A stretch of 64,000 nucleotides of DNA from Pleomorphomonas diazotrophica (lineage in GTDB: Bacteria > Pseudomonadota > Alphaproteobacteria > Rhizobiales > Pleomorphomonadaceae): contig NZ_PJNW01000002.1 in assembly GCF_002844595.1 (NCBI RefSeq), forward strand, positions 124,001-188,000. Direction: 5' to 3'. Positions 1 to 64,000 of this stretch are shown here, one piece after another. The notes under the pieces were generated by a model. It was not told the DNA's origin. It saw only the letters and a list, made by a program, of their open reading frames with translations, and did not search any database. Position 1 is the stretch's first letter. Each line of letters begins with the position of its first letter. The position numbers and the translations under genes are program-made.

Positions 1-126
1 TTCGTAGCTCTGGCTCACCGTGTTGGTCTGCCAGCCGAAGTAGGTGGCTCCCGAAATGGCGACAAGCCCGATCGCGCTGGCGACCCAAACCACTTTGGCG
101 AGCAGGGAAAGATTCTTCAGTGACAT
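1..126 (-). CDS. Membrane protein N-terminus (partial), possibly a chemoreceptor
   Basis: Only the first 42 codons lie in the window; the gene runs off the left edge. It starts at the ATG whose complement is 124-126, with a GGAG ribosome site about 7 bases upstream. The N-terminus (MSLKNLSLLAKVVWVASAIG, continuing hydrophobic) is a short basic stretch followed by a transmembrane helix and then a polar region (GWQTNTVSQSYE). This layout is typical of methyl-accepting chemotaxis proteins and other sensory receptors, but no signalling domain is visible, so the function is inference. Confidence 0.4.
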   Translation of the reverse strand, partial: MSLKNLSLLAKVVWVASAIGLVAISGATYFGWQTNTVSQSYE

Positions 127-483
127 CGAGTTCTCCGGTCAAGTACGTACCCAAAAGGCCTGCCGGCGCTTAACAAGGGATAAAGTTGACCCTCTCAGAC
201 TCGATGCATTCTGCCGTTCATCCGTCTGCCGTCGGACGACGTGAACGGGGTCTTTCACCTCCTGACGAAAGTGCCAATGCCTCGCAATTTCATTTACTGC
301 CGATTTTGGGTCCGGCAACCGTCGAGGCGCTTCAGAGCTGCGACCCTCTTCGAGAGACTGCCTTTTTGAGCGCTGGCGCGAACAAAGCGCCACGCCGGGT
401 GTTGTAGCCCTCTCGCCGTCGTCTGGCGCCCCGTTTGCTCGGCTCACGCCTGCTCGCCGGCGATCAGACATAGGAGGCTCACG
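127..483. other. Intergenic region between divergent genes
   Basis: About 357 bases separating the minus-strand receptor from the plus-strand DUF305 gene. It should hold both promoters, but I could not pick convincing -35/-10 pairs. The only clear element is the AGGAGG ribosome site at 471-476 serving the gene at 484. No RNA gene or repeat was recognised, and the short open frames on both strands look like chance. Confidence 0.5.
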
Positions 484-978
484 ATGCAGAAACGCGCGAT
501 CTTGTTTGCCATGGTGCTCATCGCGCCCGCGTCCGCTTCATTCGCCCAGGAGGCGGCGAGCGGCGACGTGGCGGTTCTGCCGCAGGCTTGCCGCGCCGCC
601 ATGATGTCCGCCGACCACACGATGGCCGGACCCAGCGCGGCCGGCAACGGCGGCGCGGAGGCTTCCAAGGCCATGCCGGGCATGGACATGACCAAGCCAG
701 CCGACGATGCGGCCATGGGCGGTGCCCAGCAGGAGGCCCTCGACGCCGTCAACCGCATGCACGAGCCTATGATGGCGGCGGCCAGGATCGCCGACCCCGA
801 TCTCGCCTTCAACTGCGGCATGCTCGTCCATCATCAGGGGGCGCTCGACATGGCGCGGATCCAGCTCAAATACGGCAAGGATGCCTGGAGCAAGACGATG
901 GCCGAGATGATCATCAATGCGCAGACAAAGGAAATCACCGAGATATCGGCGCATGTCGAGGCGATGACCAAGCAGTAG
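484..978 (+). CDS. DUF305 family periplasmic protein
   Basis: A 164-residue secreted protein. Residues 1-22 form a signal peptide ending in a typical Ala-X-Ala region. The mature protein is rich in Met and His (HTMAG, MPGMDM, MHEPMM) and carries the DUF305 signature near residues 111-126 (CGMLVHHQGALDMARI), with paired His at 116-117. DUF305 proteins are small ferritin-like helical proteins often found beside copper-resistance genes, and some bind copper. The start is fixed by AGGAGG at 471-476. The neighbours on the other strand (DUF411 and a Cys-rich protein) also fit a copper-handling role, which remains inferred. Confidence 0.8.
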   Translation: MQKRAILFAMVLIAPASASFAQEAASGDVAVLPQACRAAMMSADHTMAGPSAAGNGGAEASKAMPGMDMTKPADDAAMGGAQQEALDAVNRMHEPMMAAARIADPDLAFNCGMLVHHQGALDMARIQLKYGKDAWSKTMAEMIINAQTKEITEISAHVEAMTKQ

Positions 979-1025
979 GCCAGGAGTGGCGCGGCCGGCG
1001 GAACACCGCCGACCGCGCTCCTTTG

Positions 1026-1481
1026 TCAGCCCCGATCGGGCTCGACGCTGGCAAACACCGTGGTGCTGCCATCCTTGCCGATCAACAGCACGTCGTAGGG
1101 CTCGGCATCGGCGTCGGCGCCCATGCCGGGCGAGCCGAGCGGCATGCCGGGAGCGGCGAGGCCGACGGCGTCGGGCTTCTCGGCGAGCAGCCGATCGACC
1201 AGTGCGGCCGGCACGTGGCCCTCGATGGCGTAGCCACCGACCATGGCGGTGTGGCAGGAGACGGCATCGTCGGGAATGCCGACCTCCTTCTTCCTGGCGG
1301 TGATCGCGTCATAGTCCAGTTCGGTGGCGTTCACCTCATAGCCGGCGGCCTGCATGTGGCTGATCCACTCGTGGCAGCACATGCAGCCTTCGTTGAGCAC
1401 GACGTCGACCTTCTGGCCGGCGGCGCCGGCAAGCGAGGTGGACGCGGCGAGGACGATGAGGGCGAGGAGTTGGGATTTCAT
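1026..1481 (-). CDS. DUF411 metal-binding protein
   Basis: A 151-residue exported protein starting at the ATG complementary to 1479-1481; the frame stays open upstream, but a signal peptide (MKSQLLALIVLAAS, cut near residue 21) starts here. The core has the DUF411 hallmark: a Cys cluster near residues 33-36 (GCMCCHEW) and a second Cys-His site (VSCHTAMVGGYAIEGHVP). DUF411 proteins are periplasmic and usually sit in copper-resistance clusters. It lies downstream of the Cys-rich gene at 1573-1917 on the same strand, 91 bases away, so the two probably share a transcript. Confidence 0.8.
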   Translation of the reverse strand: MKSQLLALIVLAASTSLAGAAGQKVDVVLNEGCMCCHEWISHMQAAGYEVNATELDYDAITARKKEVGIPDDAVSCHTAMVGGYAIEGHVPAALVDRLLAEKPDAVGLAAPGMPLGSPGMGADADAEPYDVLLIGKDGSTTVFASVEPDRG

Positions 1482-1572
1482 GGTTTTGCCTGTGATGCTG
1501 TCTGAACGGTCGCGGCGCGCGGTCGGCGCCTGCGACGACAGGGAATATGGAAAATAGTGAACTGGAAGCCGC

Positions 1573-1917
1573 TCAGGCGCGCGGCGGTTCCAGCAGTGGC
1601 CTCGGCGACCGGCCTTCGAGTTCGCCCATGATGCCGGACGGGGCGGCAAAGAGCTCGGCGGTCTGGGCAAGGGCCGGCGAAGCCGGCAGCAGGGCGGGGG
1701 CGATCATCGGGCAACCCAGGCCGAAGCATTTGTTGCCCAGGCTCGCCTTGTCGGCCGTGACGCCTCGGTCCTTGTCGCAACAGTCATGTTCGCTATCGGC
1801 GGTCATCGCCATTTCCGCATGCGCAGCAGCCACGGGCAGCACGATGCTCCGGCCGGCCAGAAGGCCGATCAGGGCGGCGGCAACGAGAACGAGGCGGAGA
1901 GCGGCGAGAAAGCGCAT
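1573..1917 (-). CDS. Small Cys-rich exported protein
   Basis: A 114-residue protein; I chose the ATG complementary to 1915-1917 because a strong hydrophobic signal sequence starts there (MRFLAALRLVLVAAALIGLL). The mature part begins near residue 35 and contains Cys46-Cys47, Cys64 and Cys69 within His/Asp-rich sequence (EHDCCDKD, NKCFGLGCPM), followed by a low-complexity Pro/Ala tail. I do not recognise the family. Its position upstream of DUF411 and near DUF305 suggests a periplasmic metal-binding helper. A longer start at 2013 is possible but would add an unlikely leader. Confidence 0.6.
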   Translation of the reverse strand: MRFLAALRLVLVAAALIGLLAGRSIVLPVAAAHAEMAMTADSEHDCCDKDRGVTADKASLGNKCFGLGCPMIAPALLPASPALAQTAELFAAPSGIMGELEGRSPRPLLEPPRA

Positions 1918-2081
1918 GCTGGCAGTCTCGCATCCTTTGATGCATCTCGCCAGCATGGATTGATGCGGATGGCCAAGGCCATGCTTTTGCCGCAGAGGCG
2001 CTATCCGCCGCAATTTGCCCCTCTTTTCTTGGCCGTCGCTCCTGATAGGCTCGCGCTCAGACCATCGATCCGGAGAGCCCG

Positions 2082-3098
2082 ATGCGCGTTGCCATCTTCA
2101 GCACCAAGCCCTACGACCGCACCTTCCTGAGCCGGGCCGCTGCCTCGCACGGCCACGAGCTTACCTTCTTCGAGCCGCGGCTCGACCGGACGACGGCGCG
2201 GCTTGCCGAGGGCTTTCCGGCCGTCTGCGCCTTCGTCAACGACACGCTGGACGCCGAGGTGATCGCAACGCTTTCCTCCGGCGGCACGCGCATCGTGGCG
2301 CTTCGGGCCGCCGGCTTCAACAATGTCGCCCTCGACGCGGCCGAGGAAAAGGGCGTCACCGTGCTGCGCGTGCCGGCCTATTCGCCGCATGCCGTTGCCG
2401 AGTTCTCGGTTGGGCTGCTGCTGGCCCTCGACCGACGCATCCACAGGGCCTGGGCGCGGGTGCGTGAAAACAACTTCGCGCTGGAGGGCCTGCTGGGCCA
2501 CGACCTGCACGGCCGGACGGTGGGCATCGTCGGCACCGGCCGCATCGGTGCGCTGGTGGCGCGCGCCTATCGTCTCGGCTTCGGCTGCGAGGTGGTCGCC
2601 CACGACCGCTACGAAGTCGATGATCTCAAGGCGATCGGCGTCACCTACGTGGACCGCGACGAGTTGATCGAGCGCTCGGACATCATCAGCCTGCATTGCC
2701 CGCTGACGCCGGAGACGCATTACCTGATCGACGAGGCGGCGATTGCCCGTGCCAAGCAGGGCTTTCTCTTGATCAACACCTCGCGCGGCGCGCTGATCAA
2801 TGCCGAGGCGGTGATCGGCGGCCTCAAGAGCGGCCGCATCGGTGGCGTCGCCCTCGACGTCTACGAGCAGGAAGCGGACCTGTTCTTCGAGGACCTTTCC
2901 AGCGAGATCATCCAGGACGACGTGTTCCAGCGCCTGCTGACCTTCCCCAACGTGCTGATCACCGGCCATCAGGCCTTCTTCACCGAGGAGGCGCTGCTGG
3001 CCATCGCCGAGACCACCATGGGCAACATCGCCGATGAGGAAGCCGGCAAGGTGTCGCCCAACCGCGTGCTCAGCGAGAAGGTGGCGGGCAAGGGCTGA
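2082..3098 (+). CDS. ldhA: D-2-hydroxyacid dehydrogenase (D-lactate dehydrogenase type)
   Basis: A 338-residue cytosolic NAD-dependent dehydrogenase of the D-isomer-specific family, probably reducing pyruvate to D-lactate. The dinucleotide-binding motif GTGRIG is at about 151-156. The catalytic set is visible: Arg235 in NTSRGALI, Glu264 in VYEQE, and His296 in GHQAFF. The segment around residues 260-285 (EADLFFEDLSSEIIQDD) is typical of fermentative LdhA rather than glycerate or phosphoglycerate dehydrogenases. Family membership is secure; the exact substrate is inferred. It is transcribed away from the copper-type genes and convergent with the M24 peptidase, 4 bases from its stop. Confidence 0.85.
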   Translation: MRVAIFSTKPYDRTFLSRAAASHGHELTFFEPRLDRTTARLAEGFPAVCAFVNDTLDAEVIATLSSGGTRIVALRAAGFNNVALDAAEEKGVTVLRVPAYSPHAVAEFSVGLLLALDRRIHRAWARVRENNFALEGLLGHDLHGRTVGIVGTGRIGALVARAYRLGFGCEVVAHDRYEVDDLKAIGVTYVDRDELIERSDIISLHCPLTPETHYLIDEAAIARAKQGFLLINTSRGALINAEAVIGGLKSGRIGGVALDVYEQEADLFFEDLSSEIIQDDVFQRLLTFPNVLITGHQAFFTEEALLAIAETTMGNIADEEAGKVSPNRVLSEKVAGKG

Positions 3099-3102
3099 GA
3101 GG

Positions 3103-4206
3103 TCAGCCCTTCGCCGTGAGGATGCTGCGGGGAAGGCCGGAGAGGATTTCCGGGCCGTCCTTCCTCAGGATGACGATCTCCTCGAGGCGGCAGCCGAAGC
3201 GGCCGGGCAGGTAGATGCCCGGCTCGATGGAAAAGACCATGCCTTCTTCCAGCACGGTTTCCGAAGTGGCGGTGATATAGGGCGGCTCGTGGCCGTCGAT
3301 GCCCATGCCGTGGCCGGTGCGATGGGTGAAGAACTTGCCATAGCCGGCCTCGGTGATCACCGTGCGGGCGGCGGCGTCGACGTCGCGGGCGAGCGCGCCG
3401 GGCTTGGCAGCGGCAAGCGCCGCCTGCACGGCCCGTTCGACGATGGCGTGGATCTCGGCAAAGCCCTGCGGCGGTTGGCCGACCACGGCGACGCGGGTGA
3501 TGTCGCTCGGGAAGGCGGACTTGATGCCGCCGATGTCGATCACCACCGCATCGCCCTCGGTGATATGGCGGTCGGAGGCGGTGTGGTGCGGGAAGGCACC
3601 GTTGGGGCCGCTGCCAACGATCCAGAAGCTCGGCGCCGCGCCTTCCTTGAGGAAATGGTTGCGGATGATGGCGGCGAGTTCGTTCTCCGTCATGCCCGGC
3701 TTGAGCGCGGCGACGGCTGCCTCGATCGCCCGGTCGGCGATGGTCGCATTCATCTTGAGGAGATCGTATTCCCGCTCGTTCTTGCGCATGCGCAGACCGC
3801 CAAGCGTGTCGGCGGTAAAGGTACGCAAGACGTCGGAGGGCAGGGCATCGAGCACCAGGAGCGCGAAGTCGGCACGCATGGTCTCGTCGATGGCGACTCG
3901 GTCGGGCGCGTTGGCGCCGATGGCGCCGAGTGCCTGGCAGAGGGCGACGTGCGGCCCCACTTCGTCGGACCAACGGAAAAAGTCGATGTCGGTGTGCTGG
4001 CGCACGTCGTCGGCGTTGAGGGCCGGCATCAGGAAGGCGGTGCCGCCTGGCGAAACGAGCAACAGGCAGGGGCGCTCGTCGGAGGCGGGGGTGAAGCCGA
4101 GCAGCCATTGCATATGCGAGCCCGGAGCCACGGCGACGAGGCCGGTTTCGGTCGCGACCATCCGCTCGCGCAGGGCGGCGAGGCGGGTCTGGGTCTCAGG
4201 GGTCAT
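3103..4206 (-). CDS. M24 family Xaa-Pro peptidase
   Basis: A 367-residue protein of the creatinase/aminopeptidase P fold. The N-terminal third is the creatinase-like domain. The C-terminal pita-bread domain shows the dinuclear metal ligands in order: VIDIGG (Asp), SDITR (Asp), HRTGHGMG (His), SIEPGIY (Glu) and a final Glu in LEEIVIL. It should release N-terminal residues from Xaa-Pro peptides in the cytosol. I start at the ATG complementary to 4204-4206; the frame stays open to 4329, but that extension has no family character. With the nearby 5-oxoprolinase genes it suggests peptide breakdown. Confidence 0.85.
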   Translation of the reverse strand: MTPETQTRLAALRERMVATETGLVAVAPGSHMQWLLGFTPASDERPCLLLVSPGGTAFLMPALNADDVRQHTDIDFFRWSDEVGPHVALCQALGAIGANAPDRVAIDETMRADFALLVLDALPSDVLRTFTADTLGGLRMRKNEREYDLLKMNATIADRAIEAAVAALKPGMTENELAAIIRNHFLKEGAAPSFWIVGSGPNGAFPHHTASDRHITEGDAVVIDIGGIKSAFPSDITRVAVVGQPPQGFAEIHAIVERAVQAALAAAKPGALARDVDAAARTVITEAGYGKFFTHRTGHGMGIDGHEPPYITATSETVLEEGMVFSIEPGIYLPGRFGCRLEEIVILRKDGPEILSGLPRSILTAKG

Positions 4207-4359
4207 GAGGCGGTCCTTGGTGTCCGTCGGCGTCTTCCGGCCGGCTATCGGTCTGTGATTATAGACTTTCGGCGCACATCCACCAACTGCATTGCCGCGT
4301 GGCTCCCTTGCGCGGCGGGCATTGGCCACTGATAATCGCGGTTAATTAAGGGGATCCCG

Positions 4360-5013
4360 GTGGCCGACGAGTTCATCCTTTCCGACGCCGGAACCGGCGC
4401 GATGTTGCTGGATGTTGCCAAAGGCAGCGCCTTCGATGAGGGGCGACAGGCGCGGCTCTTGGCGCTCGCCGAGAGCCTTTCCGACGCCCATGGAGTCGAG
4501 GACGTCGTGCCGGGCATGAACAACCTGATGGTGACCTTCGATCCGCTTGCAGTCGATGCCGGCGAGATCGAGCGGCGCCTCCTTGAGGGGTGGCACCGCG
4601 CAACGCCAATCGAAGACAGTGGGCGGTCGCACGACATCGCCGTTGTCTACGGCGGACCGGATCTTCAGGAGTTCGCGGCCGGACTTGGCCTCTCCGCCGA
4701 CGACGTGGTCAATCTGCATTCCGCTGGCGCCTACCGGGTGGCGGCGGTCGGCGCCATGCCGGGCTTTCCCTATCTCTCCGGCCTCGACCCGAGGCTTGCG
4801 ACGCCGCGACGGGCGCTGCCGCGCCAGGGCGTGCCCAAGGGGGCGGTGATCGTCGGCGGCGGGCAGGCCGGCATCATGCCGATCACTGCGCCGTCGGGAT
4901 GGCATATCCTCGGCCACACCGATTTCACGCTGTTCGATCCGCATCGCGCCTTTCCGGCCACGCTGAGGCCCGGCGACAGGGTGCGTTTCACCATCGCGGG
5001 GGTGGAGCGGTGA
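4360..5013 (+). CDS. pxpB: 5-oxoprolinase subunit PxpB (KipI family)
   Basis: A 217-residue protein of the KipI/allophanate hydrolase subunit 1 family, part of the PxpABC complex that cleaves 5-oxoproline to glutamate with ATP. Family motifs include GFPYLSGLDPRL and a Gly-rich segment ending GIMPITAPSGWHILG. The start is a GTG at 4360, in the first codon after a TTAATTAAGG stretch. It overlaps pxpC by the sequence GTGA (5010-5013), implying translational coupling. pxpA and a biotin carrier lie on the opposite strand and converge on this pair instead of joining the same operon. Confidence 0.88.
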   Translation: MADEFILSDAGTGAMLLDVAKGSAFDEGRQARLLALAESLSDAHGVEDVVPGMNNLMVTFDPLAVDAGEIERRLLEGWHRATPIEDSGRSHDIAVVYGGPDLQEFAAGLGLSADDVVNLHSAGAYRVAAVGAMPGFPYLSGLDPRLATPRRALPRQGVPKGAVIVGGGQAGIMPITAPSGWHILGHTDFTLFDPHRAFPATLRPGDRVRFTIAGVER

Positions 5014-5966
5014 TCGAGATCCTGTCCTCCGGCGCGCTCAACTCCGTGCAGGACCGCGGCCGGCGCGGCCTGTTGTCGAGCGGCGTCTCCCGCTCCGGCG
5101 CCATGGATATCCTAGCGCTCGATGCCGCCAACGCGCTTCTGGGCAACGACCGGGATGCGGCGGCGATCGAGGTGGCGGCCTTCCCGTTCCGGATGCGTTT
5201 CGACGTGGCGACGACGGTCGCCGTCACCGGCGCCCTTGCCGAGGCGCAACTGGCCGACCGCCGGCTGCCGCCCTGGTGGGCAACGGAAGTGCATGCCGGC
5301 GACGACCTGACGATCGCGCCGCCAACGGCCGGTGCCCGCGTCTATGTTGCGGTCGGCGGCGGCATCGACGTGCCATTGCTGCTCGGCGCCAGGGCGACCG
5401 AGCTCAAGAGCGGTTACGGCGGCCACGAAGGCAGGGGACTGAAGCGCGGCGACAGGTTGCCGTTGGGGCGTCGTCCCCCCGGAGGGCTGCCGGAGGGTGG
5501 CATCGGCGCACCGCCGCCGCCGGGGCGAACCGAGGCCGATGGGCCGTTGCGCGTGCTGCCGGCCGCGGAGTGGGCGGAGTTCTCCGAAGAGGCGCGTGAG
5601 CGGTTCGTGTCGGTGGGCTGGGGCGTCACCGCCGAAGCCGACCGGCAGGGGTGCCGGCTCGACGGACCGGAGCTCATGCGCGAGCGGCGGCGCGAGTTGC
5701 TGTCGCACGGCATCGTGCCGGGCACGGTGCAGGTGCCGCCTTCGGGACAGCCGATCGTCCAGCTCGCCGAGGCCAACACCTGCGGCGGCTATCCCAAGAT
5801 CGCCACGGTGATCGAGGCCGATCTCTGGCGCCTCGGCCAGGCGATGCCGGGCGACGCGTTGCGCTTTGCCGTGGTGGGCCGCGACGAAGCGTTGGCGGCG
5901 CTGCGCGAGACGGCCCAATGGCTCGACGGGCTGCGAAAGGCGGCGTCGCTCTATCGCGTCTCGTAG
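5010..5966 (+). CDS. pxpC: 5-oxoprolinase subunit PxpC (KipA family)
   Basis: A 318-residue protein of the KipA/allophanate hydrolase subunit 2 family, also labelled biotin-dependent carboxyltransferase because the same domain occurs in urea carboxylase. The N-terminal family motif (GALNSVQDRGRRG) and the following SGAMD and ALDAANALLGN are clear, as are the C-terminal QLAEANTCGGYPK and a Gly-Asp-rich end. The start is the GTG overlapping the pxpB stop. Its 3' end overlaps the convergent carrier gene by 16 bases (5951-5966). It should form the PxpB-PxpC core with PxpA. Confidence 0.88.
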   Translation: MIEILSSGALNSVQDRGRRGLLSSGVSRSGAMDILALDAANALLGNDRDAAAIEVAAFPFRMRFDVATTVAVTGALAEAQLADRRLPPWWATEVHAGDDLTIAPPTAGARVYVAVGGGIDVPLLLGARATELKSGYGGHEGRGLKRGDRLPLGRRPPGGLPEGGIGAPPPPGRTEADGPLRVLPAAEWAEFSEEARERFVSVGWGVTAEADRQGCRLDGPELMRERRRELLSHGIVPGTVQVPPSGQPIVQLAEANTCGGYPKIATVIEADLWRLGQAMPGDALRFAVVGRDEALAALRETAQWLDGLRKAASLYRVS

Positions 5967-6328
5967 AGGGATGCGCCCCAGCCGACGGCCTCGCCATCTG
6001 CCGCCAGGGGAGGGCCGAGCGTCAGGTCGGCGGCGGCGATCACCGGCAGCAACAGGCCGTTGGCCTCGACATAGGCGATGGTCTCGCCCTTCCTGACCCG
6101 GTCGCCCTCGGCAAAGCGCGGGTTGGTTTGCAATGGATGCCGCGACCGGAAGCGTCCGGGCGACGGGGCAGCGGCGAGCGCCGGCGGTGGCTCGAGTGGG
6201 GCCGCTTCGGTTGGCTCCTCGCCGGCGAAGCGGAGTTTCAGCCGGGCCGCGCCGATGCGGATGTCGGCACTGGCAATGCCCCTGTTATCGAGCCGGCGGA
6301 CGATGGCTTCGATCTCATCGAAGGTCAT
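5951..6328 (-). CDS. Degenerate biotin carboxyl carrier-like protein (no biotinyl Lys)
   Basis: A 125-residue protein resembling AccB at both ends: an N-terminal helix-strand unit (DEIEAIVRRLDNRG, then IRIGAARLKLRF), an Ala/Pro linker, and a lipoyl-like beta domain (FAEGDRVRKGETIAYVE). Where a true carrier has EAMKM, this one reads EANGLLLP, so the biotinylated lysine is missing. It overlaps the upstream accB-like gene by 4 bases, so it is co-translated with it. It may be a structural partner in a PxpABC/carrier assembly, or a decaying duplicate. Confidence 0.7.
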   Translation of the reverse strand: MTFDEIEAIVRRLDNRGIASADIRIGAARLKLRFAGEEPTEAAPLEPPPALAAAPSPGRFRSRHPLQTNPRFAEGDRVRKGETIAYVEANGLLLPVIAAADLTLGPPLAADGEAVGWGASLYETR

Positions 6329-6756
6329 GATGGATCATCCGGGGCGGCAAGGTGGATGAGCACGGCACCGCGCGTCACCAGCGCGCCGTTCTCGGCGGCA
6401 ATGGCCGTGACGATACCGGCCCGGTCGGCCTCGACGGGGTTGAGCATCTTCATCGCTTCCAGAAGGCCGACGGTCTGCCCCTCCTCGACGCGGTCGCCGA
6501 TCTCGACGAAGGGAGGAGCGTCGGGCGACGGCGATCGGTAGAAGGTACCGGTGAGGCCCGCGACGACGGCGTGGTCGTCCGGCAGGGTTGACTCGGGCAT
6601 AGCGGCGGCTGGCTGGACCATCATGTCCGGCCGTACTTTTCCCTCGCCGTCCTTCACCAGACGAATGTGAATGTCGCCTTCCTCATAGTCGATCTCGTGA
6701 AGGCTGGAGTCGTGGAGGAGCGCCACGAGGCGGTCGAGAAGCGCGTCGTACATCAT
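6325..6756 (-). CDS. Biotin carboxyl carrier protein (AccB-like)
   Basis: A 143-residue AccB-type protein. It has the N-terminal dimer-type segment (residues 1-35), a Pro/Ala linker, and a biotinyl domain at about 65-140 with the biotin site EAMKM; the lysine is residue 103. The start ATG (complement of 6754-6756) overlaps the pxpA stop, so it is translated with pxpA. The usual biotin carboxylase AccC is not in this window, so a housekeeping AccC would have to supply it. This may be an accessory carrier for the PxpB/PxpC complex and not the fatty acid AccB. Confidence 0.85.
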   Translation of the reverse strand: MMYDALLDRLVALLHDSSLHEIDYEEGDIHIRLVKDGEGKVRPDMMVQPAAAMPESTLPDDHAVVAGLTGTFYRSPSPDAPPFVEIGDRVEEGQTVGLLEAMKMLNPVEADRAGIVTAIAAENGALVTRGAVLIHLAAPDDPS

Positions 6757-7535
6757 GGCTTGCCCGCAAAGGGGGCGAACGCGACGCCCTCGGCGGCGAG
6801 CCGTTCGGCGAGCAGCCGCGCCGTTACCACCGCCGTCGGGCTGTCGCCATGCACGCAGATAGAATCCACCGACGTCGGCAGCGTCTTGCCGCCGACCGAG
6901 ACGATCTCGCCGGCCTCCACCATGCGGCAGGCCCGCTCCACCGCCTCCGCCGGATCGTGGATGAAGGCACCGGGGCGATTGCGCGGCATCAGGCTGCCGT
7001 CGTCCTGATAGCCGCGATCGGCGTAGACCTCGGAGTAGGTGTGAAGTCCGGCGTCGCGAGCGAGCCGCTCCTGCTTGCCGTGGGCGATGGCAAGGCAGGC
7101 GAGCGAGGCGTCGACGGCCTTGATGGCCCTGACACTGGCGGCGGCCACGTCGGGATCGACAACCGCGAGGTTGGCGAGCGCGCCGTGCAGCTTCACATAG
7201 GCGATGGGGTGGCCGGCCAACGCGGACAACGCTGCCGCCGCGCCGATCTGATAGGCGACGAGCCGCTCGATCTCGCCGGCCGAGTAGGGCAGGACGCGCC
7301 GGCCGAAGCCCCAAAGGTCCGGAAAGCCGGGATGGGCGCCGACCGTGACGCCGCCCGCCTTGGCGAGGCGGAAGGTCTCGGCCATGATTTCAGGGTCGCC
7401 GGCGTGCAGGCCGCAGGCGACGTTGGCCGAGGTGACCACGTCGAGCAGCGCGGCGTCATCGCCCATGCGATAGGCGCCGAAGCCTTCGCCGAGGTCGGCG
7501 TTGAGATCGACGGCGCGGGGTAGGACGGCGGTCAT
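6753..7535 (-). CDS. pxpA: 5-oxoprolinase subunit PxpA (LamB/YcsF family)
   Basis: A 260-residue LamB/YcsF family protein, the third component of ATP-dependent 5-oxoprolinase. Conserved blocks are DLNADLGEGFG at about 9-19, NVACGLHAGDP at about 38-48, and GAHPGFPDLWGFGRR. I choose the ATG complementary to 7533-7535 because the family starts about nine residues before DLNADLGE; the frame stays open to 7640. It is first in a three-gene overlapping operon with the two carrier-like genes, converging on pxpB-pxpC. Confidence 0.9.
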   Translation of the reverse strand: MTAVLPRAVDLNADLGEGFGAYRMGDDAALLDVVTSANVACGLHAGDPEIMAETFRLAKAGGVTVGAHPGFPDLWGFGRRVLPYSAGEIERLVAYQIGAAAALSALAGHPIAYVKLHGALANLAVVDPDVAAASVRAIKAVDASLACLAIAHGKQERLARDAGLHTYSEVYADRGYQDDGSLMPRNRPGAFIHDPAEAVERACRMVEAGEIVSVGGKTLPTSVDSICVHGDSPTAVVTARLLAERLAAEGVAFAPFAGKP

Positions 7536-7690
7536 TGCGGCAGCTCCGGGTTCATCCGCGCCAGTATAGGGGCTCGGAGGCCGAACGGAAGGCGCAAGAC
7601 CCAATCTACCGCTTGGATCGGTAGGAACCGCTGCTGGCATTCGCGCCGGACAGCGGATAGGGTGCGCCGCGCAATCCGCCGGACCCCATC

Positions 7691-9154
7691 ATGACCGAAA
7701 TGCCGCCGCCCGACCCGCAGGTCCTCACCGAGGACGACAAGACCAAGATTGTCGTGACCGCGCTGCTGTGCATGTTCCTGGCCGCGCTCGACCAAACCAT
7801 CGTTACCCCGGCGCTGCCGGTGATGGGCGCCTCGCTCGGCGGCGGCGAGTGGGTGTCCTGGATCGTCTCGGCCTATTTCCTGACGGCGACGGCGGTGACC
7901 CCGCTCTATGGCAAGCTCGCCGATCTCAAGGGGCGGCGGCCGGTGCTTTACACAGGCGTCGGCATCTTCGTGGCGGGATCGCTGATCTCGGCCATGGCGC
8001 CGTCGATGGCGGTTCTGATCGCCGGCCGCGCGCTGCAGGGGCTCGGCGGCGGCGGGCTGATGGCACTCGTCCAGACCATCATCGGCGACGTGGCGCCGCC
8101 GCGCGAGCGCGGCAAGTACATGGTCTATATCGCCGGTATCTGGGCGACGGCGAGCATCGCCGGACCGGTGCTCGGCGGTGTCCTTGCCGAATACGTCCAC
8201 TGGTCGGCCATCTTCTGGCTGAACCTGCCGCTCGGTGCGATGGCCGTGGGACTGTCGCTGAAGCCGCTGTCGCGCCTGCCGAACATTCGCCGCGACCACA
8301 AGCTCGACATCCTCGGCGCGCTGATGATCATGGCGGCGACACTGCTGTTCCTCTTGGCGCTGACGCTGGGCGGTCACAGCTATCCCTGGAGCTCGCCGCT
8401 CATCCTCGGCATGCTCGCCGTGGCGGCCGGGGCCTTCATTCTGTTCGCCTGGTACCAGTTCCAGCCCGAAGAGCCGCTGTTGCCGCCACGCATCTTCGGC
8501 GACCGGGTGATCGCGCTCACCTCGGCGACCGCCTTCCTGGCGGCAGCCGGTCTGTTCGGTTTTTCGGTCTATTATCCGGTCTATCTGCAGCTCATCGAAG
8601 GTTTCGGCGCCTCGGCGGCCGGTCTGGCCTTGCTGGGGCCGATGATCGGCTCGGTGGCCGGTTCGAGCATCTCGGCGCGGATCCTGCGCAAGGGCAGCCA
8701 TTACAAGCGGTTGCCGGTGATCGGCAGCTTCCTGTCGTTGGCATCGCTGGCGGTGGTCGGCCTGCTGGTCGGCGATGTTTCCTTCTGGATGATCGAAGCG
8801 CTGGCCGTCCTCACAGCCTTCGGTCAGGGCACGCTGTTCCCGGTCGGCACGGTCATGGTGCAGAACGCCGCCGACCCGCGCGATCTCGGAACCGCCACCG
8901 GCGCCTACACCTTCGTGCGCTCGCTCGGCTCGGTCGTCGCCATTGCCGTGCTGGGCGCCATCGTCGGCAGCGCCGGCATCGGCGACCATATCAGCGTTGG
9001 CGCGCTGGATCCCGCGGCGAGGGAGACCGCCATTGCCGCCTTCCGCGCGCTGTTCTTTGCCGCCGCCGTGGCGCAGCTTCTGTCGCTGGCGCTCCTGATG
9101 CGCATCGAAGAGCGGCCGTTGCGCGGCCGTACGCCACCGCCGGTGGAAGAGTGA
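7691..9154 (+). CDS. MFS exporter, DHA2 (EmrB/QacA) family
   Basis: A 487-residue major facilitator protein with about 14 hydrophobic segments, as in the DHA2 drug:H+ antiporters. Family motifs are visible: the LDQTIVTPALPVM helix 1 motif, the cytoplasmic loop GKLADLKGRRPVL after helix 2, and the helix 5 antiporter motif (GPVLGGVLAE). It should export small hydrophobic or cationic compounds across the inner membrane. No EmrA-type partner is adjacent. It is followed 40 bases later by the Dabb protein. Confidence 0.88.
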   Translation: MTEMPPPDPQVLTEDDKTKIVVTALLCMFLAALDQTIVTPALPVMGASLGGGEWVSWIVSAYFLTATAVTPLYGKLADLKGRRPVLYTGVGIFVAGSLISAMAPSMAVLIAGRALQGLGGGGLMALVQTIIGDVAPPRERGKYMVYIAGIWATASIAGPVLGGVLAEYVHWSAIFWLNLPLGAMAVGLSLKPLSRLPNIRRDHKLDILGALMIMAATLLFLLALTLGGHSYPWSSPLILGMLAVAAGAFILFAWYQFQPEEPLLPPRIFGDRVIALTSATAFLAAAGLFGFSVYYPVYLQLIEGFGASAAGLALLGPMIGSVAGSSISARILRKGSHYKRLPVIGSFLSLASLAVVGLLVGDVSFWMIEALAVLTAFGQGTLFPVGTVMVQNAADPRDLGTATGAYTFVRSLGSVVAIAVLGAIVGSAGIGDHISVGALDPAARETAIAAFRALFFAAAVAQLLSLALLMRIEERPLRGRTPPPVEE

Positions 9155-9194
9155 GATCCGGCCGGCGATGCCGGTCGGCGAGGGAGGAGTTTGA

Positions 9195-9503
9195 ATGATC
9201 CTGCATTGCGTGTTCATGAAGATGCCGGCCGGCACTTCGTCGGCCGACATCCTGAAGCTCTATGGCGCCGTGGCGGCCCTGAAGTCGTTCGTCCCCGGCA
9301 TGGTCGACTTCAAGGCCGGCCCGAACGCCTCGCCGGAGGGCCTCGGCCATGGTTTCCAGCACGGTTTCGTCGTCACCTTCACCGACGCGGCGGCGCGTGA
9401 CGCCTATCTCGTCCACCCCGAGCACGTGAAGGTCGGCGACAAGATCGTGGCGGCGGCCGAGGGTGGGCTGGAGGGTATCCTCGTCTACGATTTTGAAGTG
9501 TGA
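9195..9503 (+). CDS. Dabb (stress-responsive alpha/beta barrel) domain protein
   Basis: A 102-residue single-domain protein of the dimeric alpha/beta barrel family. The hallmark pattern is present: a starting ILHCVFMKM strand, a central GFVVTFTDAAARDAYLVHPEH segment and a closing VYDFEV strand. GGGAGGAG-type ribosome site sequence (GGGAGGAG at about 9182-9189) fixes the ATG at 9195. Such proteins range from stress-induced proteins of unknown role to small cyclases and decarboxylases, so no reaction can be assigned. Confidence 0.75.
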   Translation: MILHCVFMKMPAGTSSADILKLYGAVAALKSFVPGMVDFKAGPNASPEGLGHGFQHGFVVTFTDAAARDAYLVHPEHVKVGDKIVAAAEGGLEGILVYDFEV

Positions 9504-9650
9504 ACGGAGCATTTCCGCCTTTCCGACGGCTTTCATATCGATTCAACCGCCGAGGCATTGTCGGCGGGCGGCGTTGGCTGTAGAGCTAGGGAGTGTTGCG
9601 GACGATACTTTCGTCTGAGCGACCTCCCTTTCGCCCACCACAGCAGGCCC

Positions 9651-10427
9651 ATGTCCTTCACCGATCCGCTCGACCTTGCCGCCCGTTTGCCCGCGCCCGA
9701 CCGCCTCGCCCTGTTCCTCGATATCGACGGCACGCTGATCGGCCCGACCTACGCCGATCGCGAGCGCGGCATTGCCGCCGACCGCATCGCCCTGATCGGC
9801 CGGCTTTACGATCTCCTGAACGGAGCGCTCGCCATCGTCAGTGGCCGCTCGGTGGAAACCGTCGATCCCATGTTCGTGCCGCTGACGCTGCCGGTCGCGG
9901 CGCTGCAGGGTGCCGACCGCCGTTTCGCCGACGGCCGGCGCTTCACGCCGGTGCAGACTCCGGAGGAGCGCAAGGCGCTCGACGAGATCGCCAAGGTGGT
10001 GGTCGAGACCTATCCCACCATGGACGTCCAGTGGAAGATCGGCGCGCTGGCCATCGTCTATAACGAAGGCGAACCGCTGGCCGCCGAAGTGGCGGCATTG
10101 GCCGAACGCCATTCCGGCGGCCATGTGGCGGTGATCCCCGGTCGCGTGTCGATCGACGTGGTGCCGCAGGGCGCCAACAAGGGCTCGGGCATCGCCTTCC
10201 TGATGGAGCACAAGCCGTTTGCCGGCCGCGTGCCGGTGCATGTCGGCGACGACACGCCCGACGAGCCAGGCTTTACCAAGTCGCGCGACCTCGGCGGCTT
10301 CGGCATCACCATTGGCCGCAAGGTGGCGGGCGTCGACAGCCGCCTGCCCGACCACGAGGCGACCTGGGAGATGCTCGCCGCCTACGAGGCGCGCTGGCTG
10401 GACGACGAGCGCGCCGCCGCGCAGTAA
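9651..10427 (+). CDS. otsB: Trehalose-6-phosphate phosphatase
   Basis: A 258-residue HAD-superfamily phosphatase of the OtsB type. Motif I is DIDGTL with Asp24 and Asp26, motif II is the SGRSVE region, and motif IV is GDDTPDE near residue 200. It removes phosphate from trehalose-6-phosphate to give trehalose, an osmoprotectant. I start at ATG 9651, four residues before the conserved N-terminus, since the frame stays open upstream without family sequence. The synthase otsA is not adjacent. Confidence 0.85.
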   Translation: MSFTDPLDLAARLPAPDRLALFLDIDGTLIGPTYADRERGIAADRIALIGRLYDLLNGALAIVSGRSVETVDPMFVPLTLPVAALQGADRRFADGRRFTPVQTPEERKALDEIAKVVVETYPTMDVQWKIGALAIVYNEGEPLAAEVAALAERHSGGHVAVIPGRVSIDVVPQGANKGSGIAFLMEHKPFAGRVPVHVGDDTPDEPGFTKSRDLGGFGITIGRKVAGVDSRLPDHEATWEMLAAYEARWLDDERAAAQ

Positions 10428-10438
10428 GCGTGTTGTTT

Positions 10439-10485
10439 GCGCATCCGCTTTTCCGAAGAGTCTGCAATTTTTCGGGCGGATGCGT
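10439..10485. repeat. Palindromic repeat, single copy of the GCATYYGC family
   Basis: A 47-base imperfect palindrome whose arms (GCGCATCCGC and GCGGATGCG) enclose a second stem around a conserved TCTGCAA loop. It is the same family as three tandem copies at 48706-48866. It fills almost the whole gap between the convergent otsB and PP2C-like genes and abuts the stop codon of the latter (10485-10487), so it may act as a bidirectional transcript end. Confidence 0.75.
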
Positions 10486-11312
10486 TACCCGATGGCGATC
10501 CTGAGATAGGTCGTATCGTCGAAGTAATCGCGGCCCGGCACGAAGGGCCGCGAGCCGGTGACCAGTTCCACCATCAGCGGGTCGTTCTCCCTGATGCGGG
10601 CGATTTCCGCCAGACCTTCGGCCAGCGTTGCAGGGGGCGAGAGGAAGCCGTCGGAGGCCAGCACGATCTCGCGGGCGTCCGCCGCCTCGAACACCTCGAC
10701 GAAGCGGTCGGGCACGAAGGTGCCGGCGAGGCCGCCGTAGGCGAGGGGATCGTCGCTGTCGAGGTTGAGGAAGGCGTGCTGGGCGAGGACGAGCGGCCGG
10801 AAGGGTTGCTCCATGGTCGGCACGCGCAGTTCGGCATCAAGGCTGGTCATGCCGAGCCGGAGCCGCGCCCGGATGACGGCGCAACGGAACTCGTAGCCGA
10901 TGCGGTCGATCTCCTTGCCGCCGGGATAGTCTTTCCTGTCGATGCGGACGTGGCAATCGCCCACCCGCCACACTTCGCCGCGCGCCCGCGACCAGACGGC
11001 GGCGACCGCCGAGGGACGCATGATCGTTTCGTCCGTCCAGTCGCCGATCGCCATGGCGATGGCGGCCGTGGCGCGGTCGACGAAGTCGCGGGCCGTGGCG
11101 TCCGGCGCCAGTTCCCTGACCGCTCGCTCCACCGCCTCGGCTGCGACGATGCCGCCTGGGCGGCCGCCGATCGGGCCGGAGGAGGTGGCGCCGTCGATGA
11201 CGGCGGCGAAGTCGTCGGTCACGACCAGCCAGTCTTCCTTCTTGGCGTCGGAGTCCTTGCCGGAGGCGCACAGGCTTTCGATCACCCGGAAGGGGCGTGG
11301 GGTGGCTGTCAT
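10485..11312 (-). CDS. PP2C-like serine/threonine phosphatase
   Basis: A 275-residue protein with the sparse metal-binding motifs of the PP2C superfamily: an early Asp-Gly (AAVIDGATSSG near residue 38), a late SDG (IVLASDGFLSPP near 215) and a terminal DDTTYL. It lacks the classical DGxG glycines exactly, so it is a divergent member. No kinase partner lies nearby. Start ATG is the complement of 11310-11312 with GGAG 7 bases upstream; a TTG 12 bases earlier is an alternative. Confidence 0.65.
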   Translation of the reverse strand: MTATPRPFRVIESLCASGKDSDAKKEDWLVVTDDFAAVIDGATSSGPIGGRPGGIVAAEAVERAVRELAPDATARDFVDRATAAIAMAIGDWTDETIMRPSAVAAVWSRARGEVWRVGDCHVRIDRKDYPGGKEIDRIGYEFRCAVIRARLRLGMTSLDAELRVPTMEQPFRPLVLAQHAFLNLDSDDPLAYGGLAGTFVPDRFVEVFEAADAREIVLASDGFLSPPATLAEGLAEIARIRENDPLMVELVTGSRPFVPGRDYFDDTTYLRIAIG

Positions 11313-11348
11313 GGTGCTCTCCAAGGTGCTGCCTGGAACTGACTCTCG

Positions 11349-12275
11349 TCAGTCGACGTGACCGCTGATCTTCGGCAGGTATTCGCCGCCGTGCTCGACC
11401 CAGAAGCGATACATCGCCTCGGCCGACGGCAGCAGCCGCTTGTCGGTGCGGCGGACGACATTCCAGGTCTTGATGAGCGGCAGGCCGACCACGTCCATGA
11501 TGACGAGGCGGCCGCTCTCCACCTCGGCGGCGATGGTGTGCGAGGAGATGAAGGAGATGCCAAGGCCGGCCATCACCGCCTGCTTGATGGTCTCGTTGGA
11601 GCCCATCTCGAACTCGCGGATGTCGCGTCCGCCGTCGTGCTGGCTGATCAGTTGGCCGAAGGAGTTGCGGGTTCCGGAGTTGACCTCGCGCACCAGGAAT
11701 GTCTCGCCCATCAAGGCTTCGATGGGAATGTTGCGCTCATGGGCCAGCGGATGGTCGGGCGCGCAGATGATCACCTGCGGATGCTTGCCGATCGGCTTGG
11801 CCTCGACCTCGAACTCGACCGGCGGCCGGCCCATGACGGCGAGGTCGACCTCGTAGTTCCGGAGGCGCTGAATGGTCTCGTCGCGGTTGCCGACGATGAA
11901 GTCGATGTCGACCTTCGGGCGCACCTTGCGGAAGGCGGCGAGCACGGTCGGCGCAAAATAGCGGGCGGTGGAGACGACGCCGACGGCAACGCGGCCCGAT
12001 CCGGCCTCGCGCATCTCGGCCAGCGCGCCCGAGCATTCGTTGAGCAGCGCCTCGATGCGATCGAGCGTGGTGGCGATCTCCTTGCCGGCCGACGTGGCGA
12101 TGAAGCGGTCGCCGACGCGTTCGAGAAGCGGCAGGCCGACGAGGTCTTCCAGCGCCTTCACCTGGGCGGTGATGGCCGGCGGCGTGACGTTCATGGCGGA
12201 GGAGGCGGCGGTGACGGTGCCGGTCTTGATGACCGCCGACAGGAATCGCAGCTGCTTCAAAGTCGTGTGGCGCAT
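11349..12275 (-). CDS. cbbR: LysR-family regulator, CbbR-like
   Basis: A 308-residue LysR regulator. The N-terminal winged helix (residues 1-60, TLKQLRFLSAVIKTGTVTAA) and the effector domain fit CbbR, the activator of Calvin-cycle genes; MRHTTLKQLRFLSAV is typical of that group. CbbR normally sits divergent to RuBisCO genes, but none are here; the cbb-type genes rpe, gph and cbbY-like lie beyond a repeat region from 13495. Assignment as CbbR is by similarity of sequence pattern and context, so the target genes are uncertain. Confidence 0.7.
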   Translation of the reverse strand: MRHTTLKQLRFLSAVIKTGTVTAASSAMNVTPPAITAQVKALEDLVGLPLLERVGDRFIATSAGKEIATTLDRIEALLNECSGALAEMREAGSGRVAVGVVSTARYFAPTVLAAFRKVRPKVDIDFIVGNRDETIQRLRNYEVDLAVMGRPPVEFEVEAKPIGKHPQVIICAPDHPLAHERNIPIEALMGETFLVREVNSGTRNSFGQLISQHDGGRDIREFEMGSNETIKQAVMAGLGISFISSHTIAAEVESGRLVIMDVVGLPLIKTWNVVRRTDKRLLPSAEAMYRFWVEHGGEYLPKISGHVD

Positions 12276-12696
12276 GCTCGGATTCCCGTCTCTCCATGTC
12301 TTGCTGCCGGTGTGCCCGGCGAGGGTGCCCGCTCCGGAATCACAATGGTCTTCCGAAGCTTACCGCAAGCTCTCCTCGGACACCATTTGCCGGGCGGCGT
12401 TTCGACCATTGTCGCGGGGAAAAGTTCCGCGCCGATCGCGCGCCCTCGGTGCCCCTCAAAAGCGACGGGATCGTGACCGCGGGGCAACAATCGACAGACG
12501 ACGAGCGGCGACAAAGGCGGATGCCGTTGACGGCTCACGGCGCGCCCGGCAGGATCGGTCCGTCGCAACAGGAGCGTGGATGTCACGTCTGTCTGAATCC
12601 CGGTGAGGGCCTGCCCCGGCATGGTGCCGGCAGAGCGGGCCAATCCCAATGTCGCCCCGGAAAGCCCTCTCGGCTTCCGGAACGCTTTGGTGTGCC
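12276..12696. other. Intergenic region upstream of the CbbR-like gene
   Basis: About 420 bases with no credible gene. A short perfect inverted repeat AGCTT-ACCGC-AAGCT lies near 12357-12371 inside a wider ATGGT...ACCAT dyad, a layout like a LysR autoregulatory site, but this is only suggestive. The rest shows no repeat, promoter pair or RNA gene that I could support. The palindromic element at 12697 begins immediately after. Confidence 0.45.
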
Positions 12697-12813
12697 CTAG
12701 AGCATTTGCCGACCAAATTGAAACATTTGGTCGTCGAGCGAATGCTCCAGTTTGTTTGCTGGAGCAGCCGCTTTTCGATCAGGTTGATTCAACCTGATCG
12801 GCGGGTGCTCTAG
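12697..12813. repeat. Composite palindromic element, copy A
   Basis: A 117-base element bounded by CTAG at both ends. It contains three consecutive dyads: a long one around ACCAAAT/ATTTGGT, a short CTCCAG/CTGGAG stem, and one around GATCAGGTTGA/AACCTGATC. A second copy of the same three-stem layout lies at 61279-61393. It resembles the intergenic mosaic elements described from rhizobia and Brucella in size and style. It lies 25 bases upstream of the YjhX-like gene. Confidence 0.85.
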
Positions 12814-12838
12814 CGGCGCCATTCCCGGACTTCAGACG

Positions 12839-13096
12839 ATGGATATTTCACGTGCCGAGCAGCGCATCCTGCACCTGCTCGCCCAGGGCGGACGCATCGA
12901 GATCACCCGCGACGATCGCGGCGACATCGAAGAGCTCGCCTGCTTCAGCCGCGACGGCTGGCTCTACACCGACTTCAATCTCACGATGTTCCGCAAGTTG
13001 AAGAACAAGCGGGCGATCGCCTCGCGCAACAGCAAGCCTTATCGCATCACACAGCGCGGGCTGGAGTTGGTGCGCTCGCAACCGGACAATCGCTAA
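12839..13096 (+). CDS. YjhX family protein (UPF0386)
   Basis: An 85-residue protein matching YjhX throughout: DISRAEQRILHLLAQGGRI at the start, a central CFSRDGWL and FRKLKNKRAI, and the ending SQPDNR. In Escherichia coli YjhX is reported as a toxin-like winged-helix protein paired with the acetyltransferase YjhQ. No YjhQ-like gene is adjacent here, so this is an orphan, and it may simply be a small DNA-binding regulator. It lies between two palindromic elements. Confidence 0.8.
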   Translation: MDISRAEQRILHLLAQGGRIEITRDDRGDIEELACFSRDGWLYTDFNLTMFRKLKNKRAIASRNSKPYRITQRGLELVRSQPDNR

Positions 13097-13494
13097 GACA
13101 GTCGTAAATTCTACTCTGGCGGCCGTCTGATGCGACTTTCTCCGCTTCCGGTGCTCACGGACCTCTAGGCATTGGCGGGTCACCGCCAATGCCCTGTCTT
13201 CTGCTCGACGCAACTCCGGACGCAAAACCGCAAGGCACTTTTGCTGGAGTTGCTCAACGTCCGCTCCGCTCCGGTCCTCGAAAGCCACACCAGCCGACTC
13301 GCCGGAGCGAATTTCCAACCGCCTTTACGCGTCTTGCAGCTCTCGTAGCTTTCGGCGGCGGTTTTATCCGTCGCCGGCTCTTGATCGATTACGGTCGGAT
13401 TTTCCCCCGGTCTTGGGAAACGGGGTTAGCGCTCGGCGGCGTCTTGCTTTAAGAACGTTTCACCTCGGATCCCTTTCAACGGACACGCCTTTCC
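13097..13494. repeat. Nested palindromic mosaic and intergenic region before rpe
   Basis: The gap holds a mosaic repeat at about 13106-13314. The outer element has ends AAATTC/GAATTT and a CTTCCGGTGCTCACG segment shared with the element at 38598-38716. It is interrupted from a CTAG at 13165 by two further palindromes: GGCATTGGCGG/CCGCCAATGCC, and a GCAACTCC...GGAGTTGC unit shared with 34283-34334. From 13331 to 13494 I see only a short GCGGCGG/CCGTCGCC dyad. No strong ribosome site precedes rpe. Confidence 0.75.
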
Positions 13495-14151
13495 ATGACC
13501 GTCAAGATCGCCCCCTCCGTGTTGTCGTCGGATTTCTCGCGCCTAGGCGAAGAGCTCGCCGCCGTCGAAAGGGCGGGTGGTGATTGGGTCCACATCGACA
13601 TCATGGACGGCCATTTCGTGCCCAACATCACCTTCGGCCCGGCGGTGGTGAAGGCGATGCGCCCGCATACCAAGCTGCCCTTCGACGTGCACCTGATGAT
13701 CGAGCCGGCCGACCCGTTCATCGCCGCCTTCGCCGATGCCGGCGCCGACGTGATCAGCGTCCACAAGGAGGGCGGGCCGCATATCCATCGGTCGCTGCAA
13801 GTGATCCGCTCGCTCGGCAAGAAGGCCGGCGTTGTGCTCAACCCCGGCACCGACGTCGGCTGCCTTGAGTACATGCTCGACGAGATCGACCTGGTGCTGG
13901 TGATGACCGTCAACCCCGGCTTCGGCGGCCAGGCCTTCATTCCCGCCGTCATCGAGAAGGTGAAGAAGGTGAAGGCGCTGACCGGCGACCGGCCCATCCA
14001 CATCGAGATCGACGGCGGCGTGTCCACCGCCAACGCCGGCCTTTTGGCCCGCGCCGGCGCCGACGTTCTGGTGGCCGGCACCTCCGTGTTCAAGGGCGGC
14101 ACCGAGGCCGACTATCGCCGCAACATCCAGGCCCTGAGAGACAGCCTATGA
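13495..14151 (+). CDS. rpe: Ribulose-phosphate 3-epimerase
   Basis: A 218-residue TIM-barrel enzyme interconverting ribulose-5-phosphate and xylulose-5-phosphate in the pentose phosphate and Calvin pathways. Conserved sequences include APSVLSSDF at the start, the metal/catalytic site HIDIMDGHFVPNITFG, FDVHLMI, and the phosphate-binding VTVNPGFGGQ-like stretch (MTVNPGFGGQAFIP) and DGGVS. It overlaps gph by ATGA at 14148-14151, so the two are co-translated. Confidence 0.95.
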   Translation: MTVKIAPSVLSSDFSRLGEELAAVERAGGDWVHIDIMDGHFVPNITFGPAVVKAMRPHTKLPFDVHLMIEPADPFIAAFADAGADVISVHKEGGPHIHRSLQVIRSLGKKAGVVLNPGTDVGCLEYMLDEIDLVLVMTVNPGFGGQAFIPAVIEKVKKVKALTGDRPIHIEIDGGVSTANAGLLARAGADVLVAGTSVFKGGTEADYRRNIQALRDSL

Positions 14152-14810
14152 GCATTCGCGCCCTGATCTTCGACCTCGACGGCACGCTGGTGGACAGCCT
14201 GCCGGACCTCGCCGAAGCGATCAACGAGCTGATGGCCAAGAATGGTCTCGCCCCACATGCCGAACGGGCTGTTTCCTCGATGGTCGGCAAGGGCGTGCCG
14301 GTACTGGTGCAGAAGGCTTTCGCCGCCCATGGGGTGGTTGTTGCCGGCGAGGTGCTCGACGCGCATGTGAAGACCTATCTCGGCTTCTACGAGCCGCGCG
14401 CCACTCGCCTGACGCGTCTCTTCCCGCATACCGCCGACATGGTGAAGGAGCTCGCCAAGACCTATCGCCTTGCCGTCTGCACCAACAAGCCGACGGCGGT
14501 GTCGCGCGAGATCGTCGACGGCCTCGGCATCGGCACGGACATCTCGGTGGTGGTCGGCGGCGACAGCGGCGTGACGCCGAAGCCGGCGCCGGACATGCTG
14601 TGGCTGGTGGCCGACCGGCTGGGCCTTCCCAAGGAGGAGGTGCTGATGGTCGGCGACAGCGCCAATGACGTCGCCTCGGCCAAGGGCGCGGGCATCAAGG
14701 TGGCGGTGGTGCGCTACGGCTATACCGACATTCCCGCCGACGAGCTTAACGCCGATTTCGTGATGGACGATTTCCGGGGTCTTCCGGCAGTATTGGAGCA
14801 ACTCCAATAG
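14148..14810 (+). CDS. gph: Phosphoglycolate phosphatase
   Basis: A 220-residue HAD phosphatase of the Gph/CbbZ type. Motif I is DLDGTLVDS at about 9-17, motif II includes VCTNKP, and motif IV is MVGDSANDV. It hydrolyses 2-phosphoglycolate, a by-product of RuBisCO oxygenation and of DNA repair. Directly coupled to rpe, as in many Calvin-cycle and housekeeping operons. Confidence 0.9.
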   Translation: MSIRALIFDLDGTLVDSLPDLAEAINELMAKNGLAPHAERAVSSMVGKGVPVLVQKAFAAHGVVVAGEVLDAHVKTYLGFYEPRATRLTRLFPHTADMVKELAKTYRLAVCTNKPTAVSREIVDGLGIGTDISVVVGGDSGVTPKPAPDMLWLVADRLGLPKEEVLMVGDSANDVASAKGAGIKVAVVRYGYTDIPADELNADFVMDDFRGLPAVLEQLQ

Positions 14811-14876
14811 ACCGTATCGCTTGAGCGGAAAACCGATACTCACTTCTCCGCAGGATGCTCTGGCTGCGAGGGCGTA

Positions 14877-15686
14877 ATGGCACCCCCGATCAAGGCGCTG
14901 ATCTTCGATGTCGACGGCACGCTGGCGGAAACCGAAGAGGTTCACCGGCTGGCCTTCAATCGCGCCTTTGCCGAAGCCGGCCTGCCCTGGGTGTGGGAGT
15001 CGGAGTTCTACGGCGAGCTCCTGGCCGTCCACGGCGGTCGGGCGCGGCTTGCCCATTTCATCGAGCATCACGCGCCGCCGATGGCCGATGTCGGCCGGCA
15101 GAAGATCGACGAGCTGCATGCCGCCAAGACGCGGCTCTTTGCCAAGCTGGTCGATCGCCGGCTGGCCCGGCCGCGCCCCGGCATCGAGCGGCTCATCGAG
15201 GATGCCCGTTCGCAGGGGCTCGCCGTGGTGCTGGCGACGACGTCGAGCGTCGAGAATGCCGAGGCGCTGATCCTCGCCAACTTCGGGCTGGATGGGCTTG
15301 AAAAGATCAGCGCCATCGTCGGCGGCGCAGGCGCGGTGCGGCCGAAGCCGGCGCCCGACGTCTACGAGCTGGCGCTTTCCAAGCTTGGTCTCACGCCCCG
15401 CGCGGCGATCGTGTTCGAGGACAACGGGCCAGGTCTTGCCGCCGCCACGGCGGCCGGCATCCGCACCATCGTCACGCCCAGCCGCTATGCCGGCGGCGAC
15501 GATTTCAGCACTGCCTTCGCCGTGCTGTCGCACCTCGGCGATCCCTTCGAGCCCTACCAGCATATCGCGGGCGTGGGCGACGAGGAGGGCACGGATATGG
15601 TGACAGTGGCCGCCCTGCAGCGCTGGGTGTCGGACGATGACGACATGCTGGGGCTGCTGACCATCGGCGGCAGGCCTGTTTATTGA
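14877..15686 (+). CDS. cbbY: CbbY-like HAD phosphatase
   Basis: A 269-residue HAD phosphatase. The N-terminus (LIFDVDGTLAETEEVHRLAFN) matches CbbY, which dephosphorylates xylulose-1,5-bisphosphate, an inhibitor of RuBisCO. Motif III lysine in RPKPAPDVY and motif IV FEDNGPGLAAA are present. It follows gph after 66 bases, which contain a dyad around GTATCG/CGATAC. Longer than Gph because of a C-terminal extension normal for CbbY. Together with the CbbR-like gene it hints at autotrophy, though no RuBisCO gene is in the window. Confidence 0.8.
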   Translation: MAPPIKALIFDVDGTLAETEEVHRLAFNRAFAEAGLPWVWESEFYGELLAVHGGRARLAHFIEHHAPPMADVGRQKIDELHAAKTRLFAKLVDRRLARPRPGIERLIEDARSQGLAVVLATTSSVENAEALILANFGLDGLEKISAIVGGAGAVRPKPAPDVYELALSKLGLTPRAAIVFEDNGPGLAAATAAGIRTIVTPSRYAGGDDFSTAFAVLSHLGDPFEPYQHIAGVGDEEGTDMVTVAALQRWVSDDDDMLGLLTIGGRPVY

Positions 15687-15695
15687 TCGTTCGGA

Positions 15696-16172
15696 TCAGC
15701 CAAGCCCCACCGGGAAACCCTTGAACGGCTTGATTTCCTTCAACACGAAGGTGGTCTGCATCTCCTTGATGCGCGGCAGGCGGCGGATCACCGTCATGGC
15801 GAAATCGGCGTAGGTGTCGAGGTCGGGCGAGACCACCTGCAGCAGGAAGTCGGCGTCGCCGGCGATCGAGTAGCAGGCGATCACCTCGCGCAAGCGGGCG
15901 ACGCTGTTCGAGAACTCCTCGGCCTCGGCCTCGCTGTGGCTGTCGATCTTGACGCGGACGAAGGCGAGTACGCCAAGGCCGATCTTTTGGCGGTCGAGCG
16001 TGGCGCGATAGCCACCGATGACACCGCTCTCCTCAAGCTGCCTTACGCGCCGCCAGCAAGGAGAGGTCGAGAGACCGACCTCGTCGGCGAGCGCTTGGTT
16101 GGTGAGGCGGCCATCGGCCTGGAGCGCATCGAGAATCTTGTTGTCGACTGGCTCTAGCGGCGAGTTCGGCAT
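15696..16172 (-). CDS. Lrp/AsnC family regulator
   Basis: A 158-residue Lrp/AsnC protein: an N-terminal helix-turn-helix (DNKILDALQADGRLTNQALA, then a recognition helix SPCWRRVRQLE) and a C-terminal RAM ligand-binding domain (GDADFLLQVV, FVLKEIK). It probably senses an amino acid. It is divergent from the DUF2000 gene, with a perfect dyad in the shared promoter region (16199-16211). Confidence 0.88.
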   Translation of the reverse strand: MPNSPLEPVDNKILDALQADGRLTNQALADEVGLSTSPCWRRVRQLEESGVIGGYRATLDRQKIGLGVLAFVRVKIDSHSEAEAEEFSNSVARLREVIACYSIAGDADFLLQVVSPDLDTYADFAMTVIRRLPRIKEMQTTFVLKEIKPFKGFPVGLG

Positions 16173-16198
16173 GTCCTACCCTCTCTTGATCTTTTGTG

Positions 16199-16211
16199 GG
16201 TAGATCCTACC
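16199..16211. promoter_or_regulatory. Dyad in Lrp/DUF2000 promoter region, possible operator
   Basis: A perfect 5-base inverted repeat with 3-base spacer, GGTAGATCCTACC, lies between the divergent Lrp-type regulator and the DUF2000 gene; a flanking CTACCC half-site is at about 16176-16181. Lrp-family proteins often bind such short dyads in their own promoters. Operator function is inferred. Confidence 0.4.
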
Positions 16212-16300
16212 GTATTCGGCAGTTCCGACGCAAACTTCGGTAAGAAGTATCCCGGCAGCGCAGATAACCTGCCGAGGTGTTCATTCGCTTCGGAGTTCTC

Positions 16301-16717
16301 ATGTCGCCCGACCACCGCCTCGCCATCGTCGTCAATCCCGAGCTGCCGCTCGGTTTGCTCGCCAATACGGTCGGCGCCATCGGCATCGGCCTTGGCGCCC
16401 GCCTGCCGTGGCTTGGTAACCGACAGCTCAGCGATGCGGAGGGGAGGGTCATCGACGACAGCTCCATCCTGCCGGTGCCCATCCTGGCGGCCACTCCAGA
16501 GGCTATTGTCGCACTGATGCTGAAGGCCATGCCGCGCGGCGAGGACAGCGCGTTGGTGGTATTCCCCGCCTTCTCGCGGGCGCTGCACGACTATCGCGAA
16601 TATGAGGCGCTGCTGCCGGGTAAACGTCTCGGCGACGAGGTGATCGATGGCGTCGGCCTGTGCGGGCCGACCAAGTGGGTGAAGTCGCTCACCGGCTCGC
16701 TGCGCCTTTTGAGATGA
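16301..16717 (+). CDS. DUF2000 family protein
   Basis: A 138-residue protein of the DUF2000 family: it begins with HRLAIVVNPELPLGLLANTV, has a central VPILAATPEAI strand-helix and ends with LCGPTKWVKSLTGSLRLLR. The fold resembles peptidyl-tRNA hydrolase-like proteins, but no activity is known to me. Divergent from an Lrp-type regulator, which may control it. The ATG at 16301 is chosen because GGAG lies 6 bases upstream. Confidence 0.75.
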   Translation: MSPDHRLAIVVNPELPLGLLANTVGAIGIGLGARLPWLGNRQLSDAEGRVIDDSSILPVPILAATPEAIVALMLKAMPRGEDSALVVFPAFSRALHDYREYEALLPGKRLGDEVIDGVGLCGPTKWVKSLTGSLRLLR

Positions 16718-16721
16718 CCGC

Positions 16722-17276
16722 TCAGCGGAACGGCCGGCTGACGAAGGGCGAGCCCTTAAGACCGAAGCGCCAGGGATGGTCGGCGGCCTTGGTGATGCCG
16801 ATACGGGGACCATTGACGATATCGGGCGTTCCCTCGCGCGGTATCAACTCGAAGGGAGGCGCATCGAGTGGCAGGCCGTTGTGGGCGATGGTGATGCCGA
16901 GCGCCTCAGTCAGCCGGCCCGGCCCCGAGGCGAGAAGGCGCGGCTCAGCCGTCCTACGCCGCTCGGCCATCGCCGCCAGGCCGACGGTCGGTTCGATCGC
17001 CCTGAGCAGCACGGCGGCGCCATGGCCCACCGGACCGGTGACGATGTTGAAACACCAGTGCACGCCATAGGAGCGATAGACATAGGCGGTGAGCGGCGGT
17101 CCGAACATGGCCCGGTTGCGCGGCCGCTCGCCACTGAAGGAGTGCGAGGCGGGATCGTCGGCCTCGTAGGCCTCGGTCTCGACGATGATGCCGCCGACGC
17201 CGTCGACCAGGAAAGTGGCGCCGATCAACAGCGGCGCCAGCTCGACGGCGGGGAGGGGAGCGAGGGAAGCGATCAC
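16722..17276 (-). CDS. mpg: DNA-3-methyladenine glycosylase (AAG/MPG type)
   Basis: A 184-residue base-excision repair enzyme of the AAG family. Signature sequences are [18 protein letters not shown] with the catalytic Glu, RNRAMFGPP, and [15 protein letters not shown] lining the base pocket. It removes 3-methyladenine, hypoxanthine and similar bases from DNA. Start is a GTG overlapping the upstream LysR stop by 4 bases (17273-17276), so the two are co-translated. Confidence 0.88.
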
Positions 17277-18169
17277 GGGGTTTTCCGGGCGAGGCGTTTT
17301 GTCAGGCCGTCGACGAGGCGATCGGCGACGAAGCGGATGCGGCGGCTCGGCTTGAGGTCCTCGTGATAGACCAGCCAGAGCGGCAGCGCAAAGCCGATGT
17401 CCTCGACCGGCAGTCGCACGACGCGCGGCTCGGCCTCGGCGATCGGCACCTGGGCGAAGCCGATGCCGGCACCGGCGATCACCATCTGCCAGCCGACGAC
17501 GTGATCGTCGGAGCGGATCGGAAACCACTCGCGCGGCACCGGCAAGCCGGCACGGGCGAAGCCTTGCAGCAGGTCGTCGGCCCGGTCGAGGCCGATGACG
17601 TCATGGTCGAGGAGGTCGGCCAGCCGGGTTGGCGTGCCCCGTCGGGCGAGATAGGCGGGCGAGGCGTAGACGGCGAGCGGAACCTCGCCGATGCGGCGGC
17701 GGATGAGTTGCGGCTGGCGCGGCTCGTACATGCGGAGTGCGATGTCGGCGTCGCGGCGCAACAGGTTCTGCGTCTCATCGCTGGCGACGATCTCGATGTC
17801 GACGGCCGGCTCCTCGACATGCAGTGCCGCGATGATGTCTGGCAGCAGATAGGTGGCTACCATGCGGCTCGCCGTGACGCGCACTGTGCCGGCGAGGCTG
17901 TCGCCGGTGCCGCTCGCCTTGCGCTCCAGCGCCAACGCCGCCTCGCCCATGCGGCGGGCGTCCTCGACGAGGTCGAGCGCGGCGGGTGTCGGTTCGAGCC
18001 CGCGCGGCTGCCGGCGGAACAGCGGTGTGTCGAGTGTTTCCTCAAGCTCGCGGATATGCCGGCCGACGGTGGGCTGGACGAGGCCGAGCCTGTCGGCGGC
18101 AGCCGACAGAGAGCCGGTGTCGACCACGGCGAGGAAGGAGCGGAGAAGGGTCCAGTCGAGCATAGCCAT
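17273..18169 (-). CDS. LysR-family regulator
   Basis: A 298-residue LysR protein: winged helix at residues 5-62 ([31 protein letters not shown]) and an effector-binding domain. It is divergent from the NAD-dependent epimerase-like gene at 18298, its probable target, and a long inverted repeat lies between them. The start at 18169 was preferred; the frame runs on to 18274 through that operator. The downstream mpg overlap suggests they share a transcript. Confidence 0.85.
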
Positions 18170-18171
18170 GC

Positions 18172-18234
18172 AAAAATGAATGGTTCTTTGACAAACATAG
18201 CGAATTGATGTGCGAAATGAAACCATCCATTTTT
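18172..18234. promoter_or_regulatory. Long inverted repeat between LysR and epimerase-like gene
   Basis: Two 14-base arms match at 13 of 14 positions: AAAAATGAATGGTT at 18172-18185 and AACCATCCATTTTT at 18221-18234, separated by 35 bases. A TTGACA (18188-18193) lies inside the loop and could be a -35 for the plus-strand gene. The layout fits a two-site LysR operator controlling the divergent pair; binding is inferred. Confidence 0.5.
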
Positions 18235-18297
18235 CGGGGCACGGATTGCCTTCATCGAGCCAAGTTTGCCTCAAAGCGTTTTACCCAGGAGATCATC

Positions 18298-19227
18298 ATG
18301 GCTGGACATGTTCTCATCCTCGGTGCCCTTGGCGGCGTCGGCCAGGCGGTTGCCGAAGAGTTCCATCATCAGGGCTGGCAGGTGTCCGGCCTCGTTCGCA
18401 AGGGGCGGGCTGGAGAGTTGCCGGATTGGGTTTGGCCGGTTGAGGCCGATCTCCATGATGCCGACGCGGTGGCCAAGGCGGTGAGCTCCGAGGTGGACGT
18501 AGTGTTCGACGGCCTTAACGCGCCCTATCATCGCTGGGCCGAACTGGCAAAGCCGCTCTACGCCGCTGCGCTCGCCATCGCCGAGCGGCTCGGGGCGCTG
18601 CATCTCTTTCCCGGCAATGTCTACGGTTTCGGCGAGGGAATGCCGGACCGGCTGACGCCCGACCTCGTGGCGGCGCCCACCTCGGAAAAGGGCAGGATCC
18701 GCGTCGAGATCGAACGAAGTTTCGCGGAAGCGGCGCGGGCCGGGCGCGTTCGCACCTGCATTCTCCGGGCCGGCGACTTCTTCGGCCCGACCATCACGGG
18801 ACAGAGCTGGCTGTCGGCGCTGATCGCCACCAAAGCCGGGCAGGGTGTCATCCGCTCGCCAGGGCCGGAGGATGTGCCGCATGCCTGGGCCTATCTACCC
18901 GATCTCGCCCGCGCCTTTGTTCGTCTGGCCGAACGGCGCGACCGGCTCGGCGGCTTCGAGGTGTTCCACTTCGAGGGGCACACCGCGTCAATCGACGATA
19001 TCGCCCAGGCGGCGGGTGTCGCCCATCGGCGGCCGATGCGGGTGCGGCGCGTGCCGGGCCTCGCCTTCACGCTGATCGGCCTGTTCGATCCGGTGATCCG
19101 GGCCTCGCGCGAGATGGCCTATCTCTGGCGCGTGCCGCACCGGCTTGTCGACCGCCGGCTTGAAACGGTAACGGGGCCACTGGTGGCGACCCCGCTGCCG
19201 CAGGCGCTGGCATCGATCCAGGTCTGA
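18298..19227 (+). CDS. NAD-dependent epimerase/dehydratase-like protein
   Basis: A 309-residue short-chain-type Rossmann protein. The dinucleotide motif GALGGVGQAVAEEF is at residues 8-21, and Tyr of the active region may be in NVYGFGEGMP, though the classical YxxxK is not clear. The C-terminal half (PHAWAYLPDLARAF) resembles the extended SDR/NmrA group. Substrate unknown. The ATG at 18298 follows a weak AGGAG (CCCAGGAG). Divergent from the LysR gene, and convergent with the zinc-type reductase after it. Confidence 0.7.
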   Translation: MAGHVLILGALGGVGQAVAEEFHHQGWQVSGLVRKGRAGELPDWVWPVEADLHDADAVAKAVSSEVDVVFDGLNAPYHRWAELAKPLYAAALAIAERLGALHLFPGNVYGFGEGMPDRLTPDLVAAPTSEKGRIRVEIERSFAEAARAGRVRTCILRAGDFFGPTITGQSWLSALIATKAGQGVIRSPGPEDVPHAWAYLPDLARAFVRLAERRDRLGGFEVFHFEGHTASIDDIAQAAGVAHRRPMRVRRVPGLAFTLIGLFDPVIRASREMAYLWRVPHRLVDRRLETVTGPLVATPLPQALASIQV

Positions 19228-19245
19228 CCGAAGACGAGACAGAAC

Positions 19246-19272
19246 CCGCCGGCGCAAGCGAAGCGTCGGCGG
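19246..19272. terminator. GC-rich hairpin between convergent genes
   Basis: A stem of ten pairs with one mismatch (CCGCCGGCGC / GCGTCGGCGG) around an AAGCGAA loop, in the 53-base gap between the convergent genes ending at 19227 and 19281. No T-run follows on either strand, so termination is plausible but not certain. Confidence 0.4.
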
Positions 19273-19280
19273 CTTGCGGT

Positions 19281-20306
19281 TCATGGCATTTCGATCACGA
19301 TCTTACCGAAAGCGCCTCGATCGAGATGGTCGAGGGCGGCCGGAACGTCCTTGAGCGGGTAGCGCTTGTCGATCACCGGCTTGAGACCGGTGCGCTCCAC
19401 CTCGGCGACGAGCTCTTCCAGCGCCCGGCGATGGCCGACGCCGATACCCTGCACCGTGACGTTCTTCAACATCAGCGGCCCAGCGGGGGAGGCGATCTCG
19501 AAACCCTCCAGAACCCCGATCTGGTAGATCCGGCCGTCGACGGCGGCCGCCCGCACGGCCTTGGCTAGATGCGGCCCGCCGACGAGTTCGAGGATGTGGT
19601 CGGCACCGCGATCGGCCGTCAGGCGATAGACGGTCTCCACCCAGTCCTCCTGCGACCGGTCGATGCCGTGATCGGCGCCGAGCGCCTTGGCGCGCTCCAG
19701 CTTTTCCGCGCCGCTTGAGACGACGATGACGTTGGCGCCGCGCGCCTTGGCGATCTGCAAGCCGAACAGGGCGACGCCGCCGGTTCCTTCGATCACCACG
19801 CTTTCACCGGCGCGGAGGTGACCTTTCTCGATAAGCGCGAACCAGGCCGTCACGCCGGCGCACGGCAAGGTGCTGGCCTCGCCGTCGTCGAGCGACGCTG
19901 GGGCGCGCACAAACCAGTCAGCCGGGAAGGCGACATGTTCGGCGAGAACGCCGGGGTAATATCCGCCGAGCGTCTGATAAGGCGGGACGCGGCCATTGCC
20001 GCGCGGTGGGCCATCGGTCCATTCCGGCGAGAAGACCGAAATGACGCGGTCCCCTTTGGCAAAGCGCGTCACGCCGTCACCGACCGCCTGCACCACGCCC
20101 GCGAGATCGGAGGCGGGCGTGAACGGCAAGGTCAACTGCATGCCCATGCCGCTCTCGATCATCAGCTTGTCGCGGTAGTTGAGGGAGACGGCGGCCACCT
20201 TCACCAGCACCTCGCCCGGCTTGGACTCCGGGATGGGCGCATGCCTCAGGGCCAGCTTGTCGCGTCCGATCCCGTCCATTTCCCAACGTTGCATCGTGTC
20301 CGTCAT
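19281..20306 (-). CDS. Medium-chain alcohol dehydrogenase/quinone reductase-like
   Basis: A 341-residue MDR-superfamily oxidoreductase. The N-terminal GroES-like domain has GRDKLALRHAPIP and SLNYRDKLMI; the Rossmann domain has GTGGVALFGLQIAKARGANV, typical of NAD(P)H-dependent quinone reductases and zinc-free ADHs. There is no catalytic-zinc Cys ligand after GDRVI. It is divergent from a LysR gene; the 103-base gap holds a TTTGCTC/GAGCAAA dyad (20309-20315 and 20350-20356) that may be its operator. Confidence 0.82.
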   Translation of the reverse strand: MTDTMQRWEMDGIGRDKLALRHAPIPESKPGEVLVKVAAVSLNYRDKLMIESGMGMQLTLPFTPASDLAGVVQAVGDGVTRFAKGDRVISVFSPEWTDGPPRGNGRVPPYQTLGGYYPGVLAEHVAFPADWFVRAPASLDDGEASTLPCAGVTAWFALIEKGHLRAGESVVIEGTGGVALFGLQIAKARGANVIVVSSGAEKLERAKALGADHGIDRSQEDWVETVYRLTADRGADHILELVGGPHLAKAVRAAAVDGRIYQIGVLEGFEIASPAGPLMLKNVTVQGIGVGHRRALEELVAEVERTGLKPVIDKRYPLKDVPAALDHLDRGAFGKIVIEMP

Positions 20307-20409
20307 TGTTTGCTCCTTGACGTGAGTGACGAGCACGCAGCATACCGTTGAGCAAATGGAGCCGGTGGTGACTTATGCTCCAAGCACTGGTTCCTTCAGG
20401 ATGACAATC

Positions 20410-21315
20410 ATGGGCGAGATATTGAACGGCGTGGATGTGTTCGTGGCGGCCGTGGAGACGGGCAGTTTCGCCGCGGCGGCAGAGCGGCTGCATGTGACGC
20501 GTTCGGCGGTTGCCAAGACGATCGCGCGGCTGGAAGCGCGGCTCGCCGTTCGCCTGCTGCATCGCACTACACGAAGCCTGGCGCTCACCGAGGACGGCCA
20601 GGGTTATTACGAGCACTGCCTGAGGGCCATGGAGGCGTTGCGCGCCGGTGAGTCGGCCCTGGAGTCAGGGCGACGCGAGGCGGTGGGGCGACTGCGCGTG
20701 TCGATGCCGATGCTGTTCGGCAAGCGCTGCGTCGCGCCGGTGCTGGCCCGGCTGGCCGCCGAGCATCCCCGGCTCGAACTCGATCTGTCCTTCAGCGACC
20801 GACGGGTCGATTTGATTGAAGACGGATTCGATCTGGCGCTCCGCAACGGTGACATCAGCGACGGCGCCGGTCTGATGATCCGGACGGTGAGCCTGCAACG
20901 CATGACGGTTTGCGCTTCGCCGGCCTATCTCGACCGCAACGGACGGCCGGAAAACCTCGACGATCTGGCCGCCCATCACGGGGTCGTCTACGGCCGTGCC
21001 GGCCATGTCAGGGCGTGGCAGTTCCCGGTGGGCGATGGTGCCTCACTCGAGGTGACGCCGCCGAGCCGAATGCGGTTTGACGACCTTGAGGCGATCGCCG
21101 ATGCGGCGGAGGCGGGTCATGGGTTGGCCTGGCTGCCCTGCTGGCTGATCCGCGACAAGGTCAGACTCGGTACGCTCGTTCCCCTGCTGGGCAACGTGCC
21201 GCGCCGGGTGTTCAAGACGCACGCCATCTGGCCCGAAACGCCGCATCTGCCGTTGCGTGTCCGGCTTGCCATCGATGCGCTGGCGGCCGCGCTTCCGGGG
21301 AGTGCCGAGCTCTAG
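20410..21315 (+). CDS. LysR-family regulator
   Basis: A 301-residue LysR protein with the helix-turn-helix at residues 5-60 (VDVFVAAVETGSFAAAAERL, TRSAVAKTIARLEARL) and a periplasmic-binding-like effector domain. It belongs to the group with the LHRTTRSLALTEDG motif. The start at 20410 has AGG nine bases upstream; 20401 is an alternative. Divergent from the quinone reductase-like gene, which is its likely target. Confidence 0.85.
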   Translation: MGEILNGVDVFVAAVETGSFAAAAERLHVTRSAVAKTIARLEARLAVRLLHRTTRSLALTEDGQGYYEHCLRAMEALRAGESALESGRREAVGRLRVSMPMLFGKRCVAPVLARLAAEHPRLELDLSFSDRRVDLIEDGFDLALRNGDISDGAGLMIRTVSLQRMTVCASPAYLDRNGRPENLDDLAAHHGVVYGRAGHVRAWQFPVGDGASLEVTPPSRMRFDDLEAIADAAEAGHGLAWLPCWLIRDKVRLGTLVPLLGNVPRRVFKTHAIWPETPHLPLRVRLAIDALAAALPGSAEL

Positions 21316-21319
21316 CCAC

Positions 21320-21358
21320 AAAAAAGGGGCGCGGTACGGATCGATCGTGCCGCGCCCC
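21320..21358 (-). terminator. Rho-independent terminator of the dpp operon
   Basis: On the minus strand a 13-pair GC-rich stem (GGGGCGCGGCACG with GU or mismatch to CGTACCGCGCCCC) and a 7-base loop is followed by six T residues (complement of 21320-21325). It sits 21 bases after the dppF stop and also lies just past the plus-strand LysR gene. Confidence 0.85.
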
Positions 21359-21379
21359 GATTGTCATATTGCGGCGCTG

Positions 21380-22368
<989 letters not shown>

Positions 22369-22372
<4 letters not shown>

Positions 22373-23385
22373 GCCGAAAGCCTCCGGTCGAGGATGGCGG
22401 CCGGGCCGGGATGGCCGACCGGCTTGCCCTGGTTGAGCGGATAGTGGCAGAGCGCGTAGCCGGCGGCCTGGCCCTGGGTGACCGGCGCCTTCTCGACGCA
22501 GCGCTCGGTGACGAAGGCGCAGCGCGGGCTGAACAGGCAGCCGCTGGGGCGATCGTACTGACCGGGCACCACGCCGGGGATCGACGGCAGACGGCGGGTG
22601 GTCGCCCGTTCCGGCAGCGCCGACAGCAGCGCCGCGGTATAGGGATGGTGCGGATCGGCGAAGAGTTCGCTGACCGGCTGCTCCTCCACCTTCTGGCCAG
22701 CATATTGCACCGAGACGCGGTTGGCGGTTTCGGCGACCACGCCCATGTCATGGGTGATCAGCACCAGCGCCATGCCGGTCTCGCGCTGCAGCTTGGCGAG
22801 CAGGTCGAGGATCTGCGCCTGGATGGTCACGTCGAGGGCGGTGGTTGGCTCGTCGGCGATCAGGAGCTTGGGATTGCAGGCAATCGCCATGGCGATCATC
22901 ACGCGCTGGTTCATGCCGCCCGACATCTGATGCGGATAGGTGTCGAGGCGCTCGGCGGCCGAGGGGATGCCGACCAGCTCCAGAAGCTCGACGGTGCGGT
23001 CGCGCCGGGCGCGTTTGTCGAGCCCGAGATGAACCTTCAGCACCTCGCCGATCTGCCAGCCGACCGTGTAGCACGGGTTGAGCGAGCTCATCGGCTCCTG
23101 GAAGATCATGGCGAGGTCCTTGCCGACGATGCGGCGGCGCTCGCGCGCCGGGATCGTCAGAAGGTCCTTGCCGTCGAACATCATCTTGTCGGCGGTGATG
23201 GTCGCCGTCCAGGGCAGGAGGCCCATCAGCGCCAGCATGGAGACCGACTTGCCCGAGCCGCTTTCGCCGACGATGGAGACGATCTCGCCCGGCTCGACGG
23301 TCATCGACACGCCGTCGACCGCGCGGAACTGACCGCCCACGGTGCGGAAGTCGACCGAGAGGTTGCTGATTTCGAGAATGGGCAT
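22369..23385 (-). CDS. dppD: Dipeptide ABC transporter ATP-binding protein DppD
   Basis: A 338-residue ABC ATPase pairing with DppF. Walker [10 protein letters not shown]-loop [12 protein letters not shown], signature MSGGMNQR, Walker [13 protein letters not shown], and the C-terminal [14 protein letters not shown] tail. Start is the ATG complementary to 23383-23385, which overlaps the dppC stop by one base; the longer open frame upstream is antisense of dppC. Confidence 0.92.
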
Positions 23386-24269
23386 CACGACCTCTTCAGC
23401 TTCGGATCGAGGGCGTCGCGCAGGCCGTCGCCCATCAGGTTGATGGCCAGCACGGTGATCAGGATGGCAAGGCCCGGGAAGGTCACCACCCACCAGGCGC
23501 GGGTGATGAACTCGCGGGCCTCGGCCAGCATGGTGCCCCATTCCGGGGTCGGCGGCTGGGCGCCCATGCCGAGGAAGCCGAGGGCGGCGGCATCGAGAAT
23601 GGCGCCCGAGAACGACAGGGCGGCCTGGACGATCAGCGGCGCCATGCAGTTCGGCAGGATGGTGACGAACATCAGCCACAGCGGGCCGGCGCCCGAAACG
23701 CGGGCGGCCGTCACATAGTCGCGGTTGCGCTCGGAGAGCACGGCGGCGCGGGTGAGGCGCACATAGTGCGGCTGCGCCACGATGGCAATGGCGATCATCG
23801 CGTTGGTGAGGCCGGGGCCGAGGATGGCGACCAGCGTCAGCGCCAGCAGCAGCGACGGGAAGGCCAGGATGACGTCCATGACGCGCATGATCGTGGTGTC
23901 GACCCAGCCGCGGAAGAAGCCGGCGAACATGCCGATGATGACGCCGCCGATCAGCGACACCGAGACGACGACGACGCCGATGAACAGCGAGAAGCGGGCG
24001 CCGTAGATCAGGCGCGACAGGATGTCGCGGCCGAGCGCGTCGGTGCCCAGCAGGAACAGGCCTTCGCTGCCGCGGGTCATCGGCGGCACCAGCAGGGCGT
24101 CGCGGAACTGCTGGTCGGGATTGAAGGGGGCGAAGAGCGGCGCGGCGAGGGCGACGAACACCAGCGCCGCGAACAGCACGAGGCCGGCGACGGCGCCGTG
24201 GTTTTCCGAGAAGTAGCGCCAGAATTCCTTGAGGCGCCCCGGACGGACGGAAGCGGAGACGGCGGTCAT
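23385..24269 (-). CDS. dppC: Dipeptide ABC transporter permease DppC
   Basis: A 294-residue inner-membrane permease with about six helices and an N-terminal cytoplasmic arm. The DppC-specific [22 protein letters not shown] motif follows the first helix, and the EAA-type loop appears as [20 protein letters not shown]. It pairs with DppB to form the translocation channel. Confidence 0.92.
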
Positions 24270-24273
24270 CGGG

Positions 24274-25284
24274 TTACCTCTGGTGCCGGATCTTGGGATT
24301 CACGAGGCCGTAGAGCATGTCGACCACGAGATTGACGCCCATGACGATGAGGGCGATCAGCACGAGGCCGCCCTGCACCGCCGGGTAGTCGCGGCGGAAG
24401 ATGGAATCGACCATCCACTTGCCGATGCCCGGCCAGGAGAAGATCGTCTCCGTCAGGATGGCGCCAGCCATCAGCACGCCGATCTGCAGGCCGATGGTGG
24501 TGATTACCGGGATCAGGGCGTTGCGGAGCGCGTGCACGGCGACGACGCGGAACGGGCTGAGGCCCTTGGCCTTGGCGGTGCGGATATAGTCCTCGCCGAG
24601 CACCTCCAGCATGGCCGAACGCGTCTGGCGGGCGATGACGGCGAGCGGAATGGTGCCGAGCACGATGGTCGGCAGGATGAGGTGGCTCACCGCCGACTGG
24701 AAGGCGCCCGCCTTGCCGGACAGCAGGCTGTCGATCAGCATGAAGCCGGTCACCTTGGGGAAGAAGAACATCAAGGATATGCGGCCGGACACCGGCGTCC
24801 AGCCGAGCATGCCGGAGAAGACGATGATGAGCAGCAGCGCCCACCAGAAGATCGGCATGGAATAGCCGACCAGTGCGGTGGCCATCGCCGTGTGGTCGAA
24901 CCAGGAATTGCGCTTGACGGCGGCGATGACGCCGGCCGGCACGCCGAGGACGACGGCGAAGATCACCGCGCAGAAGGACAGCTCCAGCGTCGCCGGGAAC
25001 AGCGTGAAGAACTCGGTGAAGATCGGCTTCTTGGTCGAGATCGACGTGCCGAAGTCACCCTGCACCAAGTCGGTGAAATAGGTGATGAACTGCTGCCAGA
25101 GCGGCAGGTCGAAGCCGAAGCGGTGCATCAGCTCGGCATAACGCTCGGGCGATATGCCGCGTTCACCGGCCAGGAGAAGCACCGGATCGCCGGGCAGCAG
25201 GCGGATGAAGAAGAAGGCGACCAGACTGACGCCGATGAAGGTCGGGATCAACAGGCCGAGGCGTCGGAGAATGAAACCGAACAT
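24274..25284 (-). CDS. dppB: Dipeptide ABC transporter permease DppB
   Basis: A 336-residue permease beginning with the typical FILRRLGLLIPTFIGVSL first helix and LLPGDPV periplasmic motif. The EAA loop is TAKAKGLSPFRVVAVHALRN, and the C-terminus has FSWPGIGKWMVDSIFRRDYP, all conserved in DppB. Only 4 bases separate it from dppC. Confidence 0.92.
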   Translation of the reverse strand: MFGFILRRLGLLIPTFIGVSLVAFFFIRLLPGDPVLLLAGERGISPERYAELMHRFGFDLPLWQQFITYFTDLVQGDFGTSISTKKPIFTEFFTLFPATLELSFCAVIFAVVLGVPAGVIAAVKRNSWFDHTAMATALVGYSMPIFWWALLLIIVFSGMLGWTPVSGRISLMFFFPKVTGFMLIDSLLSGKAGAFQSAVSHLILPTIVLGTIPLAVIARQTRSAMLEVLGEDYIRTAKAKGLSPFRVVAVHALRNALIPVITTIGLQIGVLMAGAILTETIFSWPGIGKWMVDSIFRRDYPAVQGGLVLIALIVMGVNLVVDMLYGLVNPKIRHQR

Positions 25285-25293
25285 GGTGCGGGG

Positions 25294-25791
25294 TCAGTCC
25301 AGGCTCGAGAGTTGCTTGACGAAGATGTGGGTCGGATGCGTTTCATGGCGGCCGTCGGGAGTCCAGATCGGGGCTTGCCGGACGCCGCTGTCGCGCCAGC
25401 CGGCCCGCGCGTAGAACCGATGGGCCCGGTCGTTGCCGGCCGAACACTGGATCGCCGCGTCGCGTATGCCGCGCCGGGCGAGGCTCGTCTCGGTGGCAGT
25501 CAGCAGGGCAGCAGCAAGGCCCGTGCCGCGTGCCTCCCTGGCGACGTAGAGCTGGTCGATCTCGTTGCCCTCGATGGCCGAGAAACCCATGATGCGACCC
25601 TCCACCTCGGCGACGAGGCAGCCGGCCTCGAGCGGTTCGAGGCGCAGATCGAAGCTTTCCAGCGTCCGCTCGGCTACCACATGCGCCGGCAGCACCGTCC
25701 CGTGGCCGTCGTGCCAGGCGTCGTGCCATAGCCTGACGACCGCGGCGCGGTCGTCGGAACGGTAGGAACGGAGGGTGGGCGCGATAGGCAT
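25294..25791 (-). CDS. GNAT family N-acetyltransferase
   Basis: A 165-residue GNAT protein. The N-terminal LRSYRSDDRAAVVRLW, the acetyl-CoA site VAREARGTGLAAALL (R/Q-x-x-G-x-G/A type) and the late NDRAHRFYARAGW are diagnostic. It is inserted between dppA and dppB, with 9 bases to dppB, so it is co-transcribed with the permeases. It could acetylate an imported peptide or amine; the substrate is unknown. The frame is open to 25851, but ATG 25791 matches the family N-terminus. Confidence 0.8.
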   Translation of the reverse strand: MPIAPTLRSYRSDDRAAVVRLWHDAWHDGHGTVLPAHVVAERTLESFDLRLEPLEAGCLVAEVEGRIMGFSAIEGNEIDQLYVAREARGTGLAAALLTATETSLARRGIRDAAIQCSAGNDRAHRFYARAGWRDSGVRQAPIWTPDGRHETHPTHIFVKQLSSLD

Positions 25792-25946
25792 GGCGCTTCC
25801 AGTAGCCGCCGAAAACCCGGGCTGCAAGCGACAACGTCGACATTTGACCATTTTCGCGGCACCAAACGGCCGCGTTTCCCGCCAACCTATATGGTTTCAC
25901 GCATGAGAGGCGGCTGGTCGGACGCTGCCAGCTTGGGTCCGAATGC

Positions 25947-25979
25947 GAAAACGGTTCCGGGGAGGGCTCCCCGGAACCG
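25947..25979 (-). terminator. Hairpin with T-run downstream of dppA (attenuator-like)
   Basis: A perfect 12-pair stem, CGGTTCCGGGGA/TCCCCGGAACCG (25952-25979), with a 4-base loop lies 21 bases after the dppA stop; on the minus strand it is followed by TTTT. In the middle of an operon this would lower expression of the ATPase/permease genes relative to the abundant binding protein. Confidence 0.7.
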
Positions 25980-26000
25980 CATGCGTCTTGGCGGTATCGC

Positions 26001-27593
26001 TTACTCGGCGATGTCGACGCCGTCGAAGCGGTGCGAGCCGAGCGGATCAACCTTGTAGTCGATCACGGCCTTGGACATCGGCACGTAGGTGGTCGAGTGG
26101 GCGATGGTCGCCCAGGGCGCTTCCTTCTTGAAGATGACCTGCGCATCTTCATAGAGCTTGGTGCGCTCGGCAACGTCCGACACCTTGCTGGCCTTGACGA
26201 CGAGGTTGTTGAACTCCTCGTTGCACCAGTTGGCGCGGTTGGAACCGCCGACGCCCGAGCAACCCAAGAGCACGGCGAGGAAGTTGTCCGGGTCGCCGTT
26301 GTCGCCCGTCCAGCCCTGGAGAAGGGCGCCGTCGCGCGCCTTGTCCTGGCCGCGCTTCAGATACTCGGCCCACTCGTAGGAGACGATCTCGACCTTGACG
26401 CCGACGTTGGCGAAGTCGGCCTGGATCAGCTCGGCCATGCGGCGGGCGTTCGGGTTGTAGGGACGCGACACCGGCATCGCCCACACCTTCATGCTGAGAT
26501 CCTTGACGCCGGCCTCGGCGAGCAGCTTCTTGGCCGCTTCCGGATCATAGGGGTCGTCCTGGACGTTGTCGTTGTAGGACCACATGGTCGGCGGGATCGG
26601 GTTCTTGGCTTCCTGGCCGGTGCCCTGGAAGACGGCGTCGATGATCGCCTTCTTGTTGATCGCCATGTTCAAGGCCTTGCGGACGCGCACGTCGTCGAAG
26701 GGCTTCATCATGGTGTTGTAGGCGAGGTAGCCGATGTTGAGGCCGGCCTGGCTCATCAACTGGATGCTGTCGTCGGTCTGCAGGGCCTCGACGTCGGCCG
26801 GGTTCGGGTAGGGCATCAGCTGGCATTCGCCGGCCTTCAGCTTCTGAAGGCGGACAGAGGCGTCCGGCGTGATGGCGAAGACGAGGTCGTCGATCTTCTG
26901 CTTGCCGCCCCAATAGTCGGCGAAGGCCTGATAGCGGATGACCGCGTCCTTCTCATAGGCGACGAACTGGAACGGGCCGGTGCCGACCGGGAGCTGGTTG
27001 AGGTCGGGCTGCTTGCCTTCGGCGGCGAGCTTGTCGGCATATTCCTTGGAGAGGATCGACGCGAAGTCCATCGCGAGGTTTGCGAGCATCGGCGCGTTGG
27101 CGGCCGTCAGCGTCAGCTTGACGGTGTAGTCGTCAACCTTCTCGACCGACTTGACGAGGTTCGGCATATCCATGCCGGTCCAGTACTCCCAGGTGCCGCC
27201 GGCGTAGGAATACCAGGGGTCGTTCTTGTCGTTCTGGCGCTGGAACGAGAAGATCACGTCGTCGGCGTTGAAGTCGCGGGTCGGCGTGAAATACTCGGTG
27301 GTGTGGAACTTCACACCCTTGCGGAGGTGGAAGGTGTAGACCGTGCCGTCTTCGGAGATGTCCCAGCTCTCGGCGAGGCCCGGAACGACGTTGGTGGTGC
27401 CGCGCTCGAACTCGGTCAGGCGGCTGTAGACCGGCTTCGACGAGGCGTCGAAGGTGGTGCCGGCGGCGTAGGGCGCCGGGTCGAAGCCTTCCGGGCTGCC
27501 TTCGGAGCAATAGACGAAGGTCTTGGCGTGGGCGGCGCCGGCAAGGCCTGCCACGAGCATGGTGGCCGCCAGAAGGCGGGACATCGTTTTCAT
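26001..27593 (-). CDS. dppA: Dipeptide-binding periplasmic protein DppA
   Basis: A 530-residue solute-binding protein of the DppA/OppA family. A signal peptide spans about residues 1-23 (cut at AHA). The mature protein starts KTFVYCSEGSPEGFDPAPYAAGT, the conserved DppA beginning, and has FHLRKGVKFH and PVGTGPFQF motifs. It delivers dipeptides, or haem in some species, to DppBC. GGGGAG just upstream of the ATG fits a ribosome site. First gene of the operon. Confidence 0.92.
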   Translation of the reverse strand: MKTMSRLLAATMLVAGLAGAAHAKTFVYCSEGSPEGFDPAPYAAGTTFDASSKPVYSRLTEFERGTTNVVPGLAESWDISEDGTVYTFHLRKGVKFHTTEYFTPTRDFNADDVIFSFQRQNDKNDPWYSYAGGTWEYWTGMDMPNLVKSVEKVDDYTVKLTLTAANAPMLANLAMDFASILSKEYADKLAAEGKQPDLNQLPVGTGPFQFVAYEKDAVIRYQAFADYWGGKQKIDDLVFAITPDASVRLQKLKAGECQLMPYPNPADVEALQTDDSIQLMSQAGLNIGYLAYNTMMKPFDDVRVRKALNMAINKKAIIDAVFQGTGQEAKNPIPPTMWSYNDNVQDDPYDPEAAKKLLAEAGVKDLSMKVWAMPVSRPYNPNARRMAELIQADFANVGVKVEIVSYEWAEYLKRGQDKARDGALLQGWTGDNGDPDNFLAVLLGCSGVGGSNRANWCNEEFNNLVVKASKVSDVAERTKLYEDAQVIFKKEAPWATIAHSTTYVPMSKAVIDYKVDPLGSHRFDGVDIAE

Positions 27594-27881
27594 AAGGTAT
27601 ACTCCCCTGTTGCCGAACGAGGTCGGCGAACCCCGTGCCTGGTCAGACGGTCTTTTTGTGACTTATGCCCGTCAGCCGGCGAGCCCTTATCCGAGCCGAC
27701 AATTGACGTGTTGGCAAGCCTTTTTTCCGTCTGGTCAGAAAAGAAGCATCCGGCTGGCTCCCGCGCCAATCGCTCAGCGGTTTCATGGAGCGGAATGACA
27801 ACCGGCGCTCCGAATCGTCTGCAGTCGTCTCGTCAAAACCGTCCGGCAACGATAGGATCGGATGGACCGAGGGAGGATCAG

Positions 27882-29396
27882 ATGGCGGACGGCATCGAGG
27901 CGGAGCTCAAGGTGGCCGTGGACTCAGCCGGCGCATCGCGTCTGGCGCGCCTTGCCGCCCTGCCGGGACTGACCGTGACCGCCAAGGGAGACAAGCGGCT
28001 CGTCAGCACCTATTTCGACACGCCCGACCTCGCCCTGCGCGACAAGGGCATCAGCTTGCGCCTGCGCCGCTCCGGCCGCAGCGGCGAACAGACGGTGAAG
28101 TTTTCCGGCAGCTTCTCGCTCGGCCTCGCCGAGCGGCCGGAGTTCACCGTGCCGCATGCCGGCCGGGTGCCGGATCTCTCCCGCCTGCCCGACGAGGCGG
28201 CGGTCGAACTGACCAAACTGGTCGACGGCCGGCCGCTGGTGCCGCTGTTCTCCATGCGGGTGACACGACGCCGCTGGGAGATCGCTACGCCGGGCGGCGA
28301 CCGCATCGAAATGGCGCTCGACCGGGGCAGTGCGACGGCCGGCAGCCGGCGGGCCGACATCCGCGAGGTGGAGTTCGAGCTTCTCGCCGGCGATCGGCGG
28401 GCGCTGTTCGAGGTGGCGCGGCCGGCACTTGCCGGCATCCCCTTCCACTTCTCCATCGAAGCCAAGTCCGACCTCGGCTATTCGTTGCTGGAAGGAGAGG
28501 TTGGCGCCTGCGAGCCGACGACGGCGACCGACACGGACCTCGACGACGACATGTCGGTCGAGATGGCGCTGCAACAGGTGCTGCGATCCTGCGCCGTCCA
28601 GATTTCCGCCAACGTCGCGGCGCTCCGGGTGGGCGACGACCCCGAGGGGGCGCATCAGTTGCGTGTCGGGCTGCGTCGGCTTCGGACGGCGCTGAAGATC
28701 TTTGCGCCCGTCATGGCGCCTGGCGCCGCCGAGCCGCTGGCCGACGAGGCGCAGCGGCTGGCCGGCGAGGTGGCCGCGGTGCGCGACTTGGACGTGCTGA
28801 TCGAGGAACTGGTGGCCCCGCTGGATGGTGGTGACGACATGGCCGTTCTGATCGCCCTCCTGGAAAAGCGCCGCAAGGCGGCGCGCACTCATCTTGCCAC
28901 CGTCCTTGCCGACCGACGCACCGGGGACTTCCTGATCGATCTCCTCGCCTTCACCGAGGCGCGCGGCTGGCTGTCGACGGACGATGTCGGGCAGAGCGGC
29001 GATCTCGCCGCTCCGATCACGCCCTTCGCCGAACGCGTTGTCGGCCGCCTCCGGCGCAAGGTGGAAAAGCTGGGGCGCGATCCTGAAGCACTGAGTCCGG
29101 ATGAGCGGCACGAACTCAGGAAGAGATTCAAACGGCTACGCTATGCCTATGATTTCTTTGAGCCTTTGATGCAGAAATCGGTGCGGCGCAAGTTGTTGCC
29201 GAGAGTCAAGGCGGCCCAGGATGTGCTGGGCGTGCTCAACGACATTCACATGGCGCATCTCCTGCTCGACGATGTCCATGCCGCAGGGCCCAAGGCGGGC
29301 GCGGTGGAGCGGGCCATCGGCTATTGCCTCGGCTGGCACAGCGCGCGCGCCAAGGCCATCTGGGAGCGCCGCTCCGACGATCTGTCGCTGGACTGA
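27882..29396 (+). CDS. CYTH-CHAD domain protein
   Basis: A 504-residue two-domain protein. The N-terminal CYTH (triphosphate tunnel metalloenzyme) domain starts with the ExExK motif (Glu6, Glu8, Lys10 in IEAELKV) and continues with the TYFDTPDLALRDKGISLRLR strands. The C-terminal half, from about residue 225, is a CHAD helical domain rich in Arg/His (HQLRVGLRRLRTAL, HELRKRFKRLRYAYDFF). Such proteins hydrolyse inorganic triphosphate or bind polyphosphate. GGGAGGATCAG precedes the ATG. The upstream open frame is antisense of dppA. Confidence 0.88.
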   Translation: MADGIEAELKVAVDSAGASRLARLAALPGLTVTAKGDKRLVSTYFDTPDLALRDKGISLRLRRSGRSGEQTVKFSGSFSLGLAERPEFTVPHAGRVPDLSRLPDEAAVELTKLVDGRPLVPLFSMRVTRRRWEIATPGGDRIEMALDRGSATAGSRRADIREVEFELLAGDRRALFEVARPALAGIPFHFSIEAKSDLGYSLLEGEVGACEPTTATDTDLDDDMSVEMALQQVLRSCAVQISANVAALRVGDDPEGAHQLRVGLRRLRTALKIFAPVMAPGAAEPLADEAQRLAGEVAAVRDLDVLIEELVAPLDGGDDMAVLIALLEKRRKAARTHLATVLADRRTGDFLIDLLAFTEARGWLSTDDVGQSGDLAAPITPFAERVVGRLRRKVEKLGRDPEALSPDERHELRKRFKRLRYAYDFFEPLMQKSVRRKLLPRVKAAQDVLGVLNDIHMAHLLLDDVHAAGPKAGAVERAIGYCLGWHSARAKAIWERRSDDLSLD

Positions 29397-29648
29397 CGGC
29401 CGCGACGGCAGAATTATGCGGTTTACATGTCAGTAAAAATACGTGACTGTCGGCGCGGGCGTTGGGGCGTCTTGCACCCGGGGAGCTGAGGCCGGCTTTT
29501 CAAGCTCGTCCTCATCAAGAGATTCAAATACTGAATCCAAAAGCTCCACCGAAACACCAGATCGTAAGTGGTTCGTTTTGCTACGATATTCGCTCTACGA
29601 GTCATGGCGGACGAACCTCGTAGCCGAACGGGCCCAGGGAGCATCGAC

Positions 29649-30527
29649 ATGAGCGAACGCATCGTCATCACCCAGGACATGATCCGTCTCTATGACGAGT
29701 ACACCCACCTGACGCTGGACCGCCGAGGCTTCATGGAGAAGCTCGGCAAGCTTGCTGGGTCGAGCGCGGCGGCGGCGGCCATTGTGCCGCTGATCGAGGC
29801 GCGGCAGGCCCAGGCCGCAATCGTCGAAGCCGGCGATGACCGGCTGGAGACCTCGACGGTGGAGTTCCCCGGCGACGGCGGCACCATGAAAGGCTATCTC
29901 GTCCGTCCCAAGTCGGCCACCGGACCGCTGCCGGCGGTGATGGTCATCCATGAGAATCGCGGCCTCAACGGCCATATCGAGGACGTCGCCCGCCGTCTTG
30001 CCCTTGAAGGCTTCCTCGTGCTGGCACCGGACTTCCTGTCACCGGCCGGTGGTACGCCCACCGACGAGGATAAGGCGCGCGAGATGATCGGCGCGCTCGA
30101 CAGGGTGAAGGCGGTGGGCAACGCCGTGGCGGCGGCCACCTTCCTGCGCGGGCATGAGGGTGGCAACGGCAAGTCCGGCAGCATCGGCTTCTGCTGGGGC
30201 GGCGGGCTGTCACTTCAAACGGCGGTGGCCGATCCCGGCCTCGGCGCGGCGGTGTCCTATTACGGCGCCCAGCCGGCGGCCGAACAGGTGGCGGCCATCA
30301 AGGCGCCGCTGCTCCTGCACTATGCCGGTCTCGACGACCGCATCAACGCGGGCATTCCGGTGTTCGAGGCGGCATTGAAGGAGGCGGGCAAGACCTACGA
30401 ACTCCACACGTATCCGGGGGTCAATCACGCCTTCAACAACGATACCTCGGCGGCGCGTTACGACAAGGCGGCGGCCGATCTTGCCTGGAAACGCACGGTC
30501 GACTTCCTGAAATCGCACCTTGCCTGA
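29649..30527 (+). CDS. Dienelactone hydrolase family protein with Tat-like signal
   Basis: A 292-residue alpha/beta hydrolase. The triad is visible: Cys in IGFCWGGGLSL, Asp in GLDDRINAG and His in GVNHAFNN. Before the catalytic domain, at about residues 24-60, is a twin-arginine-like segment (TLDRRGFMEKLGKLAGS, then a hydrophobic Ala-rich stretch ending ARQAQA), suggesting export in folded form. The natural substrate is unknown. A weak GGGAG precedes the ATG. Confidence 0.82.
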   Translation: MSERIVITQDMIRLYDEYTHLTLDRRGFMEKLGKLAGSSAAAAAIVPLIEARQAQAAIVEAGDDRLETSTVEFPGDGGTMKGYLVRPKSATGPLPAVMVIHENRGLNGHIEDVARRLALEGFLVLAPDFLSPAGGTPTDEDKAREMIGALDRVKAVGNAVAAATFLRGHEGGNGKSGSIGFCWGGGLSLQTAVADPGLGAAVSYYGAQPAAEQVAAIKAPLLLHYAGLDDRINAGIPVFEAALKEAGKTYELHTYPGVNHAFNNDTSAARYDKAAADLAWKRTVDFLKSHLA

Positions 30528-30627
30528 AGCTGGGCCTGAGGTGTTGGCGGTCAAAAATATGACAAATCGGGACTTGGTCCCGCGGCAAATCGCTATATAA
30601 GCGGCTCAGCAAGGAGCTGTCCTTCCC

Positions 30628-31554
30628 ATGTCGCCGACTGCCGCGGGCGTTCTTTTCAAGCTCGCCTCGACCATCGCCTTCGCCATCATGCTGACGCTGA
30701 TCAAGCTGGTGTCAGGCCGCGTGCCGCCAGGGGAAATGCTGTTTTTCCGCTCCTTCTTCGGCATCGTTCCAGTCGTCGTCTATCTTGCGGCGCTCGGCGT
30801 CTTTCCGTCCTCGCTCGCCACGAGGCGCCCGCTCGGCCACGTGCGCCGGTCACTGGTCGGTACCGCCTCGATGTTCTGCTGGTTCACCGCGGTCGCCTAT
30901 CTGCCGCTGCCGGACGCCACGGCCATCAGCTATTCGGGGCCGCTGTTTGGCGTCTGCCTCGCCGCCCTCTTGCTGCATGAGCGCGTCAGGGCCTTCCGCT
31001 GGGCGGCGGTCGGCATCGGCTTTCTCGGCGTTCTGATCGTACTGTCGGAGCAGATGGGCGACTTCGGCATGGCATTGCAGGGCGGGCGGTCGATCGGTGC
31101 AGCCTGCGCGCTGGCTTCGGCCATGCTCGGGGCGGTGGCCGCCGTCACCGTGCGCGAGCTGACGGCGACCGAGACTACCGGCGCCATCGTCTTCTACTTC
31201 CTGGCTTGCGGTTCCGCCTTCTCCTTCGTGACGCTGCCTTTCGGCTGGGTGGTGCCGAGCCTTGCCGATGCCGCCATGCTGATCGTGGCCGGCCTGTTCG
31301 GCGGTATCGGGCAGGTGCTGATGACGCAATCCTATCGGCTGGCGGAGGCGTCGGTGATCGCGCCCTTCGACTACATCAACATGATCTGGATCGTCATCAT
31401 CTCCTACCTGGTGTTCGGCGACGTGCCGACGGCGGCGGTGATCGCCGGCTCGCTGGTGGTGATCGCATCCGGCGTGTTCGTCGTCTGGCGTGAGCGCCGC
31501 CTCGGCATTCTCGAAGCCAAGGCCAAGGCGAGAAGCGCCGACACGCCGACTTGA
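30628..31554 (+). CDS. EamA/DMT family transporter
   Basis: A 308-residue membrane protein with about ten helices in two EamA repeats, each with a conserved short motif (FFRSFFGIVPVV in the first, MLIVAGLFGGIGQVLMTQSY in the second). It belongs to the drug/metabolite transporter superfamily, close to the RhaT/S-adenosylmethionine-type exporters. Substrate unknown. It is 101 bases downstream of the hydrolase. Confidence 0.85.
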   Translation: MSPTAAGVLFKLASTIAFAIMLTLIKLVSGRVPPGEMLFFRSFFGIVPVVVYLAALGVFPSSLATRRPLGHVRRSLVGTASMFCWFTAVAYLPLPDATAISYSGPLFGVCLAALLLHERVRAFRWAAVGIGFLGVLIVLSEQMGDFGMALQGGRSIGAACALASAMLGAVAAVTVRELTATETTGAIVFYFLACGSAFSFVTLPFGWVVPSLADAAMLIVAGLFGGIGQVLMTQSYRLAEASVIAPFDYINMIWIVIISYLVFGDVPTAAVIAGSLVVIASGVFVVWRERRLGILEAKAKARSADTPT

Positions 31555-31559
31555 CTTTC

Positions 31560-31690
31560 TGCCTCAGTCGCCGGCGGGCCTCCGGCCCTTGGCTTCCGCT
31601 TCGCTTTGCGCCTTTCGGGCTTCGCACGAAAGGCCCGCTCCGCGCGGCGCCGTTTGGCGCCGGAAGCCGCAGGGCGGCTTCAGCTGGTCG
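31560..31690. repeat. Structured GC-rich intergenic region upstream of thiO
   Basis: Several short dyads follow the transporter stop: CCGGCGGGCC/GGCC-type pairing, GCCTTTCGGGC with a CGAAAGGC partner, and GCGGCGCC/GGCGCC. It may be a degenerate palindromic element or a transcript end. I checked it for a thiamine pyrophosphate riboswitch and did not find the conserved CUGAGA and ACCUGA blocks. Confidence 0.4.
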
Positions 31691-31767
31691 GTTGGCGTTG
31701 ACACTGCAACGGGAGCGGGCTCATAAGGTCCGTCCGAGCCACGATAATTCGGCGCGAGAGACATCCA

Positions 31768-32793
31768 ATGAGCGAAATTGCGAACGGCAAGCGCGATCAT
31801 GTCGACGTGGCGATCGTCGGCGCCGGCCCCATGGGCCTCGTCACCGCCCTGATGTGCGCCCGCGCCGGCCTGAAGGTGGCGATCTACGAGCGCCAGAGCG
31901 ACTTTTCCGCCTCGCCCGCCTGGAACGGCACCGGTGTTCTCGCCCCGGACAGCGAGGCGGATGCCGCCGACGCCACCATCGTCGATCTCGGCCGCCGGTC
32001 GATCGAGCTGTGGCCGACGCTCGCCGCCGGCCTCACCGTGAACGGCGCCCTGGTGCTGGGCAATAGGCGCACGCCCACCGCGCTCGACGATTACTCCAGC
32101 TTCGTCCTCAACTACGACTGGGTCGACGAGGAGCGCATCGCGTTCCTCGAGCCAGCGCTGGCCGGCGTCTACAGCCGAGGCATGTTCTTCCCACAGGCCG
32201 GCCACGCCGATCCGCGTACTCTGTTCAACAGCCTCAAGGATGTTCTCGAGGCCGGCGGCATTCGCATCCGCTTCGACTGGGTCGGTACCATCGAGAGCCT
32301 GCAAGCCGAGCGCATCGTCGATACGCGCGGGCTCGGCGCGCGCGACCGCTTTCCCGAGCTGAGGGCGGTCACGGCCGAAATGGCCATGGTGCGCAGCCAC
32401 AAGATCGAGCTCAACCGGCCGGTCCGGCTCCTGCACAATCGCCACTCCCTCTATGTGACGCCGCGCGGCCAAGGCGTCTACGTCATCGGTGCCACCACCG
32501 TCGACGACGATCGCGGCGGCGTGTCGGTGCGATCGGCCGGCGAACTCATGATGCATGCGGTGTCGCTGCTGCCGGCCTTCGCCGATGCCGAGGTGCTGGA
32601 ACTGCGCTCCGGGATGATGCCGGTGCTGATGAACGGCGTGCCGAAGGTGGTGGTCGGCGACCGGGTGATCGCCGTCAACGGCCTGTTCCGCTATGGCTGG
32701 ATGGTGGCGCCGGCCATTGCCGAAGACCTCTTGCGCGTGATCTACACGCAGGCGACCAAGGTCATTCACGCCAGCCGACCGATACGCCACTGA
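31768..32793 (+). CDS. thiO: FAD-dependent oxidoreductase, ThiO-like
   Basis: A 341-residue DAO-family flavoprotein. The FAD-binding motif GAGPMGLVTALMCARAG is at about residues 18-34, and the C-terminal GLFRYGWMVAPAIAEDLL is the conserved ThiO/glycine oxidase end. It probably oxidises glycine to the imine used by ThiG to build the thiazole of thiamine. It is followed by thiE and thiD, which supports this, but thiS and thiG are not in this operon. Confidence 0.8.
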   Translation: MSEIANGKRDHVDVAIVGAGPMGLVTALMCARAGLKVAIYERQSDFSASPAWNGTGVLAPDSEADAADATIVDLGRRSIELWPTLAAGLTVNGALVLGNRRTPTALDDYSSFVLNYDWVDEERIAFLEPALAGVYSRGMFFPQAGHADPRTLFNSLKDVLEAGGIRIRFDWVGTIESLQAERIVDTRGLGARDRFPELRAVTAEMAMVRSHKIELNRPVRLLHNRHSLYVTPRGQGVYVIGATTVDDDRGGVSVRSAGELMMHAVSLLPAFADAEVLELRSGMMPVLMNGVPKVVVGDRVIAVNGLFRYGWMVAPAIAEDLLRVIYTQATKVIHASRPIRH

Positions 32794-32821
32794 CCCCGGT
32801 TCGTTCCCAGACGGAAAACCC

Positions 32822-33430
32822 ATGCTCGACCGCTTCTATCTCATCATCGATCGCGCCGCCTGGCTGCCGCGCCTGTTGCCGCTGAGGCTGAAGCTGGTGC
32901 AGATCCGCACCAAGGCGCCCGATATCGAGACGCGGCGACGCGAGATCCACGACTCGCTCGCCCTCTGCAAGGCGGCCGGCGCCATCTGCGTGGTCAACGA
33001 TCACTGGCGGGAGGCGATCGAGTTCGGCGCCGAGTGGCTGCATCTCGGGCAGGAAGATCTCGATACCGCCGATCTCAAGGCCATCCGCGCCGCCGGCATC
33101 CGCTTGGGCGTGTCCACTGCCAACCGGGCGGAGCTCGATCGTGCCTTGGCCGTCGATCCCGACCACGTGGCGCTGGGGCCGATCTGGTCAACCGTTTCCA
33201 AGGACGATGCGGCGCCGGCCAGCGGCCCCGAGCTGCTCACCGAGTGGAAGCGCATCACCAAAAAGCCGCTGGTGGCGATCGGCGGCATCTCGCTCGACCG
33301 GGCGCCGATCTGCTGGGAGGCCGGCGCGGACAGCGTGGCGGTGATCTCCGACGTGCTGTCGGCGGCAAGCCCCGAGGCGCGGATGACCGAGTGGCTCGAT
33401 GCGGCTAGGGCATGGGAGGCGCGGGCATGA
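32822..33430 (+). CDS. thiE: Thiamine phosphate synthase
   Basis: A 202-residue TIM-barrel protein of the ThiE/TenI family. Conserved parts are [45 protein letters not shown] and [12 protein letters not shown], binding thiazole phosphate and the pyrimidine pyrophosphate. It joins the two moieties to thiamine phosphate. It overlaps thiD by ATGA at 33427-33430. Confidence 0.88.
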
Positions 33431-34224
33431 CGGCGATCGCAGTCACCATCGCGGGTTCGGACTCGGGCGGCGGTGCCGGCATCCAGGCCGATCTCAAAAC
33501 CTTCTCGGCGCTCGGCGTCTACGGCGCATCGGTAATCACGGCGTTGACGGCGCAGAACACGCGCGGCGTGACGGCCATCCACGAGGCGCCAGCCGACTTC
33601 GTCCGCGCCGAGATCGACGCCGTCTTTTCCGACCTTGCCGTCAATGCGGTGAAGATCGGCATGCTGGCCAGCCCGGAGCTGATCCGCACCGTGGCCGGCG
33701 GTCTTCGCGATTACGGCCAGACCCGCGTCGTCCTCGATCCGGTGATGGTGGCGACCTCCGGCGACAGCCTGCTCAAGGGCGAGGCGGTGGCGACGCTACG
33801 CGAGACGCTGTTTCCGCTGGCCAGCCTGATCACGCCCAACCTGCCGGAAGCCGGCAAGCTGTTGGGGCGAACCGTCGGCGAGACGGCCGACGACATGCTG
33901 GCGGCGGCGCGCGAACTGCTGTCGCTCGGCCCCAAGGCGGTGCTCGTCAAGGGGGGGCACGGCACCGGCGCCGAAAGCACCGATCTCTATCTCGATGCGG
34001 ATGGTGCGCGCTGGCTGACGGCGCCGCGCCATGCGACCCGCAACACCCACGGTACCGGCTGCACATTGTCGTCGGCGATTGCCGCCGGTCTTGCCAAGGG
34101 GCTCGACCTCGTCGCGGCGGTTACCGAGGGCAAGGCCTATGTGACGGCGGCCATCGTCGCGGCCGACCGACTGGAGATCGGCCACGGCCACGGCCCGGTG
34201 CATCACTTCCACGCCTGGTGGTGA
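33427..34224 (+). CDS. thiD: Hydroxymethylpyrimidine (phosphate) kinase
   Basis: A 265-residue ribokinase-fold kinase. [20 protein letters not shown] at the N-terminus and the anion hole [17 protein letters not shown] (with the catalytic Asp/Cys region) near residue 210 identify ThiD. It phosphorylates HMP to HMP pyrophosphate for thiamine synthesis. Last gene of the thiO-thiE-thiD group; a palindromic element begins 2 bases after its stop. Confidence 0.92.
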
Positions 34225-34225
34225 G

Positions 34226-34334
34226 CTAGGAGCTTTTCCAGTGAACTCATGTTCACCGGAAAAGCTCCATCTCCCTGTTAAGACGCAACTCCGGATGCAA
34301 AACCGGTTCCCACTTTTGCTGGAGTTGCTCTAGG
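34226..34334. repeat. Double palindromic element after thiD
   Basis: Two palindromes: a CTAGGAGCTTTTCC...GGAAAAGCTCC stem (34226-34268), and a GCAACTCC...GGAGTTGC unit (34283-34329) closed by TCTAG. The second unit also occurs inside the mosaic at 13204-13252. The terminal CTAG supplies the stop codon of the convergent LysR gene. Confidence 0.8.
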
Positions 34335-35187
34335 AGCTTTCGAGACGGCGGCTTATGGTCGCGTCGATCCAACGGGCGACGGCGCGGACTGCCGGCGCCT
34401 TGCTGCGCTCGGGATGGGCAAGGCGATAGAGATCGCGAAAGGCGCTGCCGCGCGTGCCTTCGACTTCGGAAAATCGCGCATCGGTGTCGCCCATCAGCGT
34501 CGGCAGCATCACCTCCGCGCCGGTCGACGCCGCTGCCTCGGCCAGCACGTCGAGGCGGTTGGAGCGCGCGATGATGCGGGCGTCCGGTCGAAGCGCCGTC
34601 AGGGCGATCATCTCGGGCATCTCGGCGTAGTCCTGACCGTAGGCGACGGCCATGCCGGACCGCGCGCCGATCTTCGGCCGATAGAGGGCGAAGGCAAGAC
34701 GGCCCAGCCGGCGGATGGTTGCGTTGTCCTCGGGGCCGCGGCCGAGCCGCACGGCGAGGTCGGCTTCCCGCTCTTCGAAACTGATGCTGCGATCCTCAAT
34801 CGAAAGCGCCACCTCGATCTCGGGATGCAGGGCCGTGAGGTCGCCGAGCGCTGGCGCCAGAATCAACCTGTGAACGAGCCCCAGGCTGGACACGCGGACG
34901 CTGCCGGCCGCTTCCTGGCGCGAGCGGCGCAGCCGGCTGTCGGCCTCCTCGGCGACTGCTGCCATGGCGGATAGTTGCGGCAGAACTGTCCTGAGGAGCG
35001 GGGTCGGCCTGAGCCGACGATCGATGCGGTCGAACAGCGCCGCCCCGAGCCGTGCCTCGATGCGACCGAGCCTGCGGGCGGCCGTGGTCTGATCGACGCC
35101 GAGGCGACGTGCTGCCTCGCTCAGCGTGCCGCCGGCGACGATCTCTGCCACCAGTTCCAGTTCGTCCCAACGCAGATCTGCGCTCAT
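34330..35187 (-). CDS. LysR-family regulator
   Basis: A 285-residue LysR protein: winged helix in residues 1-60 (LRWDELELVAEIVAGGTLSEAARRL, QTTAARRLGRIE) and an effector domain. It is divergent from the isochorismatase-family gene with an 86-base gap holding GAAAATCGCGGGTTTTC and CTGC/GCAG dyads. Its stop TAG (34330-34332) lies at the CTAG boundary of a palindromic element, so the C-terminus (RRLESS) may have been set by that element's insertion. Confidence 0.85.
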   Translation of the reverse strand: MSADLRWDELELVAEIVAGGTLSEAARRLGVDQTTAARRLGRIEARLGAALFDRIDRRLRPTPLLRTVLPQLSAMAAVAEEADSRLRRSRQEAAGSVRVSSLGLVHRLILAPALGDLTALHPEIEVALSIEDRSISFEEREADLAVRLGRGPEDNATIRRLGRLAFALYRPKIGARSGMAVAYGQDYAEMPEMIALTALRPDARIIARSNRLDVLAEAAASTGAEVMLPTLMGDTDARFSEVEGTRGSAFRDLYRLAHPERSKAPAVRAVARWIDATISRRLESS

Positions 35188-35273
35188 GCAGGTTAAACTC
35201 CGAAAATCGCGGGTTTTCTGCGTCAATGCAGAGCGTATCCTCGCTTTCAGTTCAAGCAGAAAAGGAGCTGACC

Positions 35274-35861
35274 ATGCCGCGCACGCTCAATGAAATCTTC
35301 GGCCGCACCGTCAAGCCCGCCCGCCTCGGAACGGCGCCGCTGGTGCTGATCGATTGCCAGAACGACTATCTCTCAGGCCCGCTGGCGCTTTCCGGCATTG
35401 ACGCTGCGGTGGAGGCAACCGGCCGGTTGCTCGACGCCGCGCGGGCACGTGGGTCGAAGGTGATCCACGTCGTTCAGCGCGGGGCGGCCGGTGGCCTGTT
35501 CGATCTCGGTGGCCCCGGTGGCGCCGTCATCGACCGTCTCGCGCCACTCGACGGCGAGAGCATCGTGGTCAAGGCACGGCCGAACGGCTTCTCCGACACC
35601 ACACTGCTCGCTGAACTCGGGGAGTGCGGCGGCGAGATGATCATCGCCGGCTTCATGACGCACAACTGCGTTTCCTCGACCGCCCGCGCCGCCCTCGACC
35701 TCGGGATCCTGCCGACCGTCGCTGCCGATGCGACCGCCACGCGCGATCTACAGCTGTTCGGGAGAATCACGACTGCGGCCGAACTCCAGCGAGCGGAGCT
35801 TGCAGGACTCGCCGATCGGCACGCCGTGGTCGTCACCGTGGCTGACCTCGTGGCCGAATAG
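35274..35861 (+). CDS. Isochorismatase/cysteine hydrolase family protein
   Basis: A 195-residue cysteine hydrolase. The triad is Asp in VLIDCQNDYL, Lys in VVKARPNGF and Cys in THNCVSSTARAA. The family includes nicotinamidases and isochorismatases; the absence of obvious metal-site His cluster argues against nicotinamidase. AAAGGAG (about 35261-35267) fixes the ATG at 35274. Divergent from a LysR regulator. Confidence 0.85.
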   Translation: MPRTLNEIFGRTVKPARLGTAPLVLIDCQNDYLSGPLALSGIDAAVEATGRLLDAARARGSKVIHVVQRGAAGGLFDLGGPGGAVIDRLAPLDGESIVVKARPNGFSDTTLLAELGECGGEMIIAGFMTHNCVSSTARAALDLGILPTVAADATATRDLQLFGRITTAAELQRAELAGLADRHAVVVTVADLVAE

Positions 35862-36014
35862 GCTGAGAGTTCAAGCATATTGTCACGGCAACGCTACCAA
35901 GTTCGCAATCAAACCTAGACGAAGGTACTAGCCTTGCTCCGCGCCTCTCCGTAATATCCCGCGCCAATCGGCGGAACAAAACGGGCAATGGCCCGGCATT
36001 GGGAGTGCGTGAAC

Positions 36015-37658
36015 ATGGTCGCGGAGCTGGATCCTATCTTCAAGCGTCTGGAAGCCAAGAAGGCCGAACTGGCTGACCGCCCGATGCGCAAGCTGTTCGC
36101 CGAGGATGCCGGTCGCTTCGACCGCTTCAGCGTTCGTCTCGACGACATGCTGCTCGACTTCTCGAAGAACCGCCTCGACAAGGATGCCTTCGCAACGCTG
36201 ATCGAGCTCGCCAAGGCGGCGGGCGTCGCCGAGCGCCGCGACGCCATGTTCTCCGGCGCCATCATCAACAGCACCGAGAAGCGCGCCGTGTTGCATACGG
36301 CGCTGCGCAACCGCGCCAACACGCCGGTCATCGTCGACGGCAAGGACGTCATGCCCGACGTCAACGAGGTGCTCGGCCGCATCCGCGACTTCGCCGAGGG
36401 CATCCGCTCCGGCAAGATCGCCTCGTCGACCGGTGCCAAGTTCACCGACGTCGTCAATATCGGCATCGGCGGTTCCGACCTCGGCCCGGCCATGGCTACC
36501 ATCGCGCTGTCGCCCTATTGGGGCAATGGCCCGCGCCTGCACTACGTCTCCAACGTCGACGGCGCCCATATCGCTGACACGCTGGCCGGGCTCGATCCCA
36601 AGACGACGCTGTTCGTCGTGGCGTCGAAGACCTTCACCACCTCCGAGACCATGACCAACGCCGGCACCGCCCGCGAGTGGATCAAGCAGCATCTCGGCGA
36701 GGCGGCGGTGGGCGCCCACTTCTGCGCCGTCTCTACCGCGCTCGACAAGGTGGCCGCCTTCGGCATGGACGTGAAGCGCGCCTTCGGCTTCTGGGACTGG
36801 GTGGGCGGCCGCTATTCGGTGTGGTCGGCCATCGGCCTGCCGGTGGCGATCGCCGTCGGCTTCGACAATTTCGTCGCCTTCCTCTCCGGCGCCCATGAGG
36901 TGGACAACCACTTCCGCACCGCGCCGCTCGAGAAGAACATTCCGGTCATCCTCGGCCTTCTCGGCGTCTGGTACCGCAACGTCTGGGGCTTCTCGACCCA
37001 TGCCGTGCTGCCCTACGACCAGCGCCTTTCGCGCTTTGCCGCCTATCTCCAGCAGCTCGACATGGAATCGAACGGCAAGGGCGTGCGCACCGACGGCACG
37101 CCGGTGCCGCGCGCCTCGGGTCCGATCGTCTGGGGTGAGCCGGGCACTAACGGCCAGCACGCCTTCTACCAGTTGATCCACCAGGGCACCGACATCATCC
37201 CGGCCGACTTCCTGGCCGCCGCCGTGCCACACGAGCAGGTGGGCGATCATCATGCCAAGCTCTTGTCCAACGTGCTCGCCCAGACCGAGGCGCTGATGCT
37301 GGGCAAGACGGTGGAAGAGGCCGCTGCCGAGCTGAAAAAGGCTGGCAAGTCGGATGCCGACGTCGCCGCGCTGGCGCCGCACAAGGCCTTCCCCGGCAAC
37401 CGCCCGACCAACACCATCCTCTACCGCACGCTCGACCCGAAGACGCTGGGCCGGCTGATCGCCATCTACGAGCACAAGGTGTTCGTGCAGGGCACCATCT
37501 GGGGCGTCAACTCCTACGATCAGTGGGGCGTCGAGCTGGGCAAGGAGCTCGCCAACCGTCTTCTGCCTGTCCTCAAGGGCGAGGCCGAGCCGGCGGCAAG
37601 CCAGGACGCCTCGACCAAGGGACTGGTTGCGGCCATCAAGGCGCTGCAGAAAGATTGA
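36015..37658 (+). CDS. pgi: Glucose-6-phosphate isomerase
   Basis: A 547-residue isomerase, the usual Pgi length. Signature blocks are [43 protein letters not shown], the catalytic Glu in [16 protein letters not shown] with nearby His, and the Lys in [11 protein letters not shown]. It interconverts glucose-6-phosphate and fructose-6-phosphate. I use ATG 36015, preceded by GGGA; an upstream ATG (35988) is possible. A terminator-like hairpin follows, then pgl. Confidence 0.95.
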
Positions 37659-37672
37659 TCTTTCCAACAAGG

Positions 37673-37698
37673 CCGGTGGCACCTTGCCACCGGTTGTT
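37673..37698 (+). terminator. Terminator-like hairpin after pgi
   Basis: A perfect 8-pair stem CCGGTGGC/GCCACCGG with ACCTT loop, followed by TTGTT. It is 14 bases past the pgi stop. The T-run is imperfect, so some read-through to pgl is likely. A second dyad (GGCCGG/CCGGCC) lies further on, before pgl. Confidence 0.65.
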
Positions 37699-37894
37699 CC
37701 CCCGGCCGTTGCCGCCAAGGCGCAGCCGGCGGGGATTCCTGCAAGTGTTGTAAGTCGGCCGGTGCCAGCGCCGGCCGATTGTGTATAAGACAAGACAAGG
37801 GGAAAGCTGGCCGGCACGGCATCGTGCATGGACCCTGCCGCCGCGCAGCCGATGACAGCGGCGGCGTCACGGGGTCGCCGATCTGGAGGAAGGG

Positions 37895-38587
37895 ATGTAC
37901 GAGTTTCAGGAGTTCGAGAACGGCGCCGCGCTTGCCGATGCGTTGACCGTCGAGGTCGCCGGTGCGCTGGCCCATACCATCCGCCTGCATGGCAAGGCGG
38001 CGCTGGCGTTGTCGGGGGGCAAGACGCCGGTGCGCTTCCTTGAGGCGCTGTCGCGCTATCGCATGCCCTGGAACGACGTCGTGGTGACGCTGGTCGACGA
38101 GCGCTGGGTGCCCGAGACGCACGAGCGTTCCAATGCCGGCCTAGCTCGCCGCCATCTCCTGAAGGGGCCGCTCAGCAATATCGAGTTCGTGCCGCTCTAC
38201 CGGCCGGTGCCGACGCCCGAGGAGGCGGTGGCCGAGGTGAACAGGGTGATCGCCGACCTGCCGCTGCCGTTCGCTGCCGTCGTGCTCGGCATGGGCGAGG
38301 ATGGCCACACCGCCTCCTTCTATCCGGGTGGCGACAACCTTGCGGCCGCCAACTCGCCGGACTGCAAGGCGCAGGTGATGGCGATGAACGCCGACGGAGC
38401 GGGCGAGCCGCGCATCACGCTTACGCTGCCGCTGCTCTTGGCCGCCGACGAGATCCTGCTGCACATCGAGGGCGCCGAGAAGCGGGCCGCCTTCGAGAAG
38501 GCGGTGGCCGGCGACGACGTGCTGGAGATGCCGGTGCGCAGCCTCCTCAAGTCGGAGAAGTTGGTGAAGGTTCTCTGGTGCCCTTGA
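37895..38587 (+). CDS. pgl: 6-phosphogluconolactonase
   Basis: A 230-residue DevB-type lactonase with LSGGKTPVRFLEALS, VTLVDERWVPETHERSNAGL and LGMGEDGHTASFYPG motifs. It hydrolyses 6-phosphogluconolactone in the oxidative pentose phosphate or Entner-Doudoroff route. zwf and edd are not adjacent. GAGGAAGGG precedes the ATG. Confidence 0.92.
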   Translation: MYEFQEFENGAALADALTVEVAGALAHTIRLHGKAALALSGGKTPVRFLEALSRYRMPWNDVVVTLVDERWVPETHERSNAGLARRHLLKGPLSNIEFVPLYRPVPTPEEAVAEVNRVIADLPLPFAAVVLGMGEDGHTASFYPGGDNLAAANSPDCKAQVMAMNADGAGEPRITLTLPLLLAADEILLHIEGAEKRAAFEKAVAGDDVLEMPVRSLLKSEKLVKVLWCP

Positions 38588-38753
38588 AATCTGATCCGAA
38601 ACTCTACTGAGGCGGGCATCTGGCTTCGAGTTCTGCGCTTCCGGTGCTCACGAACCTCAAGTTCGCTCCGCTCCGGTGCTCGAACTCATCGCCATCTGCC
38701 TCACCTCAGCGAGTTTCAAGCCAGATTTTCAGCGACTCGAACTGATCCCCCTG
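38588..38753. repeat. Palindromic element after pgl
   Basis: A long dyad at about 38598-38716: AAACTC...GAGTTT ends, CTGAGG/CCTCAG next, and an inner core with two related CTTCCGGTGCTCACG and CTCCGGTGCTCG segments. The same outer element is the host of the insertion at 13106-13314. Beyond it, up to the terminator at 38754, I see nothing further. Confidence 0.7.
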
Positions 38754-38779
38754 CGGCCCGGTTTCGACCGGGCCGTTTT
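38754..38779 (+). terminator. Rho-independent terminator
   Basis: A perfect stem CGGCCCGG/CCGGGCCG with a 6-base loop, followed by TTTT. It insulates pgl from the downstream phospholipase-like gene. Confidence 0.75.
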
Positions 38780-38837
38780 GCATTTGCAGCGGGTTGAGTG
38801 GTTCCACCGACCTTCATTGGGAGGCAAGCGGGCGTCT

Positions 38838-38863
38838 CTGTCATAAAACTGAGAAGCTGTCGG
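38838..38863 (+). promoter_or_regulatory. Pho-box-like direct repeats
   Basis: CTGTCAT at 38838-38844 is followed, at 11-base phase, by CTGAGAA (38849-38855) and then CTGTCGG (38857-38863). PhoB sites in alphaproteobacteria are CTGTCAT-type heptamers at 11-base phase. The first heptamer is perfect and the second is weak. Position upstream of a PlcP-like gene supports phosphate control; binding is inferred. Confidence 0.55.
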
Positions 38864-38942
38864 GACAAAAGGAGGTAACGGGAAAGGCGAGTTGCCATCG
38901 ATTCCCGCTCCGGAGAAGATGCGACGAGCATCTTTGTTTGCC

Positions 38943-39746
38943 ATGACGGACGCCAATACTACCCGTAGCCTGAGAGCGTTGTTCCTGTCCGACATTCATC
39001 TCGGAACGCGCGACTGTCAGGCCGATCTTCTGCTGGATTTCATGCGCGTCCACGAGGCGGAGACGATCTATCTCGTCGGCGACATCGTCGATGGCTGGCG
39101 GATGCGCCGCTCCTGGTTCTGGACGCAGAGCCACAACGACGTGGTCCAGAAACTGCTGCGCAAGGCCCGCAAGGGCGCACGCGTCGTCTACATCCCCGGT
39201 AACCATGACGAGTTCCTGCGAGACTATCTCGGCACCCATTTCGGCGGCGTCGAGGTGATGGACCGTTGCCTGCACGAGGCCGCCGACGGGCGCCGGTTCC
39301 TGGTGATCCACGGCGACCAGTTCGACGTGGTGGTGCGGCACGCCCGCTGGCTGGCCTATCTCGGCGACTGGGCCTACGAGACGGCACTGTGGATCAACAC
39401 CTGGCTGAACAGGGCCAGGCGTTCGATCGGCCTGCCTTACTGGTCGCTGTCGGCCTGGGCCAAGCTCAGGGTCAAGAATGCCGTCAACTTCATTGGCGCC
39501 TTCGAGGATGCGCTGGCCCACGAAGCAAAGCGTGTCGGCGCCGATGGCGTCATCTGCGGCCACATCCACCACGCCGTCATGCGCGACATGAACGGCATCG
39601 CTTATGTCAACACCGGCGACTGGGTGGAAAGCTGCACGGCCATCGCCGAGAACCACGACGGCAGCCTCGAAATCATCCGTTGGACGCGCCTCGAGCATGA
39701 GCGTCAGCAGCCCCTGCTGCTGCCGCGCGCCGAGGCCGCGGAATGA
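38943..39746 (+). CDS. plcP: PlcP-like metallophosphoesterase (intracellular phospholipase C type)
   Basis: A 267-residue calcineurin-type phosphoesterase with metal motifs SDIHLG, GDIVDGW, GNHDEF, VIHGDQFD and CGHIHH. It would usually be labelled UDP-2,3-diacylglucosamine hydrolase (LpxH), but it uses GNHD, and its overlap (4 bases) with a glycosyltransferase matches the plcP-agt pair of rhizobia. There PlcP removes the phospho-head group of phospholipids to give diacylglycerol under phosphate limitation. The start is uncertain: ATG 38943 lacks a good ribosome site, and AGGAGG at 38870-38875 could serve TTG 38892 at an unusual distance. Confidence 0.7.
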   Translation: MTDANTTRSLRALFLSDIHLGTRDCQADLLLDFMRVHEAETIYLVGDIVDGWRMRRSWFWTQSHNDVVQKLLRKARKGARVVYIPGNHDEFLRDYLGTHFGGVEVMDRCLHEAADGRRFLVIHGDQFDVVVRHARWLAYLGDWAYETALWINTWLNRARRSIGLPYWSLSAWAKLRVKNAVNFIGAFEDALAHEAKRVGADGVICGHIHHAVMRDMNGIAYVNTGDWVESCTAIAENHDGSLEIIRWTRLEHERQQPLLLPRAEAAE

Positions 39747-40795
39747 CGCGCATCACCGTTGTCACCGATGCCTGGCATCCTCAGGTCAACGGCGTGGTTC
39801 GCTCGATCGAGCGGACCAATGCCGAACTCATTGCCATGGGCGCCGAGGTCACCATGGTGACGCCCGACCTGTTCCGGACCATTCCGCTGCCGAGCTACCC
39901 GGAGATCCGGGTCGCCATCTCCACCTACCGACGCGTGGCGAGGGAGATCGAACGCGGCCAGCCGTCCTACGTTCATATCGCCACAGAGGGGCCGCTCGGC
40001 CTCAAGGCGCGTAAATGGTGCCGCCGGAACGGCATGCCCTACACGACGAGTTACCACACCCGCTTTCCCGAGTATGTGGCGGCGCGGCTGCCAGTGCCCG
40101 AGTCCTGGCTTTATGCCCTCGTGCGCCGCTTTCACAACGGCGGCGCCGGCTGCATGGTGGCGACCGACACGCTGGCCGCCGAACTGTCGGCCCGTGGCTT
40201 CCGCAACCTGATGCGCTGGGGCAGGGGCATCGACGCCGATCTCTTCCGCCCGCGTCCGGCCGAGCCCGGGATGTTCGACCATCTGCCGCGGCCGATCTTC
40301 ATCAATGTCGGGCGCGTCGCCGTGGAAAAGAACCTCGAAGCCTTCCTGGCGCTCGACCTGCCGGGCTCCAAGGTGGTGGTGGGGGACGGTCCGCAGCGGG
40401 CCAGCCTCGAAAAGCGCTATCCCCAAGTCCATTTCGCCGGCATCATGATTGGCGAGGAACTGGCCCGTGCCTATGCCTCGGCCGACGTCTTCGTCTTTCC
40501 GTCGCGCACCGACACCTTCGGAAACGTGCTCCTGGAAGCCCTGGCCTCGGGCCTGCCGGTCGCTGCCTATCCAGTGATGGGGCCGCTCGACATTCTCGGC
40601 GACAGCGACGCCGGCATTCTCGACGAGGATCTTCGGGCCGCCTGCCTCGGCGCTCTCGAAATCGATCCGGCGGCGGCGCGGGAGCTCGCGCTGTCCTTCA
40701 GTTGGCGACGGGCGGCCAAGCAGTTTCTCGACAATGTCCGGCTTGCCAACGGCGAAACGCTGGACGAGGCGCCTCTCGCGCCGGCGACGGCCTAG
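39743..40795 (+). CDS. Lipid glycosyltransferase, GT4 family (Agt-like)
   Basis: A 350-residue GT-B glycosyltransferase of the GT4 family. N-terminal VVTDAWHPQVNGVVRSI, the middle NVGRVAVEKNLEAFLAL (donor domain start), and SRTDTFGNVLLEALASGLPVAA (the E-x7-E-like site) are clear. It is coupled to the PlcP-like gene by a 4-base overlap; I infer it adds sugar to diacylglycerol to make phosphorus-free glycolipid. A related sulfolipid or polysaccharide enzyme cannot be excluded. Confidence 0.78.
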   Translation: MTRITVVTDAWHPQVNGVVRSIERTNAELIAMGAEVTMVTPDLFRTIPLPSYPEIRVAISTYRRVAREIERGQPSYVHIATEGPLGLKARKWCRRNGMPYTTSYHTRFPEYVAARLPVPESWLYALVRRFHNGGAGCMVATDTLAAELSARGFRNLMRWGRGIDADLFRPRPAEPGMFDHLPRPIFINVGRVAVEKNLEAFLALDLPGSKVVVGDGPQRASLEKRYPQVHFAGIMIGEELARAYASADVFVFPSRTDTFGNVLLEALASGLPVAAYPVMGPLDILGDSDAGILDEDLRAACLGALEIDPAAARELALSFSWRRAAKQFLDNVRLANGETLDEAPLAPATA

Positions 40796-40826
40796 CGCTT
40801 TCAACGCGTCTCGCAGCGAGCTGCCG

Positions 40827-41015
40827 TCAGACGGTCATGTCCACTTGCCTGCCCATGCCGGGTGGGGGAGGGGCGGATGCGGCCGACTCGACGGCTTTGC
40901 TGAGAAGGGCCGCTGCCGATTGTTCCGACTTCAGCGCCATCTTCAACGCCGCGATGCCGATCTCGCTCTTGGCGCCAGACTGCATCATGGTGGCGGCGGT
41001 GGTCGCAACGTCCAT
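40827..41015 (-). CDS. YjfB family putative motility protein
   Basis: A 62-residue protein matching the YjfB family of short motility-associated proteins: it starts MDVATTAATMMQSGAK, has a central helix IGIAALKMALKSEQSAAAL, and a Pro-rich end (PPPPGMG). Role unknown. It lies 45 bases downstream of the CheZ-like gene on the same strand and may share its transcript. Confidence 0.65.
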   Translation of the reverse strand: MDVATTAATMMQSGAKSEIGIAALKMALKSEQSAAALLSKAVESAASAPPPPGMGRQVDMTV

Positions 41016-41059
41016 TTCCGGTACTCGCCTTCCGCTCTGGATGCCAAAGTCCTGTTCTC

Positions 41060-42379
41060 TCAGGAGAACAGCGCCTGCCGTTCCGCCTTGGTCATCTGGT
41101 CAAAGGGATCGTCGGTGTCCTTGCCCTGGCGGACGGTATCCGAGACTTCCTTCAGCGCCTCGATGGCCGTGTCGACGGCTTCAGAGGCGATAGCCAGCGC
41201 TTCGTCGCTCGGCTCGTCGCCGGCCTCCGGCTCGTCCGGCGCAGCTTGGACGGCGTCGAAGTCGATGCTGTCGGCCAGTTCCGCCGCCGTCTTGGGCTGG
41301 TCCTCGGCGGGTTCGATGGCGTCGAAGTCGATGCTGTCGGCGAGGGCAGCAGCGTCCTGCGGCGCGTCCTCGGGTTCGATGGCGTCGAAGTCGATGCTGT
41401 CGGCGAGGGCAGCAGCGTCCTGCGGCGCTTCGTCGGTTTCGATCGTGTCAAAGTCGATGCTGTCGGCGAGGGAGGCAGCGTCTTGCGGCATGTCCTCGTC
41501 GGTCGGAATGGCGTCGAAGTCGATCTGGCCGTCGGCGCCGACCATCGACGGCGCCGTGTCGAGCGCGGTCATGGCGTCGATGCGGTCGAAGTCCATCTCG
41601 TCGATGGCATGATGGGCCACGGCGTCGAGCGCCGCCCGGTCGGCATCGGCATCCTCGACCAGGAGGTCATCGACGATATGCTGCTCGATGCCTTCGCCGG
41701 CCAGCGCCGGGCCGTTGAGCAGGTGGGCGTCGGGACGATGATCGTGGGCATTGACGGCGACGCGCCGGTCGGCCGAGGACTTGTGCACCTCGTCGTCGTC
41801 CATGCCCCAGATCTCGATCATCGCATTGATGCGGTTTTCAAGATAGCGCAGGACCTGCACGACCTTCTGCGTCCGCTGGCCGGTGAGGTCCTGGAACGAG
41901 CAGGCCATGTAGATATTGGTGGTGAGGTTCTCGATCTCGTCGCATAGGGCGTTATCGACGCCGGCCTCGCGCATCGTCCAGGCGAACTCCTGGATCTTCT
42001 CGGCCGAGCCGAGGATTTCCGACGTTGCCGCCTCGGTCTGCTCGACAATGGCGTCGAGCTCGCTGGATGCACGGTCGAAGCGGCTCAGCGGGGTGCGGCC
42101 GTCACTCTTGATCTGGGCGATTTCGAGCTTGGTGCGCTCGATGGCATCCTTCATCTCGCCGATGTCGAGGCGAATGCGATCGGCGTCGGGGCGACGCTCG
42201 CGTCTCAAGAGGGTTTCCAGGCGACCGATGGCCCCCATCACCTGATCGGTATCGGCCGATCGATGGCGCCGGGCGTATTCAAAGAGGAACCAGCGGCCCT
42301 TTTCCGTCTCCATGACGGCGGCCTCGATCGCCTCGTAATCGGATTCGCGCAAGGGCGAGAGGGCTTGCGAATTTTCCAT
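41060..42379 (-). CDS. cheZ: CheZ-like chemotaxis phosphatase with tandem-repeat linker
   Basis: A 439-residue protein, about twice the usual CheZ length. The CheZ four-helix region covers about residues 40-190 and holds the catalytic motif SFQDLTGQRTQKVV with Asp164 and Gln168, which attacks phospho-CheY. Residues 283-379 are an acidic linker with five SIDFDAI-type repeats of 21-22 residues. The C-terminus (MTKAERQALFS) may be the CheY-binding peptide. Start at ATG 42379; the frame is open upstream. Confidence 0.8.
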   Translation of the reverse strand: MENSQALSPLRESDYEAIEAAVMETEKGRWFLFEYARRHRSADTDQVMGAIGRLETLLRRERRPDADRIRLDIGEMKDAIERTKLEIAQIKSDGRTPLSRFDRASSELDAIVEQTEAATSEILGSAEKIQEFAWTMREAGVDNALCDEIENLTTNIYMACSFQDLTGQRTQKVVQVLRYLENRINAMIEIWGMDDDEVHKSSADRRVAVNAHDHRPDAHLLNGPALAGEGIEQHIVDDLLVEDADADRAALDAVAHHAIDEMDFDRIDAMTALDTAPSMVGADGQIDFDAIPTDEDMPQDAASLADSIDFDTIETDEAPQDAAALADSIDFDAIEPEDAPQDAAALADSIDFDAIEPAEDQPKTAAELADSIDFDAVQAAPDEPEAGDEPSDEALAIASEAVDTAIEALKEVSDTVRQGKDTDDPFDQMTKAERQALFS

Positions 42380-42530
42380 ATTTTCGCCGCAGACCCCTTT
42401 GTAGACTAATCGGACCAAGCTACAGGTAAAGTGCCGGCCGAGGACAGGCAAGCGATTCAAATCCGCGAGCTGCCATCATCGGTGCGAATCCTTCACAACG
42501 AGTTTATTCCGAGTTGCTCCGTTGACAAGA

Positions 42531-43730
42531 ATGATCGGGCGCTTTGCCCCCGCCTATTTGATGAGCGCCTTCTACGCCATCGCCTTCTTCGTCAATGGAG
42601 TGATGACCCCGTTCTTTCCGGTTCTGTTGCAGGTCAAGGGACTGAGCGGCGAACAGATCGCCTTCGTGCTGGCGACGCCGCAGGTCATGCGCATGTTCAC
42701 CATGCCGGTGGTCAGCGGCCTGTCGGACCGGGCGGGCGACCGGCGCCACGTGATGGCCGGCGTCATCGGCCTGACGCTCGGCTTCGCCCTGCTGTTCGGC
42801 ATCGCCAAGGGCGACGTCACGGTCATGGCGGTCGGCGCAGTCCTCCTGGTGCTGTCCTACTGCGTCGGACCGCTTGCCGACGCTTTCGCCATGATCATGG
42901 ACCGCCACGGCCTCGGTGAATACGGCAAGATGCGGCTCTGGGGCTCGGTTTCCTTCATCCTGGGCAATGTCGTCGGCGGCTATGCCATGGATCATTCCGG
43001 GTCGATGGCGGTCTATCTCCTGGTGCTGTTCGGCTTTGCCATCGCCATGGTGTCGACGGTGGCTATTCCACCACCGCCGCCGGCCGCCGCCCAATCCTCG
43101 GCCGCGGCGCTCACCGTGCTGCGCAAGCCGGCCTTCCTCGCCGTTCTGCTCGGGCATGCGGTCAACCAGGCGGGGCATGCCGCGCTCTACAGCTTCGGCA
43201 CCATCCTCTGGCGCGCCAACGGCTTTTCCGACTTCACCATCGGCATCTTTTGGGCCATTGGCGTCATCGCCGAGATCATCCTGTTCGCGCTGGCTGGGCG
43301 AATGTTCCGCGTCGTCTCGCCGCTGAAGCTGATGGCCGGCGGCGCGACGATTGGCTGCCTGCGCTGGCTGCTGTTCTCGCTGGATCTGCCGCTGTTGCCG
43401 ACGCTCGTCTTGCAGGTGATGCACGCCGGCTCCTTCGCGCTCGCCCATATCGGCCTGATGCGCTTCCTGCGCGAGGTGGTGCCGACCGAGCGCGCCGCCT
43501 CGGCGCAGGGCACCTTCGTCATCTTCAACGGGCTCGCCATGGCGCTCGGCACGGCGCTGGCCGGACGCTTGGTGCCGGCGCTCGGCTCGGACGTCTATGT
43601 GGTGATGTCGATCTTCCCCATCCTCGGCCTGATCATCCTGACGGCGGCCGGCGGTGGCGCAAGGCGCCTGCCGGCCCATGATGCGACGATCACCGTCACC
43701 GCTGGAGGCGAAGCCGCTGCCCGGGGGTGA
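42531..43730 (+). CDS. MFS transporter, HsrA/phenylpropionate-type
   Basis: A 399-residue transporter with about 12 helices, related to the MFS_1-like group (3-phenylpropionate permease family). The N-terminal helix has YAIAFFVNGVMTPFFPVLL, followed by LSDRAGDRRHVM and a conserved GKMRLWGSVSFILGN. Substrate unknown; a TTG at 42522 is an alternative start. Its stop TGA touches the stop of the convergent epimerase gene with no gap (43730/43731). Confidence 0.82.
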   Translation: MIGRFAPAYLMSAFYAIAFFVNGVMTPFFPVLLQVKGLSGEQIAFVLATPQVMRMFTMPVVSGLSDRAGDRRHVMAGVIGLTLGFALLFGIAKGDVTVMAVGAVLLVLSYCVGPLADAFAMIMDRHGLGEYGKMRLWGSVSFILGNVVGGYAMDHSGSMAVYLLVLFGFAIAMVSTVAIPPPPPAAAQSSAAALTVLRKPAFLAVLLGHAVNQAGHAALYSFGTILWRANGFSDFTIGIFWAIGVIAEIILFALAGRMFRVVSPLKLMAGGATIGCLRWLLFSLDLPLLPTLVLQVMHAGSFALAHIGLMRFLREVVPTERAASAQGTFVIFNGLAMALGTALAGRLVPALGSDVYVVMSIFPILGLIILTAAGGGARRLPAHDATITVTAGGEAAARG

Positions 43731-44711
43731 TCAGCCCCAGAGGTCGGGGTAGGGCGGGTGGACGATCGAGCCGGAGAACATCAGGCCCGGCAGGCGGTCG
43801 CGGGCCAAGAGAAGCGGGCCGTCGATGTCGGCATATTGGGCGCGCTGGGCGGCGACGAAGGCCGGTGCCATGGCGAGCGAGCTCGATACCATGCAGCCGA
43901 CCATGACGATCAGCCCTTCCTCCTCGGCGGCGGCGATCATGTCCAGTGCCTCGGTGAGGCCACCGGTCTTGTCGAGCTTGACGTTGACGGCGTCATAGCG
44001 GCCGACCAGCCGCTTGATGTCGGCCGAGGTATGGGCGCTCTCGTCGGCGCAGACCGGCACCGGCCGCTTGGCTTCGATGAGATAGTCGTCGGAGTCGGCC
44101 GGCAGCGGCTGCTCGATCATGGCGACGCCGAGTTCGATGCAGGCCTCCATCATGTCGGGGAACATCTCCGGCGTCCAACCTTCGTTGGCGTCGACGATGA
44201 TGCGGCTCCTCGGCGCGGCCCGGCGGATGGCGACGAGACGCTCGCGGCCGCCGTCGCCCCCGAGCTTCACCTTCAGCGTCGGCCGGTCACTGGCCGACCT
44301 GGCGGCCGCAGCCATGGCCTCGACGCTGTCGAGCGAGATGGTGAAGGCGGTGTTGACCGGTTCGAGCGGCGGCAAGCCGAGAAGATGGGCGACGCCGCGC
44401 TGGGTCGCCTTGGCTTCGAGGTCGATCAGCGCACAGTCCAGGGCGTTTCGAGCGGCGCCGGGGGCGAGCGTGTTGCGCAACGCAAAGCGGTCGCCGCCCT
44501 TCTCGATGAAGTCGCGGGCGCTTTCAATCTCAGCGATGACGCTGTCGACGGACTCGCCGTAATGGGCGTAGGGGACGCCTTCGCCACGCCCCGATACGGC
44601 GCCCTCGCTGATGCTGGCCACCACCACGACCGCCTCCGTCTTGGAGCCGCGGGAGATGGTGAAGGTGCCGGCGATGGGAAACCTCTCGACGGCTATGCTG
44701 AGCTTACGCAA
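43731..44711 (-). CDS. L-Ala-D/L-Glu epimerase-type enolase superfamily enzyme
   Basis: A 326-residue enolase-superfamily enzyme of the dipeptide epimerase group. Catalytic Lys in the LKVKLGG motif, metal ligands Asp in VDANEGW, Glu in EQPL and Asp in CADESAH, and the second Lys in NVKLDKTGG are all present. It epimerises Ala-Glu dipeptides released from peptidoglycan, or a related dipeptide. I choose a TTG start at 44711 because GAGG lies 5-6 bases upstream and the frame beyond has no family sequence; ATGs at 44792 and 44822 are alternatives. Confidence 0.82.
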   Translation of the reverse strand: MRKLSIAVERFPIAGTFTISRGSKTEAVVVVASISEGAVSGRGEGVPYAHYGESVDSVIAEIESARDFIEKGGDRFALRNTLAPGAARNALDCALIDLEAKATQRGVAHLLGLPPLEPVNTAFTISLDSVEAMAAAARSASDRPTLKVKLGGDGGRERLVAIRRAAPRSRIIVDANEGWTPEMFPDMMEACIELGVAMIEQPLPADSDDYLIEAKRPVPVCADESAHTSADIKRLVGRYDAVNVKLDKTGGLTEALDMIAAAEEEGLIVMVGCMVSSSLAMAPAFVAAQRAQYADIDGPLLLARDRLPGLMFSGSIVHPPYPDLWG

Positions 44712-45080
44712 GGCGACCTCACATTGATTTCCGCGCGGATAAGGCGGCTTTGGCCGGTGCCACCGGCGACAGGCCGGGAAACGCCATATCATGGGGACCG
44801 AACAACTGTCCGTTTCGGTCAACTTTGTCCATCAGTTGCTCCACGGACGCCTGGCTGACGCGGTGCGATCATTCTCCCAGAGTAGAGATATCAAGGCGAC
44901 ATGGGAATCCTTAAAGGGGGACCGCTATGTCGAAACCCTTATCTTTGGTCTAGGGTGATGTCACGACTTTGGGAGCGCGCGGACTGCCTTTGAAGGCTGG
45001 CGCCGGCAGGCGAGGCTGATGTATCGTGCACGAGGATGCGGCGCTTCCGGGCGTGGCGCGGGTGTTCGAGGAGCGGCGGC
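44712..45080. other. Intergenic region upstream of mlaE, with a possible short leader ORF
   Basis: About 370 bases between divergent genes. It includes a possible 8-codon leader (44927-44953, MSKPLSLV) with an AAAGGGGG ribosome site at 44913-44920, and a further ATG at 45036 in frame with mlaE. No strong promoter pair, repeat or RNA gene was recognised. The leader is only suggestive. Confidence 0.35.
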
Positions 45081-46196
45081 GTGCGGTCGGCGGATGGGGC
45101 GCGGGACGATGTGACGGTGCTCGGCATTGCCGGCGACTGGACGGTGGAGACCGTCGGAACGGTGCTGCCCACTGTGGCCGGCAAGGTGGCGGCTGGGCGG
45201 CACCTCGTGTTCGATGGCAGCGAACTCGGGCGGTTCGACACCGCAGGCGCCTGGGCACTGGTCGGTCTGATGCGCCAGCAGGAGGAGGCCGGCGGCTCGT
45301 CCGAGCTCAGGTCCTTTTCCAAACCGGCGGCGACACTGATCGCCGAGATCGATCCGCTCGGCCGCGAGCAACTGCCGGCGCCGGTGCGCGTCAATCCCAT
45401 CACCTGGACGCTGGAGGAGATCGGACGCGGCGCGGCCGGCATCATCGACGATGCCTATCTGCTGCTGGCCACGCTGGGCGAGGCATCGGTGAGCTTCCTC
45501 GACATGCTGTTGTTGCGGCGGCGCATGCGCTGGGCAGCCCTGTTCAACAACATAAGCCGCGCCTCCATCCAGGCGGTACCGATCATCGGCCTGATGAGCT
45601 TCCTGATCGGCATGATCATCGCCCAGCAGGGTGGCTTCTACCTTTCCACCTATGGCGCAGACGTCCTGGTGGTCGACCTTGTCGGCGTTCTGACCTGCCG
45701 CGAGATCGGCGTGCTGCTCACCGCCATCATGATCGCCGGCCGTTCGGGTGCCGCCTACACGGCCGAGATCGGATCGATGAAGATGCGCGAGGAGGTCGAC
45801 GCGCTGAAGGTGCTCGGCCTGTCTCCGGTCGAGGTGCTGGTGCTGCCGCGCCTCCTGGCGCTGATCATCGCGCTGCCGATCCTGACGCTGGTCGCAGACC
45901 TTGCGGCGCTGGCCGGTGCCTGGGTGGTGAGCCTCTTCTACATCGGCATCCCCACCGACGTGTTCCTGGACCGTCTCAAGGCGGCGCTGACGGTCACCTA
46001 TGTGATGATCGGCTTGGCCAAGGCGCCGTTCATGGCGGCGATCATCGGCCTCATTGCCGCCATCGAGGGCATGAAGGTGAAAGGCTCGGCCGAATCGCTC
46101 GGCGAGCACACCACCGCTGCGGTGGTGAAGGCCATCTTCATGGTGGTGGTGACCGACGGCGTTTTCGCCATGATCTTCGCGACGATCGGAATCTGA
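45081..46196 (+). CDS. mlaE: MlaE/MCE lipid ABC transporter permease with STAS domain
   Basis: A 371-residue permease. The first 110 residues form an extra STAS-like domain (DVTVLGIAGDWTVET, then DGSELGRFDTAGAWALVGL), as in YrbE variants from alphaproteobacteria. The MlaE domain follows with PIIGLMSFLIGMIIAQQ and EIGSMKMREEVDALKVLGL. The start is chosen at GTG 45081 because GAGGAG sits 7 bases upstream; ATG 45036 is possible. It moves lipid between outer and inner membranes with MlaF and the MCE protein. Confidence 0.88.
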   Translation: MRSADGARDDVTVLGIAGDWTVETVGTVLPTVAGKVAAGRHLVFDGSELGRFDTAGAWALVGLMRQQEEAGGSSELRSFSKPAATLIAEIDPLGREQLPAPVRVNPITWTLEEIGRGAAGIIDDAYLLLATLGEASVSFLDMLLLRRRMRWAALFNNISRASIQAVPIIGLMSFLIGMIIAQQGGFYLSTYGADVLVVDLVGVLTCREIGVLLTAIMIAGRSGAAYTAEIGSMKMREEVDALKVLGLSPVEVLVLPRLLALIIALPILTLVADLAALAGAWVVSLFYIGIPTDVFLDRLKAALTVTYVMIGLAKAPFMAAIIGLIAAIEGMKVKGSAESLGEHTTAAVVKAIFMVVVTDGVFAMIFATIGI

Positions 46197-46199
46197 GCA

Positions 46200-46994
46200 A
46201 TGAACGGCGAGACGGCGCGACGGGATGACGAAGAGCGGGAGGCGGTGATCGCCGCTCGCGGTCTGGTCGTCGGCTTTTCCGGCGAACCGATCCTGGACGG
46301 CCTCGACATCGACGTCTGGCGTGGCGAGATCCTTGGAATCGTCGGCGGATCGGGTACCGGCAAGTCGGTGCTGCTTCGGACGATCATCGGCCTCAACAGG
46401 CGTTCGTCCGGCACGATCAAGGTGTTCGGCAAGGATTTCGATGCCATCTCCGGCCAGGAGCGGCAGGATATCGGCCGCCGCTGGGGCGTGCTGTTCCAGC
46501 AGGGCGCGCTGTTCTCCTCGCTCACCGTACTTCAGAACGTGGCCGTGCCGCTTCGCGAGCACATGCGGCTGCCCGATGGCCTTGCCGAGGATCTGGCGCG
46601 GCTGAAGATCGAGATGGCCGGCCTGCCGGCCGATGCTTGCGCCAAGTATCCGGCCGAGTTGTCGGGTGGCATGATCAAGCGCGCGGCGCTGGCGCGGGCC
46701 TTGGCGCTCGATCCGGACATCGTCTTTCTCGACGAGCCGACCGCCGGGCTCGACCCGATCGGCGCTGCCGAGTTCGACCAGTTGATCCTGAAACTGCGTG
46801 ACACGCTCGGCCTGACCGTGTTCATGGTGACGCACGACCTCGATAGCCTCGTCACCATCACGGACCGCATCGCCGTGCTGGGCAACCGCCGCGTTCTAGT
46901 GGATGGAACGTTCGCCGAGCTCAAGTCCTTCGACCACCCATGGGTGCGCGCCTACTTCAACGGCCCGCGCGCCGAGCACTTCACCTTCGGATAG
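46200..46994 (+). CDS. mlaF: MlaF/MCE transporter ATP-binding protein
   Basis: A 264-residue ABC ATPase. Walker A is GGSGTGKSVLL, the Q-loop is LFQQGALFSSLTV (typical of MlaF), the signature is ELSGGMIKRAALARAL, and Walker B is IVFLDEP. Three bases separate it from mlaE. Confidence 0.92.
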   Translation: MNGETARRDDEEREAVIAARGLVVGFSGEPILDGLDIDVWRGEILGIVGGSGTGKSVLLRTIIGLNRRSSGTIKVFGKDFDAISGQERQDIGRRWGVLFQQGALFSSLTVLQNVAVPLREHMRLPDGLAEDLARLKIEMAGLPADACAKYPAELSGGMIKRAALARALALDPDIVFLDEPTAGLDPIGAAEFDQLILKLRDTLGLTVFMVTHDLDSLVTITDRIAVLGNRRVLVDGTFAELKSFDHPWVRAYFNGPRAEHFTFG

Positions 46995-47002
46995 GAAACG
47001 CC

Positions 47003-48655
47003 ATGGAATCTCGGGCCAACTATGCGGTGATCGGCGGCTTCGTCCTGGTCATGCTGACGGTCGCCCTCGCGTTCCTCGGCTGGCTCGGCAACGCCGGCGA
47101 GAGCCAGCGGCAGGCCGAGGTGCGGGTGGTGTTCTCGGGCGCCGTGACTGGTCTTTCCACGGGATCGGCGGTGCTGTTCAACGGCATCAAGATCGGCGAG
47201 GTGCGGGAACTCCGGCTCGACGAGAAGGATCCGCGCACCGTCATCGCCCTGATCCGGGTGAACCGCGACGTGCCGCTCAAGACCGATACCCGGGCCATGC
47301 TGTCCTATCAGGGCCTCACGGGCGCGGCGACCTTGCAGCTCGAAGGCGGTTCGCGCAATGCGCCGGGCCTGTTCGATGCGGCGCCAGACGGCATGCCAAC
47401 CATGCTGGGCGAGATCTCGCCCTTCCAGGACATTCTCGAAAGCGCCCGCAACGTGCTGACACGCGCCGACAGCGCCATGGCGGCGATCGATGACTTCATC
47501 ACAGAAAATGGTCCGGCCTTCAATCGCACCGTCAACAACGTCGAGAAGTTCTCGGCAGCGCTGGCCGACAATTCCGACAACATTTCCAAGGCGATGGTGT
47601 CGATCTCGTCGGCTGCCGACTCGATCGGGCAAATCGCTCAGGACTTGAAGGGCGCGGCGGCGCAGGTGACGCGCATCCTCGACGCCGTCGATCCCAAGCG
47701 GGTGACGGAGATCACAGAGCGACTGGCCAAGTCGTCGGAACAGCTCAACGCCGTGCTGGAGCGCGCCAACGTCATCGCCGAGGGTATCGATCCGGCCACG
47801 GTGAACGGCGTCGTCCAGAATGTCGCCGACGCGGCGCGGACGCTCGACGAGACCATCGCCCAGGCGAAGACCATCCTGGGCGCCGTCGACCCGCAGGAGG
47901 TCGACCGTCTCGTGGCGAGCCTCACCGAAACGTCGGACGAGTTGCGCGCCACGGCCGCCCGCGCCGATGCCCTGCTGGCGGCTGTTGATACCGACAAGGT
48001 GCGCTCTGTGGTATCGGCGGTCGACACCGCCTCACAGAATATTGCGGCGGCATCCGGTTCTCTCGGCATGGTGGTGGAAGACACACGTCAGACGCTCGGC
48101 GCGGCGCGCAGCGTCGTCGAGGCGGTCGATCCGGCGAAGATCCGCTCGACGGTGACCGACGTCAGCGACTTCGCGGCCATGCTCAAAAGCTACAAGCCGC
48201 AAATCGACTCCATCATGGCCGACGTCAACCGCGCCTCGGCCAGCCTCGCCAATCTCGGCGATACCATCGATGCGCGCACTCCCGACGTTGATCGCATCGT
48301 CCGCGACACGCGCACCCTGGCCGAACAGCTGAACGGCATCGCGGCGCGCGCCGACGGCATTCTCCAGAAGGTGGACGGCTACGTCACTGGCGATGGGCAG
48401 GGCCTTGTCGCCGAGGCGACGGCGGCGGCGAAATCGATCCGCGAGGTGGCCGACAAGCTCAACCAGCAAGTCGGGCCGATTGCCGACAATGTCTCGAAGT
48501 TCTCGAGCCGGGGGCTCGACAGCGTGGTGGCGCTCGCAGATCAGGGCCGGCAGGCCTTGGCGCGTCTTGACCGTGTGCTGCAGGGCGTTGAAAGGAATCC
48601 GCAACAGTTCATCTTCGGTGGGCAGGGCGTACCGGAGTACGCGCCGCGCAGATAG
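47003..48655 (+). CDS. mlaD: MlaD/MCE substrate-binding protein, long form
   Basis: A 550-residue MCE protein. An N-terminal anchor (NYAVIGGFVLVMLTVALAFL) is followed by the MCE domain at about 35-115 (FSGAVTGLSTGSAVLFNGI, YQGLTGAATLQLEGG). The rest, to about residue 530, is a long helical region with repeated hydrophobic heptads, as in tunnel-forming PqiB/YebT-like MCE proteins. It should span the periplasm to carry lipid. Start at ATG 47003 follows AGGAAACGCC. Confidence 0.88.
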   Translation: MESRANYAVIGGFVLVMLTVALAFLGWLGNAGESQRQAEVRVVFSGAVTGLSTGSAVLFNGIKIGEVRELRLDEKDPRTVIALIRVNRDVPLKTDTRAMLSYQGLTGAATLQLEGGSRNAPGLFDAAPDGMPTMLGEISPFQDILESARNVLTRADSAMAAIDDFITENGPAFNRTVNNVEKFSAALADNSDNISKAMVSISSAADSIGQIAQDLKGAAAQVTRILDAVDPKRVTEITERLAKSSEQLNAVLERANVIAEGIDPATVNGVVQNVADAARTLDETIAQAKTILGAVDPQEVDRLVASLTETSDELRATAARADALLAAVDTDKVRSVVSAVDTASQNIAAASGSLGMVVEDTRQTLGAARSVVEAVDPAKIRSTVTDVSDFAAMLKSYKPQIDSIMADVNRASASLANLGDTIDARTPDVDRIVRDTRTLAEQLNGIAARADGILQKVDGYVTGDGQGLVAEATAAAKSIREVADKLNQQVGPIADNVSKFSSRGLDSVVALADQGRQALARLDRVLQGVERNPQQFIFGGQGVPEYAPRR

Positions 48656-48705
48656 AAAAGGGCCAGGGTTCGCAACGATACTCGCGGTCGCGCGTTGCTT
48701 TTCAC

Positions 48706-48866
48706 GCATCTGCGCCTTCCGAGAAGTCTGCAACTTCTCGCGCAGATGCTCTAGGGTTTACGCATTTGCGCCTTCCGAGAAGTCTGCAACTTCTCGCGCA
48801 GATGCTCTAGGTTTTACGCATTTGCGCTTTCCGAAAAGTCTGCAACTTTTCGGGCAGATGCTTTAG
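48706..48866. repeat. Three tandem copies of a 50-base palindromic repeat
   Basis: Copies at 48706-48754, 48762-48810 and 48818-48866, period 56. Each has outer arms GCATYTGCGC/GCGCAGATGC and an inner stem closed by a TCTGCAA loop; the inner stem reads CGAGAAG/CTTCTCG in copies 1-2 and CGAAAAG/CTTTTCG in copy 3. Ends are CTCTAG or CTTTAG. A fourth copy is at 10439-10485. It lies between mlaD and its lipoprotein partner. Confidence 0.88.
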
Positions 48867-48872
48867 GAGGCT

Positions 48873-49496
48873 ATGTTGGTTTCAGTTCGTTCGGGCCGGC
48901 GCACGGCCTCTTTGGCGACGGTCCTCCTTGTTTTCAGCCTTGCGGGCTGCTCGACGCTCGGTCTCGGGTCGACGCCCAAACCCGACGACATTTTCGACCT
49001 TGCCGCGCCAACCGCTTTCGACGGCTCGACCAGACGATCCTCGGCGCAAATCCTGGTGCCGCTGCCGAACGCCAGCGATGCCCTGTCCTCGGCGCGCATT
49101 GCCGTTCGCGCCGATGGCGGGTCGATCTCCTATCTGCCCGGTGTCTCCTGGTCGGACGAGTTGCCGCCGCTGATCCAGACGATCATGGTGCGCGCCTTCG
49201 AGAACTCCGGCCGGGTGAAGGCGGTGGGCAAGCCGGGCGAAAGCCTCGCCATCGACGATCAGGTGATCGTCGACATCCGCGCCTTCGAGCTGGACGTCAC
49301 TGGTTCGCCGGCCGCCCATGTCACGCTCGGCGTCAAGCTGCTCGACGAGCGCAACGGCAAGGTGCGGGCCAGCAAGGTATTCGATGTCAGCCGTCCCGCC
49401 GCGTCGGATCGGCCGAAGGACGCCATCACTGCCATCGATCAGGCCGCGTCGGCGGCGGTGGCCGAGGTGGTGGTCTGGACGGCCGGGGCGCTGTAG
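48873..49496 (+). CDS. MCE-associated lipoprotein (PqiC/ABC transport auxiliary family)
   Basis: A 207-residue lipoprotein. The lipobox SLAGC puts the lipidated Cys at residue 26. The mature part fits the ABC transport auxiliary family (PqiC-like), which partners MCE proteins at the outer membrane: FDLAAPTAF strand, VRAFENSGRVKAV, then IDDQVIVDIRAFELDV. It completes the mlaE-mlaF-mlaD operon. Its AGGAGG ribosome site (48865-48870) is formed partly by the end of the third palindromic repeat. Confidence 0.82.
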   Translation: MLVSVRSGRRTASLATVLLVFSLAGCSTLGLGSTPKPDDIFDLAAPTAFDGSTRRSSAQILVPLPNASDALSSARIAVRADGGSISYLPGVSWSDELPPLIQTIMVRAFENSGRVKAVGKPGESLAIDDQVIVDIRAFELDVTGSPAAHVTLGVKLLDERNGKVRASKVFDVSRPAASDRPKDAITAIDQAASAAVAEVVVWTAGAL

Positions 49497-49515
49497 CTCC
49501 TCGGCGTCACGCTCC

Positions 49516-50151
49516 TCACCAGCGGAGAAAGCGCCGGCCGATCAGGAAGCCGGCCGCCGTCACTATGGCTATGGCGATCGTGTACCAGGTCGCCACGAAC
49601 AACGGGCTGTCGTCGGGGCAGTGCCAGGCATAGATGGCCGCCGCGATGCCACCGGCCGCAAGGCCCGCGGCGGCGCCGGCCATGCCGGGGTGTTCCGGAG
49701 CGCCCTGGCGGACCGAGTAGAGGAGGGCGGCAAGCGGAGCGATCGACAGGGTGGGCACGAAGACAAGGCAGAAGCTCCAGTGCAGCCCCTTCATGCTCGC
49801 CCCCCACGCCTCCCGCGGCAAGACGAACAGCTCGGTCGCAATGCCGGCCAGCAAGAGGACAAGCGGCAAGATCAGGGACATGCTCGCTGAGCGCAGCGAC
49901 ACCCCCGGTTTGCCGATACGGAAGGCGAGGCGCGTGGCGGTGGTTGCCAGAAGCAACGTCAGTCCGAGCTTGAAGGCGACACGCGGCGTGCCGATCGCCT
50001 CGCTCATGTTATCGCGGACGCCATAGGTCGACAGCAGCAGCCCGGCGGAGAGCACCACGCCGATTGCCAGCGCGCTCAGGAACAGCGGGCCGAAGCGGAC
50101 CCGAACCCGCGCATCCCTGGCCAGGAGTGTGATGAGGTCATCCGTTTGCAC
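49516..50151 (-). CDS. nrsF: NrsF-type anti-sigma factor (DUF1109)
   Basis: A 211-residue inner-membrane protein with six predicted helices and a short cytoplasmic N-terminus, matching the DUF1109/NrsF family that holds SigF-type ECF sigma factors inactive. It has two Cys, one in the fourth helix region (HWSFCLVF) and one in AWHCPDDS; paired Cys are important in Caulobacter NrsF. It overlaps the sigma gene by 14 bases (50138-50151) and is the last gene of the operon. Confidence 0.85.
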   Translation of the reverse strand: MQTDDLITLLARDARVRVRFGPLFLSALAIGVVLSAGLLLSTYGVRDNMSEAIGTPRVAFKLGLTLLLATTATRLAFRIGKPGVSLRSASMSLILPLVLLLAGIATELFVLPREAWGASMKGLHWSFCLVFVPTLSIAPLAALLYSVRQGAPEHPGMAGAAAGLAAGGIAAAIYAWHCPDDSPLFVATWYTIAIAIVTAAGFLIGRRFLRW

Positions 50152-50704
50152 GTCTGTCGCTCCGATAGAGGGCCGCCAGTCCTTTGAGCGCCCGATGCAG
50201 GGCCACCCGCACGGCGCCTTCGGTCATTTGCAGCCGCTCGGCCGTTTCGCGAATGCCGGCGCCGCCGAGCGAGATGGACCGCACGATCTCACGCTGCGGA
50301 TCCCGCAGGCTGTCGACCATGCGATCGACGTCGACCTGATCGGCGCCCTCATCCTGGCGTGTGGCTTCCAGCGTTTCCATAACGTCTTCGATCCGTACGC
50401 TGACTTGGCGGCCGCGTCGACGCAGGCTATCGACCAGTTTGTTGCGCACGATGGCCGACAGCCACGGACCAACCGGCCGAGACATGTCCCAGGTGCCGCG
50501 CTTCAGATGAACAGCCAGCAGGACTTCCTGTACCACGTCTTCCACGTCGCTCGCCGGGGCGCCGAACTGATCGCAGCGCCGGCGGGCAATCGACCGGAGA
50601 TAGGGCGTAACGGCCTTCAGGAAACGATGATAGGCCAGCGTATCGCCGGCCATCGCAGCCCGCATCCAAGCCGCCCATTCCTCTTCACGGGCCGAGTGGT
50701 CCAT
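50138..50704 (-). CDS. sigF: ECF sigma factor, SigF type
   Basis: A 188-residue ECF sigma factor. Region 2 covers about 25-95 (AYHRFLKAVTPYLRSIARRR, EDVVQEVLLAVHLKRGTWD, WLSAIVRNKLVDSLRRR) and region 4 about 130-180 (IRETAERLQMTEGAVRVALHR). It belongs with SigF-NrsF pairs that respond to metals or oxidants. ATG 50704 is preferred; an in-frame ATG at 50833 overlaps the doxX stop (ATGA) and would add 43 non-sigma-like residues. Confidence 0.88.
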   Translation of the reverse strand: MDHSAREEEWAAWMRAAMAGDTLAYHRFLKAVTPYLRSIARRRCDQFGAPASDVEDVVQEVLLAVHLKRGTWDMSRPVGPWLSAIVRNKLVDSLRRRGRQVSVRIEDVMETLEATRQDEGADQVDVDRMVDSLRDPQREIVRSISLGGAGIRETAERLQMTEGAVRVALHRALKGLAALYRSDRRANG

Positions 50705-50829
50705 CCGCCGCCATCCCCCGATGCGGGCCGTCGTCAACTCGGCAGCGCCGGAGTTGAGATGGGAGATGAGCCTATCGTCGGGCAAAAGGCAAGAGAACGC
50801 GCCACCTCGGTGGGGTGTTGTGACGTCGG

Positions 50830-51351
50830 TCATGACGGGCGCAAGGGGAGGCCCGCGACTCTGGTAGCCAGGTGGTCGAGCGACAGACGGCCCTGCCCAT
50901 GCCGCATGACCGCAAGCGCCATCGCCGCCCAGGTGATGTGGATCGGCCAACCATCGGGAACGGTGAGCTGGACGACGGCCGTCATGACCAGGAGACCAAG
51001 ACCTGCGAACCGGGTGGCAAGGCCCAGAACGAGAAGCGCCGGAAGGACGATCTCGCCGCAGCCGGCGAGGAAGGCCACTACCGCCGGGGCGGGGAAGGGA
51101 TAGGGGCCGCCCGGCAGGTGCAGCATGAACTCCTGGCTGAACAGGTCGACTGCCGTTTCGTTCAACTGCAGGAAGCCCTGCCATTTCAGAATGCCGGAGC
51201 GCCAGAAGGGAACGGCAAGTGCCACGCGCAGGACGAGTTGCACCAGGTCCGGCTGCGCGGCGGCGCGGATCAGTTGGCTGGCTGCCGCCACGACGCCCGC
51301 CAGTCCGAGGCGGGCGTTCGTGTGCGGTACGGTATCAGGCGTGCTCGACAT
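50830..51351 (-). CDS. DoxX family membrane protein
   Basis: A 173-residue DoxX protein with four helices and a short N-terminal arm. Characteristic parts are LVLRVALAVPFWRSGILKWQGF, the FAPAVVAFLAGCGEIVLPALL helix and LGLATRFAGLGLLVMTAVV. DoxX proteins are common in bufferin operons and may support the quinone/oxygen-linked chemistry or membrane insertion; the role is unknown. It overlaps bufC by 17 bases. Confidence 0.85.
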   Translation of the reverse strand: MSSTPDTVPHTNARLGLAGVVAAASQLIRAAAQPDLVQLVLRVALAVPFWRSGILKWQGFLQLNETAVDLFSQEFMLHLPGGPYPFPAPAVVAFLAGCGEIVLPALLVLGLATRFAGLGLLVMTAVVQLTVPDGWPIHITWAAMALAVMRHGQGRLSLDHLATRVAGLPLRPS

Positions 51352-52141
51352 GATCGGCCTCTGTCCGGATGTGAGAGAAGGCCCCGGCGGAGATCATCTC
51401 GCCGATCGCCCCAGGAAGATCGAAAGCGGCGTCGGCGTCGAGTGCGGTTGCGGCGGCTGCCGCAAGTGGGTCTCCGTCGAAGAGGGCCCGAAGAAAGGCG
51501 AAGACGCCCGAGTGCAGGCGGCGGACCGTCACCTCGTCATCGATCCGGGCAATCAGCCCGTGTTCGGACTGGTTCTCCACGCGGCCGACGGGACCGCTAC
51601 CGCGGTTCATGGCGAAGATGGTGATGGCAGGATGGGGCGAGGACACCAGACGCGCCGCCGGATGCGGCTGGAACCTCAAGGCGGGCAGGTCGTCCGGCGG
51701 TACGGCCGCCAGCGCCTCGGCCGCAAGGACTGGTGCGTCGGCAGCGTGGTAGCTGTCGAGCCACAGGCGCTCGATGCGAGCCACATCGGACAGCCAGGGC
51801 ATGTCCTGCGCGTAGGCATAGCGGTCGATGAAGTCGGCAAAGTTGCGTCCATAGTCGAACAGCAATGGCGAGGTCGGCGGCGTCTCGCGGATGTGGAAGC
51901 GGGCCATGGCGCGGAAGAAATCCGGCCCGGTGATGCGCTCGACCGCCGGGAAGATCGAGGCGAGAGCGGCGATCAGGCTGACCGTGACGTTGTTTCGATA
52001 GACGTCGTAGCGCTTCTCCGCCCGCTTGCCGCGCGGGCCGGTCACCAGCGCCGGCGTTTCGGCGTCGGGGAAGAGTAGGGCGGCCGAAAACGGGCCGGCG
52101 AAGTCTGCCCGCGGCAGCGGCAGGATGTCAGCCGTGGGCAT
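51335..52141 (-). CDS. bufC: BufC/HvfC-type DUF2063 partner protein
   Basis: A 268-residue protein of the DUF2063 family, which binds the precursor and helps the MNIO enzyme. The diagnostic N-terminal half has [39 protein letters not shown] and [15 protein letters not shown]. It overlaps bufB by 14 bases (52128-52141), so the two are co-translated. Confidence 0.88.
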
Positions 52142-53051
52142 GGGAGGCCTCCCTATGGCCCGCGTGTCGATCCAGAATGGCCTGGGCGGCCAGCGCCTCG
52201 GCGCGAAGCACCGGCCAGTCGGGGATCTGGCTGTCCCATTCGATCAGCGTGGGAGCCGGTCCGCGACGGGCGATCACGATTTCATAAAGGCGCCAGACGG
52301 CATCGGCGACCGGTCCGTCGTGGCTGTCGATCAGCAGCAGGTCGCCTTCGTCATCCGCCTGTTCGGCATGGCCGGCGAGATGGATCTCGCCCACCTTCGA
52401 CAGCGGGAAGTCGCGGAGGTAGTCGAGCGCCGAGAAGCCGTGATTGGTGGCGGACACGAAGACGTTGTTGACGTCGAGCAGCAGGCCGCAGCCGGTTCGC
52501 CGCGAAATCTCGCTGATGAACTCGGTCTCGCTCATCGAGGAGTCCTTGAACAGCACATAGGTAGAGGGATTTTCCAGCAGGATCGGCCGGCCGATGGCAG
52601 TCTGCATCTCATCGATGTGGTCGCAGACGTGGGACAGCGTCGCCGCGGTATAGGGCAGGGGCAAGAGGTCGTTCAGATAGGTGTCGAGGTGGGTTGACCA
52701 GGCTAGATGCTCGGAGACGAGAGCCGGCTCGTAGCGGTCGACCAGGGTCTTGAAGCGCGCGAGATGCTCCCTGTCGAGCGGCTGCGGGCCGCCCAGCGAC
52801 ATGCAGACGCCGTGCAAGGAGACGGGGTAGTCGCGGCGTATGCGTTCGAGCGCCCGATGCGGCGGGCCGCCGGCGCCCATGTAGTTCTCGGCGTGCACCT
52901 CGAAGAAGCCCTGCGGGCCGCTCTCGGCGATGATCGCTGCGAGGTGTTCCGGCTTGAAGCTGGTGCCGGCCTGCCCGGCTGGCGAAATCCTCGGAAAGCG
53001 GAGCGCCGCGCCCGTTTCCAAAAGGCTGGACGTCATTTCGGCTTTGGCCAT
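52128..53051 (-). CDS. bufB: BufB: DUF692 multinuclear non-haem iron oxidase
   Basis: A 307-residue TIM-barrel protein of the DUF692/MNIO family, which modifies Cys residues of a peptide using an iron cluster and oxygen. Metal-site motifs are visible in order: [52 protein letters not shown] and IEWDSQIP. Start ATG is the complement of 53049-53051 with GGAGG about 6 bases upstream. It is separated from bufA by a palindromic element. Confidence 0.92.
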
Positions 53052-53089
53052 GGTCGCCTCCACTTTCCGAACGCTTGGGTCAGAGCATC

Positions 53090-53187
53090 ATCCGACCGGA
53101 GTGAAACGAGGATCGGCAAGATGATGCTTCACAAACAAGAACCTAGAGCGCCGATCTGATTCAGTCAGATCGAACAGCGCTCTAGAT
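53090..53187. repeat. Double palindromic element between bufA and bufB
   Basis: Two stems: AGCATCATC...GATGATGCT (about 53093-53139) and AGAGCGCCGATCTGA/TCAGATCGAACAGCGCTCT (about 53145-53183), the latter bounded by CTAG at both ends. Same modular style as the elements at 12697 and 61279. It could protect the upstream bufA transcript from 3' decay. The closing CTAG provides the bufA stop codon. Confidence 0.82.
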
Positions 53188-53496
53188 GTCGCGGTCGAGC
53201 GGCATGAGCGAGCCGTGGCGACCGCCCGGCAGCTCAAGCGAGGCGCAGGTGCCGCCCTGAACGAATTTCCAGGCGTTGCCCTGGAAGTCCTTCATCGAGG
53301 TGCCCTGGCAGGTCGTGCCCGGACCGGCGGCGCAGTCGTTCTGGCCCTTGAGTGCCACGCCGTAGCACTTCTCCTTCTTGGCGGCCATCGCGGCGTCGGC
53401 CTCCGCCTGGGTCAGCGGGGCGGCGCTCGCGAGGGTGGCGAGGGCCGTGGTGACAGCGCCGGCGAGAAGGGCGGTGGTGACGGAAGTCCTCAGCAT
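53182..53496 (-). CDS. bufA: BufA1: bufferin precursor (DUF2282)
   Basis: A 104-residue secreted RiPP precursor. A signal peptide spans about residues 1-25 (cut at LASA). The mature peptide carries the four conserved Cys of the DUF2282 family: Cys44 (EKCYG), Cys55 (NDCA), Cys63 (TTCQG) and Cys84 (GTCAS). In described bufferins, BufB/BufC convert Cys to thiooxazole groups and the exported peptide binds copper. Start is the ATG complementary to 53494-53496. The TAG stop (53182-53184) lies in the end of a palindromic element. Confidence 0.9.
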
Positions 53497-53546
53497 GATG
53501 TTCTCCGTGTTTCGAGACGCGCCCTTTGTCCTGGGCACGTAGGGAA

Positions 53547-53573
53547 CTCGGAGGCGGACTACGTTTTGTTACA
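53547..53573 (-). promoter_or_regulatory. ECF-type promoter for the buf operon
   Basis: On the minus strand TGTAAC (complement of 53568-53573) is followed 17 bases later by CGAG (complement of 53547-53550). A TGTAAC-type -35 box with a CGnn -10 box is typical of ECF promoters, and SigF autoregulation is known for related operons. It would put the start of transcription about 45 bases before the bufA ATG. Confidence 0.5.
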
Positions 53574-53581
53574 GATGCGTT

Positions 53582-53599
53582 GATCACGAAGGCGTGATC
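53582..53599. promoter_or_regulatory. Perfect dyad just upstream of the buf promoter
   Basis: GATCACG-AAGG-CGTGATC, a perfect 7-base inverted repeat with 4-base spacer, sits 8 bases upstream of the proposed -35 box. It could bind a second regulator; no candidate is encoded nearby. Confidence 0.4.
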
Positions 53600-53626
53600 G
53601 CGTGAAGGCAAGGATATACGCCAACG

Positions 53627-53654
53627 AAAAAAGGGCGCCGCGTGGCGCCCTTTT
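53627..53654. terminator. Bidirectional Rho-independent terminator
   Basis: Stem GGGCGCC/GGCGCCC with a 4-base loop, flanked by AAAAAA on the left and TTTT on the right. It ends the minus-strand GPR-like gene (T-run of six) and insulates the buf promoter. Confidence 0.85.
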
Positions 53655-53680
53655 CCGTGATGGCTCTTATACCGTCAGGC

Positions 53681-56600
53681 TCAGCCGAGCTTGCCGCTGG
53701 CATGGGCCAGAAGCGTGTAGACCTTGCCGGTGTCGGAGTTCAGGTAGTTCTCGGCAAGGCGACCGTTCGGATCCTTCTGAACCGCCTCCTCGTAGAGCGC
53801 GCTGAAGTGGTCGATGTAACGATCGACGGCCTCGCGGAAGTCGGCTTCGCGGCCATAGCGGCGGCGCACCTCGTCGAAGGTCTGCTGACCCTGCAGCGTG
53901 TAGACGCGGCGCGTGAACACGTTGCTCTCGCCGCGGCGATAGCGATCCCAGAGGTCGGCATAAGCATCGGGGTCGATCGAGCGGGCGATGTCGGAGGTCA
54001 GCGACCCCAGACCGTCCAGCGGGTTGCCAGCCTTGGTGCGGTCGGACGAGGGCAGGCGCGGCGACGGAGCGTCGTCGTCGTTGACGCGGCGCAAGAGGTC
54101 GGAGATCCAGCCGCTCGACCGCTCGCCGCGCTCATCGGCGGCCGGCTGACGGGTCGGCTCCTGGCGCCTCTCGGCGACGGCCGGGCGGGGCGGCTGGTTG
54201 GCCGGCTGGCGGCTGAAGGCGCGCGGTGCCTCCACAGGCTGCGACGGCTTCTGGGCCGGCAGGCTGCGGCTTGCCTGGGCCGACGCCTGGGCACGCACCG
54301 GCATTTCCGCCGTGACGCTCTCGCCGGGCAGCTGACGCGAGACGATCTCGGAGAGCTCGTTCAGGGCGCGGATCTGCTCGCTGACCACGCGGCGCATGGC
54401 GGCGGTGTGCTGGCTGGTCTCTTCCGGCAGGTCGAGGACACCACGGCTCAGATCCTCGCGGATCTGCTCCAGCTCCCGGCCGACGGCGCGGGTGGCCTTG
54501 CGCATTTCCTCGGTGGCGCCGGCGAAGCGGTCGACCGCCGAACCGATGGAGGCGTTGATCTCGGAGATCAGCTCGCCGCGCACCCGCTCGATGGTCACCT
54601 GCGTCTTGCGGCCCTCCTCTTCGGCGCTGACCGACAGCTGCTCGAGCTGCTGGGTGACGCCGTTCATGGCCGTTTCGGCGTTGCGGGCCAGCTGATAGCC
54701 GACGTCGCGGGCGCGGCGCTCGGCGTTGGACAGCGTGTCCTGGATCTGGCCGGCGATGGACTGCAGGCTTTCGGACATCGTCTCGGTGCGCTCCTGCAGC
54801 GTGGAGACCACGCCGTCGAGGGCGGCGAGGCGATCGCCGATGACGCCCTGGAGCGTTCCGCCGACCGACGACAGCGCGCGGGCCGACGACTGCAGGTCGC
54901 CGGTCTGCTCGGCGAGCGAGGAGGCGATGGTGCCGATGTCGGCCAGCACCGTCCGCGACACCTCGCGCAACACCTCGGTCGTCTCGGCGACGGTGGTGCT
55001 GGAGGCGGTCGTGTCGGCGACGACGCGTTCGAGCGACAGGCGCAGGTCGCCGGTCTGCTGCTCCAGACCGCGCTCGATGCGGGAGAGGTTGCCGGCCGCC
55101 TGATCGACGATGGCACGGAGGTTGCGGTTGGCACCGTCCACCTGTTCCAGAACCGAGACGACGTCGGTCTTGACGCGCGACGCAGTGTCGTCGAGCGACT
55201 GCAGGACGTCGCGGCCCTGTTCGTCGAAGGTGGCCATCAGCGACAGCGTCGCCTGCTTCAGGGCATCGGCCGCCTCGTTGCCGCGCAGGGTGATGGCGCG
55301 GCTGACGCCCTCGCCACCCTTGGCCAGCGCCGACAGCACGTCGTTTGCGGCATTGCGGACCAAGCCGGCCACTTCCTCGCCACGGCTGCCGACGGCCTCG
55401 TCGAGGGCGCGGGTGCCGGACAGGAAGGCGTTGGCAAGATCGCCGCCACGGCCATCCACCAGCTCGGCCAGTTCGGCCATGCGGCGGGTGAGCAGGTCGA
55501 CCACCTTCTCGGCGCGGCCATCCATGGCGCTCGCCGCGGCTTCGGTGCGGGCATCGAGCACAGCCTCGAGGTCGCGCGTCGCGTCGGCAAGGCGTTCGGT
55601 GGCCGCAGCGATGGCGGCCGCCAGGATCTCGCCCGACCGCTCGGTCTCGCCGGCGATGCGGCCGGTGACCGCCTCGGCAGAGCCGATGAGGTTGGAGCGC
55701 GCGCGGGCAGTCTCTTCCGAAAGACGGTCGGTGACCTCGTCGATGGCGCCGATCAGGCCGGCACGCGCCCTCTCGCTCTCGCTGACGAGGCGGCCTTCGA
55801 CGGCGGTGATCGCCTCGTAGACGTTCTCGCGGGCCTTCTGGCTCTCGGTGGAGAGCACGTCGGACAGGGTGGTGATGAGCTCGTTGAGGGTCCCGTGCGT
55901 TTCATCGCGCAGGCCGGCAAGGCGATCCTCGGCGCCGGCCAGCGACTGGCTGACGGCGAGCGACACACTCTCGCCCTCGGTGGCAAGCCGTGTCGCGGCG
56001 CCGTCGATGGCGGCGACCACCACGCTCCGGACCTGCTCGCTCTCGCCGGCGAGACGTTCGGACATGCCCTCCAGCACGCTGGAGACCACGTCGCGTGCCC
56101 GGACGGAGCCGCTTTCCATTTCGTGGGCGATGGCGGTCATGGCCTCGGTCACGATGGCCTTGGCGCGATCGGCCTCGACACGCAGCTTGTCGGCAGCCGC
56201 TTCCACGGAACCGGTGAGGTCTTCGCGGGCACGGGCGCTTTCCTTCTGGAGCACCGACGCCGCGTTGATGAGGGCGCGGGCCAGTTCCTCGCGGGCCGTC
56301 TCGGTCTGGCTGCCGAGCATGTCGACGATGGAGGCGAGGCGCTGGGTGAGCGACACCTCCAGCGAGCTGGCGCGGCTGTCGAGCGTCTCGGCGACCTCGA
56401 ACACCTTGGAGCCGAGCGACACGTTGATCTCGGCCACCTTGTCGGCGAGCGTCTCGGTGAACTCCTCGGTCTTGCGCTGCAGCGAACGGCCGACGGCGTC
56501 GAGGCGCCCTTCGATGGCGTCGACCATTTCCGACTGGCCGGCCGAGAAGGCCTGGGCCAGATCGCGGGTGCGGGCCATCAGGGTTTCAGTGATCTGGCGG

Positions 56601-59600
56601 GCACGGCCGTCGAGGGCGTGGTCGATCAGCTCGATGCGGTTGTCGAGGGTGCCAGTCAACGCATCCGCCTTGTCGGCGAAGGTGCGGGTGGCGTCCTCGA
56701 GGCGCTTGCCGACGCTGCCGTCGAAGGCGGCGAGCTGGCCTTCCAGCGCTTCACCGAAGCTGCCGGCGCGGCCTTCCAGCGAGGCGAGCACCGCCTGGGT
56801 GCGCCCGTCCAGCGTCTCGACAAGAGCGCCGGAGCGCTTGTCGAACTCCGCGCCCAGCCGTTCGACGCGCTCGTCGATGAGGCCGGTGATGGCGCCGGAG
56901 CGGCCGCTGAGGGTCGCCTCAAGGGCGTTGGTGCCTTCGGAAAGGGCGTTCTGGATGGTGAGGGTACGCTCGGCCAACGCCGCTTCGATGCGGGCGATCT
57001 GCTCTTCGAGCGAGCCGTCGAGCATCGACGTACGGCTGACGAGGCTTTCCACCAGTTCGGCGGCGCGGCCGTTGATGATTTCGTCGAGCACGCGGATGCG
57101 CTCGGCGAAGCTCACCGACATGCTGTCCGAACGATCGTCGAGCAGGTTGGCGATCTGGCTGCCGGCGGCGAGGATGGTCTCGGCGACGCGCTCGCCACGG
57201 GCGTTGACCGCGCGGGCGATCTCGGCGCCGATGGTCGACAGGCGCTCGGAGAACAGGCTGCCGCTGTCGGCGAGCAGCGTCTCCACCGACAGCGTGGCGC
57301 CGTCGATGATGCCGCGGATCGACGTGGTGCGGTCGTCCATCATGCGGGCCACTTCGTGGCCGGTGGCGGCGATGCGATCGGCAAGATCGACGCCGTTGAC
57401 GTTGATCGCCGTGTGGACGGCTTCGCCGGTGACGGCCAGCTTGTTGACGAGGTCGGTGCCGCGCTCGGTGATCGTCGAGGTGATGAGGTTGCCGGTCTGG
57501 TCGAGGCGGTCGGTGATCTCGCTGCCGCGGATCGACAGATCGAGCAGCACGCCTTCGGACGTGGAGCGCAGCGTTTCGTTGATGGTCTCGATCTTCTCGG
57601 CCATCGCCTTGGAGGCCTCGTCCGTGGTGCGGGCGACCTGCTCGCTGACGGCAAAGGCACGCTGGGAGATGTCCTCGGCGAAGGTCTGGCCGGAGCGGGC
57701 CAGCGTTTCGTCGATCTCCTTGGTACGCAGAGAGAGGTTCTCTTCAAGCGCCGCAACGGTGGTGTCGATCGAGAAGATGATGGCGTCGCTGCGGTCGCGC
57801 AGCAGCGTTTCCAGCGAGCCGGTGCGACTTTCGAGGGTGGAGGCGATCTCCTGCGACCGCTCGGTCAGCACCTTGTCGAGATTGTCGGTGCGGGTGAGAA
57901 GCTGCGTCTCCATGACCGACGTCGAGGTGGCGACGGTCGAGACCAGTTCGTTGACGCGATGGCCGATGGTGCGGTCGAAGTTGGCCGACTGCTCGGCAAG
58001 GGTGGCGCCGAACAGCTCGGCGCGCGTTGCCAGCGTCTCCGCGAGTTCGGCGGTGCGGCCGGAGATCGTCCGGTCGATGAGGTCGGTCTTGTCGGTCAGC
58101 TCGGCGCTGAGCTCGCCGGTGCGCGCCTCGATGGTGCTGGCGAGCTGGGCAGAACGCAGGGCCAGCGTGCTTTCCAGCGCCTCGCTCTTCTCGGTAAGGG
58201 CGGTGGAGAACTCGGCGGTGCGGCTTTCCAGCGTGCTGCCGATTTCCTGGGCCTTCTCGCCCAGCGCCTTGCTGAGCTCGAAGGTGCGGACGGACAGCGT
58301 CGACGACAGTTCGTCGGACCGGGCGGCGATGGAGGAGACGATCTCTTCGGTGCGGGCCGACAGGGTGAAGGCGATGTCGCCGGTGCGATCGGTGAGCGTC
58401 GACGACAGCTCCTCCGAGCGGGCAGCCAGCGTCGAGACCAGTTCCTCGGTGCGGGAGGCCAGCGTGAAGGCCAGCTCGCCGGTGCCGTCGCTGAGGGCCG
58501 CCGACAGGTCGGCTGCGCGGGTGGCAATGGTGGAGACGAGTTCGTCGGACCGCTTGGCGAGTTCGCTGCCGAGCTGCTCGGTTTCCTTGCCGATGGCGGA
58601 GGTGAGGCGGCCACCCTCCTCGGTGATGGTGCGCGTCAGCGCTTCGCTGCGGCTGGAGATCGCCTCGTTGATGGCAGTGCCGGTCTCGGCAAGGCCGCCG
58701 ATCAGGCTTTCGCGCTCGGTGCTGAGCGTCGCCAGGAAGTCGGCGCCGCGCTTGGCTACGGTCTCGGTCACCGAGTTTCCGGCAGCCTCGAAGGCCAGCG
58801 CCAGTTCCTCGGCCTTGGAACCGAAGGTCCGCGTGACGTTGCGGCCGGTCTCGTCGATACGGTTGGTCAGGAGATCGCCAGCGGTGCGCAGCTCCTCCGA
58901 AAGGTTCTGATGGGCACCGGAAATGGCGACGCGCGCCTTCTCGGCGTTGGCGATCACGCTCTCGCGCTGGCTGACCAGTTCCTCGACCAGGCTGCGGATG
59001 CGCATCTCGTTTTCGGCATAGGACCGTTCGAGCGAGGACACCTCGTTGTGGACCAGCACTTCAAGCTCGCTCGCACGGGCGAGGGCCCGCTCGATGCCGT
59101 CGCCCATGGCGGCGACTTCGCGGCGAATGGCCTGACCGACGGTGACCACGTTTTCCTTGGCCGACATCTCGGGCTCGGCGAGCTTGATGGCGACTTCAGT
59201 GAGCGAACGGGCGGCGAGCCTGAGATCCTGGGCGCGCCAGACCATGGTGGCAATGGCGAAGAACAGCACCACCGGCGCAACGATGCCGCCGACCAGCGCG
59301 AAGCCATCGGGACGGGCGAACAGGGCGGCCGGGTCGGCCAGCACCGAGAAGTCGCCAAAGGCTGCGCGGGCGACATAGAAGCCGCCGGCAACCCAGACAA
59401 CCGAGGCGAACAGGGCGATCCAGAAGGGAAGGGCCGACGGCCGGCGCTGCATCTGATAGAGCAGCGTCGCAACGGACCGACGGTCGTCATTGGCCGGGGC
59501 GCGGCCGGGGCGCGCGGAGGCGCGCGGTGCGTCGGCGGGCTCGGCAAGCGACTGGCGCGAGGCGGTGTCAGAGCTTTCGTTGAAGGTATCCTGGTCGGGC

Positions 59601-59704
59601 GATGTCGGCGCATCGGCCGAGACGCCGAAGTCGATCTTCAGGGCCTCCTCGACGGCGGAGAGAGCGGCCTCCGCCGGATCCGATGCCTTGGTGCTTTTTA
59701 CCAT
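53681..59704 (-). CDS. Giant polar-growth ring protein (GPR/RgsE homologue)
   Basis: A 2007-residue protein. Two transmembrane helices lie at about 92-115 and 134-157. From about 160 to 1750 it is an almost uninterrupted helical region of degenerate 11/22-residue units (S/T-L-x-x-R-T/S-x-E-L pattern), related to the apolipoprotein repeat. The C-terminus (about 1880-2007) is a compact basic/aromatic domain. Size, membrane anchor and repeat match GPR of Agrobacterium and RgsE of Sinorhizobium, which form a ring at the growing pole. The ATG at 59704 has GAGGG 5 bases upstream. Confidence 0.85.
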   Translation of the reverse strand: MVKSTKASDPAEAALSAVEEALKIDFGVSADAPTSPDQDTFNESSDTASRQSLAEPADAPRASARPGRAPANDDRRSVATLLYQMQRRPSALPFWIALFASVVWVAGGFYVARAAFGDFSVLADPAALFARPDGFALVGGIVAPVVLFFAIATMVWRAQDLRLAARSLTEVAIKLAEPEMSAKENVVTVGQAIRREVAAMGDGIERALARASELEVLVHNEVSSLERSYAENEMRIRSLVEELVSQRESVIANAEKARVAISGAHQNLSEELRTAGDLLTNRIDETGRNVTRTFGSKAEELALAFEAAGNSVTETVAKRGADFLATLSTERESLIGGLAETGTAINEAISSRSEALTRTITEEGGRLTSAIGKETEQLGSELAKRSDELVSTIATRAADLSAALSDGTGELAFTLASRTEELVSTLAARSEELSSTLTDRTGDIAFTLSARTEEIVSSIAARSDELSSTLSVRTFELSKALGEKAQEIGSTLESRTAEFSTALTEKSEALESTLALRSAQLASTIEARTGELSAELTDKTDLIDRTISGRTAELAETLATRAELFGATLAEQSANFDRTIGHRVNELVSTVATSTSVMETQLLTRTDNLDKVLTERSQEIASTLESRTGSLETLLRDRSDAIIFSIDTTVAALEENLSLRTKEIDETLARSGQTFAEDISQRAFAVSEQVARTTDEASKAMAEKIETINETLRSTSEGVLLDLSIRGSEITDRLDQTGNLITSTITERGTDLVNKLAVTGEAVHTAINVNGVDLADRIAATGHEVARMMDDRTTSIRGIIDGATLSVETLLADSGSLFSERLSTIGAEIARAVNARGERVAETILAAGSQIANLLDDRSDSMSVSFAERIRVLDEIINGRAAELVESLVSRTSMLDGSLEEQIARIEAALAERTLTIQNALSEGTNALEATLSGRSGAITGLIDERVERLGAEFDKRSGALVETLDGRTQAVLASLEGRAGSFGEALEGQLAAFDGSVGKRLEDATRTFADKADALTGTLDNRIELIDHALDGRARQITETLMARTRDLAQAFSAGQSEMVDAIEGRLDAVGRSLQRKTEEFTETLADKVAEINVSLGSKVFEVAETLDSRASSLEVSLTQRLASIVDMLGSQTETAREELARALINAASVLQKESARAREDLTGSVEAAADKLRVEADRAKAIVTEAMTAIAHEMESGSVRARDVVSSVLEGMSERLAGESEQVRSVVVAAIDGAATRLATEGESVSLAVSQSLAGAEDRLAGLRDETHGTLNELITTLSDVLSTESQKARENVYEAITAVEGRLVSESERARAGLIGAIDEVTDRLSEETARARSNLIGSAEAVTGRIAGETERSGEILAAAIAAATERLADATRDLEAVLDARTEAAASAMDGRAEKVVDLLTRRMAELAELVDGRGGDLANAFLSGTRALDEAVGSRGEEVAGLVRNAANDVLSALAKGGEGVSRAITLRGNEAADALKQATLSLMATFDEQGRDVLQSLDDTASRVKTDVVSVLEQVDGANRNLRAIVDQAAGNLSRIERGLEQQTGDLRLSLERVVADTTASSTTVAETTEVLREVSRTVLADIGTIASSLAEQTGDLQSSARALSSVGGTLQGVIGDRLAALDGVVSTLQERTETMSESLQSIAGQIQDTLSNAERRARDVGYQLARNAETAMNGVTQQLEQLSVSAEEEGRKTQVTIERVRGELISEINASIGSAVDRFAGATEEMRKATRAVGRELEQIREDLSRGVLDLPEETSQHTAAMRRVVSEQIRALNELSEIVSRQLPGESVTAEMPVRAQASAQASRSLPAQKPSQPVEAPRAFSRQPANQPPRPAVAERRQEPTRQPAADERGERSSGWISDLLRRVNDDDAPSPRLPSSDRTKAGNPLDGLGSLTSDIARSIDPDAYADLWDRYRRGESNVFTRRVYTLQGQQTFDEVRRRYGREADFREAVDRYIDHFSALYEEAVQKDPNGRLAENYLNSDTGKVYTLLAHASGKLG

Positions 59705-60384
59705 GATACCCTCATGTCCGCATACTTGAAGCCGGACGGTATCGGAAGCGTACTCCCGGTTGCCGTCCCGGTCGAACCATGTGCTCACCCGGCCTAGGCG
59801 AGACACATGAACTCGGGCTTTCTCGACCGCCACGCCGCCTCCAGGAGACAGCAATGGCTACGCCGGCCGAGGATTGCCTATCAAAACGTAATGGCACAAC
59901 AGGCTCTTCCGGACAAGGAAAGCTCCCCCGGTGGCCCATATTGTTAACAAGCCGCTAATAGGCGTTGTACATTGTGACTCATCTTCTGGTTGTTATTTCC
60001 GGGCCCGAGGGCGGATGTTCAGAATGGCTGGCGATCCCTCGCCGTCGACGCGCAAGCCGGCTTCCATGGTGGGGGAGATGCCGGGCGGACACAGTCAAGA
60101 CGCTAGGCCATCGAGTTGAATATTGGCTTAAAACATATGGTTACCGGCTGCCTTGCCGCCTGTCGCGATCCTGGCGGGCGTTCGGTCTGCACCCTCGATG
60201 TCCTCCTGAGACCGGCAGGCCTTGCTTCACGGCGACAACAGGCTTGGATTGCATCAGCTGAATTAACCATATCTTCAGAATTCCAGCCGCTCCTCAAGGC
60301 CGACGGAGCGTCATCGAGCCCCATCCGGCAACAGGATGGAAGGCGCGGAGGACCTCGCCGAGGGGCGAAAAGAGACGATCTGCG
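59705..60384. other. Large intergenic region between GPR-like gene and Hpt-like gene
   Basis: About 680 bases, less GC-rich in the middle (around 59935-59995 and 60113-60150) than its surroundings. It should hold the promoters of both divergent genes. TTAACCAT at 60263-60270 matches a half-site of the cell-cycle regulator CtrA, which would suit genes linked to growth; this is weak evidence. Short open frames here look accidental. No RNA gene was recognised. Confidence 0.4.
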
Positions 60385-60726
60385 ATGAGCAACGACAAGC
60401 CAAGTCCTGCCTTTCCCATCGACCTCGAACATCTTGCCGAGCAGACGTTCGGAAGCGCCGCTCTCGAGGCCGAAGTGCTGCGCCTGTTCCTGACACAGAG
60501 CCGCGACTGTCTCGACCGGCTCTCGACGGCGCCTGACGCCCGTGACGCCCATCTTCTGCTCGGTTCGGCGCGAGGCATCGGGGCGAAGGCGGTGGCCGAC
60601 GCCGCATCGGCCCTGGAAGCCGCCCTGTTGCGCGGTGACGGCGGCGCGTCCGAACTGGCGCGGCTGAAGGCGGCAGTGGTCGCGGCCAATGCCTTTATCG
60701 AGGCGCATCTCGGCGCTGGGGGTTGA
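60385..60726 (+). CDS. Hpt-like histidine phosphotransfer domain protein
   Basis: A 113-residue helical protein of the Hpt type. The phosphorylation-site region reads AHLLLGSARGIGA with His56; the usual motif is HxLKGxA, and here the Lys is replaced by Leu, while the GSARGIGA part is conserved. The helices before and after fit a four-helix bundle. It may be a signalling relay or a degenerate docking protein. It is the neighbour of the polar-growth gene on the opposite strand. Confidence 0.65.
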   Translation: MSNDKPSPAFPIDLEHLAEQTFGSAALEAEVLRLFLTQSRDCLDRLSTAPDARDAHLLLGSARGIGAKAVADAASALEAALLRGDGGASELARLKAAVVAANAFIEAHLGAGG

Positions 60727-60784
60727 CGCCGCCGGACGCTGCTATATGTGCAGTTGGCTCCGACGGAGCGAGTTCGGCGCTTGA

Positions 60785-61276
<492 letters not shown>

Positions 61277-61278
61277 CG

Positions 61279-61393
61279 CTAGAGCCTTCGCCGACCAAGT
61301 TGAACCATTTGGTCGTCCAGAGAAGGCTCCAGTTATTTGCTGGAGCAGCCGCTTTTCGATCAGGTTGAGAAAACCTGATCGGCGGGTGCTCCA
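61279..61393. repeat. Composite palindromic element, copy B
   Basis: A 115-base element with the same three-stem layout as 12697-12813: ACCAAGT/ATTTGGT-type, CTCCAG/CTGGAG, and GATCAGGTTGA/AACCTGATC. The last 40 bases are almost identical in the two copies; the first stem differs on both arms. Confidence 0.85.
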
Positions 61394-61548
61394 GGCAGGG
61401 CGTCGTTATCCTTAATTCCTTGTTTAGATTGCTTCCAGCCGCAGATCGGCATTAAAGATGAGCGTACCCGCGGACTTTTGCCGTTGGGTTGTCGCCGCAG
61501 CGTGGCCGGACCGGTTCCGGCATGCGGGCCGCGAACTGGAGCGTCATC

Positions 61549-62694
61549 ATGCGCATGAAGGCACTCGACGGCTGGAGAGGCATCGGAGCGCTCGCCGTCT
61601 GCTTCATTCACTTGCAGCTCAACGGGTACCTGACCTCGGTACCCTCGCTCGATTCCTGGATCCTTGCGGTCGACTTCTTCTTCGTGCTCTCCGGCTTCGT
61701 CATCGCCCGCGTCTATGCCGATGAGTTGACCGACCGCGAGCATGCCGCCGTCTTCGCAGTGCGGCGCCTCGGCCGCCTCTGGCCGTTGCATCTCTTCATG
61801 CTGGCCCTGTTCGTCGCGGTGGAACTCGCCAAACTGGCCGTGGAGCGCGAGACGGGCTCGCCAGTGGGGCAACCCGCCTTCGGCACCGCCCGCGATCCGT
61901 CAGACATCCTGCCGATCGCCCTTTTCCTTCAGACGGTTCGCCTCGGCCCCGAGCTGAGCTGGAACTTCCCGAGCTGGAGCATTTCGGCGGAGATCTGGAC
62001 CTATGCCGTCTTTGCGCTGGTCGCCTTGTCCACGGCCGGCCGTTCCGGCCGCCGGGCGGCCGCTGCGGCTGCCATCGCCATCGCGGCCTGGATCGTCCTC
62101 TTCGTGGACGTTACCGGCCGAGGCATGATCAGCACCGACGTGTTCGGCATCGTCCGTTGCTTCCTGGGCTTCTTCACCGGCGTGGTGGCGGAGTGGCTGC
62201 ACCGGCGGGGCACCTTCCGGGCGCTTGCCGGCGGAGGAGCCGAGATCCCCGCGATGCTGGCCGGCATCGTCCTTCTCTGGGTCACTGCCTCGCAGCCGGC
62301 GGCTCGCTACGCCGCGCCGCTGGTCTTCATGCTGCTGGTGTTCGCCCATGCCAGCGATCGTGGCCCGCTGTCGCGCATCATGGCAACCGCGCCGATGCAA
62401 CTGCTCGGCCGGCTTTCCTATTCGATCTACCTGACCCACCTGTTCCTGGTTGCCTATGTCGTTCCTCGCCTGTCGCAAACCGTCGGCAAGTTCCTGCCGG
62501 ATGCTCTTGCGCTGCGCGAAATGGCGGTGGCAGCGATCTACATCGGACTGGTGCTGGTCATGTCGTCAGTGACGTGGCGGCTTATCGAGCTGCCGGGGCA
62601 GCGTCTTGCGGCAAAGATCGCCGCCCGCATCGGCGGAGCTCAGACGTTGAGCAGCAGGTACTCGCGCTCCCAGCTCGAAATGACACGGTTGTAG
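61549..62694 (+). CDS. Acyltransferase 3 (OafA/YrhL) family membrane protein
   Basis: A 381-residue membrane protein with about ten helices. The N-terminal LDGWRGIGALAVCFIHLQLNG has the catalytic His near residue 21, and FFFVLSGFVIARVY is a family hallmark; the late YSIYLTHLFLVAYVV is also typical. It probably O-acylates a surface polysaccharide. The last 55 bases (62640-62694) overlap the convergent glutamine-synthetase gene; the C-terminal tail within the overlap is not family-conserved. Confidence 0.85.
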   Translation: MRMKALDGWRGIGALAVCFIHLQLNGYLTSVPSLDSWILAVDFFFVLSGFVIARVYADELTDREHAAVFAVRRLGRLWPLHLFMLALFVAVELAKLAVERETGSPVGQPAFGTARDPSDILPIALFLQTVRLGPELSWNFPSWSISAEIWTYAVFALVALSTAGRSGRRAAAAAAIAIAAWIVLFVDVTGRGMISTDVFGIVRCFLGFFTGVVAEWLHRRGTFRALAGGGAEIPAMLAGIVLLWVTASQPAARYAAPLVFMLLVFAHASDRGPLSRIMATAPMQLLGRLSYSIYLTHLFLVAYVVPRLSQTVGKFLPDALALREMAVAAIYIGLVLVMSSVTWRLIELPGQRLAAKIAARIGGAQTLSSRYSRSQLEMTRL

Positions 62695-64000
62695 AGCCGG
62701 AGTTCGAGCTGCTTGACGTCAATGTAGGCCTCGACGAAGCGAGAACCAAGCACGGCCTTCAGCCGCTCGCACTCGCCAAGTTCGATCAGAGCGTCCGACA
62801 GGTGGATGGGTAGCGTCACGCCGAGCGTCTTGGCGTCGACCGTCACCATTTCGTCCGGCTTCACCTTGTCTTCGAGGCCGATCAGGCCGCAGGCCAGCGT
62901 CGTCGCCATGGCAATGTAAGGATTGCTGTCGGCGCCGATCACCCGGTTCTCGACGCGGCGGGATTCCGGACCGGAATCCGGCACACGCAGGCCGCAGGTG
63001 CGGTTATCGCGGCCCCAGTGGACATTGATCGGCGCGTCGCTCTCGAGACGGATGCGGCGATAGCTGTTCACGTTGGGGCAGAACAGGCTCATCGACTTCG
63101 GCACATAGCGCTGCAGGCCGCCGATGTAGTGGCTGAGCTCATCGGTGTCCGTGCCGTCGGGGTTGGCGAAGATGTTGCCACCGTCGCCAACGCGCACCAC
63201 CGATTGGTGGATATGGGTGGCCGACCCCGGCATTTCCTGATGCGGCATGGCCATGAAGGTGGCGACCATGCCGAACTTGCGGGCGGCGAGGCGGGCGGTG
63301 CGCTTGAACAGGAAAGTCTGGTCGGCGAGTTCGATCGGGTCGCCGTGGCGGAAGTTCATCTCGAGCTGCGCCGGGCCGGCCTCGTGCGCCATGGTGGCGA
63401 TCTCGATGCGCGAAGCTTCGCAGTAGTCATACATCTGGTTGACGACGTGGTCGTAGTCGTTGGCATGCTCGATGCCATAGGCCTGACTGCCGCTTTCCTT
63501 GCGGCCGGACAGGCCGATCGGCACTTCCAGCGGCAGGTCTGGGTCGTCATTCTGACCGGTGAGGTAGAACTCCACCTCCGGCGCCACCACCGGGCGGATG
63601 CCGCGGGCGGCGTAGAGCTCGACGACATGGCGCAACACCGAGCGCGGCGCGAAATCGACGTGGCGTCCGTCGGCGAAATGGCAGTCGCAGATCACCTGGG
63701 CCGTCGGTTCGTCATACCAGGGGACGAGGCGTAGGGTCGAGAGATCGGGCACGCAGCGGATGTCGCGGTCGAGCGGGTTGACGATCTTGCTTTCGACGGC
63801 GCTGTCGCCGGTCACCGCCTGGAAGAACACGAACTCCGGCAGCCGTACGCCGGCCTCGATGATGCGGATGAAATCCTCGCGCGGCACGATCTTGCCGCGC
63901 ATGATGCCGTTCATGTCCGGGATGATGCACTCGACCTCGTTGATACGACGGTCGCGGAGCCAATGAATGGCGTCGGCCTGGTTGGAAAAACGCGGCGCGA
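62640..64000 (-). CDS. Glutamine synthetase family protein (PuuA-like), partial at 5' end
   Basis: At least 453 residues; no start codon lies between the right edge and 63914, so the true N-terminus is outside the window. The visible beginning, NEVECIIPDMNGIMRGK, is the GS N-terminal beta-grasp. The catalytic domain has APEVEFYL, NFRHGDPIELADQ, PGSATHIHQSV (substrate/metal site), and GADSNPYIAMA. It resembles gamma-glutamylputrescine synthetases more than GlnA. Convergent overlap with the acyltransferase gene. Confidence 0.88.
   Translation of the reverse strand, partial: APRFSNQADAIHWLRDRRINEVECIIPDMNGIMRGKIVPREDFIRIIEAGVRLPEFVFFQAVTGDSAVESKIVNPLDRDIRCVPDLSTLRLVPWYDEPTAQVICDCHFADGRHVDFAPRSVLRHVVELYAARGIRPVVAPEVEFYLTGQNDDPDLPLEVPIGLSGRKESGSQAYGIEHANDYDHVVNQMYDYCEASRIEIATMAHEAGPAQLEMNFRHGDPIELADQTFLFKRTARLAARKFGMVATFMAMPHQEMPGSATHIHQSVVRVGDGGNIFANPDGTDTDELSHYIGGLQRYVPKSMSLFCPNVNSYRRIRLESDAPINVHWGRDNRTCGLRVPDSGPESRRVENRVIGADSNPYIAMATTLACGLIGLEDKVKPDEMVTVDAKTLGVTLPIHLSDALIELGECERLKAVLGSRFVEAYIDVKQLELRLYNRVISSWEREYLLLNV

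Follow-up and report, generated by a model that had tools for sequence, protein, structure and literature searches.

Bufferins, peptides that buffer copper, have recently been recognised as a class, and to our knowledge there is little work on how they are regulated. In Caulobacter crescentus, the SigF-NrsF pair controls CC3254-CC3257 (CCNA_03363-03366), which code, as at the locus described here, for a DUF2282 protein, a DUF692 protein, the product of a third gene, and DoxX; SigF promoters in this species take the form GTAACC-N16-CGAA, and NrsF carries two conserved periplasmic cysteines (PMC3511200, PMC8224329). The regulon is reported to be induced by copper, and a sigF mutant to be copper-sensitive (PMC8224329). 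In Sinorhizobium meliloti, the same kinds of genes (SMb20530-SMb20527) accompany the RpoE7-EcfR7 pair, and a target promoter of RpoE7, TGTAAC-N17-CGAA, has been mapped (PMC6180224), while in Cupriavidus metallidurans the copper- and gold-induced gigPABT genes bring the same core set together with the ECF sigma/anti-sigma pair rpoQ-rsqA (PMC10304878). Buf1 clusters with sigma factor and NrsF genes have also been reported in a survey of MNIO enzymes (PMC12452194, section 14), whose Fig. 3d gives Buf1 layouts and their frequencies, and in whose text the term "promoter" does not occur. Since both this association and the control of bufferin genes by SigF are already published, the core of the locus described here is of a known kind, and the presence of sigma/NrsF genes inside Buf1 clusters is not new.

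The locus lies on the minus strand of a 64,000-nucleotide stretch of Pleomorphomonas diazotrophica DNA (the window), for which an earlier note had proposed six genes in the order DUF2282 precursor, DUF692 enzyme, DUF2063 partner, DoxX, ECF sigma factor and DUF1109 anti-sigma factor. An open reading frame check and profile searches uphold this set and order, with all frames free of internal stops: bufA, the Buf1 precursor (53182..53496, 104 aa; DUF2282, PF10048, 76.9 bits, cut-off 22.4); bufB, an MNIO family bufferin maturase (52128..53051, 307 aa; NF050167, 385 bits, cut-off 310; DUF692, PF05114, 351.7 bits); bufC, the DUF2063 partner protein (51335..52141, 268 aa; PF09836, 80.5 bits, cut-off 27.2); doxX (50830..51351, 173 aa; PF07681, 60.8 bits, cut-off 23.6); sigF (50138..50704, 188 aa; NF009165, 277.5 bits, cut-off 198), whose product also exceeds the cut-offs of PF04542 and PF08281; and nrsF, for a membrane anti-sigma factor of the DUF1109/NrsF family (49516..50151, 211 aa, GTG start; PF06532, 183.7 bits, cut-off 26.8). 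These profiles support assignment to the Buf1 type of bufferin cluster, here accompanied by a SigF/NrsF pair; NCBIfam equivalog cut-offs are missed for NrsF (97 against 300), HvfC (35 against 142), HvfX (61.4 against 80) and BufA2 (25 against 60), a point against the model. It is of note that bufC adjoins the MNIO gene bufB, as expected of a Buf1 bufferin cluster. A 348-aa sigma frame overlapping doxX was rejected as sigF, the start at 50704 being favoured both by the fit to NF009165 (protein 4-183 on model positions 3-182 of 184) and by its alignment with 9 other genomes of the genus. The proposed junctions stand in part: bufB/bufC, bufC/doxX and the adjacent sigF/nrsF overlap by 14, 17 and 14 bases, respectively, but 125 bp separate doxX from sigF. 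With a probability of roughly seven in ten, we take the six-gene locus to be an intact Buf1 bufferin operon that is controlled by an ECF16-type SigF/NrsF pair which it encodes itself, and that works as proposed below, the group name ECF16 being taken from the literature on relatives of SigF.

All four cysteines of BufA (44, 55, 63 and 84) are intact, and its N-terminal stretch, judged by eye, resembles a Sec signal. By analogy with relatives in the literature, from which both the copper role and the thiooxazoles are carried over, BufB with BufC would turn the two central cysteines into copper-binding thiooxazoles, and BufA would act in the periplasm. The only two cysteines of NrsF, Cys 128 and Cys 178, keep both functional positions and are conserved in 15/15 loci; in OsrA, roles have been shown for Cys129 and Cys179 (PMC3420878). 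Matches to NrsF and MNIO profiles also occur together within the genus, both being present in 11 of 14 genomes and neither in the other 3. Again by analogy, periplasmic metal or oxidant stress would act on NrsF through its two cysteines, freeing SigF, which would fire the promoter before bufA.

The ECF-like promoter that had been noted upstream of bufA is present and of SigF (ECF16) type: TGTAAC-N17-CGAG (53547..53573, minus strand) is one change away from the published consensus (T/C)GTAAC-N17-CGAA (PMC8315932) and akin to the Caulobacter SigF promoters. It lies 76-79 bases before the bufA start, and its boxes are kept in 10/10 co-directional loci of the genus although the spacer sequence varies. 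Genome-wide counts speak against the model, TGTAAC-N17-CGA giving 9 matches against 19 in a reversed control; the stricter TGTAAC-N15-17-CGAA gave 3 against 8. A conserved leader hairpin before bufA is unsupported in the three loci evaluated (z -1.8, +0.3 and -1.9), and base pairs, read by eye in the alignment, shift between loci.

The position of the regulatory pair sets this locus apart from the three systems named above. Of the 11 genomes of the genus that carry the locus, 10 have sigF-nrsF downstream of doxX on the same strand, an uncommon placement: in a sample of 100 loci from other families, 2 were co-directional, 26 divergent and 72 had no sigF nearby. In Caulobacter, sigF-nrsF and CC3254-CC3257 are reported as separate units, each with a SigF-type promoter; the S. 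meliloti locus is divergent, and rpoE7 has a TGTAAC...CGAA promoter of its own (PMC6180224); that of C. metallidurans is also divergent, with rpoQ-rsqA dependent on RpoD (PMC10304878). Here, by contrast, all genes run in one direction, and no SigF-type promoter was found before sigF in 10/10 co-directional genus loci (up to 2 mismatches, 260 bp), whereas the divergent loci L028 and L037 hold perfect matches at that place. Rhizobium sp. P32RR-XVIII, R. cauense and R. mesoamericanum (L043, L049 and L074) share the co-directional order, with SigF 80-86% identical and BufB in the same clade of the tree, yet keep [CG]GTAAC-N17-CGTA 14 bases before sigF (3/3). Given the downstream, same-strand position of sigF without a detectable SigF-type promoter, autoregulation would require read-through of the buf transcript into sigF-nrsF. 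The positive feedback suggested earlier, in which the regulators would share one transcript with the buf genes, is plausible from this placement of promoters. Published observations pull in both directions: Caulobacter sigF rises with copper (PMC8224329), but it is reported not to be strongly autoregulated under chromium or cadmium (PMC3511200), and deletion of rpoQ raised gig expression in C. metallidurans (PMC10304878), both of the latter counting against the model.

The 125-bp doxX-sigF and 130-bp bufA-bufB gaps leave room for separate transcripts, which also counts against an operon. It could be argued that sigF-nrsF is a unit apart, served by a housekeeping promoter in the doxX-sigF gap, with negligible read-through and feedback. 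That gap contains a moderately conserved block (50764..50797, minus strand), the best-conserved 28-column stretch in an alignment of 12 loci of Pleomorphomonas and Rhizobium (mean pair identity 0.73 versus 0.59 over filled columns); it may be a separate promoter, possibly a basal one that would keep the SigF/NrsF switch charged, and the RpoD dependence of rpoQ-rsqA offers a precedent (PMC10304878). A sigma-70 scan, however, did not recognise the block and found no consensus match in the gap, and a separate unit without a SigF-type promoter would also forfeit the autoregulation reported for other ECF16 systems (PMC3420878, PMC6180224), making such a split doubtful. A terminator scan of 49400-53800 returned a single site, inside nrsF, and missed an obvious hairpin with T-run after the upstream gene (about 53650-53627, by eye), so that its silence within the operon carries little weight. 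The strong hairpin between bufA and bufB (53140..53190, minus strand; -27.9 kcal/mol, z -6.6) was rejected as a conserved control element, being a dispersed palindromic repeat whose core pattern occurs exactly at 5 places in the genome and which was not seen between bufA and bufB in the 9 remaining co-directional loci of the genus.

The newest part of the locus is the palindrome upstream of bufA. The dyad reported in the earlier note is conserved in 10/10 co-directional genus loci; in ATCACGCCTTCGTGAT (53583..53598, minus strand), TCACG starts at -24, counted from the T that opens the -35 box TGTAAC, and TCACG-N4-CGTGA scores 8-10 of 10 at this distance throughout. The same palindrome stands at -24 in the three Rhizobium loci and also in S. 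meliloti, ahead of the promoter mapped as an RpoE7 target. Of 62 named loci with a SigF-type promoter, 31 have it beside that promoter, as do 21 of 41 validation loci; it is missing from the remaining 20 of these 41, which were picked with up to one mismatch and may include chance matches, and is absent from all 12 Burkholderiales promoter loci. Spacings fall into two main classes, of which -18/-17 was not foreseen from the first locus set, with 3 of the 21 validation matches outside them (-27, -28, -29). Anywhere within 330 bases, dyads scoring at least 9/10 were found in 36/62 named loci with a SigF-type promoter and 5/17 without, and in 23/41 and 17/59 validation loci, respectively. Buf operons that lack a SigF-type promoter are likewise preceded by similar dyads, at -43/-42 or -31/-30 relative to a different box, TTGATTTYC, which was picked once the sequences had been inspected and also occurs in 8/62 named and 2/41 validation loci with a SigF-type promoter. 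Elsewhere in the genome, four further places match the palindrome at one mismatch. A role as terminator of the upstream gene is disfavoured because the palindrome lacks a T run, another hairpin that does have one stands before it (by eye), and other loci preserve the palindrome's spacing from the promoter.

We know of no protein that binds TCACG-N4-CGTGA, and a comparison of neighbouring genes gave no candidate, its signal being swamped by shadow frames of GC-rich DNA. Standing beside the -35 box, the palindrome may be the site of a further regulator and would then add a second regulatory input. The closeness and set distances might also suit a role as an auxiliary element of the SigF promoter or as a feature of DNA shape; this seems unlikely in view of the two spacing classes, the absence from 20/41 validation and 12/12 Burkholderiales promoters, and the dyads before buf operons without a SigF-type promoter. 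The wider proposal, finely balanced in our judgement, is of an order-wide second layer, in which a DNA-binding regulator sits on the palindrome at set distances from SigF-type or TTGATTTYC-type promoters, combined in Pleomorphomonas with a SigF/NrsF pair that has moved inside the operon and lost its own SigF-type promoter. If this is true, SigF and the palindrome regulator would jointly gate one self-amplifying transcript.

That the cluster mainly answers oxidants, chlorine species or metals such as gold, chromate and cadmium rather than copper, as responses of ECF16 pairs elsewhere to H2O2 or singlet oxygen (PMC3420878), HOCl (PMC8315932) and chromium and cadmium (PMC3511200) and of the gig genes to gold as well as copper (PMC10304878) might suggest, is improbable given the importance of SigF-controlled bufferin-type genes for copper tolerance in Caulobacter (PMC8224329) and the BufB score above the bufferin maturase cut-off (NF050167). 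Promoter fusions of S. meliloti RpoE7 are reported not to respond to H2O2, cadmium or chromate (PMC6180224, section 9), which counts against the model. The palindrome provides a concrete lead to a missing regulator, testable in the model S. meliloti 1021 because it is found there ahead of a mapped RpoE7 target promoter, and the inducers tried in published work on that organism gave no response. The co-directional layout without a SigF-type promoter before sigF, in turn, would represent a natural example of a sigma/anti-sigma switch built into the very transcript that it controls.

The six minus-strand genes of the 49516-53600 region, bufA (DUF2282 precursor), bufB (MNIO maturase, DUF692), bufC (DUF2063 partner), doxX, sigF and nrsF (DUF1109 anti-sigma), were all found in the order proposed by the earlier note, with zero internal stops and a Pfam match above cut-off for each; the genome that holds them comprises 4.5 Mb in 40 contigs. 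BufB scores above the NCBIfam cut-off for bufferin maturases (385 vs 310) and the sigma factor above that of NF009165 (277.5 vs 198); the NCBIfam cut-offs for NrsF (97 vs 300), HvfC (35 vs 142), HvfX (61 vs 80) and BufA2 (25 vs 60) were missed. The last five genes had been described as overlapping or touching, which is correct for bufB-bufC, bufC-doxX and sigF-nrsF (overlaps of 14, 17 and 14 bp) but not for doxX-sigF, separated by 125 bp; bufA and bufB lie 130 bp apart. The bufferin operon is real and intact, and of a kind already known. It converges with plus-strand genes for an ABC transporter ATPase, an MlaD/MCE protein and an auxiliary lipoprotein (46200-49496). Upstream of bufA, a gene at 53642-59854 encodes a 2057-aa product, and its opposite strand is open across almost equal length (2051 aa), which probably reflects codon composition.

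In Caulobacter, bufferin genes are reported to be under SigF control, the SigF regulon being up with copper and the sigF mutant copper-sensitive (PMC8224329). The two cysteines of NrsF are both present in 15 of 15 loci; in OsrA of B. japonicum, interaction with the sigma factor is reported to require the first, and the response to peroxide the second (PMC3420878). Before bufA, TGTAACAAA and CCGAG, separated by 17 bases as TGTAAC-N17-CGAG, occur 76-79 bases 5' of the start, and the arrangement is kept, with a variable spacer sequence, in 10/10 genus loci where sigF-nrsF follows doxX on the same strand (co-directional). It departs by a single change (CGAG vs CGAA) from the published ECF16 consensus, (T/C)GTAAC-N17-CGAA (PMC8315932). 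Genome-wide, TGTAAC-N17-CGA has 9 matches vs 19 for the reversed pattern, and therefore carries no genome-wide significance alone; the remaining matches fall mostly within long ORFs.

The co-directional layout of the operon with its regulators is uncommon. Among 14 genus genomes (the window's own and 13 others), NrsF and MNIO matches above cut-offs were both present in 11 and both absent in 3, and 10 of the 11 carry all six genes on a single strand; the exception, G010, is divergent, with sigF-nrsF on the opposite strand, and its BufB is 57% identical to that of the window. Six other genomes of the family include three divergent ones (G001, G002, G003), one with sigF-nrsF without buf genes (G004) and two with neither (G005, G006); G003 holds 3 MNIO and 4 DUF2282 matches. 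At 100 author-picked loci from other families of the order, classed with HMMs built in this analysis, 26 had a divergent and 2 a co-directional sigF, and in 72 none was found within the approximately 7 kb fetched. Both co-directional loci belong to one family code: L206 has consecutive DoxX, sigma and NrsF genes by Pfam, and L218 was assigned by HMM classing. Among the 80 named loci closest by BufB, tblastn placed both sigF and nrsF after doxX in five (L042, L043, L049, L074, L092), of which L042 is not independent, since it is the contig of L029 again; HMM classing, from which L046 was left out as lacking bufA, gave 6/79, the rearranged L096 being the addition. In a BufB tree of 190 rows (FastTree; a quick tree with long-branch warnings, including 7 of the 10 co-directional genus loci), the window falls inside a supported group whose 10 rows are all co-directional, and the label requires 4 changes vs 13.6 in shuffles. 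Buf1 clusters, unlike Buf2 clusters, have been reported to contain sigma factor and NrsF genes (PMC12452194), and Fig. 3d of that paper, on layouts and frequencies, may already contain the co-directional one. Separately, Burkholderiales loci including L085 and L089 show an NrsF-like match straight after doxX, with no sigma gene detected alongside, and at L228 (a Rhizobium daejeonense plasmid) and L230 (pAt3) there are two tandem NrsF genes behind a sigma gene, and an NrsF gene without an adjoining annotated sigma gene.

Scanning 260 bp upstream of sigF, with spacers of 15-17 and as many as 2 mismatches, gave no SigF-type match in any of the 10 co-directional genus loci; the same scan gave perfect matches in L028 and L037, both divergent, a two-mismatch match in L041, and none in L030 or L040. 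In co-directional Rhizobium loci L043, L049 and L074, [CG]GTAAC-N17-CGTA lies 14 bases 5' of sigF, and CGTA recurs as the -10 element upstream of bufA in several divergent Rhizobium loci. Most simply, Pleomorphomonas would have lost this sigF promoter once the pair had turned co-directional, an inferred direction of change. In Caulobacter under Cr or Cd, sigF itself is reported to lack strong autoregulation (PMC3511200). Across 49400-53800, a scan for sigma-70 promoters found none. A block around CTTGCCGTTTG...ATGCG.TCA, common to Pleomorphomonas and the co-directional Rhizobium loci, forms the best-conserved 28 columns of the doxX-sigF gap (mean pair identity 0.73 vs 0.59 over filled columns), moderate evidence for a candidate basal promoter.

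The bufA-bufB gap contains a strong hairpin (53140-53190; -27.9 kcal/mol, z -6.6) that is best interpreted as an inserted copy of a dispersed palindromic repeat, because its core, CGATCTGANTNAATCAGATCG, has 5 exact occurrences in the genome and it is not seen in the corresponding gap of the other 9 co-directional genus loci. In this strain it may still alter the ratio of BufA to BufB.

The dyad claimed upstream of bufA is present as ATCACGCCTTCGTGAT. TCACG-N4-CGTGA stands at -24, counted from the T of TGTAAC, in all 10 co-directional genus loci (score 8-10 of 10), and at -25, scoring 10 of 10, in divergent L037. With a SigF-type promoter defined as at most one mismatch in GTAAC plus CGA, and the dyad sought up to 30 bases upstream, 31 of 62 named promoter loci score at least 8/10, every one at -26 to -23; these are 31/50 outside Burkholderiales and 0/12 within. 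In the validation set of 100 loci (same motif and region), 21 of the 41 with such a promoter carry the dyad, spanning 10 of the 18 family codes present, at -25/-24 (8), -18/-17 (10) and -27, -28 and -29 (one each). After near-copy removal it persists in 19/48 named and 17/36 validation clusters, vs dinucleotide-shuffle means of 0.56 (maximum 4) and 0.48 (maximum 3), and 3/48 and 4/36 in the adjacent 30 bases further upstream; among 60 half-site orders compared, TCACG included, the runners-up reached 6 and 7, and the median was 0. In S. meliloti 1021, the published SMb20530 promoter is preceded by TCACGAAAGCGTGT, at -24 relative to its TGTAAC. Among the papers listed for this subject, none was found to describe the palindrome, most subscription papers lying outside the literature searched; 'palindrom' is absent from the text of PMC4842269, and 'promoter' from that of PMC12452194. 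The conserved dyad is a candidate control site.

Loci without a SigF-type promoter, such as L139, L162, L193, L083 and L081, frequently show TTGATTTYC-N2-3-TTGA-like boxes with TCAC...GTGA dyads 5' of bufA. In an exploratory analysis of such loci, the TTGATTTYC box (variants allowed) occurred in 12/17 named and 18/59 validation loci (shuffled means 0.16 for 16 clusters and 0.38 for 55). Dyads scoring at least 8/10 precede it at -43/-42 in 7/22 clusters and at -31/-30 in 5/22, offsets that differ by about one helical turn, with five further offsets seen once each. The data suggest a single putative regulator common to the SigF-type and TTGATTTYC promoter classes.
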